Of a DNA stretch of 64,000 nt, positions 1-64,000 are shown piece by piece. Origin of the DNA: Brachionus koreanus (Eukaryota; Rotifera; Eurotatoria; Ploima; Brachionidae); assembly GCA_016987375.1 (NCBI GenBank), contig PJRA01000509.1, positions 1,155,978 through 1,219,977 on the forward strand. The letters are read 5' to 3'. The number at the start of each line of letters is the position of its first letter. The first letter of the stretch is position 1. The notes below the pieces were generated by a model. That model worked only from the letters and a program-made list of their open reading frames with translations, searched no databases and was not told the origin of the DNA. The position numbers and the translations under genes were made by a program.

Positions 1-630
1 ACTTATGCAATCACTTGGAAACTCTAAAAAAATATATTTTAAAAAATGATCAAAATTAAATAAAAAACAAATTTGGCCCATAAAGTTTTTCTGATACATT
101 TTGCATAACGAATAAAAATTTGTTTGAATGGCTATATAAAAATTTTGATCAAATTTAATTTTTCTAATATTATCAAAAAATTTTAATTTTTAAATGCGCA
201 ATTAAATTTAATCGGAGATTTTTAAATTTTTGTAAAATTTCGAAGCTTTATTTTTAAACGCCTTTAATTTAATTTAATTGCCCATTTAAAATTTTTACTT
301 TGCCGCTTTGAACTCACAAAAGAAAAAAATTTTACTCAATAAAGAGTTTTTTTTTGTTATTTTGTTTTTAAAATATCAACTCTTGTAGATGCAACACGTA
401 TAAGAATGATTTTTGTTAGCAAATAAATTTAAAAGATTTATATAAATAAATTTTATTATTAAACTGGAAAATAATTAATCCAAATAAACAACAATGTTAT
501 AATTTAAATAGCAAATATTCTGGCCTTTAAAGAATTATTTCTAATTTACAAAACAAACACAAAAATAAACAATAAACAAACGATTCAATTTAAACAAAAT
601 CTTTAGATCAGTGTTATCAGTTGAAAATTT
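1..630. other. AT-rich flank downstream of piwi
   Basis: No gene is visible. It should contain the 3' UTR of the minus-strand piwi gene; a TTTATT at about 452-457 would be an AATAAA polyadenylation signal on the minus strand. The rest is low-complexity A/T sequence. Confidence 0.5.
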
Positions 631-3600
631 TTACAAATAAAATAACTTGTCGCACAATGAATTATGATGCTCTTTGTGCAAAGATTGACCGATAAGATAG
701 GCCAACTTATGAGCATACTGACACGTCGCTGGCACTCGAATAGTGCCAGGCCAATTGTAATACATGTGACACATTTTGTAAGTCATTTTTTGATACAATT
801 CTGGCGCCAGATTTAATTTATCATAGACGACATTAAAGTGAGTTGGATTCACAGTTCCCTGTGTTACACATTGAGGAACTAGATAGAAATCAAACCATTC
901 CTGTCTAGTCACCACAGTATCAATAACAGTTCCGCAAGGCGGATTTTCAAGGCCTCTTCCAGTTGACGCAAAAAATCTTGCGTTTACTCGTTTTTTCACA
1001 ACAATAAATGACAATAATGGACTAATAGAATTGAAATTTATCTTAGAAAAAAATAATTACAACAAAATGCTGTAAAATACTTGTATTTTGAATCAATCAA
1101 GTTAAACGCTTTTTGAATTTGTGGAATTTCAGATTCCATAACTAATTGAAGCTGTCCATCACTTACACCATCTCTATATATAACAATTCTTTTAGGAAAT
1201 GTTTGATTAGTTCTATAGAAATGCTCACAAGCCGCTAAAATATTAAAATTTAATTGAATTAGATAAAAAAATAATATTTTTGAAAATTAGTCTAACATTT
1301 TACTGTTAATGTAAGATTGTAAGCTAATTCCTGATGAGTCTCTTGAATCATTGCTCGCGAAAAAAATCTACTTTTATTTTGATTTGATGTGGCAACAAAC
1401 GCACAAACGCTACGATTTTTTTTCGAGCTATCATGATAAGTGTCTATTCCACAAATCATTGTATCAGTGAGGGGAATGTTAATTGCCCAAATTTCACCAC
1501 CAAGTTTGGCGTTCATTTGAATTGCTACTTTGGTAACAATGCTTTTATGCTTGCGTTCATCTTCCAATATTTTTGTGGTCACAACTTGACTTGGCACTGG
1601 ACTTTCCAAGCAGCAGACACGCTTGACAGCATCGTATATGTCCTTTCGTTTGCTTGTGAGCAAAACAACAGCCATTTGTGTAGATTGATTAACATGGGAC
1701 TTGAGCGCATTGACCAAAGATTCGGCATTGTCGCGAGGAATCGAAATTTCTTGAGGAGCTTGGGCCAAAAACTCCATTGGCTTGGATACTGATCGGAAAG
1801 TCTGTAAAAATTGAGTTGCTGTGTTTCGTTTATTTTGAGGAAAAATGATTATCCAATTATTAAGCCTTATTGTTTTCAGTAAAGGACAACCCTTCAAGTC
1901 GTTAGTCCAGTCAGCTCGTTCGTTTAATCGTTTAAGAACATCCTTATTTGAAAAAGTAAAATAAAGTTTAAAAAAGAAATTTTTTTATTACTCTGCCAAA
2001 TAGAAGAGTCTCGAACTGAAGTATTCTTCCATTTATTTCGGCCGGTCTTGATTCAAAATCCATTTGCCAACGCGAAAGCTCACCTTTTACTTTTTCATCT
2101 GTTTTAAATCGCTGCACAAATTCAGACAGCCGTTTGCATCGATCGCTTGGTCCCACTTTTGAAAATGTCTCTACCGCTTTCTTAAAATTGAAGTCCATGC
2201 GCATTCTTTCATCAACTCCTGTCAATATGCACAGTTCAGGCACTAGTAAAATAGGCTTTGTTAGACCTCTACGCTTATCTTTAGCACTGGGCAATATGCT
2301 GAGCAACGGCTGCATCCGATCTTTTATTTCAATTTTATAAGCCTAAATTATGGAATAAAATCAATTTCTTTTTTCTAAACTTGGAAAAATTAGCCCTAGT
2401 TTTTTAAATTAAATTTAAAAAATTAAGATAAAAATATTTTTTTGAATAAATTTTTAGTTGGCAATTTTTTAAATCAATCTCAGCAAGTTTAAACTTTATT
2501 GATTACAATTAGAACAGTCTTTTAACTTTAAATTTTCATTTTTTAATTTAAACTAATCTATAATTTATATTTATGGCAATTCTTACTTTACTTTTTTAAT
2601 ATAATAATTACTGTACAATTAGATTTATTTCTCAAATCAATAAAATTCTTAAACCTCAATATACGAAAAAAAAGTATTGATTGAAAATTGAGCAAAATCA
2701 ATTTAATCTTTTTTTTTATCATTATTATTTTAATTATTAGTTTATTAATTATTTAAAAGTCAATTTAATTTAGAATTAATAAAAGTAAAATTTATTTAAA
2801 TTTCTTTTAGCATATTTTCTTATTTTAAAGTGTCTCCAAAATAGTGTCTTTATTGAAAAAATTAAGAAACTAAACTTTGTTTAAAAATATATACCTAGAC
2901 TTAAACTCAATCTATTTGATTGATATGGATAAATATATATTTATAAAAAAGTGTCTTGGAGACTAACGAAATAGGGAACTAAATAAAAAAATTAATTTAG
3001 GCCCAAAGAGAATTAAAAAAAATGATCTAACCTCTCTATAATAGTCTATGAATGTGGTCGTTCCATGCAAAGTTTCAAATTTATCTGAAGGCTTTATCTC
3101 CCAGGCAATATCGTTGATTCTGTAAGTTTTATCATTATATTTGGTCATAACAATTCTTCCAATAAGTTCATTTGAGCATGCATCACGAAATTCATTATCA
3201 CTACGAGTTTTATCATATATATCCATCATTACTTTGTACACAGATGTCTTGTGAAGCAGTTTATGTATCATTTCAGCATTTAGCAACAAGTGGTGTTCAT
3301 ACAAAGCAATTGAAGTGGCAAAACCATTTATCATTTCTAAATTATAGCGTTCAATTGTTATCTTATTTCTCAAGTCATAGTAGTTTCGATCGATTTCTTT
3401 CATTCCATACAATTTCAAGCATCTTCTGAATACTAAATTAAACAAATGAACAAAATTAGGAGATTCGGGGACAATTTCAGCAATTCTTTTAATTTTTATT
3501 GAAATAATGGCCCCATCCGTTTCTCTTTTGCTAGCCACTTCAGTTGTTTCATTTTGCAATTTTGTCAAAGAGTAAAGAGTGCTACCGTCAAAGGCTTTGT

Positions 3601-4186
3601 TCATAGGAAAAAGATGATCATGGTTCCGCATCAAGCCGAGTCTCATTCTACGAGATTCAATGGGTGGCATAAAATCAACATGATATTGGTACAGAACCCA
3701 ATCAGGAGAATTAACAATTTTAAAATAATTACACAATAATTTGACTGACTGACCTCCAGTTCCAACAGTATTAGTCCTATCTTCAGGCCTAGTCCGGTAC
3801 ACCTGTTCAATTCTCATTTCTCGTTTGGCTTCCGGTTCACCTTCTCTTAAAGACATTCGTTCTATTTGGCCGATTACAGTGGACGTTCCTGCTTGGGCAA
3901 AAGCGCCTCTGACCGAAGCTCTACCCGATGTGGTCGAAGTCCTCGGAGGTGAATGCTGCTGAGGCGGGCTTTCTCCACTGCTTCGACTTACTGGCGAAAT
4001 TTGTCCACTTTGCATGCGTTCTTGTTCTGGTGCTATTCCTCTCCCCCGTCCTGTTTGTTCCACTGGTGGAATCGGTGCTCGCTGAGGAGTGGTGACCTTT
4101 GGTGCTGCGGCTTCTCCTGGCGCTGCTACAGGTGTAGGCTGCGGCACTGTGTTAGTGCGAGCTCGACCGCGTGATCGACCTGACAT
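631..4186 (-). CDS. piwi: Piwi-clade Argonaute (complete, 5 exons)
   Basis: PIWI proteins bind piRNAs and silence transposons in germline and stem cells, by target slicing and chromatin effects. Exons, 5' to 3': 4186-3032, 2342-1992, 1942-1297, 1234-1081, 1021-631; all junction phases fit, giving 898 residues, usual for the family. The N-terminal ~110 residues are Arg/Gly/Pro rich, with GRSRGR, GRGRG and SGRASVRG stretches that look like arginine-methylation sites for Tudor proteins. A PAZ region follows (about 300-415), then MID and PIWI. Slicer residues appear intact: D669 in GIDTYHD, E707 in HQELAYN, D739 in [11 protein letters not shown]873 in [10 protein letters not shown]. The [13 protein letters not shown] and [11 protein letters not shown] motifs are diagnostic. 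Exon 3 is ended at the GTTAGA donor (1296), not the nearer GTAAAA, because only that keeps frame and the expected spacing to RDGV. Transcription is divergent from the RhoGEF at 5516. Confidence 0.96.
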
Positions 4187-5515
4187 TAGTATTTGGATTT
4201 TTTTGCGTATAAATTTTAAAGCTTATAAAAAAATGAAAAAGTTTTTAAATTTTTTTTTAAATTAGATACTCGAATCTATGATGAAAAAAAGCACGTTTTT
4301 CTATTTAAACATTTAAGTGTTCACTTGAACGAGGAATGAATCAATTGAACATATACGAATAAAAGGATCATGAAAATTCTATTAATAAAAAAAAATGATG
4401 AAATTTTTTCAGCGAGGATGCTTTTCATTATAGAAATTCAAAGCTTGAACAAAAGCTTTATTTTATTATCTAGAGACCTATTTTTTTTTTAATTTAATTT
4501 TTTTTTAATAACAAAATTGATTGAAAATTAAAATTAATCTAGTAAAAAATTGAAAAAAACTTAAATTTTAATCAGGCGAAAATGATTTGATTTATCCCGG
4601 TCAAATGAAAATTTTGATAAAGAAAAATTTCTATCATCTGGACATAAAACTATCTAAAGACAAAAGATAAGCCTTAATTGATTGACGTCTACTCTAATTT
4701 TAAACAAAAATCTGTTTTTTTCTCTTCAAAGACTCAAGGCCTGATTTTTAAACCTGATTAAAAAGTAGTCAAATTGAATTTAAAATAAAATATAATTAAG
4801 AACTAGAGAAAAAATACAGTTTCTTGGTTATGTAACAATTTAAACAGCTTTTATTTACCTTTAGTATTTATTTTGTATCAGTTATCAAGTATGAGCTAAT
4901 GAATATATCTATCTAACAAGCAATCTTCATTTTTCTTAAGGCCATCAATTCAATAAAGCTTATTTAATGCGCAATCGCACATATTATGATAAGAATCTCT
5001 AAATGAAATTTAAACTTTTTTGGTTCAATTAAATCAATCATTAGAATTTTTATAATCCAAAATAGAAAAACTGTTAAAATTTACCAAAAATTTCTGATAT
5101 TTATTTGAAAAAATGAATTTTTCAAATTTAGATCAGGAATTTAAATCTTGATAAAGCAATTTTTAGTTTAATTTTTAAAACAATTAAATTTTTTATCACT
5201 CAAAAATATAGATATTATCTTAAAATTACAATCAAATTGAAAAAAAAAAACAAAAAGCATCTGAATTTTGACTTTATAAGCAAACAGATTTAAAATTTCT
5301 CATTTAAATTTCATTTTACATAATTTAAAATTTTTGGTTGATTTGTCGAAATTCACAAGTCTAGAAATTAGCCAAATAAAACAAGCTAGCATACAAACAA
5401 ATCTTTCAGCCTAGGATTTGAATTTTATATCAATATTGGTATTAATTTAGAGCTAAAAAGAATTTTAAATTTTGGTTTGGATAAATCTGGTAATCTTGTT
5501 CCAAAGTTAACAATA
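4187..5515. promoter_or_regulatory. Divergent intergenic region between piwi and RhoGEF
   Basis: This 1.3-kb AT-rich interval separates two genes transcribed away from each other, so it must hold both promoters and 5' UTRs. No coding exon and no clear TATA box or repeat could be singled out. The role is inferred from position only. Confidence 0.5.
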
Positions 5516-8500
5516 ATGAATGTTTCAAACAAGGATAAATTTATTATGATGAATATTCTCAATCAGAGCACATCGAACCGTAATTATTTTATATTAAAAA
5601 AATTGAAATTTTTAATTTAAATTTTAAATTTATTTCAGTTCCAAAGCATCCTCGAAGGTTGAGCATTTTTCCAGACAAATTTCCACTATACGTAAAATTT
5701 TTTGGATTACTAAAAATTTTTTTTTATGTTCTGGCCAAAAGGGTGATGAGAGCTGCTTCATTGAGCTTACCGATTCTAATGAAATGGAGAATACATGTGA
5801 TTATTACAATATGCTAGATTCTTCTAGTTACTCAAATTTTTCTGCATGTTTGTTCACTAGCACTCATAAAAAAAATATTACCTTAACAATACAAGATTTT
5901 TGTGTAATTGATTGCAAGAAATTTTTTCTTTTAAAAGGGATAATTCCAAGTAAGTAAAAAAGCCTTGAGATGTTTATACAGAATTTCAAGTAAAATCAGC
6001 AGCAAAAAAGTTTTTTTTCTAACTAGTTACTTTAATTTTTTTTCGGATTTTTGAGTTTTTTGTTGCCAAACATGCTAAATGTTATGAGCTGTCTATGGTC
6101 GCTAATTAAGCCAAAATTAGATTAGTCAAATATTTGAAATTATTGAATCCGGTCCGATTAAATTAACTAGTAACGAGGCCATGTTTAGTTACTAATTAAA
6201 TTTTATTGTTTATTCAACTACAAGTTTCAAAAATTGATGTTTTTTCTAGGGATTAAGCTACAATTTGTTTTCTTCAATGACATTTCAACCATTTATGCAA
6301 AAACAAGTTTACCTAAAATTTAACTATACAAGTTTTTTTTTGTTTAGTTATTTACCGTAGTTTTGTTAAAAAATCTAAATTCAATTATATCAGAAAAACA
6401 CTTTTAATTATTTTAGAATTTTACTTATGAAATAACACTTTATTCGAAGAAAAAAATTCAGTTCATTTAAATAGCTATTAAAATCTTTATATTACGTTTT
6501 TAGTAGAACGTGACATGATGAATTTAAATCAAAAATCATATTCAAACAATATTTATCTAATAATTATTAATTTTTTTCATTTTATTTATCATTTTTTATT
6601 ATCAAAGCATCAAAGAACTTATTTGACATTTGAAAATTAAAAATTAATTATTTAATGATTTTTAATTAAATTTTTTTTCTTTCGAAATTAGCAAAAAAGG
6701 CAAAATTTTTAAAATTTAACTTAATTTTTTAACGCATTCTTTGAATTTTCTATTTTTCTGGTGTCATATCATCTCGAAAGAATATTTAAGAGCATTTAAT
6801 AATTACAAATTAAATAAACAAAAAAACAGATTTAGAAAAATCAAGAGTTTGTTCTAAATTTTGTTTAGGTCGAGTTTCTTTCACCTTTTTTTTTAAAAAC
6901 AATTTTCTGGTTTTTAGATAATTTGAAATAAATTTTTGTTTTTTCGGATTAGAGCTTGGGTTATTTCAACATAGGAGCTTCAATCTACAAGAGTTTATTT
7001 AACATAAAAAGTAATTAATTTGTATCTTAATTTACTTTTTGATGGGATAGAAAATTAATACCAAAAAAATTGAGTTCAAGTATCCCAAAGTTATGTTTAA
7101 GATAAAAATTTTAAAAATTGAATACCTAACTTAGCCGCAAAAATAATTTACATTCAATATTGGCTTCAGTTATTTTCAATTGAAATTTTTAGAATATTAA
7201 TTAGTTATAGTTTTTGAAAATTTCCAAAAAAAACAAGATGAAGGATCGAATTTTTGTGACTATTTACCTTAGTCAATTAGTTGATATCAAATTTTAAGTT
7301 TCCATTGTAATTAATAGTATTTGGAGAAATATGAAAATTGTTGGCTTTGTTCCTCGAAAACAGGTTATTTTTTAATCTATACAAATAACATCACGTCCGA
7401 ACTTAATCCAAGCGTATCTTTTTTATTTCAAAAAAAGCATGTTAAAACTTTAAAAGAGAACACAAGGAAATAAACATAAAAACAGAAGGAAACGGTCACA
7501 ATAGAGAAAACGTGCTATGCACATTCAAATCAAATTTAAATAGTTACTATTTTAGCTTAGAAAAAAAAAATTTATCTGAACGGCATATCACACCTTAAGA
7601 AAAATAGCCCTTTTAACTTTTGGTCCAAAGTTAATCCAAGATTAGTTAATTAATATTGCCTAGTCTGACCCAAGATTTAAAAGGAGAGACAAAAGGAGTT
7701 TGGTAGTTTTTACTTAAGTGTATTTGACTTGAGATTTAGACCATTTTTCCCTATCTAAGCATTTGTATAAATTGCATAAAATGACTTTATTGTGTAAATA
7801 ATCAGTCAGGTAAATATTCTTGGACTGGACAAATATTTAGCTTTGTTTTATTGACAAAAAAGTGAATAAGCCATTCAAGAATAATATCTTTCTAAAAAAA
7901 TCTAAAAAAAGAATCTTTGATTTTTTTTATTTTAACAGCTAGGATATAAAAAATAGCTGAGGCTGTTTTTTAGATCCAAACTGATACTTTACTCTCTAGG
8001 AGTTAAAAGTTTAAATGCTCAAATGATATTCATTTATTTAAATAGCCATAATTTGTTTAATAAAATGAACCTTAAATTTAAATTAAATTTTTGGTAAATA
8101 ATAAGGCTTTTTAAAACAAATTTGGCTATGTTTGCAGCCTTAGATTTTAAGTTTAAAAAAAAATTCAAATTTTATTTTCATTTATAAAATTACATAGAAA
8201 TAAAAAAAAAACTTTTTTCATAGAAACCTGTAATGTTAAATAAACGAAAAATTTGATAATTAAGCTTAATTGGAGCAAAGGAATTTCATACTGCTGAATT
8301 CCTTTCCTTTTCATTTTTTGATCCTAAAATTTTTACAATTAAATCACGTGACCATTTGACTAATTTTTTAAGGAATTTTACCATTTCACCAAGGTTTAGA
8401 AATACTTCTTCTCATTAGCAATCAATTTCGGCATTTATTTAATTTGACTAAATTTATGGGACAAATCCCAAAATTGAGATGAAAAAAAAATTCAACAATT

Positions 8501-11500
8501 AACTTTTATTTAATAAAAAAATATTAATATTTTCAAAGGTAATGAAATAGAAGAAAATTGTTATTTATTTGTGTTCAAAAATTTGATATATCACGTAAAT
8601 CACGAATCAATTTATCATAGCCACTACCAATCGACTCAAAACAACTCTAATAAGTCTTTATTAATCGGCTACTGTGACATAAAGTATTACAAAGATAGGT
8701 ATATATCTTTAAGCGAATTTTTAATTCATAGCGTTTACGATACTAAATCATTGGCAAGCGAGATTGGAAAGTATTTTTTACCGCAAGAATATTTGCAGAA
8801 TTTCTCTTATCCAACACCCGATCCGGACCTAATCACCAATTCACCATTTGAGAGTTTGATCTCAAATTTCTACGCAAGCCGATCAAATTTGTTAGACATC
8901 AGCCAACTGGACAATATTTTGGTAAAATCATTGAGACACGTCGAAATACCAGAAGATTGGAGCTTTGCAGGCCAAAACTCAACTAGCAATAAAAGTAAAG
9001 TAGAAGTTGTGGAAAAATTATTGATTACACAATTGTTTTTTTTTCATAAAGAACTCTTGAGAGAAAATTTGCTTCACTTTGCCGCTAGGCACAACCTGAA
9101 AAATTTTTGTGCGATTCTGATTAATTTACCTGGATCAATTGAGGCGTTGGAGTCTTTTAACTTGGAAAGTGAATTACCATGTCAAGTGGCGATCAAAAAG
9201 AAGAACAAAAAAATAGCTAAATTAATGTAAGATTTGTCTTTATATTGAAAACACTGTGGTTAATCAAACTTATCAAAAAATAAAGAAGCCTAATTTAAAT
9301 TTGATGTATGACCGAGAATATAAATATTTTGCGTAATACAAAGCGATTAGTCTTTTAATAGTTTCGTAATATTTTCAAATGATAAAGAGATTAAGGCTTG
9401 AATTGTCATTGTTTCATTGAAATTTAAAAATTTAATAAGCCTTTTTAGGATTTTATGAATAATTAAGATTGTACAATATATGAATTATATGGTTTAGTTT
9501 GCGTTTAATTGCTTGCATTCATCTAGAAAATCGATTTTTTTTCCTAAAAATTGAATCGTCAATTTTATGGGCCAAATAGGTATTTTTTTTTTGTAAAAAC
9601 ATAATTCATTTATTTTATGTTACAAAATCGAATTTCTTTTTGAATATTTCCGTAATTTCAAATTTTAATTATGGTCATCATATTTCAAAAATAAAAATCG
9701 AAATTGAAGCCGTAAAGCTTTTATTTTTATTAATATTTTTGTTGTTTTTTTTTTTAATAAAAAATGGACACCTTCAATTTAGTTAATTGATTAAAACGAG
9801 TCCAATTTTACAATTATGTAAATAAGCTTTTTTGGTCCATAATAAATATTTGAGCTTTGGTTTGAATAAAATAGAAAATAATCTTAAAAATTTTCATGTT
9901 AAGAATAATAATTATTTAATTTATGCTACTTTTATCTGTTAAATCTGATTATTTTTTGTTGCATCTTTTTAGATAATCATTGGGACTTGAAACAACTTTT
10001 TGTCATGGCAACTTAAATCTTTCGTTAAATATTTGGCTTGTAGTGTTTCTGAACTTTTTAGAGTAGTTAAAATTCAATGACCGAATAATTTCTAAATCTA
10101 ATATTTAGTTAATTAATAAAAATTAAAATCCAAGTTGAGTTTCTATCACAAAAATTTCAGCTTATTCTAAGTTGCATAATCAATAAAAAAAAATTCTAAA
10201 TTTAAAATTTTTTTCTAAGTATTTTTCAGTGCTTTTTGGTCTATTTTTTTCTCAAGTGTCTTTAATTTAATGTATACTAGATGAGCCAGACTGAGAAAGT
10301 TTTTTTTATTTTGATGGTTTAAAAACAGCTTATTTTTTTTTATTCAAAAGAATTGAGAAAATTAAACAAAATAAAAGTCTCATCCAGTATTAGCAAAAAA
10401 CTAGATTCTATCATGATTTTATTTACAAAGAAATGTTGTAGAAAATTTGGACAATTGAGAAAAAGGCTTCTTAGCTTTCTCTTTGATTTTTAGAATAATA
10501 ACGTTTAAGAAATTTAAACTTACAAGCTTTCCGATTTTTTTTAAATTGGATTAAAACAACTCTATGGCTTTGAAAGTTTTTTTCAGAATTACTTTTCAAT
10601 TCAAAGGACTTAGATAATTTAAATATTTGAATTTCAAAACGAGAATAATACAGAAGCCTTTTAGGAGCAAAATTTTCGAGTTTTTGTTTCGTTCTAAAAT
10701 TCCTAATCTGATTTTCAGCTAAGCTGATTCAAAAAAAGATGTTGCTCGCATTTTGGTCACAAACGACTGAATTTGTTTAATAAAACTAATTTGAATAAGA
10801 ATAAATTCCTTATAAATTACCTTACAAGCTTTAATTTAGCGTACAAATTCTAAAATTAGAGAAAAGTTTTTCTGCGTTTAATTTAAGACTTCAAATTTAG
10901 GATCACATTTTTTAATATTCTAATCAAGTGTCTACTTTCATGACAATATTGGCTCTAAATTGACAACTCGTTTGTTTAATGACTGTTTTATTCAAAAATA
11001 GTGGACTCAAATCTCAATATTTAACCAAGAAAAAAGAAAATTTTTTTTGTTTTTTTTTTTCACAAATTCAGATTAAAAAATATTGAAAAAGCCAGCCAAA
11101 TTTTTTTTAGGAATAGAATTTTAGAGCCTATTTAAAAATTAACTACATTTTATTAAAATTGTTTAAACAAAAAAGAAAAAAAAACGCATCGTGTACAAAC
11201 TTCTTAAATTTCAATTTATATTCTCTTGTTTAAAATCTATTTACAAAAATCTTCAAGTCTGCTTCAAGTCTATTTGAAGTCTCTTTTTCATATAAACTTA
11301 AATTATTCTTGTTATTCTTACACGCATCTATCTAGCACATTATAAGCTTGTAAATTTTCATCCCAATACAGACACTTAAACTCAACTTAAAAATATTTGA
11401 CATTAATTTTTCTTATTATTTAAAGGTTTGATTATTGTTCAAAAAATGAAATATTAACTTCCAAAATGTCATTAACTTCGTCGCCAAGAACCAAGCCAAA

Positions 11501-14500
11501 ATTAGCTCCCAAATATCCGGCTAACTCGTCGTTAGTGAGCATGCCGCCGTTGCCCAACAATTTCCATCACAATATGCATCATCAGCAGCAACATCATCAC
11601 CACCATCATCATTCTACCATGTCCATTTTTGACATAAAAAATTTTTCTTCCAATCTATCGACAGTTGATCCGAACGAAATTCTCGAGTCGCCGACCGAAA
11701 AAATTAAACAGTCAATATTCACCGATAGACCAATTAGCACTGAAGACGTAATAATCGTTGACGACGATGACCAAATAGTTTGTAAGTTATAAAACTAAAA
11801 AAAAATTTAATTTAAAATTTTTTTTTTATCACAAAAGTGCCAGTTAAAAATGTGACGCGGGAAGCAAATCCCAAGTACAAGTCGAGCAATGAGAGTTTAT
11901 ATTCAAAAATTGTAAGTATTTTTTACAAAATGGGATGGGTCAATATTTGCCCAAACATTTATAATCTCATTAAATATCTCTGTTGTTTGCTCAAATATTA
12001 GTAAGTTACTTGAGTTGCGCTTTTTCTAGTCATTATCAATTATTAATCTCTCCCGTGTGTTTATGTTTTTCAAAGTCGTTTCTCATTAAACACTAAACTT
12101 AAATCAATTTTCTATTTTCATTTCTTAATCGATAATGAAATTATGAATCAAATTTTCTTGCCTAAGTACCCTTTTTCTTACAAACTGGCCAAATTGAATT
12201 CTTTTAATGAGTCTGAGCAAAATTCTAAGGTAAATTAATTCATTTTAACCATATTGACCCTGTTTAATTTTAAATTATCTCTTTTATTTGTGATATTTAA
12301 TTAATTAGAGAAAAAAATTTTTTTTATATAATTTTTTTTTCAAGAAATTCCCCGAAGGGAGTGATAATTTAGCAGGAAAATCCAGTTGTAATTCAACTAA
12401 AACAACCACAGCCAAACCGCCCCAGTTAGGTATATTAAAAAAGAACCGCAATACCTCAACATCATCAATGCCTGAAGAGAGCAAGCGAAGAGTTGAACGC
12501 CATGAGCACAAACCAAAATCAGACTCCCACAAGTCCGAGTCAATGAGGGCCAAATTGGATACCAGCGATCCGACAAGCAATAAAACAAAAGGTCTAACGC
12601 GCAACAAAACGCGGATTATTCGTAAAGCATCGGAGAACAAAGAGGAAATATATTGTCAAATAAATGATGATTATGAAGAGTTGAATGAGAATTCGATTTA
12701 CGAGGACATAGATTCGGACGGATCAAATCTGGAAAATACCAGTGATGAGGAAGAAAATTTGGAGACAAATCAACATGATGAGTCAGATGTGTCCATAGAT
12801 TTGTCATGTTTTGACACGATTAAAGAAGTCAAAGAAAGCAAAAAAACTGACGAGTCCGATCTTAATGAGTCGAAAATTGTATGCTCGGGAAGACAGGCTA
12901 CCAAGCAAAAAAACAAAATTGCAAAATTGTTCAACACATTTTCTAATTCGTTGCAACAAGAATCGGCACTTTTGCCTCCTTTGCCAAGACACAGCATTAT
13001 ACCACAATCGGTTAGTGTCGCTCCATTGACTGGTTCTCAGAATGACTTTGATCGTAATCTAAACACTAGACGATCGAAACGTTTCACCAAGCCAAATAAT
13101 TTAGCTGTACAAGAAATAAGCATTAGTTCAAACAATTCACCTAGCAATTCTTCTTCTTGTTCGCCAATATCGACTAGTGGGTCGGCTGCTGTTAATTTGC
13201 AAAAAGCTGCGTCCACTCCTTCTATTTTTGATAAAATAAAAAACGAAAATAAAGTCAAAATTGACGATTCCAATGATAAAACAGCAATAAATTCTCAGAA
13301 TACACTTTCAAGTACTTCGCTAAATAATGGAGATTCGAATAAAAATATCAAAAATGGTGAGTAATATTTATTTATTTTTTTTTGAATAAAAAATATATCT
13401 CGTGTAAATTATGAGTTAATAACTAATGTGAATACAACTGATAATCTTTTCATTCTTGTAATTGATAGCTATGGTAAATTTAGAAAATTTTTTTATCTTT
13501 ATTTCTTGAGTCAAACAAAAAAATAGAAAATTTTTTAATTTATTTTTTTGGAAATAATTTTAATCAATAATTAAATTCTAAAATAAATTTAATCTAAAAA
13601 TAAAAGATAAAATTTCAAAAAATTGTATACATAGTGATTTTTTTCAGTCTTCGATTTCAAATAGGAAACGATTAATTTTTCGTTTTTATTTTCTTATTAA
13701 TTAGATAAAAATACTTGACAAATTGTAATAACTATTATATAAGAGGATCAAATTCAACTAAAAGTATTTAATTCGACTATAATTGTTTTAGTCTTATTCA
13801 AATAAAATTTGAAGGTATTTAAATAAAAAAAATTTTTGAAATTTTTCATGATTTTTAATATTGCACAAGTATATAAAAGATTTCAAAACTACACCTTGTA
13901 TTTTGGTTTAAAAGAAAAAAAATTTAGCCAAATTTCTTAGCTACTTAGATTAGGACCACCATATCCGTGACGAGACCAAGATAAAGCTTTTTTTTTATTT
14001 ATCATGCAAACATTAATAAAAATTTATTTTTTTAGAGGCGAAAAATCAGAAATTAAGCAAACGATGTGAATACAACGTAAAATTAAGGTAAGCATTAAAT
14101 GCTTGTGATGAAACACACAGCCTGAATTGATACAGCTAATTTGGCTTTACTAATTTGCACTCACGTGATAATAAAAAGCATGCTTTTTGGCTAAAACAAG
14201 GTCTTAGATGTGTGTGATGATTTAGCGCATCACACACAGCTTTTCATAAATAAAAGCTGTATTGCATGTTTTAAGAATAAGACAACTTTTATTTTTTACG
14301 AATTTTTAATGAAACAAGCAAAATTTTTTTGTTTATGAATTTTAAATTATTTAGCCAACACAAAACGGAATCTGCATCTTCAACGCAATTGCCGTTGTAT
14401 CAGGCTGAAAATTACGCCAACTCAAATGAATCCCAGTTTGTGTCGAATTCGGCATCCAAATTTGTCGGTCCAGCGAATACTGGTTCCCCAGGTTCAAATA

Positions 14501-17500
14501 AAGAACTAGTTACCGTCAACGAATTTCTAAAGGAATTTGAAATGGAACAAAAAAAGTAACAAAAATTTTTTTATTGCTAAGCCTAAAATTATAAAAAATT
14601 TGAAAAAAAAAGTTGCGAAATTTCTCAAGTTGAAGAGCCAGCGTACTTAATTCCATTGGGTGCTAGCACGGCAACAAACTCAAAATCAAGTCTAGTATCT
14701 CAAGTAGCTAATGAGCCGACCAGTGTTTTTACATCTCCTGTCAATCGTTCACCTAATTCTTCAACATCCTATGATCAGATGATTCTACAACAGTCTACAC
14801 CTCTCAAAAATCAACTCGAATCGCATGCCAAAGCTTTGTCCAAGTCGAAAAAAATCGGCAACATCCTCAAGCTGGCAAGTGTTCGAGGCGCTAAATCGAA
14901 ATCTATGAAACACAAATATTCATCACAAATACAACAACATGCGTTCGTAATGAAAGCTGTTACCAGTGATACAACTTGTGACACATGCCAAAAAAGTTTA
15001 CAAAACAAAAAAGCACTTATTTGCAAAAGTATGAATGAATAGTTTGATTAATTTAGATGTATTATTAAATTTAATTTTTTTTAGATTGTCAAATTATAAT
15101 TCATGATTCGCAATGTAAAGACCAAGTTATACAATGTCTATACCATAAGAAATCAATTTTTTCCCAATCAAAAACGAACAGTTCATCAACGAGTGCTTTT
15201 AACATAAATAGAGTTAGAGTAGTCGCTGATGACAAGATAAAACAAGACCAAATGGACGACAAAGACAATGTGCTATTGTCTAGTTGCTCAAATGGAGGAA
15301 TAATAGTTGGCTTGAATAGCCTAAATCCTTCCAATTCAATAAAAACAATTCACGTAACTAACAATCGACCAAAATCAATGGACATAAGCAAATATTTTCA
15401 AGTAATTATTTTTATTTAAAAATACTCATAAAGATATGGTTTAATTAACATTTTAGAACACTAAAAAGGCCCATTTGTCTAAGTCAACGTCAAATATGTA
15501 CAGGTAAGAGACTATTCTAAATAATGGTCATGATTGGGTTTTGCTAAGTCGTGACAATAAGCGGGTTTAAGCTTTTCTTCTTTTTGAATCCTCATTAAGA
15601 GCCCTAAAGTAATCTTTTTTATATTCAAATAATTTTCTCTATTTTTTTCAATTATGTAAGATGAGGAAATAACAAGAAATTGAAAATATCTAATCTCTTT
15701 TATTTCATAGTTGTTTTCGCTCTATTCTATGTCCTTTTTGAACTATTGTACTAGTTTTGTCGTCGAGGTAGTTTAGGACTTTCTTAATCCGTGATTTTTA
15801 TCTTTATTATGAAAAAAATTAAAATTATTTTTTTCAACAAGTCTCTCAAATTTAGCCTTTCAAAATGCTTATCCATTTACTAAAAAAAATAAAAAAAAAA
15901 CAAAAAGAATTTGTTCAATTTCCGCTCAATCTAGACATGAATTTTACATTTTCTTTTCATGAAGTTGAAATTGAATTTTGAACGGAATTGGCAATCAAAT
16001 TTGTGTTTGGCTATGTTTATTTTTCTATATAGTCCACTGTTTGTATTCGTGCTCAATGATAAAAAGAAGCTTTTTTCATTTAATCCAAATAGTTAATTTT
16101 TGAAATTTAAGAGGTAACCTGAATAGAATATCTAGTAGAACCGCAGGATAATTACTTCCTGTTGAGTTGGCAAAAATAAATATCAATCTAGAAAATTTTT
16201 GTTTAGAATTTTCTTTTTAGAATATTTAGAAAAAAAAAAAAATTTTTTATTTTAAATTAATTTCTTTTTTAGTTTATGAGAATTTATTGAATTAATTTTT
16301 TTGTTCAAAAAATTTAAACAAGAAATTTAAATATATTCAATTATTTCTTTTCTATTTAAAAATGATTATTAAAATTTATCTCTTTTTTTGAATGATTTTA
16401 GATTTCTCAAATTGATGGAAAATGTGAAAAAAATTTTTTTTTTTTTCAAAATTAATTTTTTATTGTTAGTTTAAAAAATTATTACAAACTAAAAATCTAA
16501 TCAAATTTAAAAAATAGTAAATATTCAGGTTGATTATTTTTTTTAAATTCAAGAGAAATTTTGGATAGAGTTTTTAGCTAAAATACATAAAATATTGCCG
16601 ATTAGCTTGGGATAAACGAATTTTATTGTTTTATTTAGTTGTAATAGAAGTCTTAGAAGCGAACTAAGTGATTACTAGGCTTAGATTAAAATAAAACAAA
16701 TCGATTAGCCGAACGGTTGCAACTCTTTAAGAAACCTTTATAGTTTATTTAGAGATTTTCAAGAGGCCATTGAAAATAATCAGGTTAATAATTTGGAACA
16801 ATTCTCGTTTTCCAGCTTATATCGATATCAGTTAGGTAATCGCTTTTTCGGCTACTTCGAACAAAACCTACAAAACAAACTCTTAGAACTAATTCTACTA
16901 TTCGATTAAATCCAGGTCACAACTCTCTCTCTCTCTCTCTTTATCGCGCTTTTTTATCGCTGAGTTTTTTTCAATTTTTGTTGACAAAATTCCAAAATTT
17001 TCAAATCTCAAATTACAACTTTATTTGCGTCCTACTTACAACGCATTAAAGTATTTCCATTATTCAGTCATTTAACTGGTCGTCGTAGCTTAAGCAACTA
17101 ATTTTTTATACAGCTAGATACTATAAGATTCTAATATGATCTTATGAGATTCCGACACAATGCAAGATAGTGCCGTATTCGAAAAAAACAAAAAGAACAG
17201 GACGCAGAAAACTAAGCGTCCTAAATCCGCTTTCGGTCCATTGTTTCAGTCAAGCGACTCGTTGAACGCTTCTTTAAACGAGTCGCTAAATAGCTCCGTA
17301 AATGCCAACAAGTCTTCCTGTTCCACCCATTCCATGCAACCAAGCAACATTAATTTACTCAAATATTTGACCAAAGCTGACTCAAAAACGAGCCTAAACG
17401 AGCTTTTCTCGTTGGCCAACCGCCTCGACTCGAATTCGTACACTTTGTGTACAAATAAAAAATACCTTAAAAATTCGAACACATCGTCAAATTCTTCTTT

Positions 17501-20500
17501 GAATTTATTTCTTAAGAGCTCGAGTAGTAGTAGTAGCTCTTCGACTAGGAGATTTTTTTATCGCAATAGGTACCCCATTATGACCATTTTAATTTTTTTT
17601 CCGATTAAGATTTTTACTATAAATTTTCAATTTATTTTAGCAAGTCGATAAATGAAGAGAGTGCTGATTACGAAGCGATCAAGTCGCTTAGGGAATCAGC
17701 TGATTCATTGAATCACAAAATAGAAAATGATCCTAATTTGAATGCTACAAGCTCGTCTAGTTCTATGATTAATTCAGTGTTAAATCAGAACACTGTTTCT
17801 AGTACTGGATCTTCATCGTCGTCGTCCAATGCTTCACTAATTTCTGGAACCGGTCTTAATTCAAATTTTAAATTTTACATGAATGAATTAAATGCGGAAT
17901 TTTCCAATTTTGAATTTGAGTTCAGTGCGAACAATTGGGCCGATCTTCAAACAGAAGATGTAAGCAATTTTTTAAATTAAACGTCAATTTATTTTGATGA
18001 GCTTAATTTTTTTCATAAAGTATTTACAATCGTTGAGCAAGCAATCTCGCAATAAGCAAGAAAACATATTTGAATTCATTAAGACAGAGGTCAATTATTA
18101 CAAAATTTTGTGCATGTGCCAAAGAGTAAGTAGACTTTGGACAAATATTATTTTTATCAAAAAAACTGGATTAGCTCAAATTTAGGGATTATTTGAAAAA
18201 AAAAATTGAATTTTATTCCTAAAATAACACAAAACCAAACAAGTTTGTTTATTTTAAGTTGAATTTTAGAGCTTTTAAAATTAAATTAAATAAGATGTAA
18301 ACAAACGATTTCTATTTCGAAAAGGACATTAAAGTGCTTTTATTTTTATAACCTTTTATTTTTATAATGGACAATTTTGCCTCACTAATATAACGAAATT
18401 TAAAATTCTGTGCAAGTTTTTAAATTGTTAAATAAAAAAAAAAATTTAAAAAAATACATTTTTGAAACTTTTATTTATTTATTTGTTTTTTATTCGATTA
18501 ATAAAAAGTTGTAATCAAAATTGTACTATTTTTGAGAGTTATAAGTTTTATAAATAAATAAAAAAGTTTAATTTTTTAAAATAATTCATTTAAGACACAA
18601 AGGATGTACAATATAAATCATTCGAAAAAAATTTGTCTTAGACTTGAAATTATGTCTATCAATTTATTATTTGAAATTTTTCCAAAATCTATAAAAAAAA
18701 ATCATGTGCTTTGAAATATTAATAATATATTTTTTATTAATTATTTACTATTAAAAAAAATTAAAGCAATTTTTTTATGGACAATTGATGGTTGTCTATA
18801 TAGACTATTTAAATACAAAATGATTAAATTTTTTTCTCAATTCTTAAATAATTTTGCATTAAGGTTATCGGGCTACTACTCGTAACTAATTGTCACCAAT
18901 TTAATGAACTAGATAAGATTAGTCTTATTCATGACTTGACTTAAAAAGTTGATTGAAATTTAATTTTTTGCCTTATATTCTTTTATTTACACCGACAAAA
19001 CAAATATGCTAAAGTGAGAAATAAATTAAAAAATTTAATTAAATATTTTGTTTGTAAATTCTCCTATTTCCTATGTATTTTTTTTAAATAGTTTATTTAA
19101 TATTTAGAATATATAGCTTTGAGTAATAAAACTCCTTTCGCTATAGGTATTTAAAAATTTAAGAAAAAAGTGTCCATAGAAAAGTTATATTAAATTAATT
19201 AGATTAATTAGAATTTGAAAGAGAAATAAGAAATGTTACAGAAAAACTGTTGTCCATTGGAAGAGCTCATTTGAGACTTTACAAAGTAAGGTTTTAAGAT
19301 TAGAACTTCTTGGGCTTTCAACAAAAACATCAATATAATCCTGTATGAGTGAAGTAATGAGTGTGTTTTTATATATTAAACTTTTTTTTATGTACTTTTC
19401 AAGCAGGATTCTGAGTCTTGATTAAATCTTGATTAAATATTAAGTCTTGATGTATTAAATCACACAAGCTTTTAAAGCTTTATTGTTTGAGCATATCCAG
19501 TTATTTTATTTGGATTAGTAAAAAAAAAATTTTTTTTTAAACAAAATTTGGAATTAATTTAAAAAGTTAAACAATTTATATTTATTTAAGATGTTTAAAA
19601 GTATTTTGATAAATGATTGTCGCATTGAACCAAGCACTCTTGATCAAATATTCCCAGATCTTGAAAGGTTGATGGATTTGCATAAGGTATTGTTAGATCA
19701 ACTGATAGAACGGTACAGAACTAGCAAGAATAAATACATTGAATATATTGGAGATATACTTTCGAATATAGTAATTATTTTAAAAAATGCTAAAAAAAAT
19801 GGAATTTATTTAATTTTTTTTAAAGCTAATCGAAAAAAATGATCTATGGGTCACTTTATATAGCAAAGTTTGCTGCTCACATGTAACAGCCAAACAGACT
19901 TTCAAACATTTGAATACATCTAACAAATCTGTGGCATTATTTTCGAACGAAATTTCCAAGCATTCCTGGCTGAAACGATATCATATTCCGGATTGTTTGA
20001 CAATAATTACTCAACGTTTGACTAAATATTTGACACTCATTGAAAACATACTTACAAATAGCAGAGACAACAAGATCGAGATCGATCTGTTGAATAAATC
20101 GCTTGAAAAATTAAGATCAATACTGAGCCGAGTTAATGATGCAGTTGCTTTTTACCAAAATTTAAATGAATTTAAAAAATACCTGGACAATTTTGATCAA
20201 AAATCACAGACTAAATCTTTTGTAAAAAACGAACAAAATATCGAAGAGCGAGCATTTACTGTAGATTTTTTTACTCATTTAATTATAAGTTGATGAGCTT
20301 TTTTTTAAGAGATCAGATTTGATTAGTAAACCAAACCGAAAGATAATAAGCCTAAATCAGGTTACAGTCAAAGTGATGTCAATGAAGGGTAAAGAATACA
20401 AAAATGTCACTTGTGTCACTATGAGTGATATGATTGTTTTTCTTCAATACAATGAAAAATCATCAAAATACGGATTTATGAATGATACGGTAATTTTTTT

Positions 20501-22618
20501 TCATTTTGTTGTGTAGAAACGTGTTTATACTTCTTGTTATGGGATCAATAAATAAAAAAAGACTTTTCTTAAAAAATTTTTTGCTGGAATCCAATTACAA
20601 AGCATAATGGTTTATTTAAGTAAAGAAAAAATATGTTAGTAGTTTAAGCTGCAGTTAAGCCAACAGATAGTAAAAGACAAGGAAGAATATTTTGAGCTAT
20701 ATCAAGAATACTGCATTAAAAAATAAAAAAAAGTATTTTTCATAATAATTGATGATGCAGCTTTTGTTATTTGGAAAAATCTGTCTAAAAAAATAAAGAT
20801 TTCTGAGTTTTTTGTGTAAAAATTTTTCTAAAATTTTGATAAATAAATGAAAAAAATTTTTGATTTTTATTAAATTCTAAAAATTTTAAATCATCTAATT
20901 AGTTGTTTAAATCATTATTTCAAATTTATATTTCAAACTTTAATTAATAATTTAGCACACAAATTTTTTAAAATAATCTAGCTTGTTTTAACCCATTGAT
21001 TTAACTTTAGAATGACACCATCTTTTCTTGTAAATATCTGAAGAAGGTTTAAATCGCTTGTTTTTTAAATATAATTTTAACTCTAATAAAAAATGAAACA
21101 ATAAATTAAAATTTAATTTAAAGAAAAGTGTAATTACATGTAATTATGGTATATTAGTAAGACCAAAAGAATCTGACATAAATCATTTACAAAATCAATC
21201 AAATCAAATGTATCATCAGAGAACAGTGAGTCAATCAAATTCGATAAAATCCAATCAAACAAGTGCAAATTCGGGACAGAATTCTTCCAAATCGTTTACT
21301 CATGAATCACTGATTACATATATTGCTCATACAATTACAAACGAAATATTCGAAGTAAAATTTCCGGATGAATCATCACGAAATCAATGGTTAATTCTTG
21401 TTCACACTCATATTACTCCATTTATTGAAGACAATAAAGAAAATGTCGACGTCAAAGTAACCAGTGCTACAAGTGAACCATCGTCTGGAGAACTGACCAT
21501 AAGTTCAGATATTGCAGGCCTAATTTTGACATTTAATAATTTGCTTTCGAATCAAATGACGGTGAACTTGATGAGAAGTGCGAGCAGTGCTGGAGAGACA
21601 ATAACCAAAAATAGCCAGGATAATCAAATAAGCATTCCAAAAAGAGCCGAGACTTTCAATGGCGCTTCTTCTTCCAAAGAATCTCAAATGTCAATTATAA
21701 ACATAAATTCAGAATTGTTTCAAAAGTCGAAAATTTTTCAGACTCTAAGTCCTAAAAGTTGCGAAACACTATCGACAACGACAAATACTGAATCGGATTA
21801 TTCGACCACGACAAACAAGTCAGCCGATTCTGGATACCAATCTAAATCGTGTTGTATATATGCTGATCTTGATCAATCGATATCTGCATGTATCTGTAGT
21901 GACAAGACAGATGCAAAAAATAAACTCTTTGACGATAACACACTGCAGTCGTTACCAAGAAATGTTTTTGAGCAAATGCTCAGAAATATATTAAACGATT
22001 ACACTAAGACAAAAAAAGAAAATTTTGAGCTAAGAAAATCAATTGAAAATAAAGACAAGTCAATTGATTTGCTCAAAAAAGCATTAGACGAATACAAGGT
22101 ATTTTCTGAAACAAAAAAGTATTTTTTTTTGTGTTTTAATTTTTTTATTCAAATTTAAAAGGTTCAACTTGACAATGAAAAGCAAGACTTGGAAAAAAAA
22201 TTTAATGATCTTGAAAAGAAAGAGGTAAAAATAAGTTTTATTTAAATTCTGTCAAATAAAGGCTTGTCTAGCCTTTACTAACACACTCAAACACTAAATA
22301 ATAGCACTTAACGCTTTTTAAATGAATTTCTATTCAAAGAACTTAGATGCTACTAGTGGCACTGCTAATATAACACGGCTTAACCATAATATTAGTCAAA
22401 TTAGCAATAATAGTCAAATAAATAACTCAATTAATTCTACTCAAAGCAATCCAAGTAGTCTCTTGTCGGACATGAACAACAACAGCGCAAACAGTCAATC
22501 CATGTCAAATAAAGTGTCCATAATGGTAAAATGTGAACGTTCGCTACTCTCCTCTAATGCTCAGGTCAAAAAAGAAGATGATAAAAATGCATCTGATTCT
22601 TCAATTTTATTTTTATAA
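5516..22618 (+). CDS. AKAP13/ARHGEF28-type Rho guanine nucleotide exchange factor (21 exons)
   Basis: DH-PH proteins load GTP on Rho GTPases. Exons: 5516-5579, 5639-5949, 8539-9226, 11426-11781, 11838-11911, 12167-12229, 12345-13356, 14036-14087, 14355-14555, 14613-15028, 15085-15401, 15457-15503, 17171-17569, 17641-17959, 18021-18125, 19591-19770, 19826-20260, 20310-20489, 21124-22098, 22162-22224, 22340-22618. All phases agree if one base is added at the 9-T run 5717-5725 (about 2178 residues). Seen: an ankyrin-like block with ENLLHFAARHNL (exon 3) as in AKAP13; a His/Gln run near 11570; a C1 zinc finger (about 1049-1095: H-x12-C-x2-C, CKNC, H, C); long Ser/Asn-rich linkers; DH from NKQENIFEFIKTEVNYY through WLKRYHIPDCLTIITQRLTKY (about 1445-1680); a PH domain split by a Ser/Gln insert; a coiled coil near 22000-22220. 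Exon 13 has a weak acceptor; an ATG at 17160 could start a shorter form. Confidence 0.9.
5950..8538 (+). other. Long intron 2 of the RhoGEF gene
   Basis: This intron separates the N-terminal exon from the ankyrin-like exon (phase 1; AGT serine codon split). It is low-complexity A/T with many short poly-T and poly-A tracts. No open exon, repeat or RNA gene was recognised in it. Confidence 0.7.
9227..11425 (+). other. Long intron 3 of the RhoGEF gene
   Basis: Bounded by a GTAAGA donor at 9227 and an acceptor ending at 11425, phase 2, joining IAKL to MFDYCSKNEILTSKM. No coding or structured element was recognised; sequence is A/T-rich throughout. Confidence 0.7.
13357..14035 (+). other. Intron 7 of the RhoGEF gene
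   Basis: GTGAGT donor at 13357 and TTTTTTTAG acceptor at 14035, phase 1. A/T-rich; nothing else seen. Confidence 0.7.
14173..14260. repeat. Cluster of palindromes inside RhoGEF intron 8
   Basis: Three perfect inverted repeats lie in one 88-bp stretch of intron 14088-14354: a 16-nt palindrome AAAAAGCATGCTTTTT (14173-14188), an 11-bp stem TGTGTGTGATG (14209-14219 with 14228-14238, 8-nt loop) and a 9-bp stem ACAGCTTTT (14236-14244 with 14252-14260, 7-nt loop). The last two share bases, so they would be alternative folds. A related CACACAGC motif precedes them near 14115-14125. It could be a small MITE remnant or a structured intronic RNA. Confidence 0.5.
15504..17170 (+). other. Long intron 12 of the RhoGEF gene, possible internal promoter
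   Basis: Joins MYR-type exon end at 15503 to the exon read from 17171 (phase 2). It contains a (CT)9 run at 16923-16940. The exon downstream also has an in-frame ATG at 17160 preceded by an in-frame stop, so this intron could equally hold an alternative promoter for a short RhoGEF starting there. Confidence 0.5.
16923..16940. repeat. (CT)9 microsatellite
   Basis: Nine perfect CT units lie 230 bp upstream of a RhoGEF exon with a possible alternative start. On the minus strand this is a GA run. It may simply be a microsatellite. Confidence 0.9.
18126..19590 (+). other. Long intron 15 inside the DH domain
   Basis: Phase 0 intron between LCMCQR and MFKSILIND. It holds a short imperfect tandem TCTTGATTAAA motif around 19415-19450. 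No exon was recognised. Confidence 0.7.
20490..21123 (+). other. Intron 18 inside the PH domain
   Basis: Phase 0 intron. The downstream acceptor at 21123 was chosen because only it gives the PH-domain continuation KSVITCNYGILVRPKESD, matching the VISLxxLIVRE pattern of this RhoGEF family. No other element was seen. Confidence 0.7.
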
Positions 22619-24378
22619 ATATTTTCGTCCGTAAATATTTCTCATTTTTGCTCCTTTTTTTTTGGAAAAATAAAATTATTTTTGTTTTCTATTTTTTGTA
22701 ATATTTTTTTGTAAACTTTTTTGTCATTTATATAAATTATTTTGCAAAAGCCTTTAAATTTATTTAAAAAAAAAAAGGTATAAATAGACAATATTTAAAA
22801 TATTTTATTACCAGCCAAGATATAGACCTATTATTATTTGTTCCATTATTTATTGTGAAAAATTATTTAAATTATGCAGAGTTTTTATTTTTTCTTTTCA
22901 ATTTACTAAAGCAAATAAATTTAAAAAAAAATTTTCCCTTTTTTATTCAGTTATTTTTACAACCGGAATTTATCTAATAGTTTACTGAATTAAGATCAAT
23001 TTGATAAGTAAAAAGTGATTGTTCAATCATAAAAAGATTCAAAATCAAATATAGCTTTATTTAAAAAATTCGATTTTGAAGCTAAATTATAGAAGTGAAC
23101 ATTCAAGAAATTGATTATGGCTTTAAAATTGAATAATTTCGAATTATTTTCATGTTTAAATAGATTTTTAATGCAAAACTATTAAAATAATTTGATTTAA
23201 AAATATTATTAATATTTTTTTTAATAAAAATAATATATATATATATTTATATTAAAATTAAAATTGTTTTATTTGTTTTTCTTTTTAAAACAACTTTGTA
23301 ATATTTTTATTAAATTGAATATTGAGATTACAAATTTATTAGCCAAGCCTCGTGAGTATAGGCTGACGATAAATCTAATTTAAATAAATCAATAAAACTA
23401 GTTGATTATCTAAGAAAAATAAATCGAAAATAGATAAAAAGCGTTTATAAAATGAGCAGCTCAGGGATAAGAAAGACTCTAATAGATGGCATGAAAAGAG
23501 CATACAAACACATCGAATTATATAATCGATAATAGATATAAAAAAAAAACTTCTTCCAGTAATTAATTATTTAATTAATGAACCCAATTGTTACTGTGTT
23601 TCGACTCAGTAAAAACAACACAACAAATTTGCATAAACAAAAAATCATGAGAATTTTTAGTGAGAGGCTAAATGAAAGTTTTTGATGTTGAATCTGTACT
23701 AATTGATATAAGGTATTTAAGGCATTTTTGCGGTCAATAATTAGTGAAAATGACTTTTTAAATAGTCTTAAAGACGATTGAGTGCGTCTGAGAGGCTTGC
23801 TCGTCTTACTTTGAAAATTAAATCAATCAAAATCAAAGATAAGATTAGATAAAGAGAAAATACTGCCATTTATGTTCAATTGGACTTCTTGAGAGATCAT
23901 TAATTACAAACAGAATTTTCTGAATCAAATATGTAAAATAAAATTTAATTATTTTTAGTTTTATTAAATAGATTAATAGTATTGTTGTAAAAATCGATTA
24001 GTCAAGAACTCTTCAATTTTTGATCCGAATTTTTTTTGAGATTCAGCTATTGTCTCCTTGATCTGGCGACTGAACTTTTTGACATTTATTATTTTATTAG
24101 AAAAATAAATTTGGGAATTTCCCGGGACTTGCCCGAACGGCAAAAGCCTTCTTTTCAGCCCCCTTGCTAATGTTTGTTATTTAGTATATCAACAAATTCA
24201 AGTTAGAATAATTTAGAAATGTTGAAAAATTTAGAATTAAAGATTAAATTTGCCTTATTATACAATTTCCGCTTTTGTCACATAAGAAAAAAAAACATTT
24301 GAAATACATTGAATTTTTTTTTCATTTCACTAATTTATTTATTTTTTTAAAAATCTTTTTTTTTTTATTTAGATTAAA
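22619..24378. other. Intergenic region after the RhoGEF gene
   Basis: An AATAAA polyadenylation signal sits at 22669-22674, about 50 bp after the RhoGEF stop. An (AT)n run lies at 23233-23247. The last part (24050-24180) is GC-richer and contains a kappaB-like palindrome described separately. No gene was recognised. Confidence 0.6.
24113..24123. promoter_or_regulatory. kappaB-like palindrome upstream of a secreted-protein exon
   Basis: GGGAATTTCCC is a perfect 11-bp palindrome fitting the Rel/NF-kappaB consensus GGGRNWYYCC. It lies in an unusually GC-rich patch, 256 bp upstream of the ATG at 24379. Binding is inference; one short site can occur by chance, though less readily in such AT-rich DNA. 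Confidence 0.25.
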
Positions 24379-24481
24379 ATGAAAGTTTTATTGTTCTTGA
24401 TTTGTATAGTACTGATTTCTTCTATAAAGTCAAAAAAAAATGGAACCAAAAAAGAAAAAAAAATTGGATCGAAGAAAACAG
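24379..24481 (+). CDS. First coding exon of an unknown small secreted basic protein
   Basis: A TTTATTTAG acceptor lies just before the ATG, and a GTAAAA donor follows at 24482 (phase 1), so this looks like a first coding exon after a 5' UTR intron. It encodes a clear signal peptide, MKVLLFLICIVLISSIKS, then a lysine-rich tail with KKNGTKKEKKIGSKK. I could not find a convincing downstream exon. Joining to 38029 gives an early stop, and joining to about 33501 gives only a few more basic residues before a stop. The family is unknown; it could be an antimicrobial-type or growth-factor-type secreted protein, or a decayed fragment. Confidence 0.4.
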
Positions 24482-25938
24482 GTAAAATACTTTAAATAAA
24501 AAACTTTCCATTGGCAAATAATAAAATTTAATCATCATCTTAATTTGTTTTCTAAAAACGCTGATTTAAATTAAAATTTTGTTTCATTTTTTTTCTTAAA
24601 AATTTTTCATTCTTTAAGACGGTATAAAATTTTTCTATTGAAAATTTAAAATTTTAATTATTTGATTTAAAGTGTTAAGATTGTTTAATTGAAATTTATT
24701 AATTAAGATGTTTTTTAAAAATCTTTTATATATTTTTTTTTCAATTTAAATAATTTTTAATTAAATAAGATACTCTCCATTTGTGACTTTTCTCAATTTT
24801 CTAAATTACTATGTTTATCTTAGGGATCATATTCTTTACTTGAATAGCATTACTAAATTCAATAAAAGATCGGAAATTTACTCTTTAAGGTTACCACTGA
24901 CACCATCTAGTCCCAAACTATATTTGTGTTTAACAAAGAACTGCTATTATTATTCTATTCGCGAATCAAAAAATTTCTTAATACAATTTTGAGTGTTCAT
25001 TCAAAGGATCTCCGAGTTTATTACAAATTATTTTTAAAAAATACATTAACTTATTATTTTATATGCTTAAGACTGCATACAAAATCTTCAATAATCTTTG
25101 GAATATTATCGATTAGCCTGTCTTAGGGAATCAAACTCTTCTACCTTTACTGGTCTTAGACTTATAAATTTAGCTACAAAAAGTAAATGATGAAAAAATG
25201 AAACTATTTTTTTCCTGATAGATATCAAAGATACAACGGCAAGATATAGAAAAAACTATGAAAAAAAATTTCAACTAACTATAGCAATAAATGACTGCAG
25301 TAATCCGATTTTCAAAAAACACTTTGAATCGATATCCGATAACATTATTAGTAATTAAAAATAAAATCTCAGTTTCACTTCTGGCTTATATACGGTCCCA
25401 TTTACACTTTATCTTTATCGCAATAAACAACTCAATGCAAAATATACTTTCTTACTGCCAAAAACTACAAAATCGCATCTTTCGAAAAAACCAATTCTTC
25501 CCCATTTAGAAATAGATTGATAAAGATTTCCGTACCTCTTGAAATTTAAATTTCAGAAAAAAGTTCAATTGATTATTAAATAACTTTTCTCTTGGTCGAC
25601 TTACTCACCAACAAATTCAAGAAGACGTTTCAACTTATCAAGGCTTTACCTAAACTAAAATAAATAAATAAAAATATCAAAGATTCGTATAATTTGAAAA
25701 GAATAATTTAGTTCACTTTTGAATAAATATAAATGGCAAAACTCTTTGGTTTTTAATTTTCTTAGCAAATACCCCTCAGAATGCTTTTTCTTAGCCTTAA
25801 AATAGAAGCTCTTCGTTGTCTTCTTTCGTCAATTTTTCTTCTCTACTGTCCCATGCAAAACATAGTTCTTTTAGACGTAATCAAATATATGGTCTTTAAT
25901 GCCATAGAGCAAAATTTTCGTTCGGATTCTCAAAGTGT
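24482..25938. other. Non-coding or decayed sequence before the hAT element
   Basis: Several short open frames occur (24783-25509, plus strand) in different phases. Pieces such as RIKKFLNTILSVHSKDLRVYY vaguely resemble LINE reverse-transcriptase tails, but no diagnostic motif is present and I do not call an element. Confidence 0.4.
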
Positions 25939-25946
25939 GTTAGGAT

Positions 25947-26507
25947 CAGAGTTGTTTAAAAGTCACAAGTCACAAGCCAAGACCAAGTCAAAGACTTTTT
26001 ATTTAAATATTTTTTTAAAGCAGATTTTTTTCATTTAAAATAATTTTTAATATTCACTAAATAAGAATTTAATTAAAGTAAAATAATTTAAATATTTTAA
26101 CATTTAAAAATTTTTTTTTCTCAATCTAGTCCCTGATTAAATCCAAGTTACTAACCAATAAAGTTGTGTCTTCTAGGTTTTTGGCAGTTAATCTTGACCT
26201 ATGTGGTCGGTTGATATAACCAGATTTAGAAAAGAGCCGCTCAACTGGTCCTGAAGAAGTTGGAATGGGTAGGAATTTTTGTGCAAGAGTTGCTAGTGAC
26301 GGAAATTTTGACTTGTTTTTTTTCCAAAAATTCACTAAATCATCTTTTTCTGTATAATTTAATTTTTTATAATGTTCTATTTCATTTTTAAATTTAGTTT
26401 CTTCATCATTCTCTTCTTCTCTTAAAATTATATTATTGTTTGAAGTCCGGACTTGGACTTTATTTTTAAAGACTTTGACTTTAATTTTGGACTTTTAAAC
26501 AACTCTG
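25947..26507. mobile_element. Internally deleted hAT-family DNA transposon with intact TIRs and TSD
   Basis: The ends are perfect 18-bp terminal inverted repeats: CAGAGTTGTTTAAAAGTC at 25947-25964 and its reverse complement at 26490-26507. They are flanked by identical 8-bp target duplications GTTAGGAT (25939-25946 and 26508-26515), the hallmark of hAT insertion. At 561 bp it is far too short to be autonomous. It retains only the C-terminal hAT dimerisation exon on the minus strand. The perfect TIRs and TSD suggest a fairly recent insertion. Confidence 0.93.
26126..26457 (-). pseudogene. hAT transposase C-terminal dimerisation fragment
   Basis: The open frame encodes VNFWKKNKSKFPSLATLAQKF followed by LPIPTSSGPVERLFSKSGYI and a tail ending NLDLIRD. 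This is the classic hAT C-terminal signature (FWxxN...FPxLAxLAxxxLxIPxSSxPxERxFSxxGxI). The N-terminal BED finger and catalytic RNase-H fold are absent, so it cannot transpose. It sits wholly inside the 25947-26507 element and is open up to the element's end. Confidence 0.9.
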
Positions 26508-26515
26508 GTTAGGAT

Positions 26516-29124
26516 CCAAGTGTATTGTGTAAAATTGATTTTGATAATTAGGAATTTTTGAATTTTTTTTGTTCTAAAATTAAGAATGTCGAAAATTTCA
26601 CTTAAAAAAAAAATTTTTGTCACTTTGGTCTTGTTGGAATATTTTTTTATATTCTATTTTATAAATTAATTTTTTTATTTAATTTTTTTCTAAAAATTGA
26701 TCATTTTATTGATTAATTTAGGACAATTGCTGATAGAAATTTTCTTCAAATAAATTCTTTAATATATTCTCATACATCATTCATTGAATTTTACAAATAA
26801 GTCAATCACTCGCAAGCTCTAATAATAGAAATCTCAAGGGAAGCTTAGTTTCAAAAAAGTTTCCAATTTTTATCTTTATGTATGAAAATTTTACTTACAC
26901 AAGAAAATTTCAAAAAATATTCTAAACTAATAAAATAAAACAAAATTTTAAAAACAAAAGATCGGAGCTTTGAATTTAACCAATTTGCATTAGTTTATAA
27001 TAGAGCAAAATTAATACTAAAAAGAAATGGTTGTTGAAGCCTGTTCTAAAAATCGATTTGGTTAGTATTTGTATAGATGGGTCAATTATTAACAGCGGTA
27101 ATCTACAGCAAAAAGTTGATGTTCATTTTATGAGGTTTTTAAAAAGCATGAAATCTCCTGTGGTTTGGAATGAATTTCACGTATCAGGTCGTTTCATCTG
27201 CCTAGCAATTAGTCTTGTAAAAAGAGTAATTTTTTCTTGTTTATGGACCCAAATTAAGCCAATTAAAAAATTATGTACATTACATGCTGAGCTTTAATAT
27301 GCTCGTTTGGCACAGACTCATATCTAAGATTTCTACGGTAATTAAGAACCTAATCTCTAAAATCGGTCAATAACTTCAAATTTCAAAAAATTAGGACTCA
27401 AAGTTTATCCGCAAAGCAAAACTATAAGATTGTCATTTGGTTGTATAAAAAGTATTTTATCTAAAAACTTTGGCTCTAACAAGACTTTTCTTTATCTTAG
27501 AATTATAACCAAATATCAATTAACAAATAGAAATCAGATACTTGAAATTAATTTAGTTGAGGAAAATCAAATACTTTTAGAATTTTTTTAGAAATTTCAG
27601 AATTTGATGTTGAACATTCAGATGTAAATTTCAAACAAATAAAAAAGAAAAATTAATTTCTCGATATATTGGCTTTTTTCAATGTAATTAATTTATTATT
27701 TTATTTTGTATAGCACACTATTATCTATGGAATAAAAAGTACTTTGAGCTATCATTAGACAAATGTCATTTTTTATTGAAATAAATTTTTCCTTTTATCA
27801 TTGAAGTTGAATTAATTTGTTGCTAATTATTTAATTACTATTCACAATTTAGAGAAAAAATATGGTAATTTTAACTTTAAAAAAAAGGTAAATTTAATCT
27901 AAACAATTGAAATTAATTTTTAAAACGAATGATCTTTTTCATTTTTTCTTTTCACTATTTTATATGATATAAATAATCACTATCCGAGTATTTTTAAATT
28001 AGAATAGCAAAGTATGAACTAAGAAACTAAAATGTTCTAGAATGCATGTCTAAAAATTTAAATGAAACCACTCGTCATTAATTAAACATCGCACAAATAG
28101 CTAATTTACATTTATTTCAGATAAATCATTTAATTTTTTGTTTAACTTATAAATATTCCGAAATTTATTTTTAATTTTTAAAATGAAAAAATATTTTTTC
28201 CGAAATATCTTTTTTTTTCTAATAAATTTTGTCACCAACCCAAATATGTGGTCTAATTAATGCGTTAAACGCATTGCTTTTCATAGGAAAAATTAACATT
28301 ATATTGACAATACACAGCAACGCTTAGAACCCCTTCATGATGACTAGTATTTATAGTGAACAAAATTTTAAATAGAGCTATAGATCAATCTTGAAAAAGT
28401 TGGTTTATTTTCAATATAAACTAGTTTGAATGACATTTTTTTAACTTACCGGTAATAATTATTCAAAGAAATAGATACTATAAATAAATAATAAAAAAGT
28501 TAAAATGTGTTAATTTAAATTAAGAATTAAGTTTAGAAAACTATAAATAATTTTAAAAGAAAAATAGTATTTAATGAATTATTATAAGTATAATTTAAAA
28601 TTTAGGTAATTCATTTGCTTGGGCGTTTATTATAAAATTAGTATTCTAAATTTCAAAAATTAAATCTTAGAATTAACCTTAAATACTAATTTAAATATCA
28701 ATTAAATTTAAATAAAATGACATATCTTGTTGAAACGTTTATATTTATTTAGTTATTCATCTGTATCAAAATTTAAAACTTAACATGGGTATCTCACAAA
28801 TGTCTTGACATAAATATTTAGGTAATTTAGAGTTTAGTAAGTAAAAGCATTTAAAATAACGATCAATTTTTGGTCCTCAGTTTTTTCTTTAGAATATTAA
28901 AAGAAATTTTGCTTTAAGGTTTAGTCTAATATAAATTTAATTATCGAATTTTTTAGATGAATCTATTAACTTAGAAAACAAATTAAACAATAAATATTTT
29001 GGAAATTGATAAGTTTTATTTGTTAATTATTGAAAGGATATAAATACGAAGCAAACCATAATTATTCAATGATTTAACATTATTAATTCTCTAATAAAAA
29101 TAGAACTGCCATTCACACTGTAGT
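26516..29124. other. Gene-poor stretch
   Basis: A 267-bp open frame lies at 27031-27297 on the plus strand, encoding SICIDGSIINSGNLQQKVDV and VVWNEFHVSGRF. No family was recognised, and no splice context made it convincing. Otherwise the sequence is A/T-rich. Confidence 0.5.
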
Positions 29125-29798
29125 TTTATGAGCGATCACGTTCATTTTTTTCACAAATTTTCATTATCTTTCAGAAATTTTCATAATTCTAAGTTTTGAT
29201 GAAAAAAAAATTTTTGTTTAGCAGCTATATCTAAATGCTTGCAGATTTTTTTAATTTATCAAGTGAAGTTTTACAAAACTCATTTTGTGAAACACTGTAA
29301 TGTTTACATTAGTACCCTTGGGCCCGTCAATCCGATCTCCTCGTTTGACGTTTAGGAACAGCAAGTTATTCTCCATTCTAATTAAAACGCACAAGGTTTA
29401 GTTAGTTAACTAATCCAGTGATATCGACAGAGATGTCGCTATATCACAAACACAATTGATATGTTATAAATTCATTTTGGATCTAAAGGTTTCTTTTTTT
29501 CATTGCCAATTGTTTTTTCCATTACATTAGATTTTTTGAAAAGTCTGATCAACCGATTTGAAGCAAAATTAGGAATAGAATATTTATTAACCATCTGAGT
29601 TATCAATTTTTTCTGGAAACAAAAATTTATAAAAATAGTTCAAAAATTGGTTAAATTTCAAAATATTTGAATTTTTAAAGTATTTGGAAGAATTTTGAAG
29701 TGGCTAAGCAAGAATACTTTTTTTTAAATATACTTTTATACAAATTCCACGAAGATAATGAAAATTCATGAAAATCTATGAACGTGATCGTTCATAAA
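29125..29798. mobile_element. Inverted-repeat (MITE-like) element
   Basis: The left end reads TTTATGAGCGATCACGTTCA (from 29125) and the right end, reverse complemented, TTTATGAACGATCACGTTCA (from 29798 inward). Similarity continues inward for about 55 bp on each side, including TTTTCATTATCTT. The element would be about 674 bp with no coding capacity. I could not identify a target duplication, so its superfamily is unassigned. Confidence 0.65.
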
Positions 29799-29981
29799 GC
29801 TTTAGAAAAATACTATGAGAATAACCATGAATAAAATCATCAGATATTTAGTGATTTTTTTGTTCGGCCTTAAAGTAAGAAAAACAATGAAAAAATTCTA
29901 AAATTATTCGTTAACCTTTCCAATTTTTGTATGAGTTAAGATTTGGTATCGATAAATTTTCTTGTAAAAAGAAAGATTGCA

Positions 29982-30187
29982 TTAACACTAGAAAGCCCGG
30001 CTGATTTCTCATTAAAATCTCAAATTAAGTTATCCAGATAAATTAAGGATTTTCTTTGATAATTTATTCATTTTCTAAAAAATTAAAATAAAAACCGTTT
30101 TTTAAAATTTTTTTTATATGTGGTAAAAATCAAGTTTCAATTTTTCAAAAAGGGATCTAAAAACCCCCTCGAGCGTTCTATTGTTAA
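29982..30187. mobile_element. piggyBac-type MITE at TTAA
   Basis: TTAA at both ends (29982-29985, 30184-30187) would be the piggyBac target duplication. The inner ends are imperfect inverted repeats, CACTAGAAAGCCCGG on the left and CAATAGAACGCTCGA on the right (reverse complement). The interior is 206 bp of non-coding A/T-rich DNA. The CACTAGAA start resembles invertebrate piggyBac ends and matches the better-preserved copy at 57539. Confidence 0.6.
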
Positions 30188-31475
30188 AAAAGATTTAAAA
30201 AAATAATGCAATCAATTACTTTAGATTATTTTTTAACACAAACCACAATTTATCTTTTTGGGTGTTTTAATTCTTAGCTTTTTTGTTAAAAATCCTAAAA
30301 AATTTGATATTTTATTAAAATTAATTTTAATATCTAAATAAAATAAATAATTTTTTTAAAGTTTTTTCTTAAAAATCGAAATCTTTGGTGTCAAGTTATG
30401 TTTTTAAGAGTTTTTTTTCTAATTTTCAGCTCCAAAAATTTCAAAGAATTGAATTATTTTGTAAGCTAAATGAACTAAAGTGCTTCAAGTCAAGCAATAT
30501 TGTGTTCGGTACTCTGTTAATAATGTCAAATATGTGCTTATTGTATGATTAAATTAGCATGCTTGAGTTGATTTTTGTTGATTGAGTCTCAATGATCGAA
30601 AAATAGCTATAGCCCACGTAAAATATTGCAGTAAAAAATGTTCCGGTCCTGTTTACGAGACAATGACATAGATTCGTGATCGACAAAAATCGGATTCAAC
30701 TTTTGTTTTAATTAGTTTTTGTGTGCCACGACAAAATACCTGATAGATCCGAACATGTTTGTTTAACATTGTCGATTGACAAAAATTTCAAGCCTTACCA
30801 GTTTGTTTAATCTTTAAAGAAGCTAATTACGCTTAGATTATAAAAACAATTTTTTTAAATACTCATTTATATAAAGAACTTGAACAATAATGAAGCGGAA
30901 TTTTCTACGGCTTGTGCGCAAATAATCAGAGTTAATTGCAGTGCCGATTCAAAGACCTAAATTTTCTTGAATTTGAACGCAATTTGAAACTGAAAAGTTT
31001 ACCTTTAAAAAAGAGCGGATCGGAATATTGCAAAATTCCAACTGCTCTTTGAACAGATATTGTTAAGCAATTCAAATTTATTAAGTAAACAAGCTAGAGA
31101 AATTTGATAGATTTTTTTTTCTTTATTAAATTTTATTTATTCAATCTAGCAAACAAAATCGAAGTAATAAAAAATGAAGATAAATTTTAATAAAACTCAA
31201 CTTGAAGTTTTCTTGTTTGCTAAACATATTGTGGTCAGTTTACTATGCGTTTGATTTTTATTTCCAATCGGATTATCATGATTAGATCTTTTTCAATTCA
31301 TCTACCTCAGAAAATATTGAATTTCGTTAGAAAGATTGAAGGGAAAAAAGTTTCAACGTTAACTTCAATATTTAATTTAAATATTAAGGAAATTAAACAT
31401 AATATGATAATCCATTATGTATACACATATAGGTCTTTTGATAGTTGATTTTTTTCCGATTTTTCTAATTTTGAG
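30188..31475. other. Gene-poor stretch
   Basis: A somewhat GC-richer patch occurs at 30600-30780 but no reading frame, RNA gene or repeat was recognised. A short frame at 31245-31448 lacks recognisable homology. Confidence 0.5.
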
Positions 31476-31775
31476 AGCATCCGAGATTTTTATCGCCAAA
31501 GAAATGACGAAAAGATGGACGATCTTTTTTTTGTTGTCTGGCAGAATTACTCGAGATTTTTCAAACCATTAAAATTTAATCGGACTATTTACCATCAATC
31601 AAACGAAGAAGATTATTTCAGTCTACCCGTGTTAATCCTCACCTATGGGTAACTCTGAATTGATGAAATTTTTTCGCTATTAAAATTTACTATTGCAAAT
31701 TTGTAATTATTTGTTTTAAGTTTTATATTTTTGATTAGGCATCTGAGAGCCTTTCGTATATTAGTTTACCTCTAA
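31476..31775 (+). CDS. Orphan two-exon fragment, unknown protein
   Basis: A candidate internal exon at 31476-31648, between a TTTTGAG acceptor and a GTAACT donor, encodes SIRDFYRQRNDEKMDDLFF and then NRTIYHQSNEEDYFSLPVL. Joined in phase to 31739-31775 it ends GHLRAFRILVYL and stop. Composition and continuity look protein-coding, clearly unlike the surrounding noise. I do not recognise the family, and no upstream exon in the right phase was found. It may be the 3' end of an undetected gene or a decayed copy. Confidence 0.35.
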
Positions 31776-34700
31776 TTAAGAAATCGATTTTAAGTCAAAC
31801 GTATCTTTATTAAAAGGATTTTTTTCCGATTTTTCTGCTTTACGCATCATTGATCATAAAGTTAATGAACTTTTTAAAATATTTTTTTTTTTTGAAATTA
31901 TTCATTTTTATGAATAATCTTTTTTATACTTCAAAAACAAAATTTCTAAATTTTATTAATATTTATTTTTGTTAAATAAGAACTACTTGAATATGTCGAA
32001 ATTTTATCACTTTATTTTGTAACAAAAAATAGGTCGCTTACTTTCTATAAACTAAATTTCAAATAGATAAATTTTTCTATATATTAATTCAATTTAAATT
32101 CAAAAGTGTTAAATAAAGTAATTTATCAATAGTTATCAAATTTTTTCAATATTATCTTTAAATTTTTTTTATTTAAATTTTGACTAATTTTTAAATTTTA
32201 GTTCTATTTCTTAAGCACACGGGACTTGCGGTTGTGTGTATATTTGTATGATAGTGCTAAAATAGCCATAACACTAATGCATCTAAATAATTCCTTATTT
32301 TTTCTTTGAGCTATTTGTGAAGCAATTTTTTACACTTCATCAAAATCTTAATTTTCTAAATATGATTTTTATTTTTATTTTTTTTTTCTGTGCGAATATT
32401 CCCTATCATGTTTTAATTACTGAAATGATAAACCAAATATCCTTGAAATTATTCTTCATTTTTTGATAGCTAGAATGAATCTATTGAATTTTAGTAAGTG
32501 TAGATATTAAATTTAGACAATCGAGTATTTCTTGAAAACCTAATGGAATATGGATCAAAATTAGTGCTTAGTTAAAAACATTTTGATTGATAGTGAAAAA
32601 TAAAACAAGAATTAAGTATGGTTAGAATAAAATTTAGAAATATGTTTTTCTCTTGAATGTTTTATTTAAAAGATAACAAACAATACTCGTATTTGATTGA
32701 GATATAACACGATTTTAAATATTCGGAATAGAAAAAGAAAAGTGTTTTAAAAATCAATTTTAGCCCAGTGAGATAGCGAACCCTAGGGAAAATAACTTAC
32801 GAAAAGGTGGCTGTTGCTTTCTAATGACAATCATTTTAATTCGGAAATTAAGATCCGATCAATCAATAAATCAATATATTTTGTCAATACTAAAAATCCT
32901 GCTTGAATCCTAGATTATCTTTATTTCAATCAACAATAGGCCAAAATGATGAATCTATTAAATCCATACTACTACTACTACTACAGCTATCGATACAGTA
33001 TTAATTACAATTTTAATTTAGTAAATTAAGTGAGCATATGCTCGAGTTTTTTCTTGTTTATTTTCTTAGCTTATCGTTTTTGCTAATGTTCATCAACCGG
33101 CTGTATAAAAAAACATTAGTCTAAACGAATAAAGTGCTTATCTTGAGTCATTTATTTTGATCAGCAGCCAAATTGTTTCCCTTATCAAAAAGATAATTCA
33201 AATTTGTTCTTATCAATTTTTGATACAGGTTGAATTTTAATTTATGCAAATTAGACATGCGTTTAATTATATATCTCAGACAGAATTATTTCCGTGGTAT
33301 TTTTGTCAAATATTCTATCAGTTTTTTTAACGATATATTTCAAGTATTCAAAATAGATTGATAAATTTTTTGAACCGAAAAAAACAATTTTTTTTAAAAC
33401 AAAATTACATAATAGCCTTAAAACGTTAATAGTGAGGAAGTATTTTTTAAAAGGGAAAATTTAATTTTTACTGATAATAAAGGTCATGTTAATTTTGCAG
33501 GAAAATTTAAAAAAAATAAAGAGTTAAGTTAGTGAAATTTTGTGAGGAATACTCGAAAATTGAGAACCAAAATAGATTTCCTCAAATTGCGATTAATATA
33601 AATGGAAGCAGCAATTTATATTTATTATTGAAACGAAATTTAATCAAATTAATAGGAAAATTTTGTTTAGGAGAAAAATTGTTTTTATATTTAATTGAAA
33701 AAAAAATTATTTTTTAAGTAAATATCTACAATTTAGTAAACTTTAAGTTCAAGAATATATTTTCTATTTGTTTATTTATTAAAAAAAATTATAAAAAGAT
33801 TTCAAATAGAAAATTTTGATCAAAATAATTGTTTAATTTATTTTTCTAAGTTATCAGGTGAATTGATAAGCCTTTGAAATGCTAGTCTTTTAGAAATTAA
33901 AAATTCAAACAAAAAATTTTGAATATAGTCTTAAACGAATAATTTTTCTTATTTCAAAAATTGGATTAGACTTTGTTTTATTATGTTCTATATTTTGAAT
34001 TTAAGAATACATTTTTACATGACACATACAAAAAAAGGTAAATAATCAAGTCTACCGATAGCTGGAAAATATTGGCGCATTTTTCTCATTGTAAAAATTA
34101 ATTAATTTCTTGTTTCTTTTAATAATCTTAATTTTTAAATTATCAAAAATTTAGTATACAATAAAAAAATTAAGTTAACACAATTAAGTAATTATTCATT
34201 TTGATAAAAGTTTATTCAAGTTTGCTAAAATAAATCAGAGTATTTGTTTGATCAGCAAAATTTTTTCAATTACATAAATCAATTACGTTTGATTACTTAA
34301 TTATAAAAAATATATATAAAATTTTCCGAGAGCTATTCTTTTTTCCTATTATTTTGTTTTATTTTTTGTACAATTTATTTTTTATTGCTTAAATTGCTAA
34401 GTAAAAGCTGACGCTTAACAAAGAATCAAATAAATGGATGACCCTGATTTTTATATTTTAATCAGTTTTAGATTGATAATATTATATTCAGTATTACTTT
34501 TAAGTTACATTTTAATTTTAAAAAATTCTAAATGATTTTTAAGTAAATTAAATTTAAAAATAATAATTTTTTATCAAGAAAACATGAACAATTATCAAAC
34601 TTTTTCAAAGTAATTTATAAAAAGCAATTTTAGCTAAGCATCAAGATTTTTTCTAAAATTTTTGACAGTCAATTTGGTATTAGTAAAACTGATTATTAAC

Positions 34701-37700
34701 CTAGTTAATTAAAATATCCAGTTTGATTTGGAATCCTTTTAGCAATGATCTATAAAATTTTGGAAAGGATCAAAGCAAAAGCATAATATTTTCTAGTTTG
34801 TGTTTTCTTTTTAAATATTTCTTCTTAAATGCTAGTTTAGACACAAATAAAAATTTACAACTTATTAAACTTTATTACTTATTTTAAAACAACCGAAATT
34901 AATTATTTTCTAATTAAAAAAATATTTTAAAAAAAAAAAAGAACAATTTAAAGATAATTTCGGATAGATTTAGTAGATTTGTTTCCAGTTTGAAGTGGTG
35001 TTTTTTCTACATTGATCTATTCTCTATGAATCTGAAAACACAAATTTTTAAGAAAAAAAAGTTTTCTTTAGCTATTTTTTTCTATTAATTATTAATTACA
35101 CTTGATTCACAAATTTCCAAAATATAATTTAGATTTTCTCAAAAATTGGGAAAAAAAAACAAATCTTTTTTTGTTATTATTGAGGCTTATTCAATTAAGA
35201 TAAAATTTGAGCTTTTCGAAAATATAAGTTTGCTTGAATCAAAGGAAGTGTGCAGTTAAATAAAGCATTTGAAAAAAAAATCAAAAATTTGTTTTTTGTC
35301 GTTTTTTACTGTTTGTAAAAGGAATATAAATTTATTTTTGTTTAAAAATAAATTATTATTGATCAAGATATTTAAGTTTAAGTATAATTACGCAGGAAAT
35401 TGAGAATTTAATCGATAAACCGGAGGAAAAAAAACTGCACAAATTGAAAACATATTTTAATTTTCTCAATAAAATACAAATTAAAATTAGTGTAAACTTG
35501 ATCTTGATAGAAGAAAAATAATTATTGAAAGTTAGATAAATATCTTGGAAGCGATAGATGCGGGCCAAAAGCCACATGTTCTCATTGAGTTCTATTTGAT
35601 TTAAAACCGAATAAGAAATTTATTTTTCTTAGTTATCATAAGTCAATAAAAAAAAAAATTTTGTTCTAAATATTTTCAATACGATAGAGAACATAAACGG
35701 ACTCAATGTTTGTCTTAGCTTCTCGCTTTTCTATTTGCGATTTGCCTCAAGTCCAAACACTTGTCAAAACAAAACCGAATTAGTGCTGGTTTTCAACTAT
35801 TTCGAGAGAAATAAATTTAGGTGCACAAATTGGCTCGAGGGCTAAAGAATAAAAATATTCAAGAAAATGTTCTTTGACAATTAGGCCTTCTTTTGATCCA
35901 GAGCGATTCTAAAATATGTTTTATTTCGTTTAAATAGCCAGAATAAAAAATACTTGATTTAAACTAAATTATCCAAAAATTAACGCGCATATGACTCAAA
36001 AATCCATTATCTAAAGGACGTATGTGGTGCTGAAGAGTCGCGATAGAAACGCGGCCGTAAAAACGGATGACATATTAAGAAAAGGAAATTTGAAATTTTC
36101 TTCAAATGTATTCTCGATCCGATACGGATATTTGATGATTAAATTAAATGACAATATTTCTTCAGAATATAAATCAAACTAAGCTCGACTTTTTATTTAT
36201 CCGCGCTCAAAAAAGACTCCGATCGATCACGAAATCTCTAAATTTAAAATTTTTTTTCGTTAAGATATTTTAATTATTTATTTACACGAGATTTGAGAGA
36301 GTTCAGTATTTTCAGAACTGAATCAAACAGCTTTATTTATAAAATTCTATTTATTATTTATTCTCACTCATGCATTCGGCCTGACGGTCGATGTCCGATC
36401 AAATTTTAATTTCTATTCAAACTCATCTTTTAGTACAATACCAAAATGAAGCAAAAAATGGATCAGCATAAGCTTGATTATTCAATAATTTGTACAGTCC
36501 TTGTAAAAATTGACAAGTTTGAGGCATTTTTAGAGATGATTAATTGTAACAACGATTTAGATTTGCTATGGTAGCGTAGAGCAATTGTTTTTGTGAAAAT
36601 ATTGGCTTCTAAATAAAAAATAATATTGTCTAAACACTTAAAAATAGGAAAACTTAAATGGTAAATTTAAGCCAAAATTTATTTTAAATTAATCAAATTA
36701 AAATTTAAATGATACTTTAAATTTAGAGTATTTAAAAAGAAATAAATTTTAAGAAGCAAATTTATTGACATATTTAATTTAGAGAAGCATTTTTTTTTTC
36801 AAAATGAAGCAAAAATATATATTTTTTTTAATTCTCCATTTCAAAATAGCCAGAGAATAATTTTTTTTTAACAATATGTGTCATTTTATATCTTTGAAAA
36901 AAATATTTTTATCCATCTTGTTTAATTAGTAGTTTTGTAAAATGTAAAAAAAATGTTATTTAAAAAGGTCTATCAATTTTTTTTCTTCTCAAGATTTACA
37001 GTTTACATGTTCAACTAAAATTGAATTAAATTAATAATTTTTTCTATTTTTATAGTTAATTTTTTACTTATTTTTAAATCCAAAATAATTTTTCTAATTT
37101 TATTTTTTTTTTTAAAAACTCGTCTACTGATTTTTTTAGGTTAGAGCCGGTTTTTTAAATCAAATTTTTTAGATTTAGTTATAAAAAAATTTGACTAAAA
37201 TTTAGGGTTTGTTTTAGCTTTATTTGAAAATGAATGGATTGGATTGTTTTTGAAATTTAAAATGTATTACATATCTCTTTTTTGTATAGTAAATTTTAAA
37301 AAAGACAATTGATTTATACAAGTTAATTTCAGCATATTAGTAGGTCAACTTAGTAATAAAGATAGCTTTAAAATTCATTGATTTTAAGAATATTTTTTAA
37401 AATTGACTTGTAGAAAGTAGAGACTTAATTTTAATGTCAAAAAAAGTGTAAAATTTAATTAAAATGAACTTCCATATTCTCTTGAAGATAACTTTTAACC
37501 TAATTGCTTACAATTTTCATCATATCTTTTTCATCAAGTTGCTTTTATCATCAATAGTGCCAAATTATATGTTAAATATCAAAATAAAGGTAGCTGCTTG
37601 CTTTCTGCTTGAAATTTTTTAAATAGACATTATTTCTAAACAATTTATGGCTATTTTCTTTCAAAAATATTAAAAATCAAAATTTTAATAAATTTCAATC

Positions 37701-38028
37701 AAAAAATGCTCGACAAAGAACTAAATAGATTTGGTTGTTTAATTTTTTAGTGAGAAAATCGAAAAAAAGTTTTAAATATAAATAAAATATTTTTATTGCT
37801 TAATTGAGATAATCTTAAAGATATTATTTATGGTTATTTAAGGCTATTTGATCTAAATAAGAATTTATGCTAGCCATTAAGCGACCATATGTTTTTTTTT
37901 CTCTTTAAATACTTCAATAGCTCACTTAATTATCAAAAAGTCTTGATTGGAATCGTTTACCATTAGCATTCAAAATTATTAATTTAAATCTAGTTGATAA
38001 TAGACTCTAAAATTATTTTTGTTTTCAG
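31776..38028. other. 6-kb gene-poor region upstream of the Ig-domain gene
   Basis: Mostly A/T-rich. Items visible: a (TAC)6 microsatellite at 32967-32984, and a GC-richer patch at about 35980-36420 with several CG dinucleotides, which could be a promoter or 5' UTR exon for the gene at 38051. Short open frames at 33532-33717 (plus) and 35356-35577 (minus) show no homology. No transposon or RNA gene was recognised. Confidence 0.5.
32967..32984. repeat. (TAC)6 microsatellite
   Basis: Six perfect TAC units. They fall in a short frame starting ATGATGAATC at 32947, giving a tyrosine run, but that frame stops soon and is not supported as a gene. Confidence 0.85.
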
Positions 38029-38050
38029 ATGATCTAGAATTATTTGCGCA

Positions 38051-39343
38051 ATGAATTTGAAAATTTTGATTTTAAATTTTTATAATATTTTTTTGTCTAC
38101 AGCCACATATTTAATGCCATCTTTTGATCGCCCATTCGAAAATCTCACAGTAATAATCGGAAATTCAGCTACTTTGCCATGCTTCATATCAAATCTAGGA
38201 GACCACAAAGTCGCCTGGATAAAAGTATCAAATATGGACATTTTGACCATTGGAGATTACAAGGTCACCAATGACAATAGGATAAAATTGCCTCAGGGAT
38301 ATGCTTCAGACTGGTCATTATCAATCAGTTCAATCAATGAAGATGATGCTGGCGAATATATTTGCCAGGTGAACACCGAACCGCAAATTATATCAAAAAT
38401 ATACCTTAATGTTCAACGTAAGATTCTGAGAATTAAAAAACAAAAATATAATTTTTTTTAAGTTCCACCAAAAATAATTGAAGAGAAATCTACCATAAAT
38501 CCATCTCCAATCAAAGAGGGCGAAGATCTTAGACTTTATTGTCATGCAGAAGGTATACCTTCTCCTCAAGTGTCTTGGTTTTTTCGCAAGATTCGGATCA
38601 GAAATGAAAGAGTTTTCATCAAAAATCTTAATGTTTATGATCACATAATTCATGAGGGTGACACATTAGTAGTTCGAAATATTTCACGTTATCATACTGG
38701 AATTTATGAATGCATAGCTAATAATTCTGTCTTACCAGCAGCCTCACGTAAAATAAAAGTGTCAGTCGAATTTGGTCCCGAAGTACATACAGAGCAGAAA
38801 ATAGAGCAGTTTATTGGAATGGATGTCCGACTTGAATGCAAAATAAAATCAAATCCTTTAATAAATCACTATTGGATGAAAGGAGATCGGGTTATTGTAA
38901 GTGGAATTGACAAAAAAGATAAATATGAAATGTCAATATTCAGCCATAATGATTATGTGACTATTAGTATATTAATTGTTAAAAATTTAACAGCAGATGA
39001 TCTGGGAAAATATGAGTGCTTTGCAATTAATGGAAGAACAGCTTCTAAATCTGAAATTGTTTTAGATGAATTAGTAATTAGACGTTATACATCACCAAGG
39101 CCTTTAGCTTCAAGGATAATGGTCTATCAAGACAAATTTACAATAAGTAAATCGACGCATGTAAAATTACACCGAAAAAATTCCAATTCATCTAAATTAG
39201 TTAAGGATGTTAAACTTTCTGATGAAGAATATTTAAATAGAATTTTTAACAATCGAGATAATTATCTATCCGTTTCGTCGAGACTTAATACAAAGTCTTT
39301 TTGCTTATTAATTGGTCTAATTATTTGCTTTATAAGAATGTAG
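38051..39343 (+). CDS. Lachesin/IgLON-like surface protein with three Ig domains
   Basis: Members are cell-adhesion molecules of neurons and epithelia. Two coding exons, 38051-38417 and 38463-39343 (phase 1), give 415 residues; a TTTTCAG acceptor at 38028 suggests a separate upstream non-coding exon. A signal peptide (MNLKILILNFYNIFLSTATY) is followed by three Ig domains. Cysteine pairs are TLPC/YICQVN, LYCHAEG/YECIAN and LECKIKS/YECFAING; core tryptophans are VAWIKV, VSWFFR and HYWMKGD. Ig1 has the NLTVIIGNSATLPC and NLGDHKVAWIK pattern typical of lachesin, DIP and IgLON proteins. The C-terminus is a hydrophobic tail (FCLLIGLIICFIRM) with no cytoplasmic part, as expected for a GPI-anchor signal. 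AATAAA at 39358 is a likely polyadenylation signal. The exact orthologue is unclear. Confidence 0.9.
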
Positions 39344-39829
39344 AATATTAAAACAGTAATAAAAATTAAAAGTCTGTTCAATTATGTAAATAAATATTTA
39401 TTTAATTAAATGTTTCTAAATTTATTTTTTAAATTTTAATTTATTCTTGTTCGCACATTCATTAGTTTTTAATAAATAATGTATAAAATATTTATATTTT
39501 TTAAATGTCTTGTCATTAACGAAATTTGATTACTTTAAAAGCAAATAAATTGAATTTAATTAAATCAATTAATTTTATTATGTTTAAATCTAAATTCAGA
39601 TAGAATCATGAGAATATATCTAAATAATTTGAGACTATATTTTATATTCAGTAATTGATCTTAAAACAATCAATAAAGGGTAATTTAATTCTATATTTAG
39701 AAAAAAATTGTTTTATTTAATAGTTTATTTTAAAGATTTTATCAAGTAAAATTAATATTATATTGAATATTTTAAGATTAAAAATTTACATTTAACTATA
39801 ATAAATAATCAAAAAATAACTTTTTTCTG
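39344..39829. other. 3' flank of the Ig-domain gene
   Basis: Contains two AATAAA-type signals soon after the stop (39358 and about 39388). The remainder is A/T-rich with no recognised feature. Confidence 0.5.
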
Positions 39830-40667
39830 GTCTTGTCCAGTATGTGATCACTTGATCATCTTCTTGACACAGAAAATTTGATCATTTTAATAATGCACCA
39901 AATCGATGATCACATTATATCTGAAATAAAAATATTGAAATTAAAATTAAAAAAAAATATTGTGTGATCAAAGTTTTATTTTAAGTTTCAAAATGAAAAA
40001 AAATTAACTTGAAATTAAACAGAGCATTTTTTCAAAGAAATGTAGTTTGATACAGAGTTTATTATTCATTAAAAAAAAACTCATCGTCATGAAATAATGG
40101 GATTCATGGCTTTGGAAGATCTTTTACTTTGTCTCAAATTCATTACTTTATCAAATTTGTTTCAGTATAATTTAGAGAACAAAAAATTATTTTTCTTCGG
40201 AACTTTTTTAACTTTTCCTTCTACCCTTTAACCTTACCTTTTAACCTATATATTTTTATACAAATTCTAAAACTAGACCCAATTCTGAACAAAACTGTGG
40301 TTTTACTTTTTTTATTATTTTAGTTTAATAATTTTTATAATCGCTCAAAAAGTGTCCATTTTATTTTATCTAATTTTTTTTGAAATATTACTAAAATTTA
40401 ATAAATAAATGTTTGGTCTAGTTTTAAAATTTGTACATTGTAATATCTAAAAATATATCTATGTAAAATAAAGATTGTCAATCATTTTTCTAGTGAGATT
40501 ATCAGTATATTAGAGTTTTCAGTAAAATTTTTTGGCAATCAGCATTAAAATTTTCGTGATCAATCAATTGTAAGATCATCGATTTGGTGATCAGCCTTGT
40601 TCACAAAATCAGCATTTTTAAAATGGTCAAATTTTTGGTGATAATGTGATCAAATATTGGACAAGAC
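39830..40667. mobile_element. Non-autonomous DNA element with long terminal inverted repeats
   Basis: The left end begins GTCTTGTCCAGTATGTGATC (39830) and the right end ends with its near-complement, GGACAAGAC at 40659-40667. Similarity extends about 100 bp inward on both sides, with shared blocks such as ACCAAATCGATGATC and CATTTTAA-AATGC. Inside, an approximately 100-bp stretch (40220-40325) carrying AAAACTAGACCC and TTCTGAACAAAACT is partly inverted-repeated at 40409-40460 and has another copy at about 53640-53728. No transposase is encoded and no clear target duplication was found; superfamily unknown. Confidence 0.75.
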
Positions 40668-41576
40668 ACTCATCAAATTATCCTATCATAAAAATGATAT
40701 AATATGGTATTGACTCTTATTATATGGTCATTGTTTAGATTTATTTAATCAACTTTAATTCAAATTTTAAATAATCAAAATAAATAAATAAATGGAAAAG
40801 TGAAAAAAGAAGCATAAATAAAAAAAATTTTGAGTGCTAATTGCATTCAAAAATAAATTTTTACTTTCATAGCTTTATCTGTTTGGCCCGATGGCATTTA
40901 TAGTTCTACTCCTAAATTTAAATAAATAATTTTATTATAATTAAAATTTTAACGTAGTTTCGGATTTAATTTGAAAATTTCGGTTATCGAAATTTTTTTT
41001 TAGGAACAAAAAATTTAACATTGCGCTGAATTGAAGAAATTTAAATTAGATTTAAAAATCTTCGAATACAATAATTTTTGTATTTTCTTTTACTGGAAAT
41101 TATTGTGTATTGATTTTTATTTTTCTAAAAATAATTTAATTATTAGGAAAAAATTCAAAATTATTAGATAAAAGTTTTTTTTTTTTAAACAATCTTAATT
41201 AGGATCCTAATCAACATTAAATCATTAACCGTTTAAACCATCTTTACACTATCATGATTAAAAATATTTAAATTTAGAGTAGAAAGCATATCAATAAACT
41301 AATATGATGATATATATTTGTATTATAATTTTAAATAAAAGATTTGAAAGGAATTTAAAGACATTTATTTTGCTAATTTTAATAAAATTTTTGAGACGAC
41401 CACATGGCCAAAAAAATTAAAATTTGAATAAATTCTAATAGAGCTAATCAGTTGCTTATCTCAATTACACAATTTTCTTAATATCTTATCTCCGTTTAAT
41501 TTATCAATCACATGAAAATAATGAAAATTTCTATAGTTAAATTAAATTTATTAAAATAAAAAATATTTTAACGAAA
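40668..41576. other. Intergenic region upstream of the LolA-like/PAN gene
   Basis: A/T-rich, about 0.9 kb; presumably includes the promoter of the gene at 41577. No motif could be singled out. Confidence 0.5.
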
Positions 41577-44500
41577 ATGATAAATTTTAAGCTCTTATTA
41601 CCTTTAATGGTAATTCAGAATGTAGTTGGTCAATGTCCCTTAATTCCATCAGATATCCCAGATCCTGTGCCATCAATACCTAATAAATTTCAGACACGAG
41701 TCGAAGTCAACACAGAGGGCCAAAATCAAATGAAGGAATTCAGATACTTTTATGACTATGATCTACGCAGAGCAGCTATTGAAATGCGAGAGTCGAACTT
41801 TAATACAAAACTTATATTCAATTATGATACTGATGAGATTTATGAGCTGAAAAGTATAATAAAAAAAAACAATTTTTACATTCTTTTCAAATAATGAATT
41901 GTTTTTTTTTCCTAGACAAAATCGAATTGCTTAGTGATCCATTACATTGGCCACCTGATGGTAGACCTGAATACCCTACAACATGTACGACCTACAAACT
42001 TTCAAACACTTCATTCCTTAACTATTATTTTGGATTTACTCTAATGGGTGGATCAGTATTGCCTGCCAAACCTGGTCAAATTTTTGGATTTGAACCCAAG
42101 GTAAAATTTTATTTTTCGTTGAAAGATAAATGAAATTTTTCAAAAATAGATTTTTTTTAAGATTTTATAAATTATTTGATACTAAAATTATTCTAGTGCA
42201 AAAGAAAAGATTTTTAACTTTTTGATAGACAGAATTTTTTTGTGAAAAATTACGCCTTTAAGCTCGTAAATTTTTGTTTTAAAGACTTATACTGGCAAAG
42301 AGGCTATCAGAGGAATTTCTTGTGATGTTTATAAAAGTTGTGCCAAAGACCCATTTACTAATGAAGACTATGTTATAACCCATTATTTTTCAGGTATATT
42401 TTTTAGGTTTAAGTTACTTTTTTGTTTTTAAAAAATTAATTTTAATTATTGAAAGATGAAAGCTTTGTTTTGGCTGGAAGTGATGATATTTTTAAAAGAC
42501 TACCAGTAAGGGCAGTTCATGAAAAAACTCTTGGAGCTGAAGACGCACCTGATCAGAAAGTTAAATCATATTATGATTTTCATGATTTTAAAACATACAT
42601 AGAATGGTCTCAAATATTCCAGGTAATTCAAAATTATTATTTAGAAAAAAAAAATTCACGTTTGATTAAGACACCTTCTAGTGTATATTGTTCAAATCGA
42701 AAAGGAATAAAACAGGTTCCAAGTATTCAAATCGCATTTGGCTTCAGCCAAGAGATAACATCAAATTCTCAAGTTCAATATGTAAAAGATTTTTATACAT
42801 TTGATAACTTTACTCGTTATGAAATTAGAAATCCATTGAAAGAAGAAGCTACTTTTTATACTCAAGACCCAGTTGTTTATATATCGGAATTAAGTGCTGG
42901 ATTTCAATATGGAATAAATCAACGTCATGGAAACTGTTCAGTTCGTGGTATTAAAAGTAACACAATCTATATTCCTAAGTTAAATCAGACTTTCAATTCA
43001 TTGTTGGATTTTTTGGCCCAAATTCAGTCAACTCAATCGTTTCTATCTTTTGATTCTGAGTTTATATATACAGGACATAGAATTTCGAATGGAATTTCTT
43101 CTGATCGTTTCATTACAAATAAGACATCTGGAATTTATGAATACACATTCTCTGATGAGGACTATACTGTTTTTAACAACTATGAGTCCGAAACAAGGGT
43201 ACCTTTAACTCTTTACATAGATAACAAACAAGTAATTTAATTTTGAAAACTAAATTCTAAAAAAAAATTTATTTTATTTATCAAAGAGTTCTTTGTCTTC
43301 CCATTCCAGTTTTTTTAATTTTGAGACTCTTCCTCCTTCAAATATTCTAAAACTATTTGATATCAGCTCTTGTTTTCTTCGAAATGATACAATTGATTTT
43401 GAAATTATTTTCCCGTACAGAGATATTGTTTTACCTGAAGATATACTCAAAGAAAAGCAATTAGATGTTGTTATATATGGTTTACTCAATGATTTGACTC
43501 AAGAAGCTACAATCAGATTTAAAACTCCGATTGTAAGTTTAAAATTTTGAATCATTTACTTCAATAACTTTCTTTAACAGATTTCAGTTAGTACTGATGG
43601 TAATTTGTATGTAAAAAGCGGAATTTATCCTCTTCCACCTCCAATAAGTAAATAAATTAACTTTTGTATTTTAATTTTCTTTTAAATTTTTACTAAAAAA
43701 GCATTTTTTACTTTCATTGAGAGAACCGTAATATATGGTAGTTCCCTCAATTATTACTATAATCTTCGAGATGTAGATGAATGTGCTGAAAAATGTTTTA
43801 TTAATGAAAAATGTCTAAGTTTCGATTTCAGTTCAGGGAGATCATGTTACCTATATGACAGAACAGTTGTAAACGCATCGTCATCATCAACATCATCGTA
43901 TTTTGACCACTACACAAGTAAGCTGTATTAATATTTAAAAAATTATTATAAATAGACATATAAAAAAAAAATTTTCCATTAATTTTAGAAATTTAGACTG
44001 ATATCCAAAAATTGAGAAATGTTCTTGCGTTGTAGGAATAAAGCCAAAGCGAAAAAGCGATTTCGAAACTTTATAGATTGAACTTAAAAAGTTAGCTTAA
44101 ATTTTTGCACATCTTTAGCAGATTTTTACAGTTATATAAAACTATTTTTATATTGAATTATAGTAATAATAGAACTCTTTTGACGATAAATATCTTGATT
44201 TCCTTAGATTAATTTTTTAAATTTTTTACCCTTTTATTTTTATTTTAGAAACAAAGCAAACAATAATATTCGATAAAGCAGGATCCATATAAAGATGAAT
44301 AGTTTTTCAGGTATTTAAAATAGCCTGAAATAATTATGAGTTAGCTAAAACTTTGTCAATTTCTTAAATTATCTTACTTTCTTTTAAGTTTTTTTTTTAC
44401 TTTAAAATAATATTACCAAAACTTGAACTGTTTGTCTTGACTTAGCAATTGATATTTTTTAATTTAAGGAAATGTTCCCGACAAAACAATCTATAGTAAC

Positions 44501-45760
44501 AATATTGAATTGTTCAATACTTTAAACGATATGGTTATAGATGGAAAAGTAAAATTGTTTATATCTTCTAAAGACGAAAATAATCAAATCCAGCTCAAAA
44601 CTCTAAAAGCAAAAGAACTTATTGAAGCACGGGATAGATTTGACAGATTTGGAACAAGTAAAATAAAATCAAAATTTTTCATCTAGAAAATAAAAACTAT
44701 TTCATAAAGCATTTTTATTGTCGAGATACACTCTAATTCATCCGAATTCCAAATTTGTTTCATTTCAAGATGTTGAATTCAGTGAGTTGACCATTGATGA
44801 TTGTGCTAAAAAATGTAATGAACAGGTTGGATTTGATTGTAATATGTTTGAATTTTGTTATCAAACTGGAGATTGTCGATTGAGAAAATACACCGAAAGT
44901 GAAAACGCTACAGACTATTCTATAGATTTAAATTGTGATATTTATGAAAGTAAATAATTTTTTTTATAGAACAAAAAAAAAACATTAATTTATATTCATG
45001 AAAAAAATTTTTTTAAATTTTTTAAAATAAATTGCTTTAATTTTTGTAAAAAATTAAAAATAAATTTAAAGAGGATGCTTTGAGCCATTACAATCGAATT
45101 AGAAGTCGTGTAAGTGTGAATGAAAAAGATCTAAAATATATACCTGTAAAAAATCCGAATGAATGTGCCCGAAAATGTGATAGCGAAAAAAAAATTAATT
45201 GTAAATCATTCAATTTCTGTCCTTTGACATCGACCTGCTATCTAAGTCAATCGCATTTAACTGATGCATCTTCCAATTTAGACAAGAACTCAACTTGTGA
45301 CCATTTTTCGAGAAAATTCTTATCAGATTTTACCTATGTAGCGTCCAGTGAAATAAAATTGATAGGCGAAGTCGTTTTTAATGATGCTAATTTGGAATCT
45401 TGCAGTGCTTATTGTGTAACAGCTGAAGGCATCCGATGCAAATCATTTGATTTTTGTGAATCATCTAAAACATGTATTTTAAATTCCGGTTCCACAAATC
45501 AAATAATAAATCAAAATGTTCCAACTGATAAATGTGGACATTATAGAAGTAATTTATTTTTTTTTATTTAAAATTTTTATAAAAATTAATTTAAACTAGG
45601 AGAATACTTCTATGAAACAAATGAATTTTACAATTTCAAAACAAAATCAGATAAAGGAAAAGGTATTTTGATTGGTTTATCTATTGTTTTTTCAATTGTT
45701 AGTGTTGCTTTTGGAGTCATAGGAACAATTTTTTTCTTAAAAAAGAGCTCGATAAGATGA
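41577..45760 (+). CDS. Type I membrane protein with LolA-like ectodomain and four PAN/apple modules (12 exons)
   Basis: Exons: 41577-41853, 41916-42100, 42285-42393, 42456-42622, 42671-43231, 43287-43532, 43581-43647, 43702-43917, 44469-44657, 44710-44949, 45072-45548, 45600-45760; every phase fits, giving 964 residues. The 48-bp intron at 42623-42670 is also open in frame, so it might be retained. A signal peptide (MINFKLLLPLMVIQNVVGQC) starts the protein. The N-terminal ~530 residues, with VEVNTEGQNQMKEFRYFYDY, resemble invertebrate LolA-like lipid-binding ectodomains; this is family memory, not a search. Four Cys-rich PAN/apple repeats follow at about 538-610, 673-752, 753-830 and 830-912, each with ECAxKC...CxSFxFC...C spacing. 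A TM helix, GILIGLSIVFSIVSVAFGVI, and a short KKSSIR tail end it. PAN modules bind proteins or sugars; function here is unknown. It sits head-to-tail with the receptor at 46700. Confidence 0.85.
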
Positions 45761-46699
45761 ATACTTAAATCATTCTTAATTTCTTGATTATTTAAACAAT
45801 TGATTTAAAAATTTGATTTTTTAGAAAATTTTTAATAATAAAAAATAATTTCAGTATTTTTTAATTAACTTTTTTCTTTATTTATTAATAAAAAAATCAT
45901 TAAATTATTTACGTTTTAACGACAATTTTACACACACATAATTAATGTGAAGAAAAGATTTTTAATTAAAATTGATTTTGATTCTTCAAGTTTTTCTTGA
46001 TATTTTCATATTGTTTATAAAACTAATTATTCTCTGTGTTTTTTCTTAAAATTTATAGAATAATCAATTTTTTTATTGAGTCAATCTTCAAAGAATTTGA
46101 AAGTAAAAATCTAGAATTATAATAATAATAATAATAATAATAGTTAATATTCTACGGTCAAGTTTAGTTTAACTAAATTGACAAAGCAGGAAGACTAACG
46201 TAGTCCCGCTATAGTAGACTTTTCATTTTTTTTATTTCTACCGACATTGTCCAGTCTGTTTTTGAACTGATTTATCGAACTAGCTGTGACAATTAATTTT
46301 TTTTTTAGTTAATCTTTATTCCTATATTATTCATATTATCATTAAGAATATATCCTTCATTGAATAATCCAGACGAAGATTTTAAATCTAATTACAAGAG
46401 AAAAATGCTTAATGTTCATATATTTTGAAAAGTAAAATATAATACAAAATTGACATAAGTTTTTCATTATTGATTATTTTTATTTTACTAATAAAATTTT
46501 AGTATAATTAACATGAATAATTCAGCTGTTTTATTCGATACATTCCTTTTAAAAAATATCTAATCTAATAAATAAATAATTCCATTGTGGTTTATAAATT
46601 TAAGTTTTAGATTACACTTGGTCTAAAATATCTAAAAATAAATGTAAAAGAAAATCTATAAAAGCTTAACTCTGAGTCTTTTAATTTTAATTCTTAAAA
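45761..46699. other. Intergenic region with (TAA)n microsatellite
   Basis: Contains AATAAA signals just after the preceding stop and a (TAA)7 run at 46120-46142. The rest is A/T-rich and presumably carries the receptor promoter. Confidence 0.6.
46120..46142. repeat. (TAA)7 microsatellite
   Basis: Seven perfect TAA units plus a partial one, in the spacer between two plus-strand genes. Confidence 0.9.
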
Positions 46700-48983
46700 A
46701 TGTCTAAGACAGTTTGTTTTATGCTATTAATAATCGCATTAAAAATCAAAACAATTAAACCAGAGTATGTAAGAATACCATACAATCAGTTATCTACAGA
46801 CTGTTCCAAAAATTTAAAATATATAGAAATAAAGGATTTATTTTTATTTTCAAAAGTAAGTTTTAGAGATTTTACATCATTATCTCAAGTAAAATTGAAT
46901 TGTTTTAAAAAATATCTGAAACCTATCCAAACGATAACTTTTTTACCGAAGAATCAAGTATCGTTGGATAATGCATTAGTAATTCCCCTTAATATAAGTT
47001 TTTTTTTCCAATACACTTACTTTGAATTTGCTTATATCAATGATTTTGATGAATGTCTCCATATATTTGATGTATTTTTGGAAGACAAAGTAGAACTGAA
47101 TGTGTTTTTTTTTTACTAGACTAGAAATAAAAAAAAAAGTTTCTTGGAATTTTGATAATGCAGCTTGCGCAATATTTAGAAAAATTAAAAGCCTAAATTT
47201 TTTAAATATTTGCATTTATAGCTCATCAACAAATCCATTAATTTTCAAAAATAGTAATATAGAAATGCTTATTATAAACGGATTGGTAAATACTTTGGTC
47301 AAGAAGAATTTTCTTGAATTTACTCGAGTCAATGTAAGTCTCAATTCAACAATTGACTCTGTAAAACTAGATTTTTATCGAAGTAGCTTAACGAAAAAAT
47401 TACTCGATCCATTAGTTTTTGAAAAAACCAAAGAATTAATGTTATCTGGAAGAATTGCAAGCATAGATAATGACCTTTTTTATAGTTTAAAAAGTTTTAA
47501 GGAAATAAATGTAGAAAATTTGGACAGTTTTCACTTCTTGAAAAATGGTCTTAAATTTTTAGAAGGTTTGAACTTTAACCTAAAATTAGAGTCGAACACA
47601 AGCGAAAATTTAAAAAAAAATACCGTAAATTTTTTCATTTTAAATTATAATTTTCCAGTTGAAGATTTTTGCTTTTTTCGAAATTTTCCTCAAAATAGAC
47701 TTATTTTGGTCCGATCATGGACCGTTTCAAAATGTAGCTGCTTACAATTTTGGCTATTTAAATCATATTTTTTTGATTATGGAAAAAAAATAATTCAAGA
47801 AAATAATATTTGTTCAAATTTAAAAGAAGAGATTTTGTGTGATTTTAATCATATATTAGACAATTGCAAAAAAGTTAAATTTTCAAAATTAATTTCAAAG
47901 ATAAAACGAGACTTTTACTTTGACGCTCAGTCATTAAATTTTTTAATGCTTATATTAATTCCTTTCTTTAGTTTTATTGGTATTTCATCAAATCTTTTGT
48001 CAATCGCTACTATTAGTATAATGCTAGAGTCATCAAAATTTTCACGCAAAATGTATAAATGGATGAAAATAAATTCAATAATGAATTTATTCTATTCTAT
48101 CATATTTTTATTTCATTTGATGAGCCTATGCCTTTCTATAAAAGGCATCTATTGTCCTGAAATAAGCCGATCTTTTACATTGCAATACTATGAAATATTC
48201 GTTGTTGATTTTGTTGGTGGTATTTTAAAAACACTATCAAACTTGATTACTTTGTATGTGTCTATTGAGAGATTAAAAAATTTAAATAATCATTCAATTC
48301 AAACTTCAAGTAGAAAAAAAAATTATCTAAAATATATTTTTGTTTTATTAATGATAATTATTACAATAGCATTAAATACTGAGAAGCCTTTAACAAGTGT
48401 TGTGAATAAGTTTGATTTTGATTTGTTGATAGACGTTGGTTCATACTCAGAATATCCGATTAGAAACAGTTTTAAAGGCGTACTGGATCAAAAACTTCCA
48501 TTTGTGACGGCTAAAATTGAATTCAAAGCAAAAAATCCACTCTATTATGGACTATTTATATCTAATTTCATTTATAATGATGTAATTTTATTTGCTTTTA
48601 TATCTATTGTAGACTTATTTTTAGTTCTTAGATATAGGGAAAAAATTAATGAAAAAAAAAGAATTCTATTAAATTTGTTTAATAATACTTGTAGGAAAAA
48701 ATCTATAGAGAAAGTTTCAAGTATTAGAATAACAACTATAGTATTAGTCTATTCAGCTTTTTTGTTATTCTTTCGAATTTTAGAATTAATAATGAACATA
48801 TTGGTCTTTAAGCATAGTCAAAGTGGCGAAAGATGTGATCATTTTAATTCAATTTGCACCATTTATTATCAAACTGGGAATTTTTTTTATCTTATTACAT
48901 CATCTTTTACAGGATTAATTTATTTTTTTTTGGACAAAAATTTTAGATATTCATTAAAAAAACTAATTGGGATAGAATCATAA
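46700..48983 (+). CDS. Seven-transmembrane receptor with large LRR-like ectodomain (one frameshift)
   Basis: A signal peptide at 46700 (MSKTVCFMLLIIALKIKT) opens an ectodomain of about 410 residues with leucine-rich, LRR-like spacing (SLNFLNICIY, IEMLIINGLV, SFKEINVENL) and cysteines near the membrane. Seven hydrophobic helices follow. TM1 is around LNFLMLILIPFFSFIGISSN, TM3 ends in LITLYVSIER (an ER instead of the DRY motif), and TM7 with LIYFFLDKNFRYSLKKL looks like the rhodopsin-class end. The coding sequence is intronless but breaks at a 10-T run (47105-47114): the first frame stops at 47117-47119 and the rest continues one base off, so one base fewer in the run restores continuity. This is a sequencing/assembly slip or a recent mutation. 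I recall similar lineage-expanded receptors in rotifers; the ligand is unknown. AATAAA occurs near 49022. Confidence 0.75.
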
Positions 48984-49557
48984 TGGAATTATAGTAATAG
49001 AATTATTTTATTTTTTTGGAAAATAAATTTAGCTTGAGTAATGCAAAACAGATTTTTGAATTTAAAATTTTTAATTTTTTTTATCTAATGCACATTTTTA
49101 GAGCATTTTTCGGTTTTTGAAGGAAACTAAGAAATGATTTATTTTAAAAATTAAAAAAAAATTTAAGTAACAATAATAAATATTATTGAAAAATTAATAT
49201 CTAAATGAAATAAGAGAGATTACAAAAACTTAAAATGAAAAAAAAAATTAGAAATACAATACAAACAATCAAAAAATCAGGATAAAAAAAATAAGTAATG
49301 TCAAAGAATGGTTTAACTGAGACAATAAAAACATGTTTTGTAATGATCAACAGAAAAGATAAAAATATAAATTTTCTTTCATATTTAATTGTAATTGCTT
49401 TTAAAAACTTTATTTATTTATGTTGAGAAAAAATAAAAAATGATTGCAAAATCAATTGATTGAGTCTAATAGTCTTTGAAAACTTTGATGAAATTAAAAT
49501 TAAATTTTTATTTTTTTCAAGCATTCTATTTGTTTTTCAACTTATCCAGGATTTTAA
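48984..49557. other. 3' flank of the receptor gene
   Basis: A/T-rich, with polyadenylation-like AATAAA at about 49022. No other feature recognised. Confidence 0.5.
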
Positions 49558-49960
49558 ATTTAAACATAGTAGTTCTTGTACTTTTTTTGAGTACAATCGT
49601 GTTCTATTCTTATCTACTGTTAGTGTGCCAATCAAAAAGCAATTTTTCGGAAGGAATAGTGGTAGGCATAAATGAAAAATAGTCTTTTGCAATCTGGGCC
49701 ATTATAGGAAGATCGTTCTTATTGTCTTTCCAACATAGTAAAATATCACATTCATTCGAATAAATAATTAAAGGCTCCTTTAAATAAGTTGAGAGTTCAT
49801 CTTCATCACTTTCTCTTGTATTGGTAATCTTTGAAATCATATGCTCCATTAAAGTCAATGATCTTTCTTTTTTATCTATATTTGTTAAAGCAGTCGGTTG
49901 ACTTGGACTAGAATCAATAGAAATTTGATAAATATCTAAAAATTGTTTACTAAAAAAAAC
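49558..49960 (-). pseudogene. Decayed hAT transposase C-terminus
   Basis: On the minus strand 49858-49610 encodes YLKEPLIIYSNECDILLCWK, then DLPIMAQIAKDYFSFMPTTI and PSEKLLFD. This is the hAT pattern YLxEP...D.L.WWxxN...P.LAxxAxDYLxxPxTSxPSExLF. It then stops, but another frame at 49558-49610 continues the usual ending (NRTRLYSKKVQELLCL), showing a frameshift. It differs from the 25947 element and belongs to another hAT family. No TIRs were found around it. Confidence 0.8.
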
Positions 49961-51392
49961 AGATTTTTTTTTAATAATCTACAATCAATGTAATGTGCTT
50001 AAAATCTTGGGTGCAAAACATGACAGATTAATGCTTTTTCCAAAATTTTGCTCCAGTATTCTTGAAATTTTGATCTCATCATGAAAAAAATCAAATTTTT
50101 TTGTCAGCTTCACACATTATTTGTTTAAAGCATAGAAACAAATGGGATGACGAAACTTTCTTAAAAAAAGAAAGATCAATAGTTGCTTTTTTTAAAATAT
50201 TTAGATTAGTATCTTAAAAAATTAATTATTTTACCCTGTCTAAGTGTTCAATAAATCTATAATTTTTTCATCATAATTCCAATCAGTTGTTTCAATTGAA
50301 AAAATAGAATATTTTTATAGAAAAAGATAGATTAAAGTGGAAGTAATTGATTTTTTTACTTTTATTGCGACTTGTAGCATTTCATGTGTGGAATTTCATC
50401 AGTCTGGACATCAAGTTCAACTTTTAATTTTCGCTTATTATTTGAAACCTTTTAACTCTCAAAAAATTGAATTAATTTTGTTGATGAATAGATATTTTTG
50501 CAGTAGTATCTAATCTTTTCTATTGTTTTTTTTGAACAAATACATCTTAACCGGCTCAAAAATTAATCGATTAAAAACCTGTTAAATCTAACCGGTCGAC
50601 CAACCATATTTATTATGTATAAAGGATTTCCGTTAATTATCTTTACTTATGTAAAATTAAATCAACTGGAAAATTAATTAAATTTAATAAAATTATTGAA
50701 AGATTAAGTTTTAAACTAAATAAATATATTAAAATATTAATAAATAAAATGTCTAATTTCTTTATTTCAATCTAAACTTAATAGTAAATACTTGCATCGA
50801 GTATTTACTTAATGATTTTAAGCAAATTTTAAGATTTTAAGCAAGTCTTATAGACGAAATAGAAAGTGTGGGTGCTTTTTTCAAAAATAATTCTATAACC
50901 TAGTTCTAAGTTTGTATTTTTAATTTAGTTCTATCTATTTTTCTTCAAGTCAATATAAATCAATTATATTGACTTATTCTCATCTTCGATTAAATTTTGA
51001 TATTCTGAATATTTTAAAAATTTCTAAGTATTTTGTTTATTTGGCAAACTTTAATATTTTTTTAAAATGTTCATCAAAAGCAATTTCAAATTCTTTTAAG
51101 AATCGCTAAGTAAATGTCGCTTAGTATAGTTTTTATTTAATTTAATTATGTAGACAAATCAAATATTTACTTTTCAAATAAATTAAAATTTTTTAAAAAA
51201 TTAAAAACAAGATGCTTAGTTTTTTAAAGCTAATTTATTTATTAAGTTTTATTTTAATCAAAAAAATTATTCAAATTTCTAGTGTTTAATATTTTGTAAA
51301 AATGATTTTTTTTTCATTTGATTTTACATTTATTTTAATATTCGAATTTAAATTTTAAATCAATTTTAGCTTAGATTATCATTAATTTTTTA
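49961..51392. other. Intergenic region before the Roco/TIR gene 3' end
   Basis: A/T-rich with no recognised gene. TTTATT motifs near 51327 could serve as minus-strand AATAAA signals for the gene ending at 51393. Confidence 0.5.
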
Positions 51393-54300
51393 TTAAACAT
51401 TTGCTTGATTGATTTTTTGAATAAATTTACTCTTTTCAATACATTGATTATTTGTAGAAATTTTATGGTCCTTTAGAATTTTTCCACCTGAACACCTTGC
51501 ATGTTCAGGACATAGCCATAAAATTTTACCATTCTTTAATTCATATTTATTTAGGCCATAAAAGTCTTCTTTTAGGTTAGTATTAAATTCTTTCAAATAA
51601 TAAAAGTCATCTTTTTCATATTTGTTTATGAAATAGTTTCTTAAACTATTGTAAGAGTCTATTATATCATTCGACTCATCATCTGCTTTTTCTTTTATTT
51701 CTTTCAAAAGTTCTTCTCCTTGCTCTGAAAATAAAAATCCAAATTCTGTAGAATTGTTTCCATTTTTTAATATTGTAATGATTCGATGCAAGTATAGGCA
51801 ATTTGAGGTCAATACGCTTGGATAAGGAACTAAAACATCTGTAAAATGCCAATATTCATCATGCTCACACATTGGCCGAATGAAAGTTATAAATTTTTTT
51901 GATTCTGATAATTCTTCCGAGTCAATAGATAATTTTGGATCTTCTTTTTGAATTTCAGTTAAATCTGCAGATTTTTTATGTTTAAACATTTGAAATTTGT
52001 GTTCGTGTATCAAGTCTAAAAAGAAAAGTCGAGGATATGATCGAATTGTTGCCACTCGATCTGAAAACTGAATTAATTGACGCAGAAATTTTCTTTGTGT
52101 CAATTCGTAAAGCTCATTAAAGGCGTTCATGTTGGAATCATCAATAGAAATTTGATTTTCTGATTCATTGGGAATACTTTTATCTTGAATTTTATCTAAT
52201 TCATGTTTGACATAATTTATGAGTAGTGAAAATGCCTCTAAAAAAAAATTTATTATTATTAAATTTATTTCTTATTAATAATAAAAAAAAATTATCAATC
52301 ATTTTAATTTTTTTAATTACGTGTTGATTAAAATGATATTAAAGCATTAACGAATGCAATGGAAAAAAAGAAGTAAAATCTTAAATTAAATCTTGAATGC
52401 TATTGACTGCGTATGAAAATGGTTCACTATGGTCAACTAGTGTACAAAAGGAAATGGTAAAAGATTCAAAGCAATGAAATTTAGAAATCAATCAAGTACA
52501 GCAGAATACAACAAAAGCAGGGTTTAAATGGGTTGACATTTGGTTAATGCGGATCAATATTAGCAATTGTAAGATTATGCACTTAGGGAAACATAAACAG
52601 AAGTCAGCATAAATAGTTAAAGACAATTATTCTCAGAATTGTTTTCGTATCGAAGACACAGTTCGTGAAAGATATCTCGGAATTATCATATTGAACCATC
52701 TCAAACCTACAAACCAAACGAACAAAGAGGCGGCCAAGGCAAATATGCTAAAAAACATATTTTACAATAGAGATATCATAACTTAGAAGAGTCTGTCTTA
52801 GAAGTTCCCAGTTTGGCCATTGTGAAGGGTTAAAGGCAAGCTATGCCTTGAGACGGTGCAGTGCTGTGTCCAAAAATGGTCCATGAATTCAAAGGTATAC
52901 TGGAAAAAGAAAGATACCATAATTTCAATATTTTATCGTTAAATCAACGAAGATTTAATAGAAAAGTTCAAAGGAATAAAAGAACTAATTTGGCTTTTCA
53001 ATCCACAATCATAAATGGTACGCTCAGGAGGCAAATTGTTAGATGTTGTAATCAAAACATACAAAAATTGAGGTACTTGAGTACTTGAAGTTATTCTAAG
53101 ATTGAAAACTCGTAAAATAAATTTTTAATTTTTTTAAGTTTCTTTATTTTATTTATCTCAAAACCTTAAAGGTTATGTAAAGTATGAAAAAAAAATAGAC
53201 AAAAATTTTATAGTTTATAAATTTAATAAAAAAGTTTATTTTATATAATTTCACTAATAATGTTTTAGTTTTTTTTTCGATTTTTATAAATTTAATAAAT
53301 TGAACAAATTTTTAATTTAATCATCTTGGTTAGCTAAATCTTAAAGTCAAAAATCAAAACTTGTTAGGGCACAGGGTGTTTTTACCAAGGTCAAAGATAA
53401 ATAGCCGATTTGAACGAAAACATTAAAACAATAAGACTACTATAGTTTTATAAAATAAAGAATCTATATGTGCCTGAAATCGATAGAAAATATCGATAAA
53501 AAATATTTATTTAAAAAAAGCTCATGCATCAAACAACAAATCAAGGAATTGAAAAAAAAAATCTTGTTGTAATTAACTTTCATTCTTGCAAAAATTTATT
53601 TTTTGTGTATAGGGGTCTATAATAAAAAATAATTTTAAACTAAATAAATAAAAAAAGTAAAACCATAGTTTTGTTCAGAATTTAGTCTAATTTTAAAATT
53701 TACATAAAAATATACAGGTAAAGGGGTTTGGAAAAAAGTAGATCCCGAAAAAGTTAAAAATTACAAAATTTTTCCCATTTTTTTCGGAAAAAATTCTCAA
53801 TTTTTTTTAAAGATAACCATCTAAGAATATAGAGCATTTAATTCTCTATCAGAAAATGTGTCGATCGGGTAGATTCGTTTGATAAAATTCTGAGATTAAA
53901 TCGCTTAAATAAGATACACTCAATAAAAAAACTTAAAATAAAAAGAGCACAAAATTTATCTATCACATTTTACCTTGATGTAAAGCTACTCAAGCAGAAA
54001 ATCTATAAAATTACCTTGTGTTTCATATTGAAAATTAACCTCTGGATAATTGCTGCCCAAAAAAGCAATTTCATTCTTTCGCCACTCGTTTCCAAGACCA
54101 ACGACAGCTTTGACTATTGGAATTTTGAGCGATATATGAGCGAATCGAAATTCTAGCTTGCAATTTTGTGATTCAACATATTCATCAGACACACATGCCA
54201 CAATAACTTTAGCCAAATTCATTCCTTTTGTTATTTCGCCAAACATTTGAGTTGTCGAATCTAAATTGTCCACATCCAACCACGCATTTATTTCATTATC

Positions 54301-57300
54301 GGCAAAAAATTTCACCAAACTTCTAGGATCTAGCCAACCAAGGCTTTTTTTAGTTGCTTTTGATCCTTTTTTTATTGCATCATGAGAATTCGCCCAACAA
54401 TAACTTATAAACACATCTGGGTTTTTCTTTCCACTCTCTTTTTTATGATCAGTTTGCACAATTTTTTCAATGGATTCTAATGCATCAGCTATTTTTGTGG
54501 CATATCGCTTTGGATCTTGCATTATTATTCGAAAATCAGTACAAGTGGAAGCAAAGTTTGTATTCTTAAGCCATTTTCGCGCACCTTGTAGTCCAAATTC
54601 AATTAAAAGATAAGCTTTCCTAATGAGATTTTTAGCCAGTTCAAAAACTTGGATGCATTTAGAGTCCATCGAAAAATTGTCCGAAATAGCGAATATTACC
54701 AATTTTGATTGTTTAATGATGCTTGTTATTTTGTCAAGTTTTTCATCAGATGGTGTTTTAGAATACCATATTTTATAGCCTTGTGATTCAATCGCTTTTA
54801 TTACAGTCAAAGGATTTATGGACCTCTCTGAATCAAGATTTGTGTCTTTTTCGCAGTACCAAAACATGATATCATAATTGAATTTTTCCTTAAGATTTTT
54901 TAAGTCTCTTATAGAATACTCCAGATTTAAATCCAAATTGTCTGATTCATCTATGGGCATTATAGCCATCATTTCCTCTATTGAAACAGCATGAAAGGAC
55001 CTCGCACACTGTAAAAAAGGAGCTTTCATTTCGTTTGCTCTTTTTAATAAAGTAGAACTAAATAAGTGTGGATCATTTGATTGAGACTCGACACAATCAG
55101 GGCATGGAAAACTATAATCATATTTTAGTCCATTAAAAGAATCATTGATCAATGTTTCAATTGCTTCATGAATAACCAAGATTATGTTTTCTGGCTTAAT
55201 CCCTTGCACTCTAATTTCAATTACTCGAAAATCACTTAATTGGGTTATCATTGCCAAATGAGAATTCTTTTTCAACAACGAACCTGTTTTCCAGATGGAT
55301 GACTCATCTCCAAATTGATAAAGTCTGACTTGAATCCGGTTAAATAAACCGACAGGAAGATAGTCAAAAGTGTAAATAACCTTAAATTGCTTGATCTTAA
55401 TTGAAGAGTTGTGCTCTATTTCAGGCCAATAAAAGTCTGGTTCAGTTTCGGGCAAAAGACATGGAATTATGCTAGTTTTTTTATCTGACAAGCTAAATGT
55501 AAGATCAAATTCTTCTGTTAATTTAAGCATCCATTCATGCAAATTTATATCATAATCACTCCAAACTTCTTTGAGCTCATCAAAAGTAAATTTTCCATCC
55601 TGAATATTGGTATCCTTTACCGAAACTATTCTAGCAAAGGCGTCTACTATCCATTGAGGATTGATCACTAATCTATCTTTCAAAGCTTGATTTTCAAAGT
55701 ATTGAAGCGATCCTAAATCATGTAAAAAACGGATCGATTGCTCTAATTCTTTTTCGTCATATATGCCGTTCTGTTCGGCTAACTGCTTTGCCTCTTCATA
55801 AAGTATCAAGGGCTTTTTTAATGCATTCATTTTAATGCTATTCTCAAATTTTAACCATGCTATCTTAAATAGTATTTTATTTATTAATTAATGCAATGGC
55901 TTTTTTCTTTAAATAAAAAAAAATTATTTTAAAATAAGCAAAATTTTTACTTAAACAGTTAAACTTAAAGAAAAGGAACAATTTTGCAAATTTTTAAATA
56001 AACAAAAATTGGAACTTTGAATTTTGGAACAAAAGAAAAAAAAAATTTATCTAATAATTGAAATATTTTTTTTCTTTGGTCTAAACGTCTTAGCAAATGT
56101 TTGGCAAATTTTAAATCTAATGTCAAAACTACTTTATCTTCAAGAAAGTAACCATGAAAAGAACTAAAAATGATAGTTTTTATTCCTCATTCAAAATCCT
56201 TAAATTATCTAAAATAAACAAAATTATTGATATTCTGAAAAAAGTCTAGCTATCGATTTTGATAGTTTTACTACATTGACTTAAATAATGCATTTAATTA
56301 TAAAAAAGTTATTTATGAGCTAAATATCATGTTTTTAATCGAATTTAGTAAAATTATCAAGGTATATAATTTTATATGTGATTTCAAAATTGGTATTTTT
56401 CTAAAAAAAATTCCAATATTCTTGTATTTAATCAGCTATGAAGTTAAAAAAAGCATTTTTGTTTTTAATTTCTAAGAATTATTATACAAATACTGATTAA
56501 CATGTTATATCCTACACAAGCATTGTGCACAATTATCCATGTATTAAATTTTACATAAATTTGAAGACATAAAAAATTAACTAGTATTTTTCTTACGGGA
56601 ATTTTTTCTCCAATGTATTTCTCTCCTAAAGTAATTTCTATAATCTTTTTTTTCAGTTGATCAATTCCATAGTTAGTCGCATTTGATACAAAGTAAAATC
56701 CGGCAATATTTTTATATCTTGATTTTAAACTTTTTTGATTCAAGTTATATTTAGAAACCTAAAATTAAAAATTTCAATTTTGTTATTAACTTTCCAGAGT
56801 TGTATTAAAGTTATTAGCTAAAAATTAATTCACTGATAGATTCTTTTTCGTTTCTACCCACACTTATAGATATTTAATTAAAAAAAATTTTATTTAGTAT
56901 TTACCATTTTTTATCAATTAAAGGAAAGTTTGATCGTCAAAGTGTTTCCTCTATTCGAAAATATTTTAGTCCAAATAAAAGAAATTTATCTATTTTTTTT
57001 TTATTTAAACCAAAAAAATAAATGTTTTATATGACAAATGGCTGGTAAATTTTCTTTTAAACAAGTCGCTTTTTTTTGAGAAAAGCAACTCAAATGAGAG
57101 GAAATTTTTGGCTCAAATTCTAGCAGGCTTCTTCTATTTGGGGTTACTTTTATTTGTTAAAATGGTTATCTTGATCTTACTTTTTAAAAATCAAATGTCT
57201 AAATATCTTTTCTAAAAAATTAAACATGAAAGAAATAATTCTCCCACGCTTATTAAAAATGAAAGTTTCTCATGCTAATTAAATGTCTTCTTTTTTAAAA

Positions 57301-60300
57301 GAAAAATGCAGGGTACAATTCTGTTTTTAGAATAAATAACAACTTAAAAAAAAAATCTCGTACTAAATTTTTTTATTTCAATCTACATTCAATTCTTTAT
57401 AATTTAAATTTTCTAATCTGAACTTAGAATAGTACAATCAAAATTAACTTGGTAATATCGTGGGTTCTTTACAGTGTGACAAAATTTATTACGTGACAAA
57501 AATTAAAAAATAAACTTAAGCATTGAAAGTTTATTTATTTAACACTAGAAGCACTAAAGGAGTCATTTTGACTTTTTTGAAAATTTTTAAATCCTCGTAT
57601 CTTTTGAATAAATTTTTCAAATGAATATATCTTTTTTGATTTATGTAGATTTTAAAATTTTCTTTAAAAAAGATATTACTTTATAAAATCATTTTAGTTT
57701 TTTTATAAAATATTTTTGAATTAAAAAAACGTGAAAAAATGCTTGGTGCTTCTAATGTTAAAAACTTGCCTTTGAAGCTAATCAAAAAATGTTTAAAGTC
57801 CTTTTTTTGAGATGATTTTTTAAAAATATTCGTTTAAATTTGATCATAAACTTCAATTTGCTTTAAAGAATTATAATTTTATTTGATTGGGTCAAACGAA
57901 ACATAGTCACGCAGTTCCATGTATCTTAATGTCACAACATTAATAAAAAATATTAAGAAAATCTTTCAACAAAAAAACTAATTTAATTTTTCCTGCTATG
58001 ATTAAGTCAAGTCCAAAACCATTTCATAAATTTTCAAACTCTTGGAAAATTATTTAATTCAAGACTAAATAAAACCTTAATAAGATTGAAAATTATAAAA
58101 AAAGATAAAATGTATTGATAGACATATTTAAATATTCATAATTACTTACAAATCAATCTTTTATCAAAAAGAGATTATTTATGAATCGCCATTATTAGCT
58201 AACATATGAAAAAAATTGAATTAATCGTTTAACATGAGTTAGTTCTCTAGCAAGGATTTAAAAAAAATATAATTTATTTCGTGAAATTTTTAATCATATA
58301 AAATTTTATATTTTAAATCCAGATAAAATCTATGAATATTTAATTTTTAATTTTTTATATTGAGAGGGCCAATTTACAAAAATGTGTATTTTAAATAAAA
58401 CTTGAATGATATTAATCATGATTTAAGTGTTAAGTAGAAAAGAGATAACAAAAAGTAAATTATTACCTATTTGCTTGGACTAGATTGAGATTACTGTAAT
58501 ACAACTCTAATATCATTATATTTTTACTTACTTGGTCAATATGGGTTCCCACTATGATTACTGGTGCACCTGGAGCATGACAGCTAATACTACTGAGCCA
58601 AAATTCTAAACCAGCATACTCACTTCCCAGTCTTACATTCCAAACAAGCAAATAAATTCCTCTTGAACTCAGAAAAAATTGGTGCGTATTGTAATAAACA
58701 CTCTGACCAGCAAAATCCCACATTGAATATGTTAATTTAGAATCGTCTTCAAGATCAACATGCCAATCGTCAATACTAATACCATCAGTAACTTCACATT
58801 TTTCTTTTTTAATTCCTTTTAAAGCTCTTAAAAGAGATGTTTTTCCAGCCTGTCCCAAACCGACAAGCATTAATCGGGTTCTCTTTAGTTCAACTGAACC
58901 TGATATTAAGCGCTTAAGATAAGTCATGACATAATCCATACCTCGATCAACTATTTCAGGTGGTGGAGTTACTAGAGAAATACAATTAGTCAAATCGAGT
59001 TTTATTAATGACAAGTTGGCTAATTTAGGACTTATATTTTCTAATAAAACACAATTATTTAGGATCAGACTATAAAGATTTTTTAAATTTTCTATTTCAT
59101 CTGGAATTTGTTTGATAGATTGAAAACTAAAATCTAATGTTTCTAATTGAACCATTTGAAAAATAATACTTGGTAGTTGGGGACCTATTCGCAAAAATTT
59201 CTTGAAAATAAAAGCATTAAAATTCAAAATTTCATCAGGTTCTAAATATCCATTTGAATTTGAATCAAAAAGTTTGAAAAGTTTCTCTAATTGCTCTGAG
59301 TTTAAAATTTTGTTTTTCGACATCTCTTTTATAAAATTTTCTTTGCCGATTAATGAAGTATTTTTAAGGTATTTTTTCGGATCTAAAAATGGTACACCTA
59401 TAAATTTTAGATTTATAATATTGACTGGATTTAATTTAAAAGTGAAATGGGCAAAAGAGGAACGAGCAATTTTTAGGTTTTCCAATTTATCTGGAAGATC
59501 GATTTCTGTCTTCAAGTCTTTGATTTCCAAGTTTTCTAGCTCGAGTGTTTCAAGGCTCTTCATTTGACTAAAGTTTAAGTTATCAAAATCAATTTTATTC
59601 ACAAAAGACAGGCTTTTTAATTTTTCTAAATTGAAAATGGATCCAGGCATTGAGTTTAAATTGTTATTCCATAATTTAAGAAAAGCCAAATTTTTAAAAT
59701 GGATAAAAAAATTCTCATCTTTAATTGTTAATGGAACGCTGATTAATATTAAATCTACTAAATTGTGAAATTTTATGGCAAATTCGGTCTCCAAATGTAG
59801 TACTTTATGAGATGTAATTATGCCAAATCGAAGACAAAATTTTGAATATTCATTTATTTTTTTGTTTATTGGGTAATCTTCTTTGCATGATTGACTGTAT
59901 TTATGATCAGCTAAATAACAATAGTAACACCGTCCTAAAGGACTAGAACTTTTTTCGAATCTAAAATTATTTGATTCATTTTTATCAATAATCTCTGAAT
60001 CAAAATGCTTTTTCAGATCAATATTAATTATTTGATATTCGAGTTTACTCTGATTCAAGAATATGCTCATTTTTTCGAAAAAATACTTCAAATAATTTCG
60101 AATATGTTTAGTTAGTTCAAATTCGTCAAGGTTTGGCTCCTGATGGTCGAAAATTATGCATTTATCAGGCACAATTGAATCAAACTAAAATTATAGAAAA
60201 TTTTAATTTAGGTTAAAAAAAAATTGATATGATCATTATAAAATTTAATATAAAAAACGAGCTAAAATTATTTTCACTTGAATCTATTAATTTTAGTTAA

Positions 60301-63300
60301 ATTGTTTCCGATAAATAAAAAAATGAGTATATTTTAAGTATAATAGACACTTTTTATTAATTTTGTAGTTGATAATTAAAAATAATCCTAACTTCAGTAT
60401 TTTTGTTTTTCAAATTATATTTTTTGTTATTTTTATATATTTATACGCCTATCTTTATAATTTTTTATTTGTATCAAAAAAAATTTTTTAAAAATCTATC
60501 CTAAAAAAATTAAAATAATATTCATTATTGTTCATTTTTTTAAATTTAAATTTTTAACAAGTTTTAATTAAAAAATTATTTTTTTGTCTTTTTAGTCTTT
60601 GATTTAAAAACTAGCTTTTGAGTATTAATTTAATAAAGCTATTCAATTTAGTTCGAATATAACATATTTTTATTAATTGCTATAATTAAAATAAATTAAA
60701 AAAAAATTACCTTAGATTTGTAAACTAGAAAGCTTGTTATTAAAATGACAACTAAGTCACTTGAGCTAATGTTTTCTTTTTGAATTGAAACTCCTTTACA
60801 ATTAAGCAAATGAGCATAAACTGTCTTGTCATCGTCTAACCTTGTCATGCAACACATATGTAAATTTACATTCTCTAATAAATTATTTTTCTGATTAATT
60901 AAATCATTTAAATTCTTTGGCAACAACAAAAGTCCTCTTAATGGAGCGGAAATCTGGTCATATTTCATCTTTATTTGTTTCTCCATCAGGTAGACCGATT
61001 TTTGTTCCATAAAATTGTGTAATAACTTCAAATTAACTTCCGAATTCTTCAAGCATTTTTTTTGAGTAATTTGATTTTTGTTTCCTTTGAAATCTTTAAA
61101 GCTCATTCCACTTTTTTGCTCCTAACATTTTTCAAATGTAAATTAACTTTCAGGAAAAAATTCAAGAAAATTACATTTGTAAATATAGAAAATGGCACAG
61201 CTTGAAATTTATTCTCTTTTAGGAATTGAGTCCAGTAAAAATTTTTCCTGATCTTGTCATTATCTTAAAAAAAAGATTGAATTGTAAATAAAAAAAAGAG
61301 AAAAATTTACTTTTTAAATAAGAAAATTTAATATTTTTATTTTCAATTTGACCGTAAAACTCATTATTTTTTTTTTTCTTTTTTGTATAATCATACCAAC
61401 CAACTGGTCTCAAATCAAGATCATCTATCTCTGCCCAATATTCACAGTTTGTCTGAATAATACTGACAAGAACTGAATTATTTCTAGCTTCAACTATAAA
61501 AATAAATTTTTAAAAAAGTGAATAATTTATTTTGTTGAGTCATAAAATTTTGCGTTTTATTAAAGATTCGATATTTTTGATTTTAAAATCTTTGTAATTC
61601 AATAGCTCTAAGTCATATTATATGTAGGAATAAAAAGAATTGAATGCTCCTCAAAATGATATGTCTAATTCTTTATATGTTTAAATCTAAAAAATTTTAT
61701 AAAATGAAAATTTTGAAATTTTGGTATTTTTTGGTTATTATTGGAAAAATTATCATCTGATTATCATCTTTTTTGGCTCAATAGCTCATTTTCTTTGGAT
61801 TCACTAACTAAGTCCTGATTGAAGAAGAGTTAAGTAAACTTTGGGTTCAAAAGCCGTGAATAGAGTAATTGAAATAATGGCTGATAGATAGCTAAAGATT
61901 ATAAAGTATAATGGTTTATGTTCTGAAGATTAGCTTACTATTACTTTTTTAATTTATCAATAAAAAAAGTTAAAAAACGCAAAATTTTTAACTCACCCTA
62001 ATATTTCGTATTTTATTGTACTTATTTTGGCACAAGCAAAAACACTACTCTTTTTTCGATCTCTGGCTTCTAGATAATGGTCGATTAAACAAGATATCTG
62101 ATCTTTAGCATACTTTATTTTAGTTTTATTATTTTGCATTAAACTTTTTCCCAATTCTGATTTAAAGCTTAACTCATTACTTAAACTTCCAAAATAAGGA
62201 ACTAAATTACAATTAGTGCATTCGATTTCAAATAAATTTTGATTATTCAAGTAAAGCTTAATATTTGTTTCAGTTTTCTCCTGAAAAGCAAGATTATTAG
62301 ATATTTTCTTTAAAAATTATATGACAAACTTTTTTTAAAAATTCCAATTTAACAGTATCGCCAATTTTAATTTGATTATCTAATTGTGACTCTTGGGTTA
62401 ATAAACAATAGCAAACTTTGATATTTTCCGATTGTTTAAGTTTTACTTCCATTCGAGGCAAGTGAATAAAAATTTCTGAGCAATCAGCTTTTGGCCTAAA
62501 TCAAAAATATAGATTAAGTGATTTAAAAAAAAATTTTTCTCAAATTTACGTTGATAAGCAGATAAAAAAATTATCAATCATTATTTCGTTTAAAAAATTC
62601 AAGATAAAAAAATCGTGATTTTCATTTATACTAAATATTTCTGGTAAAAATGAAGTTAATTCAATCATGTTTTCTGATACAAATTTATTTGTCTCATGAT
62701 AATTTTTTACTCGAATTAATGTTTCTTGTAATGGTACCTCAAAAAATTTGGAAAACAATTCAAAATATAAATTTTTTAGCTTTTTAAATTTGACAAATTT
62801 TAAATCACAATCAGAACATTTCAATTCATGCATTTCATTCATTTCAAAATTGTGATGCCGAATTTGGATCATTTCCTGTAAAAAGTAACAATCACAAATC
62901 CAAACAGATTGGATAACTAAAATTTAAAGGATTATTTTAAAGTAAAAAATTAAATTTTATATTTAACCCTCTATCAAATCTGCCTTTTTTTCACTAATAT
63001 CACAGTCAACTGGGTGATTGAAAAATTCATCATCGTATTTAATCTTAAATTGAAAATTGGCAAAATTCAATATTTTTAAATTGTTTTTTAATATTAGAAA
63101 AGCTTACGGAATAAACAATTTGAGTTTTAAAAAGCAAATATTTCAAAAAGAAATAAAAATTCATGTAAATTGCCTTGAAGTGTTTTAAATAAGACTTATC
63201 ATTTGAAATAAAATTTTGTTCAGGGTTCATCATTCTGACGCATAAATGAACTTAAATTTAATTAAAATTTTAATAAATTTTTTTTTTAAGAATTCAAATT

Positions 63301-64000
63301 TGAATTTAAAATACCTTCTTTTTGTGAATATCTAACCAAAGCATCGAAATAAATATCTTGATATAAAAATCCATTTTTAAAAACCTTAAGAGACGTTTTT
63401 CTATCAAAAAACATTGAAACAAATTCAGCAAAGACATTAAATGGCAATGGTGAAAATAGCTCCCATGCTATTTTGTATTCCAAAAATTCCTTTGAACTTT
63501 TTTCATCCCATTCGTTCTTGGTTTAAATTTTTGAATAAAGCTTTTAACAAAAAAAAATAACTTTATTTCTTACTAAAATTGAATTTACATCTGTATTCAA
63601 ACAGAATAGAGAAATTATTATTTCCTCATCTGTTAAAAGTATGAGATTGTTTTCTTTCAAAAACGAAATCAAATTATCAAATATCTGATCAGTAAAGCAC
63701 CATTTTTGTAGTCTTTCTTTGAGTGCTGATATGTTCCAGACAGGAACATTTGGGCCCAAAATAGAATTCCATGTTGGATCATCACTGTTTTCTTTCGATA
63801 AAATATCAATTATATTTTTCAACCAATTTAAATCAGTAATTATAAATTTGGTTTTTTCGTTAAAAAAAAATTGTCCTCGAGCACTTTGCGCTCTGGCATA
63901 ATTCAAAGAAAGCTGTTTGAACTGATTTAGTTGATAATTACGAAGATTTTCATTCTCTAAAAATAACTGATTAAGTTCGTCAATCGTCAAAATAGGTCTA
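51393..64000 (-). CDS. Giant Roco GTPase with MBT-like, LRR, EF-hand, Roc-COR and tandem TIR domains (5' end beyond window)
   Basis: Exons, 5' to 3': 64000-63574 (partial), 63516-63315, 63250-63108, 63043-62968, 62875-62550, 62495-62330, 62280-62022, 61493-61311, 61263-61175, 61121-60711, 60184-58532, 56758-56597, 55863-54015, 52237-51393; over 2,200 residues. Phases agree except at 62968/62875. Domains in order: COR-like 1 (QFFFNEKTKFIITDLNWLKN, AWELFSPLPFNVFAEF); CxxC segments; MBT-like repeat (HYLEARDRKKSSVFACAKI, YWAEIDDLDLRPVGW, WTQFLKENKFQAVPF); LRRs with an EF-hand loop DSNSNGYLEPDE at 59266-59231; Roc GTPase (P-loop GLGQAGKTS, DFAGQ, GTHID); COR 2 (LHDLG, INPQWIVDAFARI); TIR-like 1 (YDIMFWYCEKD); TIR-like 2 (PDVFISYCWANS, VIVACVSDEYVESQNCKLEF); C-terminal domain with ILWLCPEHARCSGGK. 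By family knowledge, Roc-COR is a GTP-dependent dimer switch and TIRs signal in immunity or cleave NAD. The role here is inferred. Confidence 0.88.
52500..53100 (+). mobile_element. Non-LTR retrotransposon (LINE) reverse-transcriptase relic
   Basis: Frames here encode KWVDIWLMRINISNCKIMHL, then RYLGIIILNHLKP followed by NKEAAKANMLKNIFYNRDII, and later KMVHEFKGILEKERYHNF and ILSLNQRRFNRKV. Together these match the end of LINE reverse transcriptases (WxxxWxMxFNxxKCxVMHxG, YLGIxIxxxLK, KAAxKAN, ATKxVxxxxxLxYxxRLxxLxLxxLxxRR). Several stops and frame changes show it is dead. It is antisense to the host Roco gene, within its intron. Confidence 0.85.
53640..53728 (-). repeat. Second copy of the 40220-40325 repeat
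   Basis: The reverse complement carries TTCTGAACAAAACT, GGTTTTACTTTTTTT and TATATTTTTAT in the same order and spacing as 40220-40325. The two copies are clearly related but diverged. This marks a dispersed repeat family. Confidence 0.7.
55864..56596 (-). other. Intron between Roc and COR exons of the Roco gene
   Basis: Phase 0 intron between GEKIP and IAWLKFENSIKMNALKK; A/T-rich with nothing else recognised. Confidence 0.75.
56759..58531 (-). other. Intron inside the Roc GTPase domain, with a MITE
   Basis: GTAAGT donor directly after the GTHIDQ (G4) codons at 58532, acceptor at 56759, phase 0. It contains the piggyBac-type MITE at 57539-57761; the rest is A/T-rich. Confidence 0.8.
57539..57761. 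mobile_element. piggyBac-type MITE at TTAA
   Basis: It is bounded by TTAA on both sides (57539-57542 and 57758-57761). Inverted repeats are CACTAGAAGCACTAAA on the left and CATTAGAAGCACCAAG on the right (reverse complement), about 13 of 16 identical. A subterminal palindrome AGTCATTTTGACT follows the left repeat, a feature I associate with invertebrate piggyBac MITEs. It is 223 bp with no coding capacity, in the Roc intron. Confidence 0.8.
60185..60710 (-). other. Intron before the LRR/Roc exon
   Basis: Phase 0 intron joining LVYKSK to FDSIVPDKCIIF. A/T-rich; no other feature recognised. Confidence 0.75.

Follow-up and report, generated by a model that had tools for sequence, protein, structure and literature searches.

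Gene model and modules upstream of the TIR domains

The window analyzed, a 64,000-nucleotide stretch of Brachionus koreanus contig PJRA01000509.1, carries on its minus strand (to which all coordinates below refer) a gene whose 14 exons, running from 63999 to 51393 and rebuilt one by one, join into an open reading frame of 2,281 residues, in agreement with the first-pass annotation, which had proposed 14 minus-strand exons encoding one protein of over 2,200 residues. The same annotation had counted 13 junctions, 12 of them in phase; the number of junctions stands, but in the rebuilt splice model all 13 are in phase and all 13 introns are of the GT-AG type, the junction considered odd having been left unnamed. 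A single stop codon (TAA) is found at the end of the frame, which is still open at the window edge, the 5' end of the gene lying past position 64000. Three splice sites look weak, namely the donors GTTAAA (exon 4) and GTTTGT (exon 6) and the acceptor AGCTAG (exon 8); the junction preceding the latter exon closes using the acceptor at 61483. The gene, hereafter copy A, belongs to a rotifer Roco-TIR family with sister copies B to G, copy B being in tandem with it, and its closest named relatives are from Brachionus rotifers.

The part of the frame within the window opens with a COR domain (COR1), part of the COR-A half of which lies in exon 1 (63574..63999), followed by the COR-B half in exon 2 (63315..63516) and the domain end in exon 3 (63108..63250); the last two exons are kept in copies C and D. 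COR1 gave no match in the Pfam scan, which took in ten exon frames of copy A, and hhalign comparison of the N-terminal halves from Brachionus, Adineta and P0007/P0009 with Roc-COR returned nothing until COR1 segments from six sequences had been combined. The pooled profile (copy B and five relatives) scored 54.8 against the Roc-COR profile, the best of 60 column shuffles reaching 22.3, which, together with a reversed control, rules out a chance match. Moreover, the four best Foldseek matches of the predicted COR1 model of P0003 were all COR domains. The presence of an N-terminal COR in the family is thus supported by both profile and fold comparison. The aligned pair of P0006/P0008 N-terminal halves extended along Roc-COR (6.3e-5, hhalign), and the position suggested a full second Roc ahead of COR1; the Roc-like part alone was not significant, scoring at chance level, and such a domain is therefore not claimed.

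COR1 is followed by a short linker in exon 4 (62968..63043), which has no stand-alone match in the sister copies, a weakly conserved Cys-containing module in exon 5 (62550..62916; 28-30% identity in copies C and D) and a further linker in exon 6 (62330..62495), with a short match in copy C. Exon 7 (61997..62280; about 35% identity in C and D) lies ahead of the MBT repeat, and in its copy D counterpart the MBT start was matched only at E 0.064. The repeat core is located in exon 8 (61311..61483), and a second MBT-like unit begins, as judged by eye from the sequence pattern, in exon 9 (61175..61263); exon 10 (60711..61121) is conserved (40-47% identity in C and D), gave no Pfam match and is of unknown fold. 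The MBT-like assignment made earlier is borne out by copies B, C and D, which exceed the Pfam cut-off (3.8e-12 in copy D), but not by copy A itself, which scored E 0.04 (14.6 bits against a cut-off of 22) and was missing from the genome-wide MBT profile matches. The FDGW motif, which we take to be the MBT aromatic cage for methyl-lysine, is present in copy B and P0006 and absent from copy A and P0003. The cage motif has been lost from the MBT repeat of copy A.

Exon 11 (58532..60184) encodes leucine-rich repeats (59471-59698 and 59030-59149; LRR_14, 1.8e-10, 40.5 bits at a cut-off of 40), between which lies the EF-hand loop region (59222-59293), and the Roc GTPase domain (58535-58876; 4.9e-20). 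The EF-hand predicted earlier consists of one canonical 12-residue DxDxDG...E loop, DSNSNGYLEPDE, the pattern of which is shared by 14 of the 16 sequences compared, copy G and P0002 being the exceptions; only this single loop is present, and its EF-hand_6 match (1.8e-4) falls below the curated Pfam cut-off. The G1, G3 and G4 nucleotide-binding motifs of Roc are intact in copy A and conserved among the same number of compared sequences (G4 in 16/16, G3 in 15/16, strict G1 in 14/16). Roc ends in exon 12 (56597..56758), which in copy G forms one frame with it, and is directly followed by COR-A (55453-55860; 7.2e-31) and COR-B (54970-55389; 2.4e-30), both in exon 13 (54015..55863) and matching the structure 3dpt in Foldseek (4.9e-18). 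Copy A thus possesses the features of a Roco protein, an intact Roc followed by COR-A and COR-B, and the Roc, COR and LRR assignments of the first-pass annotation hold. A kinase domain after COR, the trait of the LRRK subfamily, was not matched by Pfam in exons 13 and 14.

Tandem TIR domains

The tandem TIR domains called earlier were confirmed by TIR_2 matches well over the cut-off (3.6e-13, 50.5 bits against 28) at two stretches of exon 13, TIR1 (about 54454-54885) and TIR2 (about 54015-54420). They are followed by a conserved C-terminal tail in exon 14 (51393..52237, with the stop at 51393); in copy G the second COR, both TIRs and the tail are read in one frame. Most of TIR2 is covered by a 419-bp tract (53972..54390) identical between copy A and the tandem copy B, while 100-column blocks ahead of it display 57-86% identity between the two.

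A Glu following the S..C motif of TIR2 (codon 54151-54153 in copy A) is invariant in relatives (9/9), whereas the Glu is absent from TIR1 in seven of nine, these being the seven that align there by eye. TIR1 is read as degenerate and TIR2 as possibly catalytic. The best sequence match of the TIR2 profile was the CRISPR-associated TIR protein Cat1 (2.1e-5), and the best Foldseek match of the TIR fold in the AlphaFold2 model of exon 13 was the plant RUN1 (9.6e-5). It is, however, quite possible that neither domain is an enzyme and that both only assemble with TIR proteins, as in TLR/MyD88 signaling, with Roc-COR setting the assembly state. In line with this, the TIR2 profile also matched the TIRs of TLR6 (0.0014), TLR1 and MyD88, the TIRs of TLR1/6 carry Glu at the equivalent place, SARM1 was matched no better than at E 0.59, and TIR1 lacks the residue in the seven relatives aligning there by eye; the Cat1 and RUN1 matches and the invariance of Glu in TIR2 argue against it. 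Since Glu is shared by TLR1/6 and SARM1 is so poorly matched, NADase activity, at first considered from the Glu alone, is not claimed for TIR2. Altogether, the sequence and fold evidence does not strongly separate an enzymatic from a scaffolding role.

A dynein microtubule-binding domain at sister loci

The continuation of the gene 5' of the window was missed by the first-pass annotation; in sister copies this upstream region encodes a dynein microtubule-binding domain. It precedes the N-terminal COR at four of the nine Roco-TIR loci of the genome (copies B, C, D and E), as well as in two deposited B. plicatilis proteins. At two loci (copies A and F) the stretch 5' of COR1 reads N, so that the corresponding region of copy A is unreadable. 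The domain was not found at the remaining three: copy G is readable and gave no N-terminal match of any kind, and the genome-wide profile search returned no MT match near the other two. The Pfam MT profile matched copy C at 1.7e-14, copy B at 1.8e-7 and P0003 at 1.3e-12, and the core, which spans the CC1 end through H6, is present in copies B, C, D and E, P0003 and P0016. The domain is connected with COR1 by an in-phase GT-AG intron of 50 bases in copy B and, possibly, of 49 bases in copy C; at the extreme 5' end of copy B the splicing is partly resolved, two junctions being out of phase with the sites tried. P0016 from B. plicatilis, deposited as 'dynein heavy chain axonemal', runs from the dynein domain into the COR1 seen at the window edge and is apparently misnamed in the database.

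Among solved structures, the best matches of this graft were the axonemal heavy chains DNAH2 and DNAH6, dynein axonemal heavy chain 2 being matched along the CC1 end to H6 core at 4.4e-18; the isolated domain 3j1t was matched at 5.2e-14. Unlike dynein axonemal heavy chain 2, the graft is embedded in a Roco protein and has neither the AAA motor (no AAA domain among the Pfam domains of P0003) nor the full stalk, the MT matches of four Roco copies lying within 92-211 of 344 positions and thus lacking the returning coiled coil. The Roco dynein domains form one clade (100% ultrafast bootstrap) on a long stem branch, but the support for a sister dynein class is only 44, and no donor class was assigned.

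The absence of the returning coiled coil, the long stem branch and the putative contact positions, which differ among copies by eye, could all be explained if the domain no longer bound microtubules and served as a helical spacer or a protein-interaction module of the Roco scaffold. For the contact positions only variation between copies is reported here, since K3299 is the only contact residue named in the part of the literature retrieved. Retention of the core, along with an excess of silent over amino acid changes in all six pairs of copies (pN < pS, ratio 0.13-0.54), speaks against loss of binding, which we regard as rather doubtful. It is markedly less probable that the protein is ciliary rather than immune, coupling its Ca2+/GTP state on axonemal microtubules to ciliary control or stress. 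Rotifers rely on a ciliated corona, and the top solved matches are axonemal; yet the rest of the protein is common to relatives having no graft, and the sister dynein class is poorly supported.

Relatives, gene integrity and proposed function

Full-length relatives of the protein were found in bdelloids, amphioxus and bivalves. Adineta vaga I4U23_028336 (P0004) and Branchiostoma LOC144915298 (P0006) share the order MBT, LRR, EF-hand loop, Roc, COR-A, COR-B, TIRs and tail, with an N-terminal COR visible to profile comparison only; unlike the dynein-bearing rotifer copies, they gave no MT match in the Pfam scan. The amphioxus protein differs in having two MBT, two COR-B and three TIR_2 stretches, one of the latter seemingly (by eye) inside the N-terminal COR. 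The bivalve proteins P0007, P0008 and P0009 share the C-terminal half with the EF loop pattern and the tail (P0007 stops early in it), whereas SPRY domains occur in P0007 and P0009, and neither MBT nor MT is listed for the three (P0007 was scanned; precomputed Pfam was used for P0008 and P0009). Aplysia 'TLRs' with ROC, COR and TIR contain the same kinds of modules, the MBT repeat and the EF-hand being in separate proteins; an N-terminal COR, a degenerate TIR and a dynein domain are not mentioned in the retrieved part of that report (PMC9334734). Considering the bdelloid, amphioxus and bivalve relatives and the modules printed for Aplysia, the architecture belongs to an old animal family. The view of the first-pass annotation that the modules are rarely found together therefore holds in part only, since several animal groups combine them, and the new element is the dynein domain at four sister loci outside the window.

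Sister copies and relatives bear on the integrity of the gene. The frames of copy A match copies C and D in identical order, the model of copy B aligns with both of these piecewise along its length, and copy G reads through its C-terminal part, which makes one gene far likelier than two. It is highly improbable that an N-terminal COR1-MBT gene was wrongly fused with a separate LRR-Roc-COR-TIR gene: B. calyciflorus P0001 does begin as late as near residue 610 of the copy A model, past the MBT core, but it is labelled partial, the exon phases carry on across copy A, and single proteins extend from the dynein domain to Roc in P0003 and from MBT to TIR in P0004 and P0006, all in favor of the single gene called previously.

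Judging from its domains, we propose tentatively, at close to even confidence, that this giant Roco GTPase, one of a small rotifer family, acts as a GTP-switched scaffold, perhaps Ca2+-sensing and, in some copies, microtubule-anchored. The dynein domain would tether the copies carrying it to microtubules, with dimerization provided by the COR modules. GTP at Roc, modulated by Ca2+ at the EF-hand and by a ligand of the LRRs or MBT, would change the arrangement of the dimer and bring the TIR2 domains together; these might in turn engage TIR partners or break down NAD+ and thereby signal stress, defence or cell death. The Ca2+- and GTP-gated TIR sensor of immunity or cell death put forward by the first-pass annotation would fit this module anatomy. 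In the most far-reaching version, which is unlikely, Brachionus rotifers fused the microtubule-binding domain of dynein to a Roco-TIR receptor of old animal origin and so obtained a microtubule-anchored TIR enzyme, controlled by GTP and Ca2+, by which the cytoskeleton is monitored or put to use during defence or cell death.

No earlier case of a motor-protein part within an immune-type GTPase appeared among the literature matches listed. LRRK2 and LRRK1 share the LRR-Roc-COR core but have a kinase and WD40 in place of the TIRs, and a different microtubule module; the Parkinson kinase LRRK2 is reported to meet microtubules too (PMC9758056, as far as the retrieved text goes), so the graft in its rotifer cousin would be a natural test of microtubule docking for a Roco switch. 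The family also offers two paired animal TIR domains, one of them devoid of Glu, and its dynein-bearing copies could reveal what docking on microtubules does to such a GTP switch.

Gene model and domain content of the window copy

The splice model of the Roco-TIR gene in the window (C15:1155978-1219977; genome of 83.3 Mb in 92 contigs) comprised 14 minus-strand exons running from 63999 to 51393 and encoding 2,281 residues with a lone stop at the end, the 5′ end of the gene lying beyond the window. The 14-exon join proposed in the first-pass annotation was rebuilt as a single frame, but its count of 12 in-phase junctions of 13 had to be amended, as all 13 introns were GT-AG and in phase; three splice sites looked weak. 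A protein database search returned B. calyciflorus and B. plicatilis proteins as the closest named relatives, which points to a rotifer probably belonging to Brachionus or its neighbourhood; identity to the closest one (P0003, B. plicatilis) is 62.5%. A 627-residue open frame that Pfam leaves unmatched at E 0.01 adjoins the gene (47100-48980, plus strand); elsewhere the window holds a Piwi_N and PAZ frame of an Argonaute/Piwi-type gene (2966-4222, minus) and a frame with two immunoglobulin-domain stretches (38462-39340, plus), both by Pfam.

The Pfam scan of the exon frames bore out the earlier calls of Roc (4.9e-20), of COR-A (7.2e-31) and COR-B (2.4e-30), which together form COR2 directly after Roc, of two TIR stretches (TIR_2, 3.6e-13) and of leucine-rich repeats (LRR_14, 1.8e-10; cut-off 40 bits, score 40.5), whereas the EF-hand (1.8e-4) and MBT (0.04) calls fell under the Pfam cut-off in this copy. 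The GTPase motifs of Roc are present in the sequence: the G4 pattern occurs in 16 of 16 sequences, G3 in 15 (missing in the sister copy G) and the strict G1 in 14 (missing in copies C and F). The EF-hand is a single canonical loop, DSNSNGYLEPDE, the pattern of which recurs in 14/16 sequences, copy G and P0002 of B. calyciflorus lacking it. MBT exceeded the cut-off in copies B, C and D, the window gene (copy A) not being among the genome-search matches, and matched strongly in amphioxus P0006 and Adineta vaga P0004; its FDGW part is lost in copy A and P0003.

Sister loci and the unity of the gene

COR-A and TIR_2 matches close together on the same strand were counted by eye at nine loci in the genome, namely copies A to G, C37 and C16 at 1.475 Mb, the last two defined by domain matches alone. 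Exon order was compared by matching paralogous loci to the stop-to-stop frames of the window gene and of its tandem neighbour, copy B (C15:1223330-1239918). Copy C (C15, about 785-802 kb) and copy D (C2:3866197-3880841) repeat the frame series of the window gene in identical order, and copy B matches both, residues 1 to 2768 of its model matching copy D in pieces. This repeated order argues, in line with the first reading, that the exon series from the N-terminal COR (COR1) to the TIRs is one gene and not two. Copy E (C27) gave no matches to the middle part, 5,022 of 27,501 bases at its locus being N, and in copy F (C32; 15,945 of 30,000 bases N) the C-terminal half alone was matched. Copy G (C16:606-612 kb) holds COR2, both TIRs and the tail in a single frame, and LRR-Roc including the Roc end in a second one; the N-terminal half of the family protein was matched nowhere in the 30,000 bases examined, which contain zero N, and copy G therefore appears to be a short form.

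Copies D and E are near-identical (pS 0.075 in the dynein-domain exon), being either recent duplicates or two haplotypes. A 419-bp tract of the window (53972-54390), which takes in most of TIR2, agrees with copy B base for base, compared with 57-86% identity in the earlier part of the exon, and is apparently the result of recent gene conversion or of the assembly. At the 5′ end, 63153-64000 shares 93% identity with copy B, introns included, in contrast to the strong divergence in the middle of the gene, and looks like another stretch that was converted or exchanged.

The N-terminal COR and the TIR pair

No Pfam model matched COR1 on the exon frames of the window gene and sister copies. A pooled COR1 profile of six sequences (copy B, P0003, P0004, P0005, P0006 and P0008) aligned with the family's own Roc-COR profile over 303 columns with a score of 54.8, against a maximum of 22.3 in 60 column shuffles and 21.5 for the reversed profile. 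The AlphaFold2 model of P0003 COR1 is of low confidence (mean pLDDT 57.6); its top four PDB matches were without exception Roco structures that contain a COR (3dpt twice, 3dpu and LRRK2; E 2.3e-4 to 4.1e-3, rmsd 14-16). The N-halves of amphioxus P0006 and clam P0008 aligned with the entire Roc-COR profile (6.3e-5; score 47.1, maximum 26.4 in 40 shuffles), and the Brachionus N-half aligned with them at 1.6e-5. Since the remaining three N-half sets gave nothing when aligned directly with the Roc-COR profile, and the Roc-like part ahead of COR1, taken alone, was not significant in profile comparison, a lost Roc once preceding COR1 is only a suggestion. By eye, a third TIR_2 stretch of P0006 (residues about 780-900) seems to lie inside the N-terminal COR.

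The model of exon 13, which encodes both TIRs (mean pLDDT 71.1), matched COR structures in the PDB and then plant RUN1 TIR structures (9.6e-5). A glutamate of TIR2 is invariant in all nine aligned proteins; the TIR1 position is hydrophobic in seven, the two Adineta proteins not being surely alignable by eye. In profile alignments this residue coincides with the glutamate of Cat1, a CRISPR-associated TIR (2.1e-5), and also with that of TLR6 and TLR1; SARM1 was reached at 0.59 or worse. TLR TIRs are generally not known to be NADases. The glutamate thus fits enzyme activity but is no proof of it, as the TLR6 and TLR1 residues align too and SARM1 is reached weakly.

A dynein domain in Roco proteins

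A genome-wide search with MT, the Pfam family for the dynein stalk and microtubule-binding domain, gave matches above cut-off upstream of COR1 in copies B, C, D and E (on frames, 1.8e-7 in B and 1.7e-14 in C), that is, at 4/9 Roco-TIR loci. These lie within positions 92-211 of 344, where the first coiled coil ends and the binding domain follows; of the other 22 MT matches in the genome, 10 span from ≤3 to ≥338 and the remainder are partial. No MT match close by was listed for the other five loci: the upstream sequence of A and F is N, and there was none at G, C37 and C16 1.475 Mb. In the PDB, the copy C exon matched dynein axonemal heavy chain 2 (4.4e-18) as well as microtubule-binding domains solved in isolation (from 5.2e-14 for 3j1t to 3.1e-8 for 8i3j). 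The junction with COR1 was examined in two copies: in B it is a 50-base GT-AG intron, in phase and stop-free, and in C four in-phase introns of 49-163 bases are possible, the shortest starting with the donor GTAATT. With the sites tried, two junctions further 5′ in copy B could not be joined in phase. In the first-exon region the window copy hardly differs from copy B (pS 0.084; 93% over 853 columns), and the window copy therefore likely, though unproven, has the dynein domain upstream too.

The dynein domain is also carried by two deposited B. plicatilis proteins. P0003 (1,849 aa) has MT (1.3e-12) at 348-461 followed by COR1, LRR and Roc. P0016 (615 aa), which the database calls 'dynein heavy chain axonemal', corresponds to the N-terminal part of these Roco proteins: its residues 318-591 are 62% identical to the window model, beginning at model residue 2. 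In the MT exon pN was below pS in 6/6 pairs (ratio 0.13-0.54), pS being near saturation (0.70-0.80) in five of them. In a tree of 24 sequences the six Roco-borne domains grouped into a single clade (100% ultrafast bootstrap) on a long stem, with low support (44) for any sister dynein class. Searches with the N-terminal part matched P0003, P0016 and one dynein, and found no further Roco protein among about 8,000 limited-length candidates scored per search. MT was absent from the Pfam scans of P0004, P0006 and P0007 and from the precomputed Pfam lists of P0005, P0008 and P0009, all from outside Brachionus; the B. calyciflorus models P0001 and P0002 start too far downstream to show the N-terminal domain. 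The end of Adineta P0004 (residues 3030-3111) matches anti-lipopolysaccharide factor/scygonadin (5e-12) and is perhaps a fused gene model.

In published work, TIR, ROC and COR are combined in Aplysia proteins, of which one also has an Mbt repeat and a different one an EF-hand (PMC9334734); LRR-bearing AP-GTPase/COR proteins (PMC8195603) and brown algal Roco proteins as candidate immune receptors (PMC11378527) are described as well, and a figure legend includes MBT and TIR in the domain set of the Trichoplax ROC-COR proteins taken together (PMC4104024). Microtubule binding by dynein is reported to require contacts of helices H1, H3 and H6, and some axonemal dyneins to carry a flap between H2 and H3 (PMC6629372). 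No flap-type insert between H2 and H3 was seen in the alignment of the Roco-borne domains. The relation of LRRK2 to microtubules has reportedly been treated in the literature. Among the papers listed, none was recognised that deals with a Roco protein bearing a dynein domain. What appears new is this domain within a Roco protein, the remaining Roco-TIR kind being already known.

The sequence itself bears out the GTPase motifs, the EF loop, the COR similarity and the TIR residues, while dimerisation, Ca2+ control, enzyme activity, microtubule binding and role are inferred. As to its role, the protein may sense a ligand by the LRR, MBT or other modules, as its anatomy suggests, and Roc with COR2, perhaps also COR1, would form a GTP-controlled dimer, to which the EF-hand loop within the LRR stretch may contribute Ca2+ control. 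TIR2 would be the output, possibly enzymatic, and TIR1 its structural partner, while in some copies the dynein domain, if it binds microtubules, would provide a microtubule anchor.
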